Part shown: positions 1 to 41,956 of the stretch, in pieces
Numbering within the stretch: the first letter of the stretch is position 1
How the letters are laid out: every line of letters starts with the position of its first letter
From: a virus
Direction: 5' to 3' (one strand)
DNA: 41,956 nt
Virus record (IMG/VR): IMGVR_UViG_3300047508_000099
Span: 1 to 41,956 of that record
Notes under the pieces: model-generated
Told to the model about the DNA's origin: nothing
The model's input: the letters and a program-made list of their open reading frames with translations, nothing else
Database searches by the model: none
Program-made: the position numbers and the translations under genes

Positions 1-63
1 GAAGTCTTTTCAAAATATAAGGCCGAATTTGAGCCTTTCGTTAAGGAGCTTGTTTATGGCTAA
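1..63 (+). CDS. Glycosyltransferase C-terminus (partial, continues from the right end)
   Basis: The first 20 codons, ending in a TAA at 61-63, are the C-terminal residues of the glycosyltransferase that is complete at 41057-41872. The reading frame is open to base 1. It is the same gene seen across the circle junction, not a second gene. Confidence 0.9.
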   Translation, partial: EVFSKYKAEFEPFVKELVYG

Positions 64-147
64 TGCCTATACGGTCAAAGTCATCAGTATTGTTTCAGAC
101 GGAACGAACATCTTTTTAGAAGTGCAGATCTACAACGGATCGCAGAC
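1..147. repeat. Terminal redundancy, left copy
   Basis: Bases 1-147 are repeated at 41810-41956 with a single difference (A at 78, C at 41887). This shows the sequence closes into a circle or comes from a terminally redundant or permuted molecule. The overlap lies inside coding sequence (end of a glycosyltransferase and start of a 77-aa protein), so it is not an obvious cos or att site. It is more likely an assembly overlap than a biological repeat. Confidence 0.95.
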
Positions 148-289
148 GCTTCCCTTGATTCGCCCGACGTTTCCGGTCGGGACATCTCGGGCGACGATTG
201 TCAGCTATCTTCAAACGATAGCCAACACCCAGCCCACGATGCCGACGGATCTTCCGGATTTGGTCAGCGCCACGATTGTCGGAGTATAA
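56..289 (+). CDS. Small hypothetical protein (77 aa) inside the glycosyltransferase cassette
   Basis: The ATG at 56 is chosen because AAGGAG lies at 43-48 with 7-nt spacing and the start overlaps the preceding stop by 8 nt (ATGGCTAA), the coupling used elsewhere in this genome. The protein is short, with no signal peptide or membrane segment, and is rich in Thr, Ile, Val and Pro with alternating hydrophobic residues, suggesting a small beta-sheet protein. I do not recognise a family. Its place between glycosyltransferases and close to neck genes makes a minor virion or decoration protein possible, but that is inference. The right-end copy has Thr instead of Lys at residue 8. Confidence 0.75.
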   Translation: MANAYTVKVISIVSDGTNIFLEVQIYNGSQTLPLIRPTFPVGTSRATIVSYLQTIANTQPTMPTDLPDLVSATIVGV

Positions 290-298
290 GGAGAAACC

Positions 299-619
299 AT
301 GAAATCAATACTGATCGTCCTCGTCTTAATTCTCATCCCGGCCTTTGCCCTCTCTGCTCAATATCATTCTATTGGCGGCGTTCAGATGTCCACGTCAACG
401 GTTACGGGCAGTCTGGGTCTTGCGGTCGTCCCCAAAGCGAACGTCACGTCTTTAATTTCCACGGCTACGGGCCAGATCTTGTTTTGCCCTGACTGCACAA
501 ACGCTGGCGGGGTGAAAGGGATCGTCTGCGTTTCAACGGGCGGATTCTCCGGCAATACGGCGGGAGGGCAATACGTGATCTTGGGATCAAGTCTTACGGC
601 GGTAACGGCATGTCAATGA
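299..619 (+). CDS. Small exported protein (106 aa) with signal peptide
   Basis: The N-terminus begins MKSILIVLVLILIPAFALSA: one Lys, a long hydrophobic core and an A-x-A-like end, a typical Sec signal peptide of about 20 residues. The mature part (about 86 aa) is Gly/Ser/Thr-rich with a CxxC pair (FCPDCT) and two further Cys, which would allow disulphides in an oxidising compartment. GGAG at 290-293 precedes the ATG. It overlaps the next glycosyltransferase by 4 to 10 nt, so it is translated as part of the same operon. Function unknown; a secreted or envelope role, perhaps glycan-related, is inferred from context only. Confidence 0.75.
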   Translation: MKSILIVLVLILIPAFALSAQYHSIGGVQMSTSTVTGSLGLAVVPKANVTSLISTATGQILFCPDCTNAGGVKGIVCVSTGGFSGNTAGGQYVILGSSLTAVTACQ

Positions 620-2079
620 GTAAAGAACCAATTCTCTCGTTTGTCATTCCGGTTTACAAGAAGTCCGTCGCGACGTTTGAAAAGTGTTTAGACAGCCTCT
701 TTGACCAAAGCTTCAAGGATTTTGAGGTCATTTGTGTGTTTGACGGGCCGGACGCCGAACTTCAGAAAGTGGCTGGCAAATACAAGGTGCAAGAGGTGGT
801 TATAGAACACGGCGGAGCCCCTAAAGCCAGAAATGAAGGTTTCAAGCACGCGAAAGGAAATTATATTTCTTTTTGGGACGCGGATTGTTTTGCCAAACCC
901 GAAATGGCCGAGATGTGGATAGGAGCTTTTGATCGCAATCCGGACGCGGCTTTTGTTTATTCGGGTTATGAGTTTGCGAACGAAGAGGGCGCTCACGATG
1001 CCGAGCAATTTGATCCCTATTCGCTTCAGTGCGGAAATTACATCGCCTCTATGTTTCCGGTCAAGCGAGAGTTCTTTCCGGGCTGGGATGAGTCGCTCAA
1101 GGCCGCTCAGGACTGGGATTTCTGGCTCTCTGTAGTCGAAAAGGGCGGGGTTGGGGTGTATCTGGTGGGACGGGGTTTTGTCACTGAGCTTCCGACTTCT
1201 GGCAGCATTTCGCATACGGGCTGGAGCCCGGAGAACAGGGAATCGACGATCCGGGCTGTGCGGACCAAGCATAACATCCCCGACCGGGATATCGCTGTTT
1301 ACGGGATGGTTCATAGCGTCAAGGCCCTGGACTTGGCCAAACTTCTCGCCGCAGATCAGCTCAAGCATTCTGGCTATCCGATCAAAAATTACAAGCTCAT
1401 TTTCAATTTGGGCTATTCCAAGATGACCCGCTTCGCCGGGGCCTCGTCCACGGCGGTCAAATGCCAATACTGGTTGCCCTGGGATATCGATTGCCTCTTT
1501 GCCATTGCCCACAGGACAGCCAGAGAAACGATCCGGCTGGCGAACGAGGAAATCACCTACCAGTTCTGTAATGACATTCAGTCCAAGAAACGCCTGGAGG
1601 AGCTGGGGTTAAAGGCGGAAGTCCTGCCGCTTCCGACGCAAATGGATGAACCAGAAACAAAGCTCTCCGATAAGTTCCGTGTTCTCATCTACGTGGACAA
1701 AGCCCATGAGCCCATTATTAAAAACATTCATATGGACTTGCCATACATTGCGATTGACTACGCCGGTCAGTCGGCGGATATTACGCAATATTCGCTTTTG
1801 GTTGACTTCCATGAGAATCCGTATGCGTCGGAGGAGATCAAGCGGTTCATCTTGAATGGCCGGAACATCATCTCGAATGTCCAGGCTCCCTTCTGCGGGT
1901 TTCTGGATCTTGAAGTCAGCCATTCGGAGTTCCGCAAGGAACTGATCTCCCGCATTCGCCTGGCGCGGGAGCTGCCTTTCAACAAAGCGGGCCAGGACTA
2001 CTATAAGAACCTGGCCGCTCCGGAGAAGTTTGCGGAAAAGATCAAGGCTTTGGTCCCCGTCAAATTGGAGGTTGTATGA
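610..2079 (+). CDS. Glycosyltransferase, GT2-type N-terminal domain with long C-terminal extension (489 aa)
   Basis: Residues about 8-230 show the GT-A fold pattern of family 2 enzymes: SFVIPVYKKS at the nucleotide-binding start, CVFDGP, GGAPKARNEG, and the metal-binding D90-x-D92 in FWDADC. Residues about 250-489 do not look like GT2. They resemble part of a second nucleotide-sugar-binding domain (KFRVLIYVDK and following), so the protein may be bifunctional or carry an acceptor domain. An alternative start at ATG 616 gives an exact ATGA overlap with the preceding stop. It heads a run of three overlapping glycosyltransferase genes (610, 2076, 2770). It probably transfers a sugar from a nucleotide donor; acceptor unknown. 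Confidence 0.85.
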   Translation: MSMSKEPILSFVIPVYKKSVATFEKCLDSLFDQSFKDFEVICVFDGPDAELQKVAGKYKVQEVVIEHGGAPKARNEGFKHAKGNYISFWDADCFAKPEMAEMWIGAFDRNPDAAFVYSGYEFANEEGAHDAEQFDPYSLQCGNYIASMFPVKREFFPGWDESLKAAQDWDFWLSVVEKGGVGVYLVGRGFVTELPTSGSISHTGWSPENRESTIRAVRTKHNIPDRDIAVYGMVHSVKALDLAKLLAADQLKHSGYPIKNYKLIFNLGYSKMTRFAGASSTAVKCQYWLPWDIDCLFAIAHRTARETIRLANEEITYQFCNDIQSKKRLEELGLKAEVLPLPTQMDEPETKLSDKFRVLIYVDKAHEPIIKNIHMDLPYIAIDYAGQSADITQYSLLVDFHENPYASEEIKRFILNGRNIISNVQAPFCGFLDLEVSHSEFRKELISRIRLARELPFNKAGQDYYKNLAAPEKFAEKIKALVPVKLEVV

Positions 2080-2783
2080 CTCCCAAAGCTTCCTTCGTCA
2101 TTCCGGCCTTTAACGCCGACGCTTACCTAGCGAACACTATCGAGTCATGCCTGAACCAATCGGAGAAGAGGATCGAGGTTGTCGTTGTCAACGATGGTTC
2201 GACGGACGGGACGAAAGAGCTACTAGACTTCTACGCCGAGAAGGATCGTCGCGTTCATCCGATCCATTTAGAACAGAACGTTGGACGGTCTGAGGCTCGG
2301 AACATCGGGAATAAAGCCGTATCGTCCGAGATCATCATGGTCTTAGACTCTGACGATATGGCGACCCGGAACAGGGCCAAAGATACGTTGATGTGCTTTG
2401 AACTGAAGAAACCGGACTTGATGTATGGCTCTTGGATTCAGATTGACACCTTTGGGAACATGGAGCGCCGGATTGCCGCTCATCCCTGGACGGAGCAGGA
2501 GGCGGTGAAATACAAAACCCATTTCATTTGCCATTCCTCTGTAGCCTACCGAAAGAACCTCACGCTAAACGTCCAATATGAGAGCGGCGACTGTTCTCGC
2601 TTGGGGATCGATGACTGGCGTTTCTTCTGGGCCTGCCAGAAGAAAGGCTACAAGTTCGCCTACATCAAACCGACCCTTTGCTATTACAGGATTGTTGAAG
2701 GAACGATTTCTAAGACGCGCAATGAGGCGGAAGTCCTGGCGACCAAAGACAAGATCATGCAGGAACTTCATGTCGGCGCGTAA
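2076..2783 (+). CDS. Glycosyltransferase family 2 (235 aa)
   Basis: A compact GT-A enzyme of typical single-domain size. FVIPAFNADAY (residues 7-17), VVVVNDGSTDGT (35-46), NVGRSEARN and the DxD-type metal site DSDD (91-94) are all present; GIDDWRF further on fits the conserved acidic catalytic region. The start overlaps the preceding stop as ATGA. Expected activity is transfer of a sugar from UDP/GDP-type donors in the cytoplasm. Together with its neighbours it would build or modify a glycan; the acceptor (virion protein, host surface polymer or DNA) cannot be read from the sequence. Confidence 0.92.
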   Translation: MTPKASFVIPAFNADAYLANTIESCLNQSEKRIEVVVVNDGSTDGTKELLDFYAEKDRRVHPIHLEQNVGRSEARNIGNKAVSSEIIMVLDSDDMATRNRAKDTLMCFELKKPDLMYGSWIQIDTFGNMERRIAAHPWTEQEAVKYKTHFICHSSVAYRKNLTLNVQYESGDCSRLGIDDWRFFWACQKKGYKFAYIKPTLCYYRIVEGTISKTRNEAEVLATKDKIMQELHVGA

Positions 2784-3963
2784 GTTCAGAGTCGCTTTTA
2801 TCCCCACATCAAATGCCGGGGTGAATTACACGCGCATGGCCTCCTGGGCTTTTCAGATGCGCAAGTACAGGAACGTCGAAGCGGCGGTCCTTTACTTCCA
2901 ATACCACACGAACGACGTGCATCCCTGGCAGAAGGACTTCATTTCCGTTCCGGAGATCCGCCAAGACATTGAATGCCTGGCGAGGGCGTCCGATGTCATG
3001 ATCTGGCAGGCCGTTCATTATGACCATACGCTCGCGTTTTTCAATGAGATCAAGCAGAAGTATGGCAAGCCGATGTTCATGGAAGTGGACGACAACCATT
3101 CTGACGTTCCGCCGTGGAACAACGCTTTCAACAGTTACGCTCCGACCTCTTACTATCGCCAGGTGGTCAACCAGATGATGCGCTGGTCAGACGGACTGAT
3201 CGTTTCGACGCCGCATCTGAAAGAAACCTATGCCGCTTTAAATCCCAATATTCATGTGGTCGAAAATTCTCTGGACTTTAAGGGCGACCGGAAGTATGTG
3301 GGCTGGGACTCTGTTTCTGTTCGCAAGCATCGTGGGATTCGCTTGGGCTGGATCGGCGGTCGGTCCCATTTCAACGATTTGATGATGGTCGCGCCTGCCC
3401 TGCGAGAGATCCTTGTGGAGTTGCCGGAGGTGACACTGGTTCTGGTCAATTCGGCGCTCATTCCTTCCTGCCAGTTCCAAGGGGTGAAATACCCTTTTGA
3501 AGGTCTGCGAAACGTGCATTACGCGGATCGGTCGGTAAACATCAACCGTTTCCCGGCCTTTGCCGCTTCCTTTGGATTTGACATCGCCATCGCTCCGCTT
3601 GTGGACTGCAACTTTAACCGTTCGAAGTCAAACTTGCGCTGGTTGGAAATGTCCGCCATGAAGGTTCCGACGGTATGCTCTGACATCTCGCATTTCAGTC
3701 AGACGGTTAGGCAGGGTGTCGATGGTTTCCTAGTCAAGAATAACGATCTTGAGGAATGGAAACGCCATTTGAAGTTCCTGATCGCCAATCCTTCAGCTCG
3801 GCAGGAGATGGGGCGGCAGGCGTACAAGCGGGTGCGGCAGGACTTTAACATCAAACGCAACGCCGCAAAATACGTCCGGCTACTCAAGGAAATATCAGAC
3901 TTCAGCGCCTTTGCGCCAGAGTACCAGGAATTTAAACCAGGACAGCTTGTGGAGGTCGCATGA
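2770..3963 (+). CDS. GT-B glycosyltransferase, group 1/GT4-like (397 aa)
   Basis: The start at 2770 is internal to a longer open frame. It is preferred because upstream codons lie inside the GT2 gene; it overlaps that gene by 14 nt. The N-terminal half has an alpha/beta Rossmann character (KFRVAFIPTSNAGVNY, FMEVDDN). The C-terminal half shows the GT4-like donor domain: RLGWIGGRSH, IAIAPLVDCNFNRSKSNLRWLEM (donor-site acidic/Ser-Lys region) and PTVCSD, followed by an array of helices. Length (about 400 aa) is normal for the family. Predicted soluble cytoplasmic retaining glycosyltransferase acting with the GT2 enzymes beside it. Confidence 0.85.
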   Translation: MSARKFRVAFIPTSNAGVNYTRMASWAFQMRKYRNVEAAVLYFQYHTNDVHPWQKDFISVPEIRQDIECLARASDVMIWQAVHYDHTLAFFNEIKQKYGKPMFMEVDDNHSDVPPWNNAFNSYAPTSYYRQVVNQMMRWSDGLIVSTPHLKETYAALNPNIHVVENSLDFKGDRKYVGWDSVSVRKHRGIRLGWIGGRSHFNDLMMVAPALREILVELPEVTLVLVNSALIPSCQFQGVKYPFEGLRNVHYADRSVNINRFPAFAASFGFDIAIAPLVDCNFNRSKSNLRWLEMSAMKVPTVCSDISHFSQTVRQGVDGFLVKNNDLEEWKRHLKFLIANPSARQEMGRQAYKRVRQDFNIKRNAAKYVRLLKEISDFSAFAPEYQEFKPGQLVEVA

Positions 3964-4673
3964 CCCTTACCGATCTTGATGTGTTTATCTCAGCTCTTGT
4001 GAACGACCCGTCCAACACGCGCTACGACCTGACGAATATCGGGACGGAGCTGGACAATTCGCAAAATGAATGGAATCTTGAGGCGAAGATTATTAAAGAT
4101 ACGGTGACGATCACGGTCGTTTCGGGAACCTATCAATACGCCCTTTCGGGCCTGACCGGAACGCCTATTTCCTTTACGCGGGCGACGCACAAGGGCCTAC
4201 CGCTCAAGAAACGGTCCAAGTCCTATTTCGACCTATTCGCCTCCGGCCAGGACTGGACGACGACTTTGGGAACGCCAACGGACTATTTCGCGGATATCGC
4301 CATCGCCGCAAACCAGAACATTTCAGTGCATCCCGTCCCGCAGGGAAATGATGCTGGGGCGAATTTGGTTGTCGAGTACATCAAGCAACACACTTCCATG
4401 TCGGCGGGAACGGACACGCCGTTTATGTCCGGGACGAGTGCAAACTCTCTCTTGCGGCCTTTTGACTACGGTCTGGGCTATTCCGTTGCCGCGAAGCTCT
4501 TGGCGCGTGATCCGACGCCGGAGAATGTTCAGAAAGTGCAGAATTACAACCAGATCGCCAACCGCGTCAAAGCGAACGTCATCCAAGTTTTTGAAGCTCT
4601 TGAGAAGGAAGAACCTCTGAGGCTCCGCAGTACCCGTCTTGGGGTACGAAGGCGGTCCTTACGAACCGTCTAG
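3960..4673 (+). CDS. Putative neck / head-tail adaptor protein (237 aa)
   Basis: The ATGA overlap with the upstream glycosyltransferase joins the glycan cassette to the tail genes. The protein is soluble, mixed alpha/beta, with no signal or membrane segment. Its start (MTLTDLDVFISALVNDPSNTR), a central region binding pattern of short strands, and a long C-terminal helix (residues about 165-220) resemble the short adaptor proteins that sit under the portal in podovirus-like phages and lie just before the nozzle gene. The assignment rests on size, position and general appearance rather than a diagnostic motif. The Arg-rich last 15 residues look unusual; see the finding on the next gene's start. 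Confidence 0.5.
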   Translation: MTLTDLDVFISALVNDPSNTRYDLTNIGTELDNSQNEWNLEAKIIKDTVTITVVSGTYQYALSGLTGTPISFTRATHKGLPLKKRSKSYFDLFASGQDWTTTLGTPTDYFADIAIAANQNISVHPVPQGNDAGANLVVEYIKQHTSMSAGTDTPFMSGTSANSLLRPFDYGLGYSVAAKLLARDPTPENVQKVQNYNQIANRVKANVIQVFEALEKEEPLRLRSTRLGVRRRSLRTV

Positions 4674-4687
4674 TTCAATTCGCTTGT

Positions 4688-7450
4688 TTGTTGGTCGCGC
4701 TTGGTCCTTTGGCTTACGCTGGCGACATCACCGTGACGAACTTTGGCGGGGGACTAAACACGCAGGACACGCCCGCCGAGATTGATCCGTCCATGGCGCA
4801 GGATCTTTTGAACATCCAGATCCAGCCGGGCGGGGCTTCGATCTATAAAAGGGACGGTTACGGGCTATTTCAGACCTTGGGGAGCACGCAGGCGGTCCAT
4901 GGAGGCTACCATTTCCAGCAAGTCGGGGGAAATGACGTGCAGCTCTGGGGATCTAGTACCACTCTTTTTTCTTCTGTCAATGACGCGGCTTTTGTCAAAG
5001 TCGGGACCGGAACGCTGGCGGCGACTTGGCAATGTGCGGACTCGCAGGGCTCCGCCTACTGCCTAAGCTCGTCTAGAGATACGGCGATTAAAACGGATGG
5101 CTCTGTTGCGAACACGACTTACCAGAGCGCGATTCCTCTAGGGACCATGCTGACCTTCACGCCCTTGCAGTTGGTTGTGGCCGGTGTCTCAGGCAACGAA
5201 AGTACGATTTACGTCTCCGGCCAGAACGCTTTCACGAACTTTACGATAGGGGTGTTGCCGTCCAGTCCCTTTACGGAACCTATTGCCTCGCCGGGGAGCC
5301 GGATCACGCACCTGGCCTACTACTTCGGCAAGCTCTTCTGGTGGAAGGATCAGTCCTTTGGCTACGCGACTTTTACCAATCAGAACGACTGGCAGTTGAC
5401 CATTGTTTCCAATCAGATCGGGACGCTGGACAACTCTGACGCTTTCTGGAACTCTTCGGGGTTTGACTCAGGAACGAAGTTCTCTGGAACCGCCCAGGCG
5501 AACGCCATCAAGAGCCCCGGAGGGATCTTCTTTCGCGGTCAGGACAACCATTTCTATGTGTATGACGGCTACTATCTGACCCGTATTAGCCGCCCAATCA
5601 CTCCGACAGCGACGGGGGCGAGCCGGAGGAAAGCGAATAGTTGGACTCAAAGTTCGCAAAGTGACTTTCAAACAGGGATCAGTTCACCAAGTACCGGCCT
5701 TAGTTATACGGTCAGCCCTGGGAATGTGATCGTTTCCAGTTTCCAAGCTGTAGAAAATTCATCGACGCAATGGACAAGCGGTTCTACCAATCAAACGACG
5801 ATATTTCCTTCCTCGTTTACGCTTTCAGCAAGCACGATTACTGCGGGAAATACAAATATTTTGAATAACGGATTTGAAAGTGGAAGTTCAAATTGGACAC
5901 TAACCAGTGGCGCTGTATCAGGGGCTATAACTGGCGTGAACTGCACGCTTAATCCAAGGACCGGTTCTGGTTTGTATGGGTATAGCGGATTGTTCTCTCC
6001 TGGCGCTACTTTTGAAGTTTCTTTGCGAACTTGTTCCGCTGGAACCGCTCTTAACACGGCAACTTTCACTCAGGTGAACAGTAGTTGTACCTACACCACA
6101 CGAACGTTAAGTGTTTCCGGTGCCACGGTCGGGCAATCGGTAAAAATTAGAATTTGCAATACGACGGATAATCCGGCATGCGATCTGGCCGACTATAGTC
6201 AATGCTTTGTCAATAGCGGAACCAATATCACATTTTATACGGCATCCGATCAAACCAGAACTGCTTTCCCGCAACTCTATGCTGTCGTACTTGATGATAT
6301 TACGAACGGTCGTTCCGTGACAACCGGGGCATTCACATCGCAAGTTTACAACACAGGGCTTGCAACCGCGACCTATTCAATTTCCCAATTAAATTGGGTT
6401 ACGGCAGGATCAACGCCAACCTTTGCGCTTCAAACATCGACTGCATCAACGGGTGCATTTTCTTCAATTTTGACATCAAGCGGAACAAGTGCTGTTGGAA
6501 ATCAATTTGTTCGATATGCCAGTACTATTTCGATTGGAGCCGCAGATACATCTCTCGTCTATTTCTCGTCGATCACAATGTTGGCCCGTTCAACAGGAAC
6601 ATATTTTTCGGCTGTCGATAATGCTCCGAATCTAAGTTCCTGGGGCAGTTTTGGCGTGACAGATGCCGTTACGGGCATTAGCTCGATCACCTACTTTACC
6701 CGCGCTTCTACAGGTGCTTTCACGGTTCTGTCTTCTTCGCCTGTCTGGGTTTTACAGACGAAGAATTCCATGGTGACAGCTTCGACTGGAACGTATATGC
6801 AGGCCAGAGCCGACTTTTACCTATCTGCTGCGACCGAAACCCCGACGATGAATGACTTCAGTTTCAACTGGTTCGAAGGGACGGCGGCGGATAAGGCGTA
6901 TATCACCTATTTTAATGACGCGATCTGGTTCTCGGTTTCAGCCGGAACTGCCGCTTCGACGAATAACCGCATCTTCTATTGGGATCTCTTAAACGGAGCC
7001 TGGCTCGTCTTTGACATCCCTGCCAACGGTTTCCAGATCGAGAACAATTCGCTTTATTTCGGAAGCCCGACAATCGATTCGATCTTTAAGTACGGCAACG
7101 TCATAACGGACAACGCCGCAGCCATCAATTCCTACTGGCGGTCCAAGGCCTTCTTGGGGGCTGATCCCTTCGTCCAGAACGAGTTCACGCAGGCGGATTT
7201 TGTACTGGGGGAATCTTCGACGACTTTGACGTATACCTACACGCTCGATTCGAAGACTTCCACGGCTTACGTCATCACCGCTTACGACTCGGCAGCCTCG
7301 CTTATTCAGCGGGACTTTCTTTTGCCGGTGGGCAAGATCGGGAAATATTATGACTTTAAGATCTCGGACAACTCGTCCAACCCCGCTTGGCGGTTGATGG
7401 GACACCGGGTCCGCTACGTTCCGTTGAATTGGAATCCAGTTCTTAAATGA
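4688..7450 (+). CDS. Beta-propeller tail (nozzle/hub-like) protein with inserted domain (about 920 aa)
   Basis: The conserved opening NFGGGLNTQDTP followed by ALxxLNxxxxPGGxxxKRxGY is the signature of large phage tail proteins that form a beta-propeller (T7 gp12-like nozzle and relatives). Trp/Tyr-rich strand repeats continue through residues 60-310 and resume at about 740-920. Between them lies a Ser/Thr-rich region with a module opening NNGFESGSSNW and ending in VVLDDI, resembling a carbohydrate-binding/jelly-roll fold. No ATG is available: the frame is open only from 4604 and the first start-like codon is TTG at 4688, giving a signal-peptide-like start LLVALGPLAYAG. Likely attached under the neck and involved in host contact. 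Confidence 0.65.
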   Translation: MLVALGPLAYAGDITVTNFGGGLNTQDTPAEIDPSMAQDLLNIQIQPGGASIYKRDGYGLFQTLGSTQAVHGGYHFQQVGGNDVQLWGSSTTLFSSVNDAAFVKVGTGTLAATWQCADSQGSAYCLSSSRDTAIKTDGSVANTTYQSAIPLGTMLTFTPLQLVVAGVSGNESTIYVSGQNAFTNFTIGVLPSSPFTEPIASPGSRITHLAYYFGKLFWWKDQSFGYATFTNQNDWQLTIVSNQIGTLDNSDAFWNSSGFDSGTKFSGTAQANAIKSPGGIFFRGQDNHFYVYDGYYLTRISRPITPTATGASRRKANSWTQSSQSDFQTGISSPSTGLSYTVSPGNVIVSSFQAVENSSTQWTSGSTNQTTIFPSSFTLSASTITAGNTNILNNGFESGSSNWTLTSGAVSGAITGVNCTLNPRTGSGLYGYSGLFSPGATFEVSLRTCSAGTALNTATFTQVNSSCTYTTRTLSVSGATVGQSVKIRICNTTDNPACDLADYSQCFVNSGTNITFYTASDQTRTAFPQLYAVVLDDITNGRSVTTGAFTSQVYNTGLATATYSISQLNWVTAGSTPTFALQTSTASTGAFSSILTSSGTSAVGNQFVRYASTISIGAADTSLVYFSSITMLARSTGTYFSAVDNAPNLSSWGSFGVTDAVTGISSITYFTRASTGAFTVLSSSPVWVLQTKNSMVTASTGTYMQARADFYLSAATETPTMNDFSFNWFEGTAADKAYITYFNDAIWFSVSAGTAASTNNRIFYWDLLNGAWLVFDIPANGFQIENNSLYFGSPTIDSIFKYGNVITDNAAAINSYWRSKAFLGADPFVQNEFTQADFVLGESSTTLTYTYTLDSKTSTAYVITAYDSAASLIQRDFLLPVGKIGKYYDFKISDNSSNPAWRLMGHRVRYVPLNWNPVLK

Positions 7451-8163
7451 GAAGGATACTTTTGATGCTTACTTTACTTTCATCGTCAGCACTGGCCGGA
7501 GGGCCGAAATCGACCTATCCGACGCCTCCAGGTCTTGATTCAGAAATGCAAAATATTTATCACGATATAGCCAACCCCGTTATCAACATCGGCGTAGCCA
7601 GCACGATGACGATAACCTATCTGCCGGGCTACGCCGCTCTTGCTTCCACTCAGACCTTTACAGGAACCAATACATTTTCTTCGGCGACGATCACAAACCT
7701 CGCTGTTTCCTCCGTCACTGCGCAGCCGCTCAACGGCAGTCCGTTTCATATCGAGGTGTGCGCGAAAGCCAGCACCTTTACGATCACGGCGACGACTGCC
7801 ACAACCATCACATCGGGGTTCGTTGCCACATCATTATCAGGAACTATTACACCGCATTCTGTAGCGAGTTACATCAAGCTGTGGGAAAGCGGCGAAATTC
7901 AAAACAGCGGGGCAGGAAATACAGTGTCATTAACATTCTTACGTAACGGAGTAAATATTGAGAATTTGACAGGGGGGGTGCAAGCGGCTCCGATGGGTTC
8001 TAGTGCCTACAGAATTCCGACAAACATGGTCTACATCGATAGCCCGGCAACAACCAGCGCGATAACCTATGCCGTAGGGATGAGCCCGAGCGCGGGAACC
8101 GCGACCTTTTGCGCCAACAACGAAACATGCGTATTGATAATTCAGGAATGTATTCAGCTATAG
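7447..8163 (+). CDS. Exported fibre-like protein (238 aa)
   Basis: MRRILLMLTLLSSSALAG is a classical Sec signal peptide (Arg-Arg, hydrophobic core, Ala-Leu-Ala). The next region (TQTFTGTNTFSSATITNL) has the short Thr/Ser/Asn-rich rhythm of fibre shafts. A beta-rich C-terminal domain of about 140 aa contains four Cys (CAKAS, FCANNETC, IQEC). It starts by ATGA overlap with the propeller gene, so it is coexpressed with tail genes. A receptor-binding or tip protein is plausible, but the signal peptide is odd for a virion component. Confidence 0.6.
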   Translation: MRRILLMLTLLSSSALAGGPKSTYPTPPGLDSEMQNIYHDIANPVINIGVASTMTITYLPGYAALASTQTFTGTNTFSSATITNLAVSSVTAQPLNGSPFHIEVCAKASTFTITATTATTITSGFVATSLSGTITPHSVASYIKLWESGEIQNSGAGNTVSLTFLRNGVNIENLTGGVQAAPMGSSAYRIPTNMVYIDSPATTSAITYAVGMSPSAGTATFCANNETCVLIIQECIQL

Positions 8164-8172
8164 GAGAACATT

Positions 8173-9339
8173 ATGGCTACTAAACAAACCGTTCCACCGC
8201 CGCCCGTCGGACAGACGCCGCTTTCGGGAGATCCGAACTCGTTCAAATGGGGGCAAGGCCAATTTCAAGGAGCTGGCGGAGGCCAGCAGGCCGGACAGTA
8301 TTATGCCTGGAAAGACTTTGCCAATGAATTTGGCCGCAATCCAACCCAGCAGGAACTTGACCAACTGACGCCCGCTTATATGGGCGCAGATCCCAATATC
8401 GCCAACACGGCTGGCGGCAAGGCAAATGTCGCCGCCTACTACCAACAGCAGACCAATACCCCGCAGAATATCTACAGCCAAGAGCAAGGCAAGTATTTGC
8501 AAGACGCTCCGAAGTACGCCGACCAAGTAACGGCGCAATTCCAGAACGCTTTGGGCAGGGCTCCAACTCAGGACGAGCTGTCGCACTTCGGGGCGCTGAT
8601 CGCCTCCGGCCAGGATCAATATCAGGTAGGCCAGGCTCTTCAACAGACCCAGGAATATCAGAACACGGCCAATACGAAGTTCCAGAACCAATTGCAAGGC
8701 CAGCTTCAGGGGTCCAACGCGACTTACTTCAACCAATACATCGCCCCAGAGCTTCAGTCGCAGGCCGCATTATCCGGGCGCTCTCTGGACTCCTCCGGAG
8801 TCAATGCACAACTGGCGAACGCCGCCCTTCAGCAGAACCAGGGCTTGCAGAACTTCCTAGCGCAGACAACGGCGCAGAACTATCAGAACTCGACAGCGAA
8901 CGCTTCCAATCAATACAACCAGTTAATGTCCCAGCAATACGGCCTGCAGAACGCGAACGTCAGCTCAGGCCTGGCCAATCAAGCGTCGAACCAAACTTAC
9001 AACCAGAACTTGAATATGTTCCAGCTCCAGCAACAGGCGTACAACAATTATCTCAATCAGTATGGGAAGCGAAACAATGGGACAGGGGCACTCATTGGAG
9101 GAATCGCCGGTGCGGCGTTAGGATCTTTTGGAGGTCCGGCGGGAGCGGCGGCGGGCTTTGGCATCGGTTCAAGTCTTGGAGGAATGGCTGGAGGCGGAAG
9201 TTATGGACAAGGCTATCAACCTCCGTCCGTGAATTATTCTGGGCTTAGCAATTCATGGGGGAAAAGTGGTGGCGGTGGTAGTCCATTCCTTTCTTCCGGG
9301 ATGGGTTCCGGGGGTTCAGGCTACAATCCAGCATTCTAA
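8173..9339 (+). CDS. Gln/Asn-rich putative internal virion (ejection) protein (388 aa)
   Basis: Residues about 95-165 contain QFQNALGRAPTQDEL followed by GQALQQTQEYQN, resembling the DUF4214-type repeat (GRxPxxxEL ... Sx-EY); a weaker copy (FANEFGRNPTQQELDQL) lies at about 50-65. Residues 165-300 are an extremely Gln/Asn-rich helical stretch. Residues about 303-345 form a Gly/Ala zipper (GALIGGIAGAALGSFGGPAG), a likely membrane-inserting segment, followed by a Gly/Ser tail. The pattern, repeated in the next two genes, fits proteins ejected with the DNA to form a channel across the envelope. The GGAGAAC before ATG 8173 is a good ribosome site. Confidence 0.55.
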   Translation: MATKQTVPPPPVGQTPLSGDPNSFKWGQGQFQGAGGGQQAGQYYAWKDFANEFGRNPTQQELDQLTPAYMGADPNIANTAGGKANVAAYYQQQTNTPQNIYSQEQGKYLQDAPKYADQVTAQFQNALGRAPTQDELSHFGALIASGQDQYQVGQALQQTQEYQNTANTKFQNQLQGQLQGSNATYFNQYIAPELQSQAALSGRSLDSSGVNAQLANAALQQNQGLQNFLAQTTAQNYQNSTANASNQYNQLMSQQYGLQNANVSSGLANQASNQTYNQNLNMFQLQQQAYNNYLNQYGKRNNGTGALIGGIAGAALGSFGGPAGAAAGFGIGSSLGGMAGGGSYGQGYQPPSVNYSGLSNSWGKSGGGGSPFLSSGMGSGGSGYNPAF

Positions 9340-9351
9340 TTAGGGGGATAT

Positions 9352-10668
9352 ATGGCAGATCAATTTCAGATTCCGCAGCGCAATCCACCGGCTCCGCAGT
9401 TTCAACCGCCGACGGATTTAGTCAATGCTTACATCAACAGGCCCACACCCGCCGAAACCGCGACGCAGGGTTTGGGCAATGCGATGAACAGCTTTACGCA
9501 ATATAAGCAATACCAATACAACAAATATCTGGAAGAACAAAAGTTGAAAGCCGGGGCCTTTGAAGCGGGAGGGCCGTATTTGATGAACATGCTCTACGGC
9601 ACAGGCCAGCCGACAGCCTCCACAACAGCACAGGGCCAAGTAGCCGGGACTGCCATGCCGTCGCAAGCGCCATCCGCACCGACGCCTATGCCACAAGGAA
9701 CGGCTGGGGTTTCGCCGACTCCGCAAGGAATTGGACAACCACAGCAAGCAAGCCAACCGTTGATGCACCCGACTTCTGGCCTTCCTCAGACAATTCATGA
9801 CATTCCTGGGCCGCTTACGCCTCAAGCAAATGCTGGAATTGGCGGTCAGAACGCTCAAGACCAATATCTTGCTGGTTTAGGATTACGACCGGATCAAGCG
9901 GGTCAGTTGGGAATGATGGGAACGTTTGGGAACAAAGCTTTATTAGGACTGAAAACTGTCGGAGATTTGGCATTGCAGCCAGGTCAGCAAGCCTTACAAC
10001 AGCAAGCAATTCAAAAAGGTGGATTTGAAGCATCTCAGCAGCCAATTCAAGCGGAGACAAATAGGCAACATCTAATTAACGAACAACAGCAGATCCCTAA
10101 CTGGATAGCGGGAAAATCAGCGGAAGAACAAAATAAATATCAAACTCCTGAAATGAAGGTTCAAGCGGCAACCATGAAATTACAGGAACTTTATGATGCC
10201 TATCAGAAAGTTTCCCCATCTGCAAAGGGAGCTATTGTCGGGACGGTGACGGGAACAGCAGGTTCGGTAGCAGGTGGAGTGGCCCCTGATCTCGTAACTT
10301 ACAACAAGCTAAGAGATGATGCGATTACGATGATGGCTATAGCGAAAAATCCAGAAAATCCGAGGCCAAGCGCAGAAGATAAGGCCGCAATAGCGAAAGA
10401 TTTCCCTTCCGCTGCTGATGATCCTAGAGTCGCCTTAAATATGTTCAATGCGGCGGCAAATGATTTGACCAAGCAGCACAATTTACTTACGCAAGGAGCC
10501 CAAGCCGCTGCTTCCGCTTATGGAGGATCAATCAAGCCTGGGAAAACTCCCGCGTTAAATATGGGCCAAGCAAAGATCCCGACAATCTCAAATGATGCTG
10601 CCTTTAAAGCATTGCCATCTGGGGCTCAATTCAAAGACCCCAGCGGTCAGATCCATAGGAAGAAATAG
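9352..10668 (+). CDS. Putative internal virion protein (438 aa), Pro/Gln-rich
   Basis: Starts 12 nt after the previous stop behind AGGGGGAT. Residues 1-20 are Pro/Gln-rich, followed by a Tyr/Gln helix (TQYKQYQYNKYLEEQK) and a disordered Pro/Thr/Gln region (about 85-150). A Gly/Val segment near residue 300 (GAIVGTVTGTAGSVAGGVAP) resembles a glycine zipper. The C-terminal 130 aa are helical. No known domain recognised. Position between two other zipper-bearing proteins and downstream of the tail hub suggests a capsid-internal or ejected component. Confidence 0.5.
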   Translation: MADQFQIPQRNPPAPQFQPPTDLVNAYINRPTPAETATQGLGNAMNSFTQYKQYQYNKYLEEQKLKAGAFEAGGPYLMNMLYGTGQPTASTTAQGQVAGTAMPSQAPSAPTPMPQGTAGVSPTPQGIGQPQQASQPLMHPTSGLPQTIHDIPGPLTPQANAGIGGQNAQDQYLAGLGLRPDQAGQLGMMGTFGNKALLGLKTVGDLALQPGQQALQQQAIQKGGFEASQQPIQAETNRQHLINEQQQIPNWIAGKSAEEQNKYQTPEMKVQAATMKLQELYDAYQKVSPSAKGAIVGTVTGTAGSVAGGVAPDLVTYNKLRDDAITMMAIAKNPENPRPSAEDKAAIAKDFPSAADDPRVALNMFNAAANDLTKQHNLLTQGAQAAASAYGGSIKPGKTPALNMGQAKIPTISNDAAFKALPSGAQFKDPSGQIHRKK

Positions 10669-10670
10669 CC

Positions 10671-11876
10671 ATGTGGACTCCACCAGCAGACCAAGTTGTG
10701 ACAGATACAGGATGGCGACCCCCTGCGGATGCCGTAGATACTGGCGCTCCCCAAGGGCAATCGTTTAAACAAGCTCTTAGCGGTGCGGTACAGCAAGCAA
10801 TTCAAACCCCAGCTAATATTGCTCAAAATCTAACTCCTGAGAAAATGACTCCTTATCTTCCCGTCGCCGGTGCTATTGCCGGGACTGCTCTTGGAGGACC
10901 GATTGGGGGTGCTATCGGGGCTGGCGGAGGCCAGATATTAAAAAGAATGGCTGGAATGGCTTACGGGACTGAACCATTGTCCACAGCACAAACCCCTACG
11001 TGGAGTGATCCGTCTACTTATTTAAACAAAGAGTCCATTGCTCCGATGGCGCAAGCGGCAGGGCAAGCAATTTTCGACGCGAAGCCAATTCCACAAATTG
11101 CATCGGCGATTGGCGGAGCTGTTGGAAGAGGGGCCGCAAGATTAGGCGAAGCGGTGAGCGGCGTTCCAGCACAGGATATCAGGGGGCTTTTTAGCAAACC
11201 AGGAACGCTTTGGTCATTAGGTTCCAAAGCAAAAGCAGGTGAAGCGATTGGAGATGCAAAGGCCGCGACTCCTGGTTTTTCTCAAGGTGTCACAAATGAT
11301 GCTTCAACATTTACAGCAGAAAATGTTCAAAAGGCTTTAAACGTAAAGTCTAACGGCGAGCAAGCCTTAACGGACATAGCAAAGGCGGGGAACGGAACTG
11401 CCGAACAACTTGGAGATGCGCTCAAATATGTGAGTGATGAAATTAAGGGAAAATTAGCTAAAGGACAAGACGCAAGTGAATTGATAAATATGCAAACGCA
11501 TCTGAATGGGATGCTCGACAAAGTTGCTCCCGATATTCAGGCCGCGAGGCAGGCTTACGCTCCATTAGCGCAACGTGATAAATTCCTAAACCTAGTTCCG
11601 CACAATAAAAACAATACGATATCGAAAGCAAATCTTTTTTACCTAACATCTATTTTGGGAACTGGTGGTGGTTTATTGGGCGGAAAAGAAGGTGCTGGAA
11701 AGGCTGTTGGTGCTGGCATGATTGCCAGGGCTCCAATTATGACAGGGGTAACAACTTCTGGATTAGGTGCGGCATATGGAGCTTTAACAAACCCAATGCT
11801 TAGATCGGCGTTATTATCAGCATACATCGACAGGCTATGGGGTTCTAAACCCTCGGATCAATCACAAGGCCAATGA
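10671..11876 (+). CDS. Putative internal virion protein (401 aa) with glycine zippers
   Basis: The N-terminus has a short repeat (WTPPADQV...WRPPADAV). Residues about 65-90 form a strong Gly/Ala zipper (AGAIAGTALGGPIGGAIGAG), and a second Gly-rich hydrophobic stretch lies at about 325-345 (GTGGGLLGGKEGAGKAVGAG). The middle is helical, rich in Ala, Lys and Gln. Compatible with a membrane-penetrating ejection protein of short-tailed phages. AT content rises through this gene compared with the glycosyltransferase block. Confidence 0.55.
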   Translation: MWTPPADQVVTDTGWRPPADAVDTGAPQGQSFKQALSGAVQQAIQTPANIAQNLTPEKMTPYLPVAGAIAGTALGGPIGGAIGAGGGQILKRMAGMAYGTEPLSTAQTPTWSDPSTYLNKESIAPMAQAAGQAIFDAKPIPQIASAIGGAVGRGAARLGEAVSGVPAQDIRGLFSKPGTLWSLGSKAKAGEAIGDAKAATPGFSQGVTNDASTFTAENVQKALNVKSNGEQALTDIAKAGNGTAEQLGDALKYVSDEIKGKLAKGQDASELINMQTHLNGMLDKVAPDIQAARQAYAPLAQRDKFLNLVPHNKNNTISKANLFYLTSILGTGGGLLGGKEGAGKAVGAGMIARAPIMTGVTTSGLGAAYGALTNPMLRSALLSAYIDRLWGSKPSDQSQGQ

Positions 11877-11980
11877 TGAAGAGAATGGCAAAAAATAGAT
11901 ACATGGTAGATCCTCAAGTCCAGTCTACCCCTTCTTCCTTTATAAAGCAAATGTTTATTTGGTGTGTAAAGACGTGTTAA
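11873..11980 (+). CDS. Microprotein, 35 aa, stop-start coupled
   Basis: The ATG at 11873 overlaps the preceding stop (ATGA); the ORF runs 35 codons to TAA 11978-11980. The protein starts MMKRMAKNRYMVDPQ and ends with two Cys (IWCVKTC). Basic N-terminus, no membrane segment. There is no independent Shine-Dalgarno, so translation would rest on re-initiation. Could be spurious; the overlap type matches many real junctions here. Confidence 0.4.
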   Translation: MMKRMAKNRYMVDPQVQSTPSSFIKQMFIWCVKTC

Positions 11981-12001
11981 TTCTGTCGTCGAGGAGGAAC
12001 T

Positions 12002-12178
12002 ATGCCCTGGAAGTCTAAAGATCGTGATAAGTGGGGTAGCGGTGAGGGGGATAAGCGCGAAGGGGAGTCTAAGGGCAAAGACCTGCCCAAAAAGACCCAC
12101 GACCGGCAGAAAGGACGCTGGAAGTCGGCGGCACACCTGGGGGAGCATATGGGCCAGATGAATGATACCGGGGCATGA
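12002..12178 (+). CDS. Small highly charged protein (58 aa)
   Basis: ATG 12002 sits 5 nt after a near-perfect GAGGAGG (11991-11997), the strongest ribosome site nearby. The product is very hydrophilic (MPWKSKDRDKWGSGEGDKRE...), with 12 Lys and many Asp/Glu/Gly, ending HMGQMNDTGA. It is probably disordered. Family unknown; small charged proteins in late phage operons can be virion or DNA-associated, but nothing here proves it. Confidence 0.65.
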   Translation: MPWKSKDRDKWGSGEGDKREGESKGKDLPKKTHDRQKGRWKSAAHLGEHMGQMNDTGA

Positions 12179-12181
12179 ATA

Positions 12182-12475
12182 ATGGGTCGTGAACAGGTTG
12201 CCAGACTGGCCATTACGGTTTCCTCCGGATCGGGGACGGGGAATTGCACGGCGGCCTGGGATCTGATTCGCTGGCTGAGAATCAAGCCCATCGCCGAAAC
12301 GGATTCCTTTGATCTGACCATCGCAGACCGGGAAGGGATCTTGATGCTCAAGCGGACCGCCCAGGTCGGCACGTTTGCCGAGAAGGTGGAAATGAGCTTG
12401 GGGATCATGGGGTCTATTGCCATAGCCAACGCAACCCAGGACGGGACATATCAGGTCCGGTTTGACATGCACTAA
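12182..12475 (+). CDS. Small hypothetical protein (97 aa)
   Basis: Begins 4 nt after the previous stop. Thr/Ser/Gly-rich start (ITVSSGSGTGNC), then WDLIRWLRIKPI and a regular alternation of strands (DLTIADREGILML, VEMSLGIMGSIAIAN). This suggests a compact beta-sandwich. No signal peptide or catalytic motif seen. Its end overlaps the next start by one base (TAATG). Probably a small virion or accessory tail protein by position. Confidence 0.65.
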   Translation: MGREQVARLAITVSSGSGTGNCTAAWDLIRWLRIKPIAETDSFDLTIADREGILMLKRTAQVGTFAEKVEMSLGIMGSIAIANATQDGTYQVRFDMH

Positions 12476-12690
12476 TGCGCTATTGGGTGACGAGAGGAAA
12501 GCTGATTTGGAAGTTTGTAAAGCTCATGCCTCACGCGAGAGAACTAGAGCTAGAAATCCAAGCAGCACAACAGATCATGCACGATCTTGAGTTTGCCAAC
12601 CATCTGAACCCTCCTCAAAAGGAGAAAGAGTTGGCGTATCAAAAGGGCTATTGCGATGGGGTGAAATGGTGCGTCGAACACTTTTCTTGA
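12475..12690 (+). CDS. Small hypothetical protein (71 aa)
   Basis: The ATG shares its A with the preceding TAA. Basic N-terminal helix (MRYWVTRGKLIWKFVKLM), then an amphipathic helix rich in Glu/Gln/Leu (residues 20-45) and a C-terminal GYCDGVKWCVEHF with two Cys. Overlaps the start of the following signal-peptide gene by 25 nt. No family recognised. Confidence 0.6.
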   Translation: MRYWVTRGKLIWKFVKLMPHARELELEIQAAQQIMHDLEFANHLNPPQKEKELAYQKGYCDGVKWCVEHFS

Positions 12691-13841
12691 TTCTAGCCGT
12701 TTCGGGATGGGCCTTCTCCGACACCGGAACGACCGCCGTCCGGATTGTCTCACCCAATCCGCTCCCCGTTTCGGGAACCTTTGCAACTCCGGCCATCACA
12801 ACCGTTTCCTTTAATGGTTCGGCCCAGCAGGTCACAAGCACTTTTACACAAGTCCAACAGTCCACCGTTGGCGTGATCTCAGCGGGAGGCTCTTATGTCG
12901 TGACCCCTGGGACAAGCAACTGGATCGTCACCGGATCTACAGTGGGGATCATAGGAGCGGCAACGCTTAATATGTACGTTACTAACCCTTCTACCATTAC
13001 TCACGCAGGCGTGGCCCAGCAGGTGACGAGTACTTTTACCCAGGTTCAGCAATCAACGGTCGGGGTTGTTTCAGCGGGAGGCAGTTACGTCGTCACGCCA
13101 GGAACAGGGAATTGGATCGTTACAGGCTCGACTGTAGGCGTCATTAGCGCGGCAACGCTGAACGTGTACGCCACTAACCCTTCTACGATCACCCATGCGG
13201 GAGTCGGCCAACAGGTGACTTCGACATCGACCTATATCGTTAACCCATCCACCGTAACCTTCAACGGCGTAGGTCAACAGGTCACGTCTACGTCAACGTA
13301 TGTCGTGAACGTGACGACGGTTTCTGTCCAGCAGTCCACGATGGCGGTTGTGAACGCCGGAGCGCCGGTGTTTGTAGCAAACCAGGGTATTGTTTCATCA
13401 ACAACGCTCCGCAGTATCCAAACGAACGGCTCGACAACCACGGTTGTCGTGGATTCAGTCGGGCGGCTTATCACGTCGGATATCCCCGTCGCTGTTATCG
13501 TGACAAGCGCCAACGCCAATGCAGCGTCCGCCAACTACTTAATTAATGAGCCCATCCTTGTTTCTTCGCCGACCAATCCGACGCGAACGTACCTTTGCGG
13601 ATGCAACTTTATGAACACGTCGGCGACGAATGTGGGTTTCACGATCTATCAGGGATCTTCGACCATTGTGGGGACGCCTTTCTTTCCCGTCGGAGCTGCA
13701 GCGAACTTATCAAACGCAGGTATCCGAACGGACTGCGGCCATCCTTTCTTTTGGGGCGTACCGGGAGGACAGTTGACGATTAAGCCGAGCGTAAACGCCG
13801 CGACAGTTTCAATGAACTGTCAATATTTCCAGAGCCAATGA
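12666..13841 (+). CDS. Exported repeat-containing fibre-like protein (391 aa)
   Basis: ATG 12666 is preferred over 12651 because it yields a clean signal peptide (MVRRTLFLILAVSGWAFS). Residues about 53-180 are two exact-length 64-residue repeats starting AQQVTSTFTQVQQSTVGV and containing GGSYVVTPGTxNWIVTGST, then a 22-residue partial copy and a fourth fragment. The repeats are beta-rich with Val/Thr/Ser, as in fibres or adhesins. The C-terminal 140 aa form a distinct domain with three Cys. Gene order (before lysis genes) fits a tail fibre or spike, but the signal peptide raises the option that it is displayed on the host cell. Confidence 0.6.
   Translation: MVRRTLFLILAVSGWAFSDTGTTAVRIVSPNPLPVSGTFATPAITTVSFNGSAQQVTSTFTQVQQSTVGVISAGGSYVVTPGTSNWIVTGSTVGIIGAATLNMYVTNPSTITHAGVAQQVTSTFTQVQQSTVGVVSAGGSYVVTPGTGNWIVTGSTVGVISAATLNVYATNPSTITHAGVGQQVTSTSTYIVNPSTVTFNGVGQQVTSTSTYVVNVTTVSVQQSTMAVVNAGAPVFVANQGIVSSTTLRSIQTNGSTTTVVVDSVGRLITSDIPVAVIVTSANANAASANYLINEPILVSSPTNPTRTYLCGCNFMNTSATNVGFTIYQGSSTIVGTPFFPVGAAANLSNAGIRTDCGHPFFWGVPGGQLTIKPSVNAATVSMNCQYFQSQ
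12822..13271 (+). repeat. Tandem in-frame repeats, 192 bp units
   Basis: Unit 1 at 12822-13013 and unit 2 at 13014-13205 are each 192 bp (64 codons), beginning with GCCCAGCAGGT. A shortened 66-bp unit lies at 13206-13271 and a further partial copy follows. Units differ at scattered, often synonymous positions, so the duplication is not very recent. All copies stay in frame in the fibre-like gene, so copy number could vary without disrupting it. Confidence 0.85.
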
Positions 13842-13999
13842 CGTGTCCAAGAGGTCATGGCGATATGGAGTTAATACAGGATGAGTCTCTGGGACGATCT
13901 TGGCGATGCCCTAAGTGCCTGGCTGAAATCGCCGAGGATTTTTCTAACCCTGAGATTCCGCCAAACCGGATACAGAAAGGAAACGCCGATGCCGCCTAA
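13838..13999 (+). CDS. Zinc-ribbon microprotein (53 aa)
   Basis: The ATG at 13838 overlaps the fibre gene's stop (ATGA), and the ORF ends at TAA 13997-13999, inside the start of the endolysin gene. It encodes MTCPRGHGDMEL ... SWRCPKCLAE: an N-terminal C-x3-H knuckle and a CPKC knuckle about 20 residues apart, as in small zinc ribbons. The C-terminal half is acidic and Pro-rich. It would be missed by a 60-codon cutoff and lies in a different frame from the longer reading of the endolysin ORF. Confidence 0.7.
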   Translation: MTCPRGHGDMELIQDESLGRSWRCPKCLAEIAEDFSNPEIPPNRIQKGNADAA

Positions 14000-14390
14000 A
14001 CTGACATACTTTACAGATGATGAAGTGGAGGGACTCCGAGATGAATTCTGTGCAAAACTCGACCTCGCAAGAAAAGCGGCTGAAGTCCCATTTGTCATCA
14101 CGTCTGGTTTTCGGACACCTCAAGCGAATCAATCCATCGTTGGTTCGGTATCAGATTCCGCTCATTGTGCGGGTCTGGCGGTGGATCTGCTCGTTACGGA
14201 AGACACCGCCCTGTTCAAAATTGTGATGGGAGCACTCTCCTCCGGCATCCACCGGATCGGGATCTACTTTGGCGAAGGCAACCAGCCCAAGCCAACCCAT
14301 GTGCATCTGGATGACGACACGACAAAACCGCCTGAGGTTATTTGGCTCAAGCGGGAAGCGACAGCAAACAGCGCTCCTGCGAGCGCATAG
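13989..14390 (+). CDS. Endolysin, peptidase M15 (D-Ala-D-Ala carboxypeptidase-like), 133 aa
   Basis: Cleaves peptidoglycan cross-links to release virions. The zinc-site pattern of M15 peptidases is complete: SGFRT, then S-x-H-x2-G-x-A-x-D (SAHCAGLAVDL) and a C-terminal H-x-H (THVHLD). ATG 13989 is chosen over 13881 because AAAGGA lies 7 nt upstream and the region before it is used in another frame by the zinc-ribbon gene. Length is usual for single-domain phage M15 enzymes. No signal peptide, so a holin is needed; the two small membrane proteins that follow are candidates. Confidence 0.88.
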   Translation: MPPKLTYFTDDEVEGLRDEFCAKLDLARKAAEVPFVITSGFRTPQANQSIVGSVSDSAHCAGLAVDLLVTEDTALFKIVMGALSSGIHRIGIYFGEGNQPKPTHVHLDDDTTKPPEVIWLKREATANSAPASA

Positions 14391-14399
14391 GGAGGCCAC

Positions 14400-14594
14400 A
14401 TGCTTAGTACAGCCATTGCCATCATCGTTACGCTACTCGTCGTAGGGTTGTTGCTCTGGGCTATCGATTCAATGCCCTGGATCAATGCGGACGTGAAGAA
14501 GCTGATCCACATTCTTGTCATTGTCCTAGCCGTTTTATGGTGTATCCAGCTCTTGTTCGGGACAAACTGGGGCAGCCTTCACTTAGCCAGATGA
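14400..14594 (+). CDS. Small membrane protein (64 aa), holin candidate
   Basis: Two hydrophobic segments (residues about 3-22 and 36-55) flank a short loop with SMPWINADVKK. This layout is like small two-helix bacterial membrane proteins (Thivi_2564-like, recognised from memory). GGAGG lies 4 nt before ATG 14400. Directly after the endolysin and before another membrane protein, so a holin role is the simplest inference. Confidence 0.65.
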   Translation: MLSTAIAIIVTLLVVGLLLWAIDSMPWINADVKKLIHILVIVLAVLWCIQLLFGTNWGSLHLAR

Positions 14595-14848
14595 TCCCGA
14601 ACTTCGTTATCAGCTTTCTAGGTCGCCACGTTGGCGACAAACTAGACCTAAAGGAGAATCAAGAAATGCCAACAAAACCGTGGTATCAGTCAAAAGGCGT
14701 TTGGACCGCCGCCATCGCAGGAGTGTTAGGACTTTATCAGGCCGTAAGCGCGATCCATCCGTTACCAGCGATCCCCCCGTTTGTATTTACGCTCTTATCC
14801 GCGATGGGGCTCTACAGTCTGCGAACGGCGGATACAAAGATCACCTAA
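14591..14848 (+). CDS. Small membrane protein (85 aa), holin-like
   Basis: Starts by ATGA overlap at 14591. An internal ATG at 14666 with AAGGAG 9 nt upstream would give a 60-aa product, so dual starts are possible, as known for some holins. The KPWYQSKGVWTAAIAGVLGL region with a following hydrophobic stretch (PPFVFTLLSAMGLYS) is a pattern common in phage lysis-region proteins. One or two membrane helices. Works with the endolysin by inference. Confidence 0.65.
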   Translation: MIPNFVISFLGRHVGDKLDLKENQEMPTKPWYQSKGVWTAAIAGVLGLYQAVSAIHPLPAIPPFVFTLLSAMGLYSLRTADTKIT

Positions 14849-15057
14849 TGAAGCGACCGGAGAAGAAGAGGGCTTTTGGAAATTCTTATTTATTCCTTAA
14901 CCTTAAATTCTGGAAATGTGGGTATTGCGGGAATTTGATTAAGGACAAGCACCCTTTCTCGATCACCCTCATTAATTCGCATCCGGAGCCTTTCATTCTC
15001 TGTTCGGCGAACTGTCTGAAGATTTTTATCATTAAGCTGGAGGCCCAGAGGGGGTAA
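14848..15057 (+). CDS. Small zinc-binding protein (69 aa)
   Basis: The ATG shares a base with the preceding TAA. A basic start (MKRPEKKRAFGN) is followed by KCGYCGNLI and, about 25 residues on, CSANCLKIF: a Cys4 treble-clef or ribbon arrangement. The remainder is basic and hydrophobic. Cannot assign a function; it is one of many small Cys4 proteins in this genome. Confidence 0.7.
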   Translation: MKRPEKKRAFGNSYLFLNLKFWKCGYCGNLIKDKHPFSITLINSHPEPFILCSANCLKIFIIKLEAQRG

Positions 15058-15094
15058 GAACCGCCCTGACTATCAATTCGAGGGAGGTTCACAA

Positions 15095-15412
15095 GTGACG
15101 AAGCTAGAAATGCGCGAGTATATCGCGGCCTTGGAAACGCACATTGACTTGATGTTAAAGAAGTGGAAGAAGGAATCGAAAATTGAAAATGGTCGAGTGG
15201 TCCAGTTCGAATGGCAATTTGAACAGTCCCACATTATTCTTGATCTTTTTTGGCATGACGGGGAGGAGCATATCGATATCATCTGCCATAACCCCCACCA
15301 TCGCCTAAGAACAGGGACATGGCTGCTTTCTGATCCTCATATAGAGAAAGGAATTATGGATAAGATCGGAAATTTCGCCCAGATTGTCCAAAGCGAACTG
15401 CGGCATGAATGA
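15095..15412 (+). CDS. Hypothetical protein (105 aa)
   Basis: GTG start at 15095 behind GGGAGG. N-terminal amphipathic helix (KLEMREYIAALETHIDLMLKK) followed by predicted strands (VVQFEWQFEQSHIILDLFW) with several His and Trp. Soluble. Overlaps the next gene as ATGA. No family recognised. Confidence 0.7.
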   Translation: MTKLEMREYIAALETHIDLMLKKWKKESKIENGRVVQFEWQFEQSHIILDLFWHDGEEHIDIICHNPHHRLRTGTWLLSDPHIEKGIMDKIGNFAQIVQSELRHE

Positions 15413-15933
15413 ACGAACACGATGACCCCCAATGGCGTGAACGGATCGATTCGGTCATTCTCTACGACAAATTGGAGGAAGTTAAAGCCCAGCTCAAGGA
15501 TCTGGAACGCGCCGTTCGCGGAGGGCGTGACTCACTGCTTTCGGAGTATCGCCGGCATGACCAGGAACTTACGCGAATCCATGCGGTCCTCTTTCAAGAT
15601 CCAACGGGACAGAAGGGCCTTTTGCATGATGTCGATGTTCTTATGGGACGGCGGAGCTATGACAATACGCGAAAGGAGTTCCGGTGGAAATACTGGATAC
15701 CGACGGTTCTAGCGGTAGTGGCCCTGGCGGCGACGACGCTGACAAACCTGGACAAGATCAAGGCAAACCTTCCGAAGTACCATCCGGGGCCGCTGGAAAA
15801 GAGGATCGACCAAGCGAAACACCCCAGGGGAAAGAAGATCTACCGGACAAGAGTCACGAAGAGCCCACCGCAGGAGCCGGGCCCAAGTTCGTCCCTTCCG
15901 TCCCTAGCGCCAACCGCAACCGGTCAAAAGTAG
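15409..15933 (+). CDS. Coiled-coil membrane protein (174 aa), possible lysis accessory
   Basis: Residues 1-70 are charged and helical (DKLEEVKAQLKDLERAVRGG), one membrane segment lies at about 95-113 (YWIPTVLAVVALAATTL), and the tail is basic and Pro/Ser-rich. The topology (cytoplasmic coiled coil, single helix, extended Pro-rich tail) is reminiscent of phage membrane-anchored lysis or superinfection proteins, but lacks a diagnostic motif. From 15684 on, a second gene is read in another frame of the same strand. Confidence 0.65.
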   Translation: MNEHDDPQWRERIDSVILYDKLEEVKAQLKDLERAVRGGRDSLLSEYRRHDQELTRIHAVLFQDPTGQKGLLHDVDVLMGRRSYDNTRKEFRWKYWIPTVLAVVALAATTLTNLDKIKANLPKYHPGPLEKRIDQAKHPRGKKIYRTRVTKSPPQEPGPSSSLPSLAPTATGQK

Positions 15934-16067
15934 GGTATCCCTGTTTGAACTGTCCCCACACGCATAGGGAACACTCCATGTATTCACCGCAGCATTGTCT
16001 GATTGAAGGGTGTACCTGTTCAGGGCTGAAAATTGATAACTGGCAGATTCCGTCTAGGATCTCTTAA
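15684..16067 (+). CDS. Overlapping-frame protein (127 aa) with C-terminal zinc motif
   Basis: GTG 15684 is placed 5 nt after AAAGGAG (15672-15678), a strong site that lies inside the preceding coiled-coil gene. The first 84 codons overlap that gene by 250 nt in a different frame and encode a disordered Gly/Asp/Pro/Ser segment. The unique last 44 codons encode YPCLNCPHTHREHS ... HCLIEGCTCSG, a C-x2-C-x-H-x4-H ... C-x4-C-x-C pattern also seen at 25825-26439. The zinc motif beyond the overlap argues that this frame is real. Confidence 0.65.
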   Translation: MEILDTDGSSGSGPGGDDADKPGQDQGKPSEVPSGAAGKEDRPSETPQGKEDLPDKSHEEPTAGAGPKFVPSVPSANRNRSKVGYPCLNCPHTHREHSMYSPQHCLIEGCTCSGLKIDNWQIPSRIS

Positions 16068-16153
16068 CGTCTGAAGTACCACTGGATCGCGCCGATGGTA
16101 AAGACTCCCAGGATAAACCCGACAAGAAACCAGGCAAACGACACTTCATCCAT
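16064..16153 (-). CDS. Membrane microprotein, 29 aa
   Basis: ATG at 16153 overlaps the preceding minus-strand stop by 8 nt (ATGGATGA). The product MDEVSFAWFLVGFILGVFTI plus a short basic end (WYFRR) is a single transmembrane helix with an acidic N-terminus and positive C-terminus. Its stop overlaps the convergent plus-strand stop in a shared TTAA. Last gene of the minus-strand operon; function unknown. Confidence 0.5.
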   Translation of the reverse strand: MDEVSFAWFLVGFILGVFTIGAIQWYFRR

Positions 16154-16337
16154 TCGACTTTTCGACCGCAGCGCCAGTGCCGTCCGTCCTCTGCAAGATT
16201 CGGGTGAGGGCTTGGTTGGCGCTGGCTTCCATGTTATACTGCCGCCCCTCGTTCCGATCTTCTGTCCAGCCTGCCGGGACGCCGTATTGCCAGTAGAACT
16301 TTTTGCCGTCCACTTCTTTAAAGATGCGGAAACTCAC
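16146..16337 (-). CDS. Small hypothetical protein (63 aa)
   Basis: GTG start at 16337 overlaps the upstream stop (GTGA). The sequence MSFRIFKEVDGKKFYWQYGV followed by PAGWTEDRNEG suggests a small beta protein. A C-terminal helix (ASANQALTRILQRT) ends the chain. No family recognised. Coupled at both ends to microproteins. Confidence 0.55.
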   Translation of the reverse strand: MSFRIFKEVDGKKFYWQYGVPAGWTEDRNEGRQYNMEASANQALTRILQRTDGTGAAVEKSNG

Positions 16338-16399
16338 GATCTCGGCCTATTCATCCACACGACCAAGATGATTAAGAGCGCCAGGGCGAAGAGGATCAT
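16334..16399 (-). CDS. Membrane microprotein, 21 aa
   Basis: ATG 16399 overlaps the upstream stop (ATGA), and the ORF's own stop overlaps the next GTG (GTGA). It encodes an almost pure hydrophobic helix (MILFALALLIILVVW) with a short basic tail. The perfect coupling at both ends favours real translation, but 21 codons is close to the limit of what can be argued from sequence. Confidence 0.4.
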   Translation of the reverse strand: MILFALALLIILVVWMNRPRS

Positions 16400-16539
16400 A
16401 CCCAGCCCATCATCTGAGCGTATAATTGCTCTAAGATATAGCTGACGTTTTGCCAATCATTGTTGGCCTCCATGGTGTGCAACCAAGTATGCTGTTCATT
16501 AGGCCAGTAGGAAAAGTTTTCTTCGTGGATCTCGATCAC
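16396..16539 (-). CDS. Small acidic protein, 47 aa
   Basis: GTG 16539 overlaps the upstream stop (GTGA). The product (VIEIHEENFSYWPNEQHTW ... YAQMMGWV) is acidic, rich in Trp, His and Asn. A 47-codon protein-like composition between coupled neighbours supports it. Function unknown. Confidence 0.5.
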   Translation of the reverse strand: MIEIHEENFSYWPNEQHTWLHTMEANNDWQNVSYILEQLYAQMMGWV

Positions 16540-16844
16540 TTCCCACTCCTTCGCGCCAGCTCGACTAATGTACGGAGTCTCTCTGCGATAAATAACCCAT
16601 TATGGTCTCGAAAATGCCCCACACTAATATCGGTCGCTAATCTGAAAATTTCATTTTCCACTTCATCCGTCGAAGCGGAGGGCGCGTAATGAGGATTTCC
16701 GCACTGGGATTCGGCGATACAAGTGCATTCCTTCTTTTCTTCTCTGGGCTGGACGATAGGCATTAACGCTTTCACAAATGGAGTGGCATTGAGCCAATTA
16801 CATTGATGACATTTACACTCTTGATAATTTACATGGACCGACAC
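16536..16844 (-). CDS. Small Cys-rich protein (102 aa)
   Basis: GTG 16844 is preferred over ATG 16868 because AAAGGAG lies 7 nt before it and it follows the upstream stop at once. N-terminal ECKCHQCNW and ECTCIAESQC give two Cys clusters about 30 residues apart, likely one zinc site. The C-terminal half is helical (NEIFRLATDISVG, AERLRTLVELARRSG). Function unknown. Confidence 0.6.
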   Translation of the reverse strand: MSVHVNYQECKCHQCNWLNATPFVKALMPIVQPREEKKECTCIAESQCGNPHYAPSASTDEVENEIFRLATDISVGHFRDHNGLFIAERLRTLVELARRSGK

Positions 16845-16845
16845 G

Positions 16846-17103
16846 TTAGGACTCCTTTGAACTGCCAACGGCCTTGTCGTAGGCGGCGAGTTTCCGCATC
16901 AGCTCCGTCTCTTTCTTCCCAAACTCGTCGCGCTCTTTGGCGAGTAAGGCGAGAAGGAAGGCGTTCTCGGATTGGAGAGCCCAGTTCTCTCGTTCCAGTT
17001 TCTTAACCTCTGGCGAGATCCCACAATCACAGGACGGGCATATATCAGGACCGCCCATTGACGGACGCACATCTTTGTCTCCACATAATCTGCAATCACT
17101 CAT
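16846..17103 (-). CDS. Zinc-ribbon plus coiled-coil protein (85 aa)
   Basis: Residues 4-27 contain CRLCGDKD and CPSCDCG, a Cys4 ribbon. Residues 30-80 form a continuous Leu/Glu/Lys coiled coil (VKKLERENWALQSENAFLL). The start overlaps the upstream microprotein stop by 8 nt (ATGAGTGA). The layout suggests a small zinc adaptor that dimerises through its helix. Confidence 0.7.
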   Translation of the reverse strand: MSDCRLCGDKDVRPSMGGPDICPSCDCGISPEVKKLERENWALQSENAFLLALLAKERDEFGKKETELMRKLAAYDKAVGSSKES

Positions 17104-17257
17104 CGCCGGGGGCTCCTTTGGATTCGTGATCCGACGGAAGGTCGGGCATCACGTAGAAATGAATTACCACCACCGGCCTCCGGTTATCGTCCCAGGGCAT
17201 TTTGTTCTTCCGGTAAAACGACATAAAGAACGAATCGTCGATACGGCCATTGGTCAC
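17096..17257 (-). CDS. Small hypothetical protein, 53 aa
   Basis: GTG 17257 overlaps the cytosine methyltransferase stop (GTGA); the ORF ends inside the start of the zinc-ribbon gene. Sequence VTNGRIDDSFFMSFYRKNKM, then PVVVIHFYVMPD, shows a strand-rich core with a disordered end. The 150-base gap it fills is otherwise unexplained. No family recognised. Confidence 0.55.
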   Translation of the reverse strand: MTNGRIDDSFFMSFYRKNKMPWDDNRRPVVVIHFYVMPDLPSDHESKGAPGDE

Positions 17258-18057
17258 TTCAGCCCCATCAGCCTTTCAAACGCTTCCCGCGCTTGGGCCG
17301 GAACCACGGCGTTGCCCAGGCCTCTAAGACGGTCCACCCGGAAGGGTACCCCATGAGCCACTCGACCCACGTCGGGTTCAGTTGCCCACCAGCCACCGTT
17401 GCCAGGTTCTGCCCCCCTTGGCCATGTTCTCCGGGGTTCTGCCCCGCGCGGGCCGTTGGAGTCGGCCACATCCCGGCGCGGGCCATCGCGTCCAGACTCG
17501 CTCCGCTCTGCCTTCCGTTCCCGGACGTCCCGCCCCGCCGACCGTGCCCATTCGGACTCATTCCCGTGTCGGGCGTGGGCAAGCAACCACCATCGTTCGC
17601 GCCGGTGATTCGCGCCCACATCTTGAGCGGATAAAATGCCCCATCGACAGTCATACCGTAGGCGGCAAAGCTCGCCAACGACTCGTTCTGCTCCTCGAAC
17701 AGTAATCGCTGAAACGTTCTCCAAGAAGACGAAGCGGGGTCGTATTTCGCCGATAAGCCGAGCGACCTCGAAGAATAAGCCGCTTCGCTTTCCGTCCAAG
17801 CCTTCTCCGCGTCCCGCAACGGAAATGTCTTGGCAGGGGAACCCGCCATAAATGATGTCGATGGCGGGGAGTTCTGTCCCGCACAGAGTTTTAACATCGT
17901 CGCAAATGGGGGCCTTTGGTAAGTCTCCGCAAGCCATCCGTGAAAGTAACACCCCGCAAGCGTATCGCTCGTTCTCACAGTAGGCGACTGGCCGCACGTA
18001 ATCTTCCAGGGCTTTAGTGAGTCCTCCGATTCCGCTAAATAAATCCAGGCCATACAC
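17254..18057 (-). CDS. dcm: DNA cytosine-5 methyltransferase (267 aa)
   Basis: Methylates cytosine C5 in a specific DNA sequence using SAM. Motif I DLFSGIGG (residues 5-12), motif IV PCQ with catalytic Cys75, motif VI ENV (113-115), motif VIII RRERWW and motif X RGLGNAVVP are all present, so it looks active. At 267 aa it is short: the target-recognition region between VIII and X is a low-complexity Arg/Gly/Glu-rich stretch (about 165-235). Starts at GTG 18057, sharing a base with the preceding TAG. A second long frame runs through nearly the whole gene. Likely protects phage DNA from host restriction. Confidence 0.9.
   Translation of the reverse strand: MYGLDLFSGIGGLTKALEDYVRPVAYCENERYACGVLLSRMACGDLPKAPICDDVKTLCGTELPAIDIIYGGFPCQDISVAGRGEGLDGKRSGLFFEVARLIGEIRPRFVFLENVSAITVRGAERVVGELCRLRYDCRWGILSAQDVGANHRRERWWLLAHARHGNESEWARSAGRDVRERKAERSESGRDGPRRDVADSNGPRGAEPRRTWPRGAEPGNGGWWATEPDVGRVAHGVPFRVDRLRGLGNAVVPAQAREAFERLMGLK
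17268..18053 (-). CDS. Second open frame inside the cytosine methyltransferase gene (261 aa)
   Basis: This frame starts at an ATG 4 bases after the methyltransferase GTG and stays open for 261 codons on the same strand. Its product does not look random: SSSWRTFQRLLFEE, YGMTVDGAFYPLKMW, GGCLPTP, MWPTPTARAG and LNPTWVEWLMGYPSGW resemble strings I remember from proteins annotated in other phages next to or instead of cytosine methyltransferases. Two readings are possible: a truly dual-coded protein, or the out-of-frame shadow of conserved methyltransferase codons that annotators have repeatedly called. Undecided. Confidence 0.35.
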   Translation of the reverse strand: MAWIYLAESEDSLKPWKITCGQSPTVRTSDTLAGCYFHGWLAETYQRPPFATMLKLCAGQNSPPSTSFMAGSPAKTFPLRDAEKAWTESEAAYSSRSLGLSAKYDPASSSWRTFQRLLFEEQNESLASFAAYGMTVDGAFYPLKMWARITGANDGGCLPTPDTGMSPNGHGRRGGTSGNGRQSGASLDAMARAGMWPTPTARAGQNPGEHGQGGQNLATVAGGQLNPTWVEWLMGYPSGWTVLEAWATPWFRPKRGKRLKG

Positions 18058-18371
18058 TATTTGATCCCAGCGGCCTTCTTCCCCTCGGCAATCGCCGCGT
18101 CGCGCTGAGTGTCCTGCAAGGCGTCCTGGGCGATCAGGCTTTGCGGGGTGTCCGCATGAATCCCCGGTCGCTCATAGCTGGGCAGCTTTTCAGAATGGAC
18201 TCGCTCATCTGACGGCTTGACCTCCGGAATGTTATCGGTATCGGACGGCTTAAAGTCGCGATAACAATTTCCGTTATATTCCACCGTCCCAGCTGGGCAT
18301 TCAAAGGCAAACATTGTAGCGCTTGAAAGAGCTATAACAAGCACAGCAATAAGGCAGGCGAGTTTGGTCAT
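18057..18371 (-). CDS. Small exported protein (104 aa)
   Basis: Signal peptide MTKLACLIAVLVIALSSATM with a likely cleavage near residue 22 (MFAF). The mature part starts with two Cys (ECPAGTVEYNGNCYRDF), a short disulphide-loop-like motif, followed by a disordered charged region. Its start overlaps the upstream nuclease-like gene by 4 nt. A periplasmic role is inferred. Confidence 0.7.
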   Translation of the reverse strand: MTKLACLIAVLVIALSSATMFAFECPAGTVEYNGNCYRDFKPSDTDNIPEVKPSDERVHSEKLPSYERPGIHADTPQSLIAQDALQDTQRDAAIAEGKKAAGIK

Positions 18372-18808
18372 AAGACCTCCACAGGTTCAGGCGTTACTTC
18401 CTTAAACTTCACTTCGGGACCATCTAAATACGCTTCCAAAACGCGCAGCGTCCAGGTTTTACGCTTGCCCCGGTCCCCGCGCTTTCCCCATCCAAAAATA
18501 GAGAAACGGTTGTGGCACAACAGAACGGGGAGATGCGGGTTGGGCGGAAAAGGCTGGCCTTTCATCTTTCCGCTTTGCCGCACCCCTCCGTTCAGATAGG
18601 CTTTGACGTGTTCGGCCACAGCTCCGTTGTCCTCGCAGGCGTTGATGTACCAGGTTCCTACGAAGTCATGGCGCACAGCGGCCAGATCCGCCAACCCTAA
18701 GAAGTCCTTCCGGATGTTTGCGCCCATGATCCAGCGTTCCGTAACGTCCACATGCCAGCCCAAGTGTTCTAGATATTCCTTGGAACGCTGTAAAGCGACC
18801 GATGCCAT
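18368..18808 (-). CDS. PD-(D/E)XK-like nuclease family protein (146 aa)
   Basis: The pattern VALQRSKEYLEHLGWHVDVTE, then a basic residue pair and DFLGLADLAAVR, matches small phage restriction-fold proteins in which an N-terminal helix is followed by a D-x-n-acidic strand (usually ERW...RKDLFGxxDLLAI). The acidic residues Asp (DFLG) and Asp (ADL) fit the metal site, while the E-x-K part is not clear; NACEDNGAV is the next strand. It could be a resolvase-like or recombination nuclease working with the Sak4 and SSB-like proteins upstream. Confidence 0.55.
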   Translation of the reverse strand: MASVALQRSKEYLEHLGWHVDVTERWIMGANIRKDFLGLADLAAVRHDFVGTWYINACEDNGAVAEHVKAYLNGGVRQSGKMKGQPFPPNPHLPVLLCHNRFSIFGWGKRGDRGKRKTWTLRVLEAYLDGPEVKFKEVTPEPVEVL

Positions 18809-19155
18809 CAGAACGGGACTTCATCTTCGACCTTGGTGAATTTCTGACGGATCGTTCCCTTTTTATCGACTAGATGTTCGACCGTTGCTGTAAAGCTCTT
18901 CCCTGGAACTTGGTCAGTATCAAGCTGAAATTTTCCAGGGCTTTCTTCTTTGCATCCCAGGATTCGCAATAAGTCCTTCATCTCGTTTCCGAACATCACT
19001 TGTTCGAATAAGATGCCGTTTTCTTCGAGCGTCCAGATGTAACCATAAGCATTGCCCAGCTTTTTTCCGACAACTTTCTCAACCGTGAAGGTGTGTTTAC
19101 CATCTGCGATCTTTTTGTCAGGATATTGGCTATTTGTGTCAATTAACTCTTGCAT
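18808..19155 (-). CDS. Single-stranded DNA-binding-like protein (115 aa)
   Basis: A small beta-rich protein (HTFTVEKVVGKKLGNAYGYIW, KSFTATVEHLVDKKG) whose C-terminus EDEVPF is an acidic, Phe-ending tail like that of SSB proteins. It follows the recombinase gene in the same operon, where Sak4-type recombinases are often paired with an SSB. It resembles DUF669-type phage SSB-like proteins, but the OB-fold is inferred. GAGGAAAAT before its ATG lies inside the upstream HNH gene, which overlaps it by 17 nt. Confidence 0.55.
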   Translation of the reverse strand: MQELIDTNSQYPDKKIADGKHTFTVEKVVGKKLGNAYGYIWTLEENGILFEQVMFGNEMKDLLRILGCKEESPGKFQLDTDQVPGKSFTATVEHLVDKKGTIRQKFTKVEDEVPF

Positions 19156-19522
19156 ATTTTCCTCCTGCTCTCATTTTATGACGGCCTTTTTTATAGCTGT
19201 CATTTAGATTGTCTGCATTGGTTCCAATCTGCAGATGATCTGGATTAACACAGGGTGGATTGTCACAGATATGCATGACAACCAATCCTTTAGGGATTGG
19301 ACCCTTATGGATCATGTAGGACATCCGATGACTTTTTTCTAGTAATTCTCGCCCCATCGCAATACGACCATAACCATTTGGATCTTTATGGCCTGTCCAC
19401 AACCAACACTTTTTCGTCTTTTTTACCTTTTCGAAAAAACGTCGGCGGACGGTATGCCAAGGACTATCGTGTCCTCTACAGTCAGGATATTTTCCAGTAG
19501 CATCCGTAAATTCCCGGCTCAC
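19139..19522 (-). CDS. HNH endonuclease (127 aa), probable homing gene
   Basis: The HNH_3-type fold is clear: CWLWTGHKDPNGYGRI, SHRMSYMIHKGPIPKGLVV, then MHICDNPPCVNPDHLQIGT and N-x2-N-x2-D. His, Asn and the zinc-binding Cys pairs are present, so it is likely active. GTG start overlaps the Sak4 stop (GTGA) and its end runs 17 nt into the SSB-like gene. It sits between two genes of one pathway, as free-standing homing endonucleases do. More AT-rich than its neighbours. Confidence 0.88.
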   Translation of the reverse strand: MSREFTDATGKYPDCRGHDSPWHTVRRRFFEKVKKTKKCWLWTGHKDPNGYGRIAMGRELLEKSHRMSYMIHKGPIPKGLVVMHICDNPPCVNPDHLQIGTNADNLNDSYKKGRHKMRAGGKYARVN

Positions 19523-20394
19523 TTCGCATCCCCTTTCAGTTTCTTCGCCAGAAATTCCAAGAATTTCGCCGCGTTGTCCTGGCTCAAGTCTTCCAGCTCA
19601 ACGGCCTGGGCCTTGGTCAGCCATTTGTCGAGATCTTCTTCCGTGATCTTGAGCAGTTCGACGATACGCTTAATTTCCGTAAGCTGGTCCGGCGTGGCGA
19701 GGACAATGGGCGCAACGTCTTCATCAATAACCGATGCCCCATACAGTTTTTGGAACGTTGGAAAGTCGAGATTGATGTCGGTAAGAACTGGAAATGCATC
19801 AATACGTGACTTAGCGACTGTAGCAAACCGTTTAGTTCCGACCATTTTTGTCTGCAGCCACAAGTCCAACTCATAGTGAAGTTTTTTATAACCGTCGTAT
19901 GTCGAACCGGCATAGATCAGCTCCCTTTCCCTGCGCTCCCATTTGTCTTTCTGGTGGCAGATCAAAATAACGTTCATCGGCAGGCGCTCGAGCCAGGTCA
20001 GGAGTTTGCGCGTCGGTTTGTCAGCCTCGCGCTTATCTTTTCCAAAGTCTGAGCCAATTCGATCTTCAGCCGCAGCAGCTTCAAGGTTGTAGAGTTTGGA
20101 AAAACTGTCAATAACCAGTGTTCTATAGGGGTGCTTTGTCGTAGCGAGTTCGCGAATTTGTCCAAGGACTTCTTGAAAGTCTTGCGATCCTTGTTCTGGG
20201 CCGAAGTAAATCCCTTCCGCTTCTTTAAGTCGTTTGACATATTGCTCCCTCTGGGCTCCCGATTCGGTGTCGATAAAGTACGGCGCTGGCCAGTTCAGGC
20301 TGAAATATGTTTTGCCTGTCCCCGGTTCTCCCGATAACATGATGTGCGGCTTTCTGGCTTTGACGATCTCCGGCTTGATTCCCTTTAGTGCCAT
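19519..20394 (-). CDS. Sak4-like RecA-fold recombinase/ATPase (291 aa)
   Basis: P-loop SGEPGTGKT at residues 21-29, Walker B TLVIDS, a sensor-like ICHQK, and the FIDTESG strand identify the AAA_24/Sak4 group of single-domain RecA-like proteins used for phage single-strand annealing and recombination. Length is typical. AAAAAGGAG lies 7-8 nt before the ATG. Acts with the SSB-like gene downstream, now separated by an HNH insertion. Confidence 0.8.
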   Translation of the reverse strand: MALKGIKPEIVKARKPHIMLSGEPGTGKTYFSLNWPAPYFIDTESGAQREQYVKRLKEAEGIYFGPEQGSQDFQEVLGQIRELATTKHPYRTLVIDSFSKLYNLEAAAAEDRIGSDFGKDKREADKPTRKLLTWLERLPMNVILICHQKDKWERRERELIYAGSTYDGYKKLHYELDLWLQTKMVGTKRFATVAKSRIDAFPVLTDINLDFPTFQKLYGASVIDEDVAPIVLATPDQLTEIKRIVELLKITEEDLDKWLTKAQAVELEDLSQDNAAKFLEFLAKKLKGDAK

Positions 20395-20438
20395 GTCTGA
20401 CTCCTTTTTATAGTCCCTGAGGACTGGTTTGAAATCGG

Positions 20439-20930
20439 TTAGATCGCCATCTTCATCTGCGCCCGTTCCCTGGCGATCCTGGCGTTGGCAATGGGAACAT
20501 TCTTCGTATTGAATTTATTATGGAGTCGAGGATGTTCCTGCCGCGTTACAGGTATAAGGTTTACAATCGTATCGTCCATGGAATCGTTGTTAATATGGTG
20601 AATGCACATGCCCGCAGGAATCGCACCATTTTCTTTGATCCATAGCCACTTAGCGTATTCCATCCAATTCTGTGATCCTGCTTTGAAGTCGTCCTTGAAT
20701 TTAATCCATCGTCGCGGAGTATGGGAATTTTTATCGGCCCTCACTGTGATAGTCCCAATCGAAACCCAATTAATGCTCTTTTCGCCTTTCTTAAATTCTG
20801 TTTGCGGAGAAACGCGAACACCTCTCCGGCCTTTATTCCACGGAACAATCCCCTTCTGAAAACTTGTTCTATTTGCAGCGTTTCCAACAGCAAACTTATT
20901 TCCAAGGAGATAACTGTCATCTCGATTCAT
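20439..20930 (-). CDS. HNH endonuclease with NUMOD3-like repeats and methyltransferase-like tail (163 aa)
   Basis: N-terminal GNKFAVGNAANRTSFQKG and PWNKGRRG are NUMOD3-like DNA-binding repeats seen in homing endonucleases. The central IHHINNDSMDDTIVNLIPV, with a following H-x2-LH, is the HNH core. The last 17 residues (IANARIARERAQMKMAI) match the C-terminus of the upstream DNA methyltransferase (IAEARIARERNQLKMAI) at 14 of 17 positions. ATG overlaps the methyltransferase stop (ATGA). The body is AT-rich; the shared tail is GC-rich like the rest of the phage. This points to insertion into the end of the methyltransferase gene. Confidence 0.88.
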   Translation of the reverse strand: MNRDDSYLLGNKFAVGNAANRTSFQKGIVPWNKGRRGVRVSPQTEFKKGEKSINWVSIGTITVRADKNSHTPRRWIKFKDDFKAGSQNWMEYAKWLWIKENGAIPAGMCIHHINNDSMDDTIVNLIPVTRQEHPRLHNKFNTKNVPIANARIARERAQMKMAI

Positions 20931-22303
20931 ATAGCCATTTTTAATTGATTTCTCTCTCTTGCGATCCTTGCCTCTGCAATTTTGACGTATTCAATATTCA
21001 TTTCTATTCCTAGCCAAGGTCTGTTATGAAATTCTGCCGCCCACAATGTGCTTCCTGATCCACAGAACGGATCTAAAACGATCCCGCCCGTTGGGGTGCG
21101 GGTGAGTTGGCAGAGGTATTTCATCAACTCCAAAGGCTTCACTGTTGGATGGTGGTTGGCCGAGGGCTTATTACTTCCCATCTTTCGAGTCAGATCATCC
21201 TTCTCGTCGTTACCATGACCACGCATTTTCTGAACCTTCATTGGCAATTCATCGCACCCCTCATTCCTCTCGGCCCGGCAGGACTTGGCGACGTAGAAGA
21301 AGCGGGAGGCTCCGCTGGAGTCGCCGAATCCAAGCCCTTGAATCTCAGGACGAGCTTTCATTCCGTAGCCTTTATCACGCACTCCCGAACCGGACCAACC
21401 GCCTTTTGATTCGCCTAGTCCTCCGCTCTGTCCATCCAGCATCCCCGCCGCTTCTTCGTCCAAGAGTAAGTTGGAGGGCCAGCGGCCTTTCGGTAAAGCT
21501 GTCGCTGATCCTTTGTGTTCTCCGTAAGCGTTGCCAGTGGTGCGAGCTTCGCCTTTCTTCGCCCATTCCTGAGCGGTGTAGTCATGTGTCCCAATCCTCC
21601 CACCATCCACATTCAACCCCGCCACACCCCACTTCTCGGCGTTGGCCGCAAAGGTTCCGTCCAAGGGTTTCATGGCGACGATGATTGGCTCCCAGGCGGG
21701 TTTGAGGGCCGTTCCCCAGCCGTTCCAGAGCGTAGCGGGGAGCGTAGCGGGGCGGGGCTTGCCGCCGTCAAACATCGAGCGTGGTCCCTGGCGTTTGTAT
21801 CCCACGACCTCACGCTCGGCCTTCGCCGCCTTATCAATCGCCTTGGAGATATCCAAGGACTTCGGAAACCCCGAGCCGTAGAGCCACATCAAGCAATCGC
21901 GGATCTGCCAGCCAGTGTCTTCAAGGCCTGCGGTCATGCGGTGGAATGTCCTGGTTCCCCCTGAGACAAGCATGATCGCTCCCGGCTTGGCGATGCGGAG
22001 AGCTTCGGTTGCCCAGGAGCAACACCAGCCCTGGAAATTGCGGTTTGCTTCCACCGATCTATCGTACTCGCCAGCACAGAAGGCCTTATTCTCTGTTGAC
22101 ATGAAACCACGGCCATCCTTTCGTGGGGTGCGCCTACGCTTCTCGCGGATCGTTTTATCAATATCGAAAGCATCCCACGCCTTGCCCATAAACCCGATTC
22201 CATACGGCGGGTCCGTTATTATCGTGTCAACCCAGTTCTCCGGCCAGGTCTTCATAACCTCAATGCAGTCGCCGGTGTAGATCTTGTTTAGATCGGGAGT
22301 CAT
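20927..22303 (-). CDS. DNA N6-adenine/N4-cytosine methyltransferase (458 aa)
   Basis: Catalytic motif IV DPPYGIGF (from residue 31) comes before the SAM-binding motif I DPFCGSGST (411-419), the beta-class order of N6/N4 DNA methyltransferases. Between them lies a long recognition region with AKPGAIMLVSGG and SRFFYVAKSC. HPTVKPLELMKYL before motif I is also characteristic. It modifies phage DNA, probably against restriction, and pairs with the cytosine-5 enzyme downstream. From about codon 420 on, the gene becomes AT-rich, matching the adjacent HNH gene rather than the rest of itself. ATG overlaps the upstream stop. Confidence 0.92.
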   Translation of the reverse strand: MTPDLNKIYTGDCIEVMKTWPENWVDTIITDPPYGIGFMGKAWDAFDIDKTIREKRRRTPRKDGRGFMSTENKAFCAGEYDRSVEANRNFQGWCCSWATEALRIAKPGAIMLVSGGTRTFHRMTAGLEDTGWQIRDCLMWLYGSGFPKSLDISKAIDKAAKAEREVVGYKRQGPRSMFDGGKPRPATLPATLWNGWGTALKPAWEPIIVAMKPLDGTFAANAEKWGVAGLNVDGGRIGTHDYTAQEWAKKGEARTTGNAYGEHKGSATALPKGRWPSNLLLDEEAAGMLDGQSGGLGESKGGWSGSGVRDKGYGMKARPEIQGLGFGDSSGASRFFYVAKSCRAERNEGCDELPMKVQKMRGHGNDEKDDLTRKMGSNKPSANHHPTVKPLELMKYLCQLTRTPTGGIVLDPFCGSGSTLWAAEFHNRPWLGIEMNIEYVKIAEARIARERNQLKMAI

Positions 22304-22545
22304 TTGTCAGGGAAGGCGTCCGCCGCAACAGTCTTGTCCAGCCGGTGTTCGTAATTCCAGTCGTCAAATTCGTCGTAAGCATTCTCGGCCCACTCCTGGG
22401 CGGCTTTGACAGCTTCCTTGTAGGTATAGAGATGCGCGTGAACGTCAGCGATATGCTCGATCATGTTTTCGATCCCTTCTTCAATGTGATCCCCAACGCA
22501 TTCCGGACAGACCATCGGCACGTTCTGATCAGTCAGTTCGGCCAT
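22300..22545 (-). CDS. C2H2-like zinc-finger protein (81 aa)
   Basis: ATG 22545 chosen within a longer open frame because the upstream part overlaps another gene. Starts MAELTDQNVPMVCPECVGDH; the C-x2-C is followed about 20 residues later by H-x3-H-x-H (EHIADVHAH), a zinc-finger-like site. The rest is acidic and helical. Its stop overlaps the methyltransferase start (ATGA). Function unknown. Confidence 0.65.
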   Translation of the reverse strand: MAELTDQNVPMVCPECVGDHIEEGIENMIEHIADVHAHLYTYKEAVKAAQEWAENAYDEFDDWNYEHRLDKTVAADAFPDK

Positions 22546-22732
22546 GACGTTTGGGTTTGAAGATCTCGACGTATTCCTGCGCCATGTGGCAGACATACAT
22601 CGTCTGCGCCTGCAGGGCGACACGGCAGAATTGGCTTTGGTTAAGCTTGTCATTCTTGGCCATGTGCAGAGCCTTGCGCCACATCTGAAACCACATAAGC
22701 GAGGGAGCTTGCCAGTCGAAGGGAATCGTCAT
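22529..22732 (-). CDS. Small hypothetical protein (67 aa)
   Basis: ATG 22732 overlaps the upstream stop (ATGA). Sequence MTIPFDWQAPSLMWFQMWRK, then a Gln-rich helix (NQSQFCRVALQAQTMYVCHM) and a basic end. Rich in Met, Trp and Gln. Helical, soluble; no family recognised. Confidence 0.6.
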   Translation of the reverse strand: MTIPFDWQAPSLMWFQMWRKALHMAKNDKLNQSQFCRVALQAQTMYVCHMAQEYVEIFKPKRHGRTD

Positions 22733-22863
22733 TTGAACCAGCCGCGCAACGTCAAAAGCAATTCGGCCAGATCTTCGCACAAGCCCCACCAAAGTCGCCG
22801 CACCCGGCGCACTCGGCGGTCTAGGTTCATCGTGTGCTTGAGCCGTTCGGCGTATAGGTTCAT
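22729..22863 (-). CDS. Basic microprotein (44 aa)
   Basis: ATG 22863 overlaps the stop of the excisionase-like gene (ATGA) and its own stop overlaps the next ATG. The product MNLYAERLKHTMNLDRRVRR is strongly basic in its first half, then amphipathic (LWWGLCEDLAELLLTLRGW). Possible nucleic-acid or partner-binding peptide; function unknown. Confidence 0.5.
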   Translation of the reverse strand: MNLYAERLKHTMNLDRRVRRVRRLWWGLCEDLAELLLTLRGWFK

Positions 22864-23057
22864 TTCTGGCCTGCGAGGAAGGCTTGGACTTGTTCTTTGG
22901 TAAAGCGCCAGAGGTCGCCGATCTGCGTTCCTTTGATCTTGCCCTGCCGGGCCATGCGCTGAATAGTCTGATGTCCCCATTCGGGGCTCATTTTGAGGTA
23001 AGTCGCTAGTTCCTTCGCGGTCATAATATCGGGCATTTCCTTAGTGGTTTTTTCCAT
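22860..23057 (-). CDS. xis: Excisionase-like / HTH_17 DNA-binding protein (65 aa)
   Basis: A single MerR-like winged-helix domain: MTAKELATYLKMSPEWGHQTIQRMARQGKIKGTQIG followed by DLWRFTKEQVQAFL, the standard form of HTH_17/excisionase proteins. First gene of the long minus-strand operon and close to the integrase on the other strand, which fits control of excision and of this operon. AAAGGAT before its ATG. The name xis is by analogy; it could equally be a transcription regulator. Confidence 0.75.
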   Translation of the reverse strand: MEKTTKEMPDIMTAKELATYLKMSPEWGHQTIQRMARQGKIKGTQIGDLWRFTKEQVQAFLAGQK

Positions 23058-23122
23058 GGTCTATATCCTTTATATTGACAGGGTTGTACACTCTGTAGTA
23101 CCCTTATGTGCTTTTACGGGCC

Positions 23123-23151
23123 TTGACAAACTCTGTCGTTAGTGTTAGTAA
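23123..23151 (+). promoter_or_regulatory. Promoter TTGACA-N17-TAGTAA
   Basis: A perfect -35 (23123-23128), 17-bp spacer and -10 TAGTAA (23146-23151) preceded by GTGT. The 11 bases GTGTTAGTAAA recur at the terminase promoter. It would transcribe the RHH gene and integrase with a leader of about 100 nt. Confidence 0.6.
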
Positions 23152-23171
23152 AAGATGGTCAGCGTTACTAA
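23145..23171. promoter_or_regulatory. Inverted repeat, candidate operator
   Basis: TTAGTAA (23145-23151) and TTACTAA (23165-23171) are exact reverse complements separated by 13 bases. The left arm is the promoter's -10 box, so protein binding here would block it. A symmetric site suits a dimeric ribbon-helix-helix repressor such as the one encoded downstream. Confidence 0.45.
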
Positions 23172-23259
23172 GAGTTACACCTAGCTTAGAAAACGCATAA
23201 AAACTTGTCAAGAAAAAAATAATTTAGTGTCTTTGGGGGTTAAAGACTAAGGAGATAAG

Positions 23260-23520
23260 ATGGCAACGAAGCTGAAGCGGTACATGGTGAGTTTACCGAC
23301 GGACTTGCAACCATTACTTGAAAAAGAGGCAGCGTTCAACCGCCGTCCGGTTGCAAACCAAATTATTTATATTTTGGACTTTTATTTTTCGGAGAAAAAG
23401 AAGGAACTGGAATATTTCCGATCTAACCAATTAGGCGAAGCGGGACAAGGTCCGGAGCCGCCATTTTATCAAACTCCTCTCGCGCCCGAACGGACGCATC
23501 TATCAAAACTGAAAGAGTAG
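23260..23520 (+). CDS. Ribbon-helix-helix (Arc/CopG-like) regulator (86 aa)
   Basis: AAGGAG lies 6 nt before ATG 23260. Residues 5-12 (LKRYMVSLP) fit the DNA-reading strand of an RHH dimer, followed by two helices (LQPLLEKEAAFNRRP, VANQIIYILDFYFSEKKKE). The C-terminal 40 aa are Pro/Gln-rich and probably disordered. Sits at the divergent control region, so a repressor of the switch is likely. Its 3' end overlaps an opposing ORF. Confidence 0.65.
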   Translation: MATKLKRYMVSLPTDLQPLLEKEAAFNRRPVANQIIYILDFYFSEKKKELEYFRSNQLGEAGQGPEPPFYQTPLAPERTHLSKLKE

Positions 23521-23638
23521 TCCGGTCAACAAAAAAAACGGTGTCGGCTTGGCCCTCTTGGGAAATGGTGTAGCGAAAGCGATCCGGTAGGATGTCGATC
23601 TTAACGTCCGTGGGGGTCATGGGCGTTTGAATATACAC
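23423..23638 (-). CDS. Antisense-overlapping small protein (about 71 aa)
   Basis: An ORF on the minus strand opposite the end of the RHH gene. GTG 23638 follows AAAGGA at about 11 nt; TTG 23659 would add 7 codons. The sequence has protein-like strand alternation (VKIDILPDRFRYTISQEG, DTVFFVDRTTLSVLIDASVR). The 98-nt antisense overlap could let the two genes regulate each other. No family recognised; could be a shadow. Confidence 0.45.
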   Translation of the reverse strand: MYIQTPMTPTDVKIDILPDRFRYTISQEGQADTVFFVDRTTLSVLIDASVRAREEFDKMAAPDLVPLRLIG

Positions 23639-23701
23639 CCAATTAACATTCCTTTGCAATACCCCAAAAGGCCCAATTTGTTACGGCAGAGTTAAGCGGA
23701 A

Positions 23702-23717
23702 GTAACCTGGAGGTTAC
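23702..23717 (+). promoter_or_regulatory. int: Hairpin sequestering the integrase ribosome site
   Basis: GTAACC (23702-23707) and GGTTAC (23712-23717) form a perfect 6-bp stem with a TGGA loop. The Shine-Dalgarno GGAGG (23709-23713) lies in the loop and right arm, 8 nt before the integrase ATG. Folding would hide it, giving translational control of integrase. Confidence 0.5.
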
Positions 23718-23721
23718 GAAA

Positions 23722-24717
23722 ATGGCGACCCTTGTGAAGATCGGTGACGTATATTATTCAGACCTGCGTATGAACGGCAAGCGGATCAGACGGGCTTTAT
23801 CGTCAGACAAACGCTTCGCGGAGAACAAGCTGGCCGACCTCGTAAAACAGCGGCAGGCGGCGAAGTATGGGGATGTTGTTGGCGACATCTCCTGGGATGC
23901 CTTTAAAACGCGCTATATGGCCTACAGCGCGAACAAACACCCCGCCACGCATTACATTGACCAATTGGCCTTCCGTAAGCTAGAAAGGGCTGTTCCGCTC
24001 ACTAGGATCGATTCGCTTAGTCCTGAGCGACTAGAAATGTTTAAGGGAGCGTTACAAAAGGAAGGTCTGGCGATCCCGACGATCAACCGTATGCTGCGGG
24101 CGATCAAGGCGGCGATCAACAAAGCGATAGAGTGGAACCTTTTAGAGAATAACCCCGCCTACCGCCGGGTAAAATGCTTCAAAGAGGCGAAAGGTCGCTT
24201 GCGCTTCTTTACGGCAGCAGAGGTCACGCGCATTTTGAAAGAATGCAGCCGAGTCTGGAAGACCATCGTTATGCTGGCCTACTACGCCGGGCTGCGCCGC
24301 TCTGAGATATACTACTTGCGCGTGTCTAACGTGGACTTTGCCAATAACCGCATTCACATTGAGCCATCGGATATGTTCACGCCCAAAGACTTCGAACGGC
24401 GCTTTGTTCCCATGCACCCCAAACTGCGCGACTACTTGAAGGCCAACTTAAATGGCGGCGAATATGTCATGGGCCGGGAAGGGCCGAACCTTGGCTCAAT
24501 GTCTGGCGGCTTTCGCAAGATCATGAAGCGAACGGGCATCAAGGGGTCGCTCCACACCTTGCGCCATACCTTTGCCAGCCAGTGCGCCATGAAAGGGATC
24601 GATCCTCGCGTTTTGATGCAATGGCTCGGCCACAGCAACATGGAAACCATGCAGATCTACACCCACTTGACCCCGGAGCATTTGGACCTGGGAATCGAAA
24701 GGCTACCGGAGATCTAA
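23722..24717 (+). CDS. int: Tyrosine recombinase / integrase (331 aa)
   Basis: Catalyses site-specific integration and, with an excisionase, excision. The active-site set is complete: Arg192 (AGLRRSE), His278 and Arg281 (HTLRHTFAS), His304 (LGHS) and nucleophile Tyr313 (YTHL). Residues 1-50 look like an arm-binding domain, 55-145 the SAM-like core-binding domain. Length is normal. Start by GGAGG at 23709-23713. Makes the phage temperate; the attP site was not identified but most likely lies within the flanking spacers. Confidence 0.95.
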   Translation: MATLVKIGDVYYSDLRMNGKRIRRALSSDKRFAENKLADLVKQRQAAKYGDVVGDISWDAFKTRYMAYSANKHPATHYIDQLAFRKLERAVPLTRIDSLSPERLEMFKGALQKEGLAIPTINRMLRAIKAAINKAIEWNLLENNPAYRRVKCFKEAKGRLRFFTAAEVTRILKECSRVWKTIVMLAYYAGLRRSEIYYLRVSNVDFANNRIHIEPSDMFTPKDFERRFVPMHPKLRDYLKANLNGGEYVMGREGPNLGSMSGGFRKIMKRTGIKGSLHTLRHTFASQCAMKGIDPRVLMQWLGHSNMETMQIYTHLTPEHLDLGIERLPEI

Positions 24718-24914
24718 TTTTGTCCACTTTTTGTCCACGCTTGCGGCGTATGGGTCTTTTAGACGCTTTGATAAACTTTGACATCCTCGACGGTAAACGG
24801 AGTTTATGAGGTTCATCGAGAGTCAAAAGGGTCACCGTCGAAAACGCCCACATGAGGAAGTTTTCACCGTCTTAGCTATGGCCACTACGTTGTCCAAAAA
24901 GGAGAAAACTAAGC
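24718..24914 (+). promoter_or_regulatory. Spacer downstream of integrase: repeats and candidate promoter
   Basis: Holds a tandem TTTTGTCCAC repeat (24718-24738), an inverted pair TCGACGGT (24787-24794) / ACCGTCGA (24834-24841), and ATAAACT / AGTTTAT arms (24771-24777 / 24801-24807). TTGACA at 24778-24783 with GTTTAT at 24802-24807 (18-bp spacer) is a candidate promoter for the gene at 24915. The repeats next to int make this a candidate attP or regulator-binding region. No convincing gene in it. Confidence 0.45.
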
Positions 24915-25253
24915 ATGAAATCAGACAGCATCAAGACCATGATCGTCGAATTAGAGGGCAAGAAACAGAAGCTAGACCAAGCTATTGAGTCGCTTAGGGC
25001 CGTTGCTGATATGGATGGGGCGTTGCCCGTTCGGGCTCCAGAGTTACAAGATAAACCCACGATTGATGAAGCGATCCTTGCTCACCTGCAAAAGGCAAAG
25101 AGGCCACAACGCCAAGATCAAATATATAAAGCGGTTGCGGCGGTCGGGGCTACCAACAATCGCGAAAGTGTAGTTACAGCATTATTTCGGCTTCAATTTC
25201 GCAAAAAGGTTAATCATCCGGGATACAACAAATGGGAAGCTAAGAAACCATAA
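24915..25253 (+). CDS. Putative winged-helix regulator (112 aa)
   Basis: Residues 1-33 are a coiled coil (MIVELEGKKQKLDQAIESLR). Residues about 48-108 (TIDEAILAHLQKAKRPQRQD, IYKAVAAVG, RESVVTALFRLQFRKKVNHP) match the helix-helix-helix-wing shape of small winged-helix domains. Shine-Dalgarno AAGGAG lies 13 nt before ATG. Stands alone between int and a convergent minus-strand operon, overlapping its last gene by 14 nt. Probably DNA-binding. Confidence 0.6.
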   Translation: MKSDSIKTMIVELEGKKQKLDQAIESLRAVADMDGALPVRAPELQDKPTIDEAILAHLQKAKRPQRQDQIYKAVAAVGATNNRESVVTALFRLQFRKKVNHPGYNKWEAKKP

Positions 25254-25410
25254 GATTCGTTCGGGAGAGTGCGTCCTGGGCTTTGATGCGGGCAAGAAGG
25301 GTCTGGGAGTAGACGGCAAAGGCGCGGTCGGTCCCGTAGTGGCAGAGCAGGCAGAGGTCCAGCGCCCCGGCGTTGAACTTGGGATGGGCGGGGTTGGTGC
25401 ACTCGCTCAT
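25240..25410 (-). CDS. Zinc-ribbon-like small protein (56 aa)
   Basis: ATG 25410 begins MSECTNPAHPKFNAGALDLC; C-x4-H and CLLCH give a four-ligand zinc site. The second half is a helix (FAVYSQTLLARIKAQDAL). Last gene of the zinc-finger cluster; ends convergent with the winged-helix gene (14-nt overlap). Confidence 0.65.
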   Translation of the reverse strand: MSECTNPAHPKFNAGALDLCLLCHYGTDRAFAVYSQTLLARIKAQDALSRTNLMVS

Positions 25411-25412
25411 CG

Positions 25413-25637
25413 CTACTCTCCTTTCTCGGCGCGTAACGCATCGGCTTGTCTGCGCCAACTTTCGTAAAGAGCCTCTTCGATCTGTTCACCGTATTTTTCT
25501 CTGAAGGCATAGCCCGTTTCTTCCTCTTCTTTCAGATGAGCTTCGCAGAGCGGAATACTGACCATGTACTCGGCGTTATTCCCAGCCTCAAATTCGAGGC
25601 TATCAATGTCAGACTCTTTGCACAGTTGGCAGGTCAT
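25413..25637 (-). CDS. Zinc-binding small protein (74 aa)
   Basis: MTCQLCKESD near the N-terminus and PLCEAHLKEEE about 27 residues on form a C2-CH zinc site. The rest is an acidic helix (EQIEEALYESWRRQADALR). ATG overlaps the upstream stop (ATGA). Confidence 0.7.
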   Translation of the reverse strand: MTCQLCKESDIDSLEFEAGNNAEYMVSIPLCEAHLKEEEETGYAFREKYGEQIEEALYESWRRQADALRAEKGE

Positions 25638-25828
25638 GATTTTATTGTCTCCTCACTCATCCGTTCTTTATAGACTTCGCGTCGGCAATGTTGATAAACG
25701 CGACCCGCGGAAGTAAATTGACGACCGCAATACTTACATTCCCAGATTAAGCGACCGGCATCGCCAAAGAATCTATAAGGGGTCTCCTCGGCGGAAAAGA
25801 TCGAATAATGTTTCGTCGGCGTGTTCAT
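25634..25828 (-). CDS. C2H2 zinc-finger-like protein (64 aa)
   Basis: Residues about 31-48, WECKYCGRQFTSAGRVYQHC, follow the classical finger spacing C-x2-C-x3-F-x5-(V)-x2-H, with Cys in place of the last His. The N-terminus is unremarkable and the C-terminus basic. Classical-type fingers are rare in phages; this may bind DNA or a protein. Overlaps its neighbours by 4 nt. Confidence 0.7.
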   Translation of the reverse strand: MNTPTKHYSIFSAEETPYRFFGDAGRLIWECKYCGRQFTSAGRVYQHCRREVYKERMSEETIKS

Positions 25829-26439
25829 ACACTCTCCTTCTCAGCGCGGGCGAGGGCTTCATTAATCCATTGACCCAAAGTTTTTTCATCGTCTTTGGGC
25901 CAAAGTGCAGAGCTGTAAACTTTGTCTGCTCCGCCATTAAATGACGCCGCTATCGCTTTAAGAATTTCGACTAATTCCTGGTGACTATTCACGGCGCGGA
26001 TAGTTCGATCCATCAAAAAAGGTTGAGAACATTTGCTGCACGTATAAATCTTCGATAATGGATCATTACTTGAGATCGAACTTGTTTGATGTTCGATACA
26101 CGGCATTGGCGTGTACGCCCTGCGAGGTTGCATATACATGTCGCAAGTACAACGCGCAGATGTCCCATCGAATCCGGAATCCCGATAATTGCATTCGCCT
26201 GCAATTGTATGTCCCAAACTTCTATGGCCACAAGTTGTGCAATTCCCTACTTCTTGGGGCGTGTGGGTCAATGTTTTAGATTTCATAGTCGTAAGCTCCT
26301 TTAGTGTGGCGTTAGACTTTTTCAGCCATTTACTGATCTGCCACTCGTGCGCCGCGCAATACTTCTGCTCGGGCGTCACCTGCACGTCGCAGGCTTGCTC
26401 ACGGCACGACGGGCGCGGTTTATTGGTCATCGTGGCCAT
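25825..26439 (-). CDS. Multi-zinc-knuckle protein (204 aa)
   Basis: At least three Cys/His clusters: CREQACDVQ with YCAAHEWQ (residues about 12-32); CTTCGHRSLGH with ARCTCDMYM (about 65-100); CIEHQ with YTCSKCSQPF (about 112-140). The middle one repeats the motif of the overlapping gene at 15684. The C-terminal 55 aa are a helical domain (QELVEILKAIAASFNGG). Could be a fusion of smaller units; an internal Met at about residue 52 could start a shorter form. Function unknown. Confidence 0.65.
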   Translation of the reverse strand: MATMTNKPRPSCREQACDVQVTPEQKYCAAHEWQISKWLKKSNATLKELTTMKSKTLTHTPQEVGNCTTCGHRSLGHTIAGECNYRDSGFDGTSARCTCDMYMQPRRAYTPMPCIEHQTSSISSNDPLSKIYTCSKCSQPFLMDRTIRAVNSHQELVEILKAIAASFNGGADKVYSSALWPKDDEKTLGQWINEALARAEKESV

Positions 26440-26671
26440 TTTGAATCTCCGTCGCTCTCATCCACTTCTCAGAAAAGGGGTTTTCCCAGAACTCGAGCAG
26501 GCGTTTGATCTTCATCACGCCGTCCGCCACCGGACCGCAGATCTGGTCCACGTGGAAACCGCAGGCCATCGCTAGGCGCGCAACCTCGTCAGGCCGGTAG
26601 CCTTGCAGGATGCGTTGGTTGTTTTGCAGCCAGGCTTTGAAGTCTTCGGCGGTGTACTCAGGCGCGCTCAT
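26420..26671 (-). CDS. Small hypothetical protein (83 aa)
   Basis: MSAPEYTAEDFKAWLQNNQR then GYRPDEVARLAMACGFHVDQ: helical with two Cys but no clear zinc pair. The aromatic C-terminus (RLLEFWENPFSEKWMRA) ends acidic. Overlaps the next gene by 20 nt. No family recognised. Confidence 0.65.
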   Translation of the reverse strand: MSAPEYTAEDFKAWLQNNQRILQGYRPDEVARLAMACGFHVDQICGPVADGVMKIKRLLEFWENPFSEKWMRATEIQNGHDDQ

Positions 26672-26672
26672 A

Positions 26673-26792
26673 TCAAGCCGCCTTCTGCCAGACGTGGCCG
26701 CACAAGCGGCAGATGAAGTCGTTCGTCCGAATTCTGTAGAGAATGTTGCTTCGTCCGCAATCAGGACACACCGGCTTAATGTAGTTTGTCAT
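26673..26792 (-). CDS. Zinc-ribbon microprotein (39 aa)
   Basis: MTNYIKPVCPDCGRSN ... FICRLCGHVWQKAA: two C-x2-C-G knuckles 14 residues apart, a textbook zinc ribbon of minimal length. Ends one base before the next ATG and overlaps the upstream gene by 17 nt. Comparable minimal ribbons bind nucleic acids or RNA polymerase; that function is inferred. Confidence 0.75.
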   Translation of the reverse strand: MTNYIKPVCPDCGRSNILYRIRTNDFICRLCGHVWQKAA

Positions 26793-26955
26793 AGGGAATC
26801 CTCGGGCTCGCCTGGCAGTTCCAGCAGAAGTGAAACCCCAGCACGTCGCGTTCGAACTTCATGAGCGGCCACTGGCAATAGGCGCACTCCTCAGAAACTA
26901 ACACCGCCCCAATCTCCCTGGCCGTCTGCTGCGCCTTCTCATCTGTTGGTTTCAT
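26776..26955 (-). CDS. Zinc-ribbon protein (59 aa), first gene of cluster
   Basis: Starts MKPTDEKAQQTAREIG; CAYCQWP and CWNCQAS lie about 20 residues apart, with a His before the second pair. Basic to neutral. One codon short of common ORF cutoffs. First gene of the seven-gene minus-strand cluster; a weak promoter (TTGAAT-N17-TATAGA) lies immediately before it, which would give almost no leader. Confidence 0.72.
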   Translation of the reverse strand: MKPTDEKAQQTAREIGAVLVSEECAYCQWPLMKFERDVLGFHFCWNCQASPRIPYDKLH

Positions 26956-27226
26956 AATACTCTATACACCCACACACACAGATATTCAAGGGGTATCTTA
27001 AAATTGGGCTAAAGGGCCTATACTTCAAATAGTTCTAAAGAGTTTATAAGTGCTATAGAAATCGCGAGGATTTGCGCTTATGGATTTTAACTAATATCCT
27101 TCCTTGCGCAAATGGCTAGGATCAAAACAAAATCTAGTGACCGACTTCCCGACGGGAGCGGTCTATTTTTTTGCCCCTATGCCAATGATCCTAGCCGACC
27201 GGCGGCCTCTGGGGGCTATTTATTTT
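26956..27226. promoter_or_regulatory. Divergent spacer and structured leader of the replication operon
   Basis: A 271-base region between the zinc cluster (minus) and replication genes (plus). The left half is AT-rich. The right half is a folded leader: an 11-bp perfect inverted repeat (27114-27124 with 27186-27196) encloses a terminator-like hairpin (27139-27172), followed by GCCCC (27173-27177) able to pair with GGGGC just before the start codon. Looks like an attenuation or anti-termination element. An open frame through it (from 27104) is not favoured as coding. Confidence 0.5.
27139..27172 (+). terminator. Rho-independent terminator-like hairpin in the leader
   Basis: GACCG (27139-27143) pairs with CGGTC (27159-27163) and TCCCG (27147-27151) with CGGGA (27153-27157), followed by TATTTTTTT (27164-27172). 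Strong stem plus T-run, but placed upstream of the replication genes on the same strand, which suggests regulated read-through. Confidence 0.65.
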
Positions 27227-27715
27227 ATGGCCGATAATCGCAAATGGTGGAAAACCTGGAACTCTATTCTGCATGACGCTAAGTTCCAGAACGTCCGATT
27301 GGAAGATATCGGCTTCTGGACCCTGCTGATGTCCCTTATTTGCGAACAGGGTGAACGCGGAAAATTAACCGTTATCCCTCCCGCATCGGTCACCGTCTCT
27401 TTGCTGCGATGCCATGACATCGAGGACTTCAGGACGCGCCTAAAAGGACTCCCAAATATCATCATCGAAGAGGGTTCAAAAACGGATAAATCCAGATGGA
27501 CCAATGGCCAATTCACCAACGCTAAGCGGTCAAAAAGCCTAGCCAATAATGATAACGGTAGTTTTACCGTAACAGTTTCTAAATGGTTTACATATCAAGT
27601 CGATCCTACCGCTTCCGATAGGGTAAAACGATCACGGTACAAGAGAAGAGAAGAAAAGAGAAGAGAAGAGGCAACACCGTTTCTTTCAAAAACCGAGGCC
27701 CCAAAATGGTCATGA
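27227..27715 (+). CDS. Putative replication initiator / replisome organiser (162 aa)
   Basis: ATG 27227 (MADNRKWWKTWNSIL) is preferred to 27104 because the upstream codons fall in the structured leader. NSILHDAKFQNVRLEDIGFW and TLLMSLICEQGERGKL have the helix pattern of winged-helix N-terminal domains of phage replisome organisers. The C-terminus is very basic (RVKRSRYKRREEKRREE), suitable for DNA binding. Lies just before a DnaB-like helicase, where initiators or loaders are normally found. Assignment by context and shape. Confidence 0.55.
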   Translation: MADNRKWWKTWNSILHDAKFQNVRLEDIGFWTLLMSLICEQGERGKLTVIPPASVTVSLLRCHDIEDFRTRLKGLPNIIIEEGSKTDKSRWTNGQFTNAKRSKSLANNDNGSFTVTVSKWFTYQVDPTASDRVKRSRYKRREEKRREEATPFLSKTEAPKWS

Positions 27716-28536
27716 AAAACTCCGATATCTTGCCGCAGGTTTTGGAGTATCAAGGGCCTGATCGCGTAGTCTCTTCGGTTGAGTTTGCGGAAATCGCAGC
27801 CAAAACCCCAAAACCCGAAGTCGTGCTTCTGTCCGGTATCGAAAAACTGGATCGGGCCATAGGCGGCATCATCCCAGGCGAACTGACCGTCGTTTCAGGG
27901 CCAACAGGAATGGGCAAAACGCTCCTGGTCGATACCATGATCCGGTCCATGAGAAACGATAAGCATTTCTCTCTATTCTTCTCCTTCGAAGTAACCCCCG
28001 AAACCATCGCCTTAGCCCACAATAACACGGAATCCGTATTGTTTATGCCGCTACAGAATGTGTCCATGGATTTAGAGTGGCTGCGCTGGCGATGCCTAGA
28101 GGCAAAAATGAAGTTCAGTTGCGAAGTGGTTGTCATCGATCACCTGCATTACCTGATCGATATGGGATTTCAAAAGAATATGTCGCTCGAAATCGGGCGG
28201 GTGATGCGGTTCCTGAAAAAAGAGATCGCACTGGGTATGAACCTGGCCGTCATCATCATCTGTCACGTCAAACAAATTGACCTTGAACATGAACCGTCAA
28301 TCTATCACTTGCGCGACTCCTCTTTCGTTGGGCAAGAGGCGGACAATGTGCTGATGATCTGGCGCAAACGGGATGTCGAATTCGGAAAGAAAAAGAAGTC
28401 TATGCTTCAAGGCCTCGCCATGCTTAAAGTCGAAAAAGCCAGGCGATCCGGCGTCATGGGAATGAAAATACATCTGGTCAAAGACGGACATATCTTGAAG
28501 GAGGATTCGCGTGCAGAAGATTCGGGTGATGATTGA
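27706..28536 (+). CDS. DnaB-like replicative helicase, RecA-type domain (276 aa)
   Basis: Walker A GPTGMGKT (65-72) and Walker B VVVIDHLHYL mark a DnaB/Twinkle-type RecA domain. The segment FFSFEVTPE matches the conserved glutamate region and IIICHVKQ with LRDSSFVGQEADNVLMIWR matches motifs 3 and 4. DnaB's N-terminal domain is missing, as in several phage helicases. ATG 27712 gives an ATGA overlap and may be the true start. Unwinds DNA at the phage fork, probably loaded by the preceding protein. No polymerase gene was found, so host polymerase is presumably used. Confidence 0.85.
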   Translation: MVMKNSDILPQVLEYQGPDRVVSSVEFAEIAAKTPKPEVVLLSGIEKLDRAIGGIIPGELTVVSGPTGMGKTLLVDTMIRSMRNDKHFSLFFSFEVTPETIALAHNNTESVLFMPLQNVSMDLEWLRWRCLEAKMKFSCEVVVIDHLHYLIDMGFQKNMSLEIGRVMRFLKKEIALGMNLAVIIICHVKQIDLEHEPSIYHLRDSSFVGQEADNVLMIWRKRDVEFGKKKKSMLQGLAMLKVEKARRSGVMGMKIHLVKDGHILKEDSRAEDSGDD

Positions 28537-28699
28537 TAAAGAATGGTTTGATTACGAGTTTCTTCAATTCGGCCTTACCTCCGAAACTATCGACGGCCAG
28601 ATGTCTATCTACACCGTCGCTATTTGCAAAGACGGGAGCGGCTATGTCGAAGAAGTTCCACTGAGCAAGATGAGGTTTGTCCATGAAAACGGAGATTGA
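28511..28699 (+). CDS. Small hypothetical protein (62 aa)
   Basis: GTG 28511 behind AAGGAGG. Beta-rich, acidic: MQKIRVMIDKEWFDYEFLQF, then MSIYTVAICKDGSGYVEEVP, which looks like a small SH3-like barrel. Overlaps the helicase end by 26 nt. Unknown function. Confidence 0.65.
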   Translation: MQKIRVMIDKEWFDYEFLQFGLTSETIDGQMSIYTVAICKDGSGYVEEVPLSKMRFVHENGD

Positions 28700-28832
28700 A
28701 GAACTGCGGGAGATCATTGAGATGCAACAGCGGCATATCCGGGAACTGACAGACCTCAGCGTACGGATGCTCATGGAACTGCGCCGAGTCAAAGATCTGG
28801 CAGGAGTTGACAAACCGGAGAATCCGTGTTAA
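28683..28832 (+). CDS. Coiled-coil microprotein (49 aa)
   Basis: ATG 28683 overlaps the previous gene by 17 nt. MKTEIEELREIIEMQQRHIR continues as a heptad-like helix to about residue 40. Acidic-basic alternation. Below normal size cutoffs. Its 3' end contains a promoter for the next gene. Confidence 0.6.
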   Translation: MKTEIEELREIIEMQQRHIRELTDLSVRMLMELRRVKDLAGVDKPENPC

Positions 28833-28835
28833 TAA
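28807..28835 (+). promoter_or_regulatory. Promoter TTGACA-N17-TAATAA
   Basis: TTGACA 28807-28812, 17-bp spacer ending GTGT, TAATAA 28830-28835. The ATG at 28843 lies 7 bases after the -10, at the expected transcription start, so the mRNA would be leaderless. Same form as at 32064. Confidence 0.55.
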
Positions 28836-28842
28836 CCGCGCT

Positions 28843-29058
28843 ATGTGGCCTGCCATGGCGGGAGGGGCGTTTAACACCATACCAGACTGCCGTAACGGTG
28901 GATACCATCGTTTTGGGGCCATTCACTTCGATAAAACCCACCAGGAGTTCGTGCAGACATGCCGGATGTGTTCGGCATTGCGTTGGACTGACTTCGAAGA
29001 AAAGCAGGGAAAAGTAACAGAACGGTCCATAACTAGCACTCAACAGCATGCTCTATAA
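28843..29058 (+). CDS. Small zinc-binding-like protein (71 aa)
   Basis: MWPAMAGGAFNTIPDCRNGG, then GYHRFGAIHFDKTHQEFVQT and CRMCSALRW: Cys, His and a C-x2-C pair consistent with a single zinc site. There is no ribosome site upstream of 28843; instead the start coincides with the predicted +1 of the promoter. A TTG further upstream (28807) is part of the -35 box and less likely. Confidence 0.55.
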   Translation: MWPAMAGGAFNTIPDCRNGGYHRFGAIHFDKTHQEFVQTCRMCSALRWTDFEEKQGKVTERSITSTQQHAL

Positions 29059-29333
29059 TTCAACACGTTTTGCATTTCGCTTTGTCAATGAACCGGCCAT
29101 AGGTAAAACCATTGACGGTAGAATGACCATGTCACTTCCTAGGCCAGGAAGTACGCGGAGGGGGATCGGGCTATGTTAGCACTCAGGGAGGTGGGTACGT
29201 CCGACGGAGCCAGCTTGGCTCGTAGCCAGCCAGGCCCTCCTGCCGTAAGGCAAGTGAACTGTCGTGGTAACGGTGAAAATTATGATAGTGCCACGCCCAC
29301 AGAAAATTTTTCCTCCCCAGCATTTTTTTTCTC
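29059..29333 (+). ncRNA. Non-coding, hairpin-rich region (candidate structured RNA or origin)
   Basis: No convincing gene in 275 bases. Paired elements in order: GTCAATG/CATTGAC (29084-29090/29110-29116), ACTTCCT/AGGAAGT with a 5-base loop (29134-29152), GAGCCA/TGGCTC (about 29207-29221), and GCC-GTAA-GGC with a GNRA-type loop (about 29240-29249). GC-rich between 29130 and 29260, T-runs after 29300. Could be an RNA, a leader, or a replication origin given the helicase nearby; the nature is not decided. Confidence 0.4.
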
Positions 29334-29471
29334 ATGGACCTGAACCTCTTCCGCTTCCGCCTGGTTCTGGTGTGGCCCCTCTCCTGGCCCCGGCTGTACA
29401 TCTCGACCGGGGCCTGCCGTTACAGCCCCCGCGCTTTTCTCGTTGCTCTGAAGAACGGCACTCTGCCGTGA
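29334..29471 (+). CDS. Possible microprotein (45 aa)
   Basis: ATG 29334 starts MDLNLFRFRLVLVWPLSWPR, basic and hydrophobic. The ORF's stop overlaps the next GTG (GTGA), the usual coupling. There is no Shine-Dalgarno (T-run upstream), which lowers confidence. A competing frame from 29264 would instead give a Pro-rich N-terminal extension of the next gene. Confidence 0.35.
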   Translation: MDLNLFRFRLVLVWPLSWPRLYISTGACRYSPRAFLVALKNGTLP

Positions 29472-29656
29472 GAATTACCGACCCGCCTGAGGCCGGCCCC
29501 TACACGACGTTGACGGTGCGGGAGTACAGCCGTTTGGTGCGGGTGATGACGAAGTTAAGAGCGCAGGTGCAGAAGTCCAGAGAGCTTTTAGAAAAGGGCC
29601 GTGGGGGTGAGGCCTTGGCGCTGTTGGCGGCAGATGTTGACGAGAGCGAGGCGTGA
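29468..29656 (+). CDS. Small helical protein (62 aa)
   Basis: GTG 29468 chosen by overlap with the preceding TGA. PYTTLTVREYSRLVRVMTKL then KSRELLEKGRGGEALALLAA: a helical hairpin with an acidic end. Its stop overlaps the GTG before the aminotransferase ATG. Alternative start 29264 or 29282 would extend it to up to 130 aa. Unknown function. Confidence 0.55.
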   Translation: MRITDPPEAGPYTTLTVREYSRLVRVMTKLRAQVQKSRELLEKGRGGEALALLAADVDESEA

Positions 29657-30717
29657 TGGCCACGATAGCCACAGCGGTAGCAACGATCCCCTTGTTCAAA
29701 GTGAGAATGGACCCCGCCGTTGACGCCGCCCTGCTTGAGACTCTTCACAGTGGTTTTATCGGCCAGGGGCCGAGGGTAGATGAATTCGAGAAGGAACTGC
29801 AGTCCTGGGTCGGCAGAAAAACAATACTGGCCACAAACAGCTGCACGAGTGCGATCCATCTGGCGTTGCGGCTGGCGAACGTGAGGTTTGGGGATGAAGT
29901 GATATCGACGCCTGTGACGTGTACAGCGACGAACGAGCCGATAGCCGCCGTAGGCGGAAGAATTGTCTGGGCGGATGTGGACAGAAGGACCGGCCTCATT
30001 GATCCTAACGACGTGATTCACAAGATCACGGCGAGAACGAAAGCCATTGTGGCTGTGCATTGGGGCGGCAGGGCGTGTGATCTTGATGCCCTGCGACAGA
30101 TCGCCGACGAACATGATCTCAAGTTGATTGAAGACGCGGCTCACGCTTTGGGCGGAACGTTTAGGGGTGAGCCCGTGGGCAGCCATGGCGACTTTGTGGC
30201 CTTCTCATTCCAGGCGATCAAGCACGTCACGACGGGAGACGGCGGACTCTTGAGCTGCAAGAGCCCAGCGGACTACGAGCGTGGGAAGTTACTCCGGTGG
30301 TACGGCATCAAACGTCCGCAAGATTTGAAGCAGGACATTCCCGAGTGGGGTTACAAGTTTCACATGAACGACTTGGCGGCGACGATAGGCATTGAGAATT
30401 TAAAGGGCCTGCAAAAAGATCTGGAAGCCCGCCGTCGCAACGCCGAGATCTACGCCAGCCGTTTGCAGGAGACGGTGGACATGGAGTCCGCCTTTTGGTT
30501 TTACCCGACGCACCGAGAGGACCGCGAAAAATTCATTCAGAAGCTTTCGGACAAAGGCATTGCCTCTGGTGTGGTCCACGAGCGCAACGACACCTACAGC
30601 ATGTTTAAAAGCTCTGCGAAGATCCTGCCGGGGGTTGATGCTTTCTGCGCGACGCAAGTCAACTTGCCGGTGGGGCCGTGGGTGGAACTCTCAGACATTG
30701 AGCGGGCCCTGGCGTGA
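29653..30717 (+). CDS. DegT/DnrJ/EryC1/StrS sugar aminotransferase (354 aa)
   Basis: PLP enzyme that transfers an amino group to a nucleotide-linked keto-sugar. SGFIGQGPRVDEFE near the start, TNSCTSAIHLAL (PLP phosphate site), EDAAHALGG (160-168) and SFQAIKHVTTGDGG with the Schiff-base Lys190 are all present, so it should be active. Slightly short of the usual 370-400 aa. GTG 29653 or ATG 29656 start. It precedes, via a 53-aa protein, a second PLP enzyme with a different active site, suggesting a short pathway to an amino- or deoxy-sugar used by the phage's glycosyltransferases. Confidence 0.9.
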   Translation: MMATIATAVATIPLFKVRMDPAVDAALLETLHSGFIGQGPRVDEFEKELQSWVGRKTILATNSCTSAIHLALRLANVRFGDEVISTPVTCTATNEPIAAVGGRIVWADVDRRTGLIDPNDVIHKITARTKAIVAVHWGGRACDLDALRQIADEHDLKLIEDAAHALGGTFRGEPVGSHGDFVAFSFQAIKHVTTGDGGLLSCKSPADYERGKLLRWYGIKRPQDLKQDIPEWGYKFHMNDLAATIGIENLKGLQKDLEARRRNAEIYASRLQETVDMESAFWFYPTHREDREKFIQKLSDKGIASGVVHERNDTYSMFKSSAKILPGVDAFCATQVNLPVGPWVELSDIERALA

Positions 30718-30875
30718 GTACGGGTTGTCACGAGGAGTTGAAGAAGAACAGACGCAAGATGCCCAAGATGACGTTCAAGCGTTTCACGAAGAAGATGACG
30801 GAGCGGGTGCACAATTCTCTCGACCGGCTCTTTGGGAAGACTCGTCGGCAGGTGGGGTTTCGGCTGTGGCCGTGA
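30714..30875 (+). CDS. Basic microprotein (53 aa) between two PLP enzymes
   Basis: GTG 30714 overlaps the aminotransferase stop and its own TGA overlaps the next GTG (GTGA at both ends). VSTGCHEELKKNRRKMPKMT then KRFTKKMTERVHNSLDRLFG: very basic and helical. Fills what would otherwise be a 150-base gap. No known partner; perhaps nucleic-acid binding. Confidence 0.6.
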   Translation: MSTGCHEELKKNRRKMPKMTFKRFTKKMTERVHNSLDRLFGKTRRQVGFRLWP

Positions 30876-32089
30876 CCCAGCGTCTGCGCCTGGCGACGCC
30901 TGTGGACGTGACGGAGGCGATGCGTCGTGGTCTAGTCGAAGTTCTGGCCTCCGGGCAGTTCTCGCCGGGGGAGAGAGTCAGGGAATTTGAAGAGAAGTTG
31001 GCGGACTATCACGGCGCTCGGCATTGTATTTTTGTGAACTCCGGGACGGATGCTCTGCGCATTGCGCTTCTGGCCATGAAAGAAAAACATGGCTGGCCGG
31101 ACCACTCGAAAGTCCTAGTCCCAGCCCTGACGTTTGTAGCGACGGTGAACGTCATTTTGCAGGCTAACTTGACACCCCTCTTCGTGGATGTGTCCATGCA
31201 CGACTACACAATGAACCCCTGGCGATACGGCCACAACTCGACGGGTGAGGAAGTTCCGGAACTCTGGCGGGACGTTGTGGCGATGATCCCGGTCCAGCTC
31301 TTCGGGCAGGACTGCGATCCGAAGTTATACGAGCTGGCCGAGAAGTACAACGTCGCTGTGCTGGAAGACTCCTGCGAGACGATCTTAAACCCTCTGCAGG
31401 GCGAGATTGGCTGTCATTCGACGTACATGGCGCACCACATCGCCACCGGCGTCGGCGGCTTTGCCTTGACGAACGACATGGAGTTAAACGGCCTCTTGCG
31501 CTCCCTGGCGAACCATGGGCGGGACTACGTCTACATTCCGGGCTACACTTCCCCGCCGCTCAGCGAAGAACTTCTTCTTCGCCGTTTTAAGTTCAACCGC
31601 CTGGGCTACTCGGCGCGAGGGACGGAATTTGAAGCGGCCCTGGGCCTAGCGCAGTTGGCTGATCTTGAAAAGCGCGTGGGGACCAGGCGCTACATCGCCG
31701 ACAAGATGACCCAGGCTCTTGAGGACTTCACCGGCGATCTGCTCCTGCCGAGGGAAGATTGCCGGAAGAACCACACGTGGATGATGTACCCCATCGTCCT
31801 TTCAGAAACGTCCAAGCTGGATCGCTGGCAGTTGTGTCTGCACTTAGAAAAGGCCGGGATCGAAACCCGGCCCATGATGCCCATTACAAACCAGCCGTGC
31901 TATGGCTTTCTGCTCAAGCCCTTGCGGGACAGCCAGCACTCCTGGCCGGTCGCTGATCGGGTGAACGCGGCGGGGTTTTACATTCCCTGCCATGAGAAGA
32001 TGACGGAGGCCGATGTCGAACACGTCAAAACCGCCTTCAAAACTTTCTTATCGTCTAATGCTGTTGACAGACTGCGAATAGCGTGTTAG
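30872..32089 (+). CDS. DegT-family PLP protein with His at the Lys position (ColD/RfbH-like), 405 aa
   Basis: GTG 30872 (MTQRLRLATPVDV) chosen by coupling; the frame is open further upstream. FSPGERVREFEEKL, VNSGTDALRIAL and LEDSCE are standard. Where the family's Schiff-base Lys belongs (Lys190 in the preceding gene) this protein has His188 in AHHIATGVGG. The same His-for-Lys change defines the PLP-dependent sugar 3-dehydratases ColD and RfbH/AscC E1, which remove the C3 hydroxyl. HGRDYVYIPGY replaces the iron-sulfur Cys motif of RfbH, so ColD-type chemistry is more likely. Would supply a 3-deoxysugar; substrate unknown. Confidence 0.75.
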   Translation: MTQRLRLATPVDVTEAMRRGLVEVLASGQFSPGERVREFEEKLADYHGARHCIFVNSGTDALRIALLAMKEKHGWPDHSKVLVPALTFVATVNVILQANLTPLFVDVSMHDYTMNPWRYGHNSTGEEVPELWRDVVAMIPVQLFGQDCDPKLYELAEKYNVAVLEDSCETILNPLQGEIGCHSTYMAHHIATGVGGFALTNDMELNGLLRSLANHGRDYVYIPGYTSPPLSEELLLRRFKFNRLGYSARGTEFEAALGLAQLADLEKRVGTRRYIADKMTQALEDFTGDLLLPREDCRKNHTWMMYPIVLSETSKLDRWQLCLHLEKAGIETRPMMPITNQPCYGFLLKPLRDSQHSWPVADRVNAAGFYIPCHEKMTEADVEHVKTAFKTFLSSNAVDRLRIAC

Positions 32090-32092
32090 TAA
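32064..32092 (+). promoter_or_regulatory. Late promoter TTGACA-N17-TAGTAA before the terminase
   Basis: TTGACA 32064-32069, 17-bp spacer ending GTGT, TAGTAA 32087-32092. GTGTTAGTAAA is identical to the promoter at 23123. The small-terminase TTG at 32100 lies 7 bases after the -10, the same spacing as at 28835/28843. Overlaps the end of the PLP gene. Confidence 0.6.
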
Positions 32093-32099
32093 AGACGCA

Positions 32100-32648
32100 T
32101 TGAACTGGAGCGACCTAGCAAGAGTTGTCAATGACAAAGCCCGCAAGATCCGCATCCGGGGCAAAGAAGCGATTGTCCCCCTCAAATTCGACGAAGAAGG
32201 ACAGATTGCCACTATTGACAAGCTCATCTTCAAGCGCCTCTCGCTTAACGACCTCCGGTTTTTGCAGGTGTGGAAGCAAGAGAATTGGGATGTCGCTAAA
32301 GCGACTGAAAAATCTGGCCTTGAGCTTGAAAAAGTCGAACGCCTCGTCAAGAAACTCGCCTGCTTCCGCGAGGAGGATGCGAAAGTCCGCGCCCTCTGCG
32401 AGATCCCGACGCCGGACTGGATTGCGGCCAAGCACGTCGAGAACGTCTACGACGGCGGTCAGCTTGAAGAGTCTGAACACAAGAGCCTTGTCGAGCTGGC
32501 CAAAATCGAAGGGGCTTACAAGCAAGAGGCTCCCAAGACGCAGATCAACGTCTTCAATTTACCCGCCCTAGATCCGGCGAGAGAAGCGCAACTCAAAGAA
32601 GTTTTCGACACGATAGCCCTGGAGACGCCCGATAATGATGTCGCCTAA
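32100..32648 (+). CDS. terS: Terminase small subunit (182 aa)
   Basis: Recognises phage DNA for packaging. Residues about 45-90 (RLSLNDLRFLQVWKQENWDV, AKATEKSGLELEKVERLVKK) form a helix-turn-helix DNA-binding region. The rest is helical with a C-terminal arm. TTG 32100 is the only start before the domain; no ribosome site. Immediately upstream of the large subunit, which its end overlaps. Typical length. Confidence 0.7.
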   Translation: MNWSDLARVVNDKARKIRIRGKEAIVPLKFDEEGQIATIDKLIFKRLSLNDLRFLQVWKQENWDVAKATEKSGLELEKVERLVKKLACFREEDAKVRALCEIPTPDWIAAKHVENVYDGGQLEESEHKSLVELAKIEGAYKQEAPKTQINVFNLPALDPAREAQLKEVFDTIALETPDNDVA

Positions 32649-34053
32649 CGAAGTTAAATTCTGGCAGGGCTGCAAAGCCTCTCTGAAATTCTTTACGACC
32701 AAAGCCCTCGGTCTTAAATGGCCGAGTCACTATTCCGAATGGGAGAAGAACGTTCTCGGTGCAAAGCGCGGTCTTTACGAAGCGCCGCGGGGCAGTTGGA
32801 AGACGTATTTCTTTTCTCTTGCCTATCCGCTCTGGCGGATCTTGCGCGGCAAGACGGAAGTGCTTTTAGTTTCCGACTCTGAAGGTCAGGCGATCAAGAA
32901 CCTGCGCCTGATGAGACAGACCATTGAGACGCAGGAGGTCTTGTCTCCGATGCGTCCTTCCACGAAGGAACTCTGGGGCACGGACCAGATTTCTTTCCCG
33001 AATGGTTCGCTTGTGACCATCATGGGATTCGGCACAAGCAAACGCGGGACGCATCCCGATATCATCATCAACGATGACATTGAAGGCGAGAACAACCGCA
33101 TGAGCCGGGACGACAAAGACCGCATGTACTTCGGCGTGATCGCGGGGATGACGCTCCCGCACACCGAGATGTATACCGTCGGGACTCCCATGGAATTTGG
33201 GGACATTTTAGAACAGCTCTCGCGCAATGAGGCTTACTCGAAATGGAAACGCCCTGCTGAAGTTAGCGGGGCGAATCAGTATTCAGACATCTGGACGGAC
33301 GACTGGCTGGCCTTTCGCAAGAAAGAAATGGGGCCGCTCAACTATGCGCGGGAGATGAGACTGGAGCGCATCGACCCAGGAACTCAGCCGTTTAAGCGCG
33401 AGTACGAAACGCTCTACGACGTGGCTCCTGACCGCGAACGCTTTATGCTGGTAACAACGGTCTGCGATCCGGCCTACTCTGAGAACGACGGGGACCACAC
33501 GGCCATCGTGACGCAGGGGTTGACGCATGGCAACCATTCCTACATCCTGGCTGTAGACCGTATCCGTCGGGATGACCCCGGCATTATCGTGGACAAGCTT
33601 TTTTCCCACGTCAAAGCCTGGACGCCAGATGCCGTGGGGATCAAACGGCGTAAGGGCGACGCGATCAGTTTCAGCTTTAACGAACGACGGGTGCGGGAGA
33701 ACGCCTGGAACTTCAAATACGTCGAGATCAAAGACACGAAGTCTAAGACCGACAAGAGCCGGATCGGCGGCCTTGTGCCGCGCTGGGAAGCGCGGACGAT
33801 TCATGTGCACAGGTTTATGAAAGATTTTCTGGAGGAGTGCTATCAGTTCCGGCTGGACGATTCGCATGCTTACGACGATATGCTAGACGCCTACGCCGAT
33901 TCGTTCCATCCGGACATGGCCCGTCCCAACACCGGACCCCATTTCGTTCCCACGCCAGAGAACCGCAAGGTGGGCCAGGGGTTTTATCGTGTCGGGCGCA
34001 GTGGGTCTAGTGTACTTCAAGAAAACGTTCGACGATTACTAAGAGCCGCTTAG
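32635..34053 (+). CDS. terL: Terminase large subunit (472 aa)
   Basis: ATPase-nuclease motor that cuts and packages DNA. Walker A-like APRGSWKT (50-57), Walker B DIIINDDIE, and the coupling region MYTVGTP mark the ATPase; VCDPAYSENDGDHTAIV and HAYDDMLDAYADSFHP carry the acidic residues of the RNase H-like nuclease. Normal length. Overlaps TerS by 14 nt. ATG 32638 is an alternative start. Confidence 0.92.
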   Translation: MMSPNEVKFWQGCKASLKFFTTKALGLKWPSHYSEWEKNVLGAKRGLYEAPRGSWKTYFFSLAYPLWRILRGKTEVLLVSDSEGQAIKNLRLMRQTIETQEVLSPMRPSTKELWGTDQISFPNGSLVTIMGFGTSKRGTHPDIIINDDIEGENNRMSRDDKDRMYFGVIAGMTLPHTEMYTVGTPMEFGDILEQLSRNEAYSKWKRPAEVSGANQYSDIWTDDWLAFRKKEMGPLNYAREMRLERIDPGTQPFKREYETLYDVAPDRERFMLVTTVCDPAYSENDGDHTAIVTQGLTHGNHSYILAVDRIRRDDPGIIVDKLFSHVKAWTPDAVGIKRRKGDAISFSFNERRVRENAWNFKYVEIKDTKSKTDKSRIGGLVPRWEARTIHVHRFMKDFLEECYQFRLDDSHAYDDMLDAYADSFHPDMARPNTGPHFVPTPENRKVGQGFYRVGRSGSSVLQENVRRLLRAA

Positions 34054-34061
34054 GAGGAACA

Positions 34062-34298
34062 ATGGATGACACATTTGGAAAGCCAGCGCAAACAGAACGC
34101 AAAGCCGGGACGAAAACGCTCCCGGCAGGAAGATTCGCCGAGCAAACCGAACCGCAAGACAGAGGTTTTGAAGCCGTCCAGGACGAAGGACGACTTGAGC
34201 AATCGATCAGCATCGGCAAAAAGCCGGAAGTCTACACAGTCGCCCCAGGAGAAATTGAAAGCCTCAGACCCTCCGAGGAGGAAATCAGAAATGGCTAA
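34062..34298 (+). CDS. Small hydrophilic protein (78 aa)
   Basis: Strong AGGAGG 5 nt before ATG 34062. MDDTFGKPAQTERKAGTKTL, rich in Glu, Lys, Thr and Pro; ends SEEEIRNG. Disordered. The ATG of the next gene overlaps its stop by 8 nt. A second open frame (34066) is treated as a shadow. Possibly a packaging or head accessory protein by position. Confidence 0.6.
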   Translation: MDDTFGKPAQTERKAGTKTLPAGRFAEQTEPQDRGFEAVQDEGRLEQSISIGKKPEVYTVAPGEIESLRPSEEEIRNG

Positions 34299-34479
34299 GA
34301 TTACGAAAGACCAAAAAGACGAACCGACGATTGAGAAGACTCCCCAAGCGCCGGTTTCCGCCGGCGGTGCGGCGGCGGCGGACCCGAAGTTTCTTTGGTC
34401 GGGGAACCTCTGCGAATGCGGAAAGCCCGTCGCGCCGGGCCAAGATAAAGTTTGCGCGGAACATATCCGTTCGCGCTAG
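34291..34479 (+). CDS. Small protein with C-terminal zinc knuckle (62 aa)
   Basis: ATG 34291 has GAGGAGG about 9 nt upstream and overlaps the previous stop (ATGGCTAA). MAKITKDQKDEPTIEKTPQA is disordered; the C-terminal LCECGKPVAPGQ and KVCAEHIRSR give a C-x-C ... C-x2-H zinc site. The stop shares a base with the portal GTG. Confidence 0.65.
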   Translation: MAKITKDQKDEPTIEKTPQAPVSAGGAAAADPKFLWSGNLCECGKPVAPGQDKVCAEHIRSR

Positions 34480-36650
34480 TGGAGAACAACCAGCCCCAGC
34501 CGACGTTCTACCAGGCGCAGCCGACGGACTCGCCGTTAGTCGCGCAGCGGAAGAACGAACTCTTGATGTATTGCCAGAGTTTCTACCGGCGCTCTTGGGA
34601 CTGGCGCAGCCAGGGGTTCCATGCCAAGTGGGACCGCTTTGACCGCAACTACGAGTCTATTTACGATCCGACCAAAGCGGCATCGAAGGAGCCGTGGCAG
34701 TCCACGATGTTTGTGGACATCACGATCCAGAACTGCGAGATCATTCGCTCGACCATTCACAAGACCATGATGGCTCCCAACCCGCCCATTCAGACGGAGC
34801 GCGGACCTGACGGCGATGACTTGCAAGCGCGGCTCATTCAGGACATCATGGAGTACGAGCTGCGCAAAGCCGACTTTGACGTGAGCTTCTACGACGCCTT
34901 GGGTGAGGCTGTGCGCTATGGTTCTGGTTTCATGAAACTCTACTGGGAGCGAGTTGTTGACACCCGCCAGCGCCGTGTTCCCCAAATGCAAACGCCACTG
35001 CAAGTTTTGGATAACGCGCCGTCAGAATCTTTGACGGGCCAAGCGCCGCTTCCCTCGCCGCAGATTCAGGGTTTCCAGATGCAGCCGACGGAAGTCATGC
35101 TGCGCAACCAGCTCTGTTGCCGCTACGTCCACATTCGAGACATTTTCCCGGAGCCCAACACGCACACCTGGGACAAGATCCTGCATCGCGATAAGGTGGA
35201 CTATGGGACGATCTGCCGGCACATCAAAAAAGGGGAGTTCTTTGACGTTAAAGCGCAGTTGGACAATATCACCGAAGGCGAACGCTTTGACGTGGACTTA
35301 ACGACGATCAAGCAGGAGTTGGGGTACTTCGACACTTCCCGCACGCTTTCGAAGTTTGAAAAGAAGCATACGGTCTGGGAGTTGATGTGTCCTCTGCCGC
35401 GCAAGTGGATACAGTTTGACATGCCGGAGGATACCGACGAAGACAAGTACACTGCCGAGGAACTTGTGCCGGGCCGAGTGGGTGTGGCCTCTGCCGTGGC
35501 CCTTCTTTACTCCGAAGAAAACAACGTGGCCGACGGCGAAGTGAACATCCTGAAAATGGACTATATCCGGACCGGCCAGACCTATGGCAAAGGCATCTGT
35601 GAGCTGGTGCAGGACGACCAGGAAGAGCTGAACGAACACGCCAACGGCGGCATTGACAATATTTCGCTCATCATGAACAAAGGCATCGCCGTGATGGAAA
35701 ATGCCTTGGTCAACGCCGAAACCGATTTGAAGGTGCAGCCTGGCTGGATCTTGCGCTTGAAGAGCCAAGTGACGGACGACGTTCGCAAGGCTTTCCAGCC
35801 GATAGAAATGCCTGATCTTTCGCAATCCTACTTCGCGCATCGCTTTGAACTAGAGCGGATGGTGCAAGAAAAAACTGGAGCGTCCAAAATCACGCTCGGT
35901 CAATCGACGCGCGGGGCGGATGCGAATCAGACTTTGGGAGGAATGGAACTCCTCCGGCAGATGTTCAACGAGCGCATTGCCGCCTACGGCATGATTATTG
36001 AGTCGGCCTTTTTGATGAAGCTGGCGCAGAAAGCCTACTCCATTTTCTATCAAGAATTAAAACCCGAAGATTTAAAAGCGATCTTGGGTGATGAACTCGT
36101 GCAAATCGGAATGCTCGAAATGCCCCCGCCTCCGCCGCCTGTTCCCGGCCAGCCTCCCATGCCGCAAGCCCCGCCGATGCCGCACATGGTTCCCCGCTAC
36201 TTGGCTTTCGCGTATCCGCCGCCTGAGGTCATCAACTCAAGTTATCGCTTTAGGCCGATGGGGATTTTCTCGCTGGAAAACAAGGTCGTTAAAGACGCGC
36301 AGATCAAAGATGCGATCAAGCTGGCGTTAGCGGCAGATCCGACCGGTGCGCGGTTTAACGCGATTGAAGCGCTCAAGTACGACATGATAACGGTGCAGGG
36401 GATTTCAGAGGCGGAGAAGTGGTTTCCGGAGATTCCCATGATTCCCATTTCCATGATTCCGCCAGCTCTTCTGCCGATGATTATGAATCCCCAGAAACCT
36501 GGCCCGGAAGGGCCGGAGCCGCCGCAGAAGGCTATTCCTTCGCCTCAGACGAACAAAAAGGACTCGCCGGGGATGAAGGGCCACGACCAGGGCAACCGCC
36601 CGGCCTTCTTGCCGCCGAACCCTTTGCGCCGAGAGCCGGTGGTCCAATGA
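34479..36650 (+). CDS. Portal protein (723 aa)
   Basis: GTG 34479 (taGTG) is favoured over an upstream TTG. Forms the dodecameric channel at the capsid vertex. Evidence: place after the terminase and before scaffold/capsid, large size, N-terminal helical region (YRRSWDWRSQGFHAKWDRFD), a stem-like segment and repeated strand-helix wing elements, long C-terminal helices from about 450 and a Pro-rich tail (residues 545-575 and 685-723). Such 700+ aa portals are typical of podovirus-like phages. No short catalytic motif exists for portals. Confidence 0.8.
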   Translation: MENNQPQPTFYQAQPTDSPLVAQRKNELLMYCQSFYRRSWDWRSQGFHAKWDRFDRNYESIYDPTKAASKEPWQSTMFVDITIQNCEIIRSTIHKTMMAPNPPIQTERGPDGDDLQARLIQDIMEYELRKADFDVSFYDALGEAVRYGSGFMKLYWERVVDTRQRRVPQMQTPLQVLDNAPSESLTGQAPLPSPQIQGFQMQPTEVMLRNQLCCRYVHIRDIFPEPNTHTWDKILHRDKVDYGTICRHIKKGEFFDVKAQLDNITEGERFDVDLTTIKQELGYFDTSRTLSKFEKKHTVWELMCPLPRKWIQFDMPEDTDEDKYTAEELVPGRVGVASAVALLYSEENNVADGEVNILKMDYIRTGQTYGKGICELVQDDQEELNEHANGGIDNISLIMNKGIAVMENALVNAETDLKVQPGWILRLKSQVTDDVRKAFQPIEMPDLSQSYFAHRFELERMVQEKTGASKITLGQSTRGADANQTLGGMELLRQMFNERIAAYGMIIESAFLMKLAQKAYSIFYQELKPEDLKAILGDELVQIGMLEMPPPPPPVPGQPPMPQAPPMPHMVPRYLAFAYPPPEVINSSYRFRPMGIFSLENKVVKDAQIKDAIKLALAADPTGARFNAIEALKYDMITVQGISEAEKWFPEIPMIPISMIPPALLPMIMNPQKPGPEGPEPPQKAIPSPQTNKKDSPGMKGHDQGNRPAFLPPNPLRREPVVQ

Positions 36651-36970
36651 AGAAGATTTTGCAGAAGTTCAAAGACATCTTCACGCCCAAGGAATTGCAG
36701 GGTTTAGATTCTATGGAACTCTTGGCCGCGCTGAATGATCCCCAGTCGCGCAAGATTTGGCTGTTTGAAGTTTACGAAGAACTGAAGCGCCTGAATCTGC
36801 AGATTGATTCGAAGCTTCTTTCCGGATCTGAGTTCCGCTTAACCGATTTGTGCGCCAGACGCAAAGCTTACCAGGACGTGTTGGAAGGCGTCTTATTCGC
36901 GCAGAGACAAGCCAAAAGCCACAATCCAGGAGATAAGTCTAGGTTCGACTTTTCTTCTGCGACGGTTTAA
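36647..36970 (+). CDS. Small head-region protein (107 aa)
   Basis: ATG overlaps the portal stop (ATGA). MKKILQKFKDIFTPKELQGL then helices (WLFEVYEELKRLNLQIDSKL, LTDLCARRKAYQDVLEGVLF). All-helical and basic. Between portal and scaffold; unknown role in head assembly. Confidence 0.65.
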   Translation: MKKILQKFKDIFTPKELQGLDSMELLAALNDPQSRKIWLFEVYEELKRLNLQIDSKLLSGSEFRLTDLCARRKAYQDVLEGVLFAQRQAKSHNPGDKSRFDFSSATV

Positions 36971-37018
36971 CTTGCCGATGAACATCCACAACCCTAAGCG
37001 GCGGATGAGGAGACGAAA

Positions 37019-38062
37019 ATGGTAGAAGCGACCGAAACAGAGTTGAAAATAGAAACACTGCGGGAAACGCCGCAGACATTGTCACAACCCGCGTTCCAGC
37101 CCGATCCGGTAAAATTGGATGGGGCGAAGGTTCGTGCGGCGATGATGGAAGCGGCGCAGCGAGGGGATGACCCCTTTGCGATGACGGTGGGTGACTTGGA
37201 CAAGGCTGGCCAGCCGACTCCTCCTCCTCCAGCGCCATCTCAGGCCGGAACGCCTGCTGAGATTCCCGAAAAATTCAAAAAACCGAATGGGGAAGTGGAC
37301 GTTGAGAAGCTAAAAGCTTCCACGGAACAGCTTAAAGAGGCCAATCAGCAAAAAGAGACGAAACTTCAAGAGGTGCAGAAGTCTATCGATGATTATGTCC
37401 GAGAGTACAAAGCGGAGGAAAAGAAATTGCGGGAATCGCCCAATCCGTCCCGGATGGCGGCGCAAATTCCGCCATTGCCTTTGCCGCCGCCTGTTCCTTC
37501 TCCGATGCTTAATCAGCCGATGAGCGATCAGCAACTGGAAGCGATGATTAACGCGGACCTCCAGGCGAATCCCGCCCGGACGGTCGCGCAATTGGTCAAG
37601 CTCGCCATTGCTCAAGAATTGCAGCCTTTGAATGAAGATCGCCGGGACAACCAGATTCGAGAGAACATCAAACAGATCGCGGCGAAAGATCCTCGCGTTT
37701 TGCGGGAAGATGTCTTTGCGGCGGTCAATGCGAAACTCCAATCCGATCCCGATCTCTGGAAGCTGAAAAACCCTCACAAAGCGGCTTTCTTGGAAGTGAA
37801 GGAGGAATTGCGTCTCGGTGAGCCTGTCGATCAGGTTCAAGCACAGCCGAGTAAGTCGCCAGCGCCTATTCTGGGCGGCGGCACACCACCTCCTGCCCCA
37901 TCGTTGTCGGAAACACGCACGTCGTTCCAGACTCTTGATGCCGCCATTACGCAGATGTCGTTTGATCCGCGCAAGGGCAGGGTTGACGCCAAGCAGCAAG
38001 CGGCGCTCGATCAAGCGGCCAAAGAGTTCTTTGACCAACAGGAACGCCTGCGCCCCCGATAG
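37019..38062 (+). CDS. Scaffolding-like protein (347 aa)
   Basis: Acidic, mostly helical and disordered, directly before the capsid gene. The phrase EIPEKFKKPNGEVDVEKLKA occurs widely at this point in phage scaffold/head-assembly proteins. A Lys/Glu/Gln coiled coil follows (residues about 95-140), then a Pro-rich linker (about 150-165) and helical C-terminal half. Guides capsid assembly; probably not kept in the virion. Confidence 0.7.
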   Translation: MVEATETELKIETLRETPQTLSQPAFQPDPVKLDGAKVRAAMMEAAQRGDDPFAMTVGDLDKAGQPTPPPPAPSQAGTPAEIPEKFKKPNGEVDVEKLKASTEQLKEANQQKETKLQEVQKSIDDYVREYKAEEKKLRESPNPSRMAAQIPPLPLPPPVPSPMLNQPMSDQQLEAMINADLQANPARTVAQLVKLAIAQELQPLNEDRRDNQIRENIKQIAAKDPRVLREDVFAAVNAKLQSDPDLWKLKNPHKAAFLEVKEELRLGEPVDQVQAQPSKSPAPILGGGTPPPAPSLSETRTSFQTLDAAITQMSFDPRKGRVDAKQQAALDQAAKEFFDQQERLRPR

Positions 38063-38096
38063 TTCCGTCCGCTTAAACCTTGTGTGCAATCTAAGG

Positions 38097-38136
38097 GCCT
38101 AGACTTAACGCGCCTTAAATGGCTAATGGTCTAGGC
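38097..38136 (+). promoter_or_regulatory. Inverted repeat in the capsid gene leader
   Basis: GCCTAGAC (38097-38104) and GTCTAGGC (38129-38136) are perfect complements around a 24-base loop, 7 bases before the capsid ATG. There is no clear Shine-Dalgarno (GTTAAA instead), so this stem may position ribosomes, stabilise the mRNA or be a processing site. Confidence 0.5.
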
Positions 38137-38143
38137 AGTTAAA

Positions 38144-39184
38144 ATGTCCGACACAAATACAACGACAGCCGTAAACGATAACTTAATGGCGAAGTACTTC
38201 AGCCAGAAGATTATCGCCCGATTAGAACCGAACACCCCGCTGATCGAGTTCGCCGTTAAAGACGATCTCCCTCTGCGGACCGGCACGACCGCCACTTTCA
38301 ACGGCTGGCGTGTGCTGGATGCAGCTTCCGTAAGCTTGGGCGAAGGCGCGGCGAATTCCTTGCCCGCCCTTTCCTCTCGCAAAGTCGTCGCAACCATCGT
38401 GGGATACGGACGTGGGGTAAAACTCACGGACTTGTTCCAAATGACATCCTTCTTCGACGCGGTAAATGGAGCCATGGACGTACTCACGGACTCCGCTCGC
38501 AAGACCGTCGAAAGAATGGTGCAGATGGGCATTTTCAAGAATGGGATTGGGTTGAATTCGACCAAGACGGGGTTACTTTCCGCCTGGATGACTTCGACCG
38601 CCAGTTCGTTCTGCTTGAATACGGGTACGGCATCGAACTCGAATCAATTCCAGTTCCCTGTTATTATCCCGACCTCAAGCTCGTTCCTTTCCAACTACAA
38701 CGCTTCCGCTCCGACGACATCCTCACAGTTGTCGCTCTTCTCCGTTCGCAAGTGCGTTACAACCTTGCGTGGGTATGATGCGCAACCGTTTGCCGACGGA
38801 TACTACATAGGCTACGCGCATCCCCTTGCGTTACACAGTCTGCGTAAAGATCCGACGTGGGTGCAGTGGAACGTGTATCAGAACTCGCAGGAGACGATGT
38901 ACAAGGGCGAGGCTGGAAAAGTGGAAAAGGTGCGTTTCATCGACTCAACCCTTGCTCCGCGCTACGCGGTAGCAGCGCACAGCATCGACTTGGTATTCAT
39001 CTTCGGACAGGGAGCCTATGGCTTCACGTCTTTGGATGGCATGGTCAAGATGATGATCGCAAGAGGGCCGGACAAGTCAGACACCTGGGATCAATTTACC
39101 CCGGTCACTTATAAAATTTATGGCGCCGCAGTCGCCCTAAATTGTAGTGCCGGACGTATATTGGCCGTTGCCGAGAAGCTCTAA
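38144..39184 (+). CDS. Major capsid protein, N4-gp56-like (346 aa)
   Basis: HK97-fold capsid subunit. LMAKYFSQKIIARLEPNTPL, the R-x-GTTATFNGWR strand, SLGEGAANSLPALSSRKVVA, then TIVGYGRGVKLTDLFQMTSF match the N4-gp56 family order (axial start, weak E-loop, spine helix). A spine-helix region (VLTDSARKTVERMVQMGIFK) follows, and the C-terminal domain contains YIGYAHPLALHSLRKDPTW. Normal length. Placed after scaffold; followed directly by a methyltransferase with no gap. Confidence 0.85.
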   Translation: MSDTNTTTAVNDNLMAKYFSQKIIARLEPNTPLIEFAVKDDLPLRTGTTATFNGWRVLDAASVSLGEGAANSLPALSSRKVVATIVGYGRGVKLTDLFQMTSFFDAVNGAMDVLTDSARKTVERMVQMGIFKNGIGLNSTKTGLLSAWMTSTASSFCLNTGTASNSNQFQFPVIIPTSSSFLSNYNASAPTTSSQLSLFSVRKCVTTLRGYDAQPFADGYYIGYAHPLALHSLRKDPTWVQWNVYQNSQETMYKGEAGKVEKVRFIDSTLAPRYAVAAHSIDLVFIFGQGAYGFTSLDGMVKMMIARGPDKSDTWDQFTPVTYKIYGAAVALNCSAGRILAVAEKL

Positions 39185-39781
39185 ATGAGTTCTCTGGCGG
39201 GTAAGCAGTCAACAGAACCTATGCCGCTGCAGCCGCAGCAGGTAAACGGGAACTGTTTACCCGTCGGAGGGCCAGTTCGTTTGATGCTGGGCGGACGCGA
39301 TCACAAGCTCACAGGCTGGACGAACATTGACTTGCACGACGGGCCGCATGTGGACGTGAAATGCGATGTGTCGAAGTTGCCGTTTGACAACAGCGTGGTC
39401 GATGACATTTACGCCAGTCATGTTCTGGAGCATTTCAGCCATCTGCGGACATTGGATGTCCTGAAGGAATGGCGCAGGGTTTTGAAGAAGGGCGGCAAGG
39501 CGTACATTGCTGTTCCTGACTTTAGAGCCGTTCTCAATATCTACAAAGAGTTTGGAATGGTGACTTGGGTGACGCATATGCTTTACGGCGATCAGGAATA
39601 TCCCTTGGCCTATCACTACACCATTTTTGACTCGGAAAGCCTGCCGAACCTTCTGCACGAAGCGGGATTTTCCTTGGTTCAGCAAGTGCAGTCTTTCAGT
39701 TTGGGCCTAAACGACTGTTCGACTTTGGTCGATGTCATTTACCGTAGGCCCGTCAGCTTGAACGTGGAGGCTATCGCATGA
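39185..39781 (+). CDS. SAM-dependent methyltransferase, copy 1 (198 aa)
   Basis: Class I methyltransferase of the type-11/COG4627-like group: RLMLGGRDHKLTGWTNIDLH (SAM motif I and acidic strand 2), DVKCDVSKLPFDNSVVDDIY, ASHVLEHF, and VLKKGGKAYIAVPDF. Begins at the base after the capsid stop, so is cotranslated with capsid. Substrate unknown; in this cassette a sugar or protein methyl acceptor is likely. About 35-40 per cent similar by eye to the next gene. Confidence 0.85.
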   Translation: MSSLAGKQSTEPMPLQPQQVNGNCLPVGGPVRLMLGGRDHKLTGWTNIDLHDGPHVDVKCDVSKLPFDNSVVDDIYASHVLEHFSHLRTLDVLKEWRRVLKKGGKAYIAVPDFRAVLNIYKEFGMVTWVTHMLYGDQEYPLAYHYTIFDSESLPNLLHEAGFSLVQQVQSFSLGLNDCSTLVDVIYRRPVSLNVEAIA

Positions 39782-40317
39782 TAGCTGAGGCGATTCGCTT
39801 AAACCTCGGCGGGGCCGGGGAAGGCTACCGGAACGGGCGGATACCCGGATTTAAGACTGTCGATCTCAGAGAAGGACCGAGTACAGATATTGTAGCCAAC
39901 GTCGAAAATCTTGCCTTCTGCAAAATGGATAGCGTCCAAGAGATTTACGCCTCCAATATTCTCGAACACTTCCCGCACACTCAGACTGTCCGCGTTCTAA
40001 AAGAATGGCACAGGGTTTTAGTTCCACGTGGAACACTTTACGTCTCAGTTCCGGACTTCGATGCCTGTGTTCGGCTCTATCAAAAGCTCGGCTTAGTTCC
40101 TTGGGTCCGGTTTTTGATCTGGGGCGATCAGGAACACCCGTTGAACTATCACTATATTAATTTCACATTTGCCACGCTGGCGGAGGCGGTCATGAACGCG
40201 GGATTCTCCGATATCAAACGGATTGAGCATCTGCCGTTTGGCAATCAGGATGCTTCGGAGATCGTCGATAACGTGGAACACAAGCCGGTCAGCTTGAATT
40301 GTGTGGCGACCAAATGA
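39778..40317 (+). CDS. SAM-dependent methyltransferase, copy 2 (179 aa)
   Basis: Same family as the preceding gene: RLNLGGAGEGYRNGRIPGFK, TVDLREGPSTDI, YASNILEHFPHTQTVRVLKE, WHRVLVPRGTLYVSVPDFDA, WGDQEHPLNYHY and an identical PVSLN near the end. The tandem pair arose by duplication and has diverged. ATGA overlap with copy 1. Probably acts on different positions of the same product. Confidence 0.85.
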   Translation: MIAEAIRLNLGGAGEGYRNGRIPGFKTVDLREGPSTDIVANVENLAFCKMDSVQEIYASNILEHFPHTQTVRVLKEWHRVLVPRGTLYVSVPDFDACVRLYQKLGLVPWVRFLIWGDQEHPLNYHYINFTFATLAEAVMNAGFSDIKRIEHLPFGNQDASEIVDNVEHKPVSLNCVATK

Positions 40318-41066
40318 TCGACCTCATTACGCGAGTGCGCGACGTGGCCCTGTACCACCGCATGATGAAATCGGCCAAAGACATGGCCTGCAGTTCGTTT
40401 GAAAACCATTTCGAAATTGATGAGGAGCAGAAACCGAAGTGCGCGGAAACCTTTAACCGCCTGGGAGCGAAGAGCCAGGGCGACATCCTGGGCTTTGTCG
40501 AGGATGACGTGGAATTCATCGACCGGCATTGGGATGCGCATGTGGAGGAGATCTTTGCGGAATTTAAGCCGGACATTCTCGGCGTGATCGGTTCGACCAA
40601 ATACGAGGGCGGTTCTTACTTTGACTCTGGCTATCAGTATGGCGTGGGCCTGGTCATGGGAAACCCCGGCATTCGCATTCTCTCGGCCAAAAGCCGCTTT
40701 ACGCCCTGCAAGGTCGTGGACGGAATGTGCATGTTTGTGGACAAAGCCTACTTTGATCGGGAGAAGTTTGACGAGAAGTTCTACGGCCTTTTCTACTACG
40801 ACATCGACTACTGCCTGCGGAGCGAGAAGGTCGGCGTGACGAGCCTACTCGTCAAGCATTCCAAACCGCCGGAGATGTATGGCCAGTATCCGTCCGACAT
40901 GGAGCCTATTGAGGTCTTTACGCCGGAATTTGAGAAGAAGTGGGGCGAGTCAAGCCATTTTGTCGGCGATCAGCAGTGTTGCATGGTCACGCCGGAAATA
41001 TTCAAGAAATACGGTCAGACCGAATGCCTCAACCGATACCGGGAGAAATTCAAAATATGCGCATAA
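40314..41066 (+). CDS. Glycosyltransferase-like protein, GT2-related (250 aa)
   Basis: ATG 40314 gives an ATGA overlap. The N-terminus lacks the usual PxYN start but AETFNRLGAKSQGDILGFVE followed by DDVEF (an EDD metal-type site), VVDGMCMFVDKAYF and FYYDIDYCLR match the acceptor half of GT2-like transferases. May be a divergent GT-A fold with shortened nucleotide-binding part. In the glycan block after capsid. Confidence 0.7.
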   Translation: MIDLITRVRDVALYHRMMKSAKDMACSSFENHFEIDEEQKPKCAETFNRLGAKSQGDILGFVEDDVEFIDRHWDAHVEEIFAEFKPDILGVIGSTKYEGGSYFDSGYQYGVGLVMGNPGIRILSAKSRFTPCKVVDGMCMFVDKAYFDREKFDEKFYGLFYYDIDYCLRSEKVGVTSLLVKHSKPPEMYGQYPSDMEPIEVFTPEFEKKWGESSHFVGDQQCCMVTPEIFKKYGQTECLNRYREKFKICA

Positions 41067-41872
41067 GTGTGATAGGTCCAGTTTTGAATGAAGTGGAATG
41101 GATCGGCTATTCGATCATGGCGGCTTTGCCGATAGTCCACGAATTTATCTACGCGCTTGATGAGAAGTCAGAGGACGGAACGCGGGAGCTTTTGCAGCAT
41201 CTTCAAAAACAATCCGTTCCCGTCAAAATTATCGATACCCCTAACTTTCACCCTTCCGATACGAAGGCTTACAACGCAGCCTTTAACGTCTGTATTGAAG
41301 CGATGACGGGCGATGTGGCGTGGTTTTTGCATCCCGATATGCTGGTAACGAAACGGGCGGAGCTGGAAGAAGGGCCGCTTGCCTGGACGGTGAATGTGAC
41401 GAGCTACGCCAAAGATTTTAGAACAGTGATTTCGAAAGGCCGGTGTACCCAATGGAAGAACCTTCATGCCAACAAATTTGGATTGCAATACCTGGGCGCT
41501 TATGGTTCATCGAACGAGGACTTTTACCATACGCAGATCACCGGCAATTCCCTGAGGCACTATGGGACCGAATTCTCCAAGTACCCCTTCGAAGTGGCTA
41601 CCTCTGGAATTAACGTCGCGCATTTCTGCGAGTTGAAACCGTACAAGCGGCGTCTTGAGAAAATGAAACTTTGCCTGAAAACCCAGCATCCCGGCGCTGT
41701 GGAAGAACGCATTGACGAAATGGCCTTTCAGCATCCCCGCGTGACGTTGGAATCTTCTTCAAACCAATTTGGAGAGTTTGTTTTCTCCGAAGCAACAGAA
41801 CCGGTCCCCGAAGTCTTTTCAAAATATAAGGCCGAATTTGAGCCTTTCGTTAAGGAGCTTGTTTATGGCTAA
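41057..41872 (+). CDS. Glycosyltransferase, GT2-like (271 aa)
   Basis: ATG 41057 chosen inside a longer frame because the upstream part belongs to the previous gene (10-nt overlap). MRISVIGPVLNEVEWIGYSI, FIYALDEKSEDGTRELL and DVAWFLHPDMLV give a GT-A fold; HPD replaces the usual DxD, so metal binding may be altered. The last 20 codons are repeated at the left end of the window. Continues on the circle into the 77-aa gene and three more glycosyltransferases. Confidence 0.82.
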   Translation: MRISVIGPVLNEVEWIGYSIMAALPIVHEFIYALDEKSEDGTRELLQHLQKQSVPVKIIDTPNFHPSDTKAYNAAFNVCIEAMTGDVAWFLHPDMLVTKRAELEEGPLAWTVNVTSYAKDFRTVISKGRCTQWKNLHANKFGLQYLGAYGSSNEDFYHTQITGNSLRHYGTEFSKYPFEVATSGINVAHFCELKPYKRRLEKMKLCLKTQHPGAVEERIDEMAFQHPRVTLESSSNQFGEFVFSEATEPVPEVFSKYKAEFEPFVKELVYG

Positions 41873-41956
41873 TGCCTATACGGTCACAGTCATCAGTATT
41901 GTTTCAGACGGAACGAACATCTTTTTAGAAGTGCAGATCTACAACGGATCGCAGAC
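41810..41956. repeat. Terminal redundancy, right copy
   Basis: Repeats bases 1-147 with one mismatch (C at 41887 against A at 78). See the left copy. Confidence 0.95.
41865..41956 (+). CDS. Small hypothetical protein, partial (N-terminal 30 codons)
   Basis: Start of the 77-aa gene that is complete at 56-289, cut by the window end. Differs from it by one codon (ACA Thr here, AAA Lys at the left end), so the molecules sampled were not identical or one base is wrong. Confidence 0.85.
   Translation, partial: MANAYTVTVISIVSDGTNIFLEVQIYNGSQ

Follow-up and report, generated by a model that had tools for sequence, protein, structure and literature searches.

An HNH homing-type element has probably entered an N6/N4 methyltransferase (MTase) gene near its 3′ end in a phage genome, bringing a replacement for that end and leaving the old tail as the in-frame terminus of the HNH protein; a second nuclease gene of the same operon, HNH2, would have done likewise at a 5′ end. 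Homing genes usually spare their targets by means of introns, inteins or intergenic sites. The locus lies on the minus strand of the 41,956-nt IMG/VR record IMGVR_UViG_3300047508_000099, analyzed at its full length (the window), in the order P117, MTase, HNH, AAA_24 ATPase (AAA), HNH2, P115 (Table 1). The nuclease domain PF13392 scores above cut-off in both HNH proteins. An initial annotation, made from the sequence, had proposed the MTase insertion; composition breakpoints, a relic in a related phage, the ancestral junction, the differing HNH relatives and the lack of a detectable intron all support it.

Table 1 Features of the MTase–HNH and HNH2–P115 loci (window coordinates).
Feature	Position	Strand	Evidence or remark
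P117	22300-22653	(-)	Gene upstream of MTase; directly before AAA in L012
MTase ORF	20927-22303	(-)	458 aa
Native GC-rich MTase body, codons 1-408	21080..22303	(-)	Pfam N6_N4_Mtase 3.8e-29; GC3 0.66 to codon 408
Putative AT-rich MTase replacement end, codons 409-458 + TGA (motif I to last helix)	20927..21079	(-)	GC3 0.40, structure model, CcrM alignment
ATGA, overlap of MTase stop and HNH start	20927..20930	(-)	ORF coordinates
HNH ORF	20439-20930	(-)	163 aa
AT-rich HNH body, codons 1-144	20499..20930	(-)	Pfam HNH_3 7.9e-10; phrog_1891 on residues 22-142
Putative captured native MTase tail VPIANARIARERAQMKMAI + TAA, in frame at HNH end	20439..20498	(-)	14/17 residues, GC3 0.88, break at HNH codon 148, relic 34/42 nt
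TAACCGATTTCAA, ancestral junction (HNH stop + next 10 bases)	20429..20441	(-)	Directly after P117 in L012
AAA_24 ATPase gene, downstream of HNH	19519..20394	(-)	Pfam AAA_24 9.9e-23
HNH2 ORF	19139-19522	(-)	1 kb from HNH
Probable captured native P115 start (GTG, MSREFTDATGKYPD), front of HNH2	19481..19522	(-)	Place and residues resemble P115 starts in L005-L008
HNH2 endonuclease body	19139..19480	(-)	Pfam HNH_3 7.6e-12
Putative replacement P115 start (GGAGG, ATG, MQELIDTNSQYPDKK), overlapping HNH2 end	19108..19165	(-)	Comparison with starts in relatives
P115, target gene in the HNH2 arrangement	18808..19155	(-)	68% identical to uninvaded L005 copy

Duplicated tails and composition of the MTase and HNH genes

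The MTase has a stop of its own ahead of HNH, and the HNH_3 ORF overlaps that stop. The two proteins end alike, HNH in VPIANARIARERAQMKMAI and the MTase in VKIAEARIARERNQLKMAI. As the initial annotation had reported, 14 of the 17 final residues are identical, and the DNA spans that it quoted (20439-20492 and 20927-20980) are correct, stop codons included. Its DNA match of about two-thirds was measured at 63% over 17 codons and 65% over 18, and the third-position differences it described are systematic, with opposite GC bias in the two copies (GC 61% in the HNH tail vs 39% in the MTase tail; GC3 0.88 vs 0.29). The resemblance starts at V145/P146, slightly upstream of where it had been placed. 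Aligned from their ends, the tails reach a BLOSUM62 score of 64 (20,000 shuffles: mean -7.9, s.d. 9.8, maximum 33), and chance is excluded as the source of the likeness. Comparable tail scores among 3,172 adjacent ORF pairs in the fetched loci occurred in tandem MTase pairs only; the second tail copies in L022, L067, L069 and L172 were rejected as candidates, being tandem MTases with no HNH capture. The form xPIA recurs in the motif of MTase relatives, with P in 14 of 115. Since the MTase family generally diverges beyond the ARI motif, the ARERxQxKMAI end that the two proteins have in common is lineage-specific.

Fitted with three segments, GC3 along MTase and HNH takes the values 0.66, 0.40 and 0.94 and changes at MTase codon 409 and HNH codon 148; the log-likelihood gain of 24.1 compares with a maximum of 11.5 among 60 permutations. 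These high-low-high breakpoints bear out the earlier description of a GC-rich HNH tail beside an AT-rich MTase end and HNH body. The break within HNH coincides with the onset of the MTase-like part of the protein; the one within the MTase falls on the strand that begins motif I. In an AlphaFold model, MTase residues 409-458 form a strand, a helix, a strand and the last helix (pLDDT 92-96); their counterpart in an alignment with CcrM is the motif I region, where the SAM pocket of this MTase class lies. An MTase truncated here should therefore be dead and a replacement needed. The retained native tail spans the last helix only.

The match of the HNH protein to phrog_1891, a family of free-standing phage HNH proteins, ends before the tail. 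Nine aligned relatives carry a different C-terminal segment, without the captured tail, and begin with an N-terminal segment that the window HNH lacks; the latter may be altered or have lost its activity. No match came from the PDB when the HNH alignment served as query. End capture was seen in none of 14 other HNH genes from phages and plasmids, and is thus not general among HNH genes.

Further methyltransferase-like ORFs lie elsewhere in the window. Two same-strand ORFs in different frames (17254-18057 and 17268-18053, minus strand) have 0.8 kb in common, and both match DNA methyltransferases in PHROG (phrog_363, 1.8e-64; phrog_1008, 2.4e-19); they are either overlapping genes or an out-of-frame family artefact. 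Two adjacent ORFs with similar tails on the plus strand (39185-39781 and 39778-40317) look like tandem paralogues.

Uninvaded relatives and alternative explanations

The tail pattern I-A-R-E-R-x-Q-x-K-M, searched in IMG/VR, has a single match, in L180, which belongs to the same phage group by its terminase (68% identity, L189) and also has blastn matches to the window. The match is a relic of ~14 codons, ARIARERSQMKMAL, followed by a stop, and neither an MTase nor an HNH match was found in the L180 record. It agrees with the HNH tail at 34 of 42 nt and with the MTase's own end at 24 of 42; third bases at shared residues agree in 9 of 12 cases vs 2 of 11, and the relic region matches the window at 20445-20483 only. 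Roughly 0.5 chance occurrences of the pattern are expected in the whole of IMG/VR, and the contigs of this phage group are few, so that a chance match in L180 is very unlikely. The relic covers little sequence, and an invaded copy could be its ancestor. A second tail pattern matched only L182 and L183, which are unrelated and were rejected as chance. No intact MTase with a GC-rich tail was found in IMG/VR among close relatives of MTase, HNH, AAA and terminase, and an MTase search in the contigs behind related loci returned short, different MTases only. The L180 relic, which is nearer to the HNH tail, suggests that the GC-rich tail may be the native one; no intact uninvaded MTase of the lineage turned up in these searches. 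We found neither uninvaded MTases with AT-rich ends nor ARIARER in HNH proteins without an MTase.

The junction is preserved in L012, which lacks both MTase and HNH: P117 is followed by TAACCGATTTCAA and then directly by AAA, 95% identical to the window AAA over the part compared. The window copy of these 13 bases begins with the HNH stop. Because the sequence is shared with L012, the GC-rich tail adjoins ancestral phage DNA.

These observations bear on several other histories. Tandem MTases may once have flanked the HNH gene, the second being mostly deleted and its tail fused to HNH; tandem MTases of the family with similar tails do occur (L022, L067, L069 and L172). Such a deletion leaves unexplained why, from codon 409 on, the MTase takes on the composition of the HNH body, the tail is the sole remnant of a second MTase seen, and HNH2 would require a separate explanation, so we regard this history as unlikely. 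If the MTase end had been duplicated locally and the copy had then diverged, this would account for 14 of 17 shared residues in adjacent genes; such a history is very improbable, given the systematic third-position differences with opposite GC bias and the GC-rich form in a related phage without the MTase. As little credit is due to a restriction-modification pair in which the shared tail is a common interaction helix. The genes are adjacent and overlapping, and both are missing together from L012, as this would have it, yet the HNH protein groups with free-standing phage HNH proteins whose members have no MTase neighbor in the loci examined and lack the tail, and the composition pattern would go unexplained.

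We give least credence to an intron, made up of the AT-rich end and the HNH gene, with the GC-rich tail as second MTase exon. HNH genes often reside inside phage group I introns, and mitochondrial introns of Tremella carry copies of the following exon (PMC7315562). Here, however, no Rfam family matched the window at gathering score, and a search of the locus at E up to 1 gave two sub-threshold matches only, both non-intron; moreover, the MTase is already complete without splicing, and the tail shares the reading frame of HNH. The description of the locus as intron-free thus agrees with the Rfam results, and insertion of an element with its own MTase end remains the probable history.

A second HNH gene at the start of P115

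L005, L006, L007 and L008 have no gene between AAA and P115, and in five relatives without HNH2, P115 starts within the AAA stop (ATGA). The starts read MTIEVIDTNS in L005, MSREYTNTNS in L006, MSRETTDTNN in L007 and MSYETTDTNS in L008, and L011 carries ATGACCCAAGAATCTACCGAC at the corresponding position. At this position in the window stands the start of HNH2, (GTG) MSREFTDATGKYPD, with TGAGCCGGGAA common to L007; its first 14 residues resemble a native P115 start, exactly where uninvaded relatives begin that gene. Same-register scores of the HNH2 front against the starts of L005, L006, L007 and L008 are 25, 23, 32 and 29 (null mean -6.6, s.d. 7.3; among 3,587 unrelated ORFs, 0.17% score at least 23 and 0.06% at least 29). 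For most of the best-matching phage relatives of HNH2, the alignment begins only at residue 21. The window P115 begins inside the HNH2 end with a GGAGG of its own and a different start, MQELIDTNSQYPDKK. Position and residues together make it quite probable that HNH2 is the 5′-end counterpart of HNH and captured the native P115 start. No significant composition break was detected in HNH2/P115, and the mirror case is less certain for that reason.

Other HNH_3 genes lie just upstream of, or overlap, the AAA start in L005 (881-1240, plus strand) and L009 (4529-5011, plus strand), which indicates that a hot spot for HNH genes flanks AAA. In L087, a terminase gene (305-1906, plus strand) is followed by a divergent copy of its C-terminal part only (2028-2495, plus strand), just before a methyltransferase; this is possibly another displaced gene end.

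Proposed mechanism and known homing systems

At the sequence level it is established that the composition is chimeric, that gene ends are duplicated, and that relatives carry a native-like relic or native starts. For the events behind this pattern, we infer cleavage of uninvaded alleles by the nucleases and insertion via break repair. An element of ~0.6 kb would have entered the MTase gene near its 3′ end, bringing an AT-rich coding sequence for MTase residues 409-458, closed by a stop in which the HNH gene that follows begins (ATGA). The nuclease would cut near the gene end, and repair of the break would copy in the replacement end together with the nuclease gene. By encoding anew the motif I-II half that was lost, together with the last helix, the replacement would keep the MTase complete, while the severed native tail (~19 codons and TAA) would have remained downstream as the in-frame HNH terminus, providing its stop codon. 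The recoded end would presumably no longer match the nuclease target, making the invaded allele immune. In the case of HNH2, the old P115 start would serve as the nuclease's own start and P115 would have been given a new one; the ATGA and GTGA overlaps and the internal ribosome-binding site would keep the operon coupled. That a class of phage HNH genes homes into gene ends in this manner, with a recoded replacement and the severed end as its own terminus, in both polarities within one phage, is a tentative proposal to which we give somewhat less than even weight.

Mobile ORFs (mORFs) with C-terminal replacement are known from fungal mitochondria, in atp6 of Allomyces and in atp6, atp9, cox2 and nad3 of Glomus (PMC3630166). 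As proposed for the window, an endonuclease ORF lies near the 3′ end of a conserved gene, with a replacement C-terminus ahead of it and the native one downstream. The DNA identities are also similar: the two copies in Glomus atp6 are 63.5% identical, with the native copy at 91% to an uninvaded relative (PMC3630166), compared with 63-65% between the copies here and 34/42 between the putative native copy and the L180 relic. The fungal elements, in contrast, encode LAGLIDADG or GIY-YIG nucleases in mitochondria, whereas an HNH nuclease in a phage operon is found here, the putative native end demonstrably stands in frame at its terminus, and a probable 5′-end counterpart lies nearby. Since the nuclease is of the HNH_3 type and the record is an IMG/VR virus, we say that the element works like a fungal mORF, not that it is one. 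The initial annotation's intron-free route to harmless homing accordingly holds as regards the intron, and is not wholly new, as the fungal mitochondrial elements do the same (PMC3630166).

Among phages, the ShiLan-type HNH insertion in an actinobacteriophage DNA methylase resembles the window locus: its first part is an 11-residue copy of the target that follows (PMC11855218). It too is an HNH insertion in a homologous phage methylase, neither intron nor intein, with a target copy ~66% identical in DNA, and in both cases the start of the insertion copies the target, in the window through the replacement end that duplicates the native tail. The ShiLan HNH, however, lies hidden in another frame of a methylase that is itself uninterrupted, and its site is more central. 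In the window, by comparison, the copy extends as far as the gene naturally does and carries a stop of its own, while HNH follows downstream as a gene in its own right whose end is the putative native tail. Gp66 of Starcevich (L018 1501-4545, plus strand) has two insertions relative to the window MTase: one at WLYG/SGFPKS, and a second with a target copy (SYEPVCVAVKP / AFEPIVVARKP) of the ShiLan type. Free-standing phage HNH genes such as T4 mob, in the portions of PMC2988022 and PMC10448857 that we consulted, are likewise small HNH_3 genes between conserved genes and variably present (the mob and seg genes of T4 are intergenic; PMC2988022). They differ in being intergenic, intron- or intein-borne, or gene-splitting (mobE in nrdA, genes-in-pieces), and those portions describe no replaced or captured gene ends. 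The Tremella introns are also homing elements with a divergent copy of neighboring target coding sequence, which can replace the target, but they are described as intron-derived (PMC7315562), and no intron was found in the window locus. No report of end replacement with capture in phages emerged from the literature library searched; the proposed arrangement in the window is a phage, HNH-class variant of the fungal type of end replacement, apparently undescribed in that library.

End replacement by phage HNH genes, which apparently took place two times within one operon, once at a 3′ and once at a 5′ end, points to a more general strategy by which a selfish gene would be able to spread and leave its target intact. 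ShiLan's unexplained copy of 11 target residues may follow the same logic, and some chimeric gene ends and odd terminal extensions of HNH proteins in phage annotation would find an explanation. In-frame capture of a severed end offers a simple signature for genome scans. If the proposal is true, these elements would act as a natural home-and-rescue gene drive without any need for an intron or intein, taking the stop of its target at 3′ ends and the start at 5′ ends.
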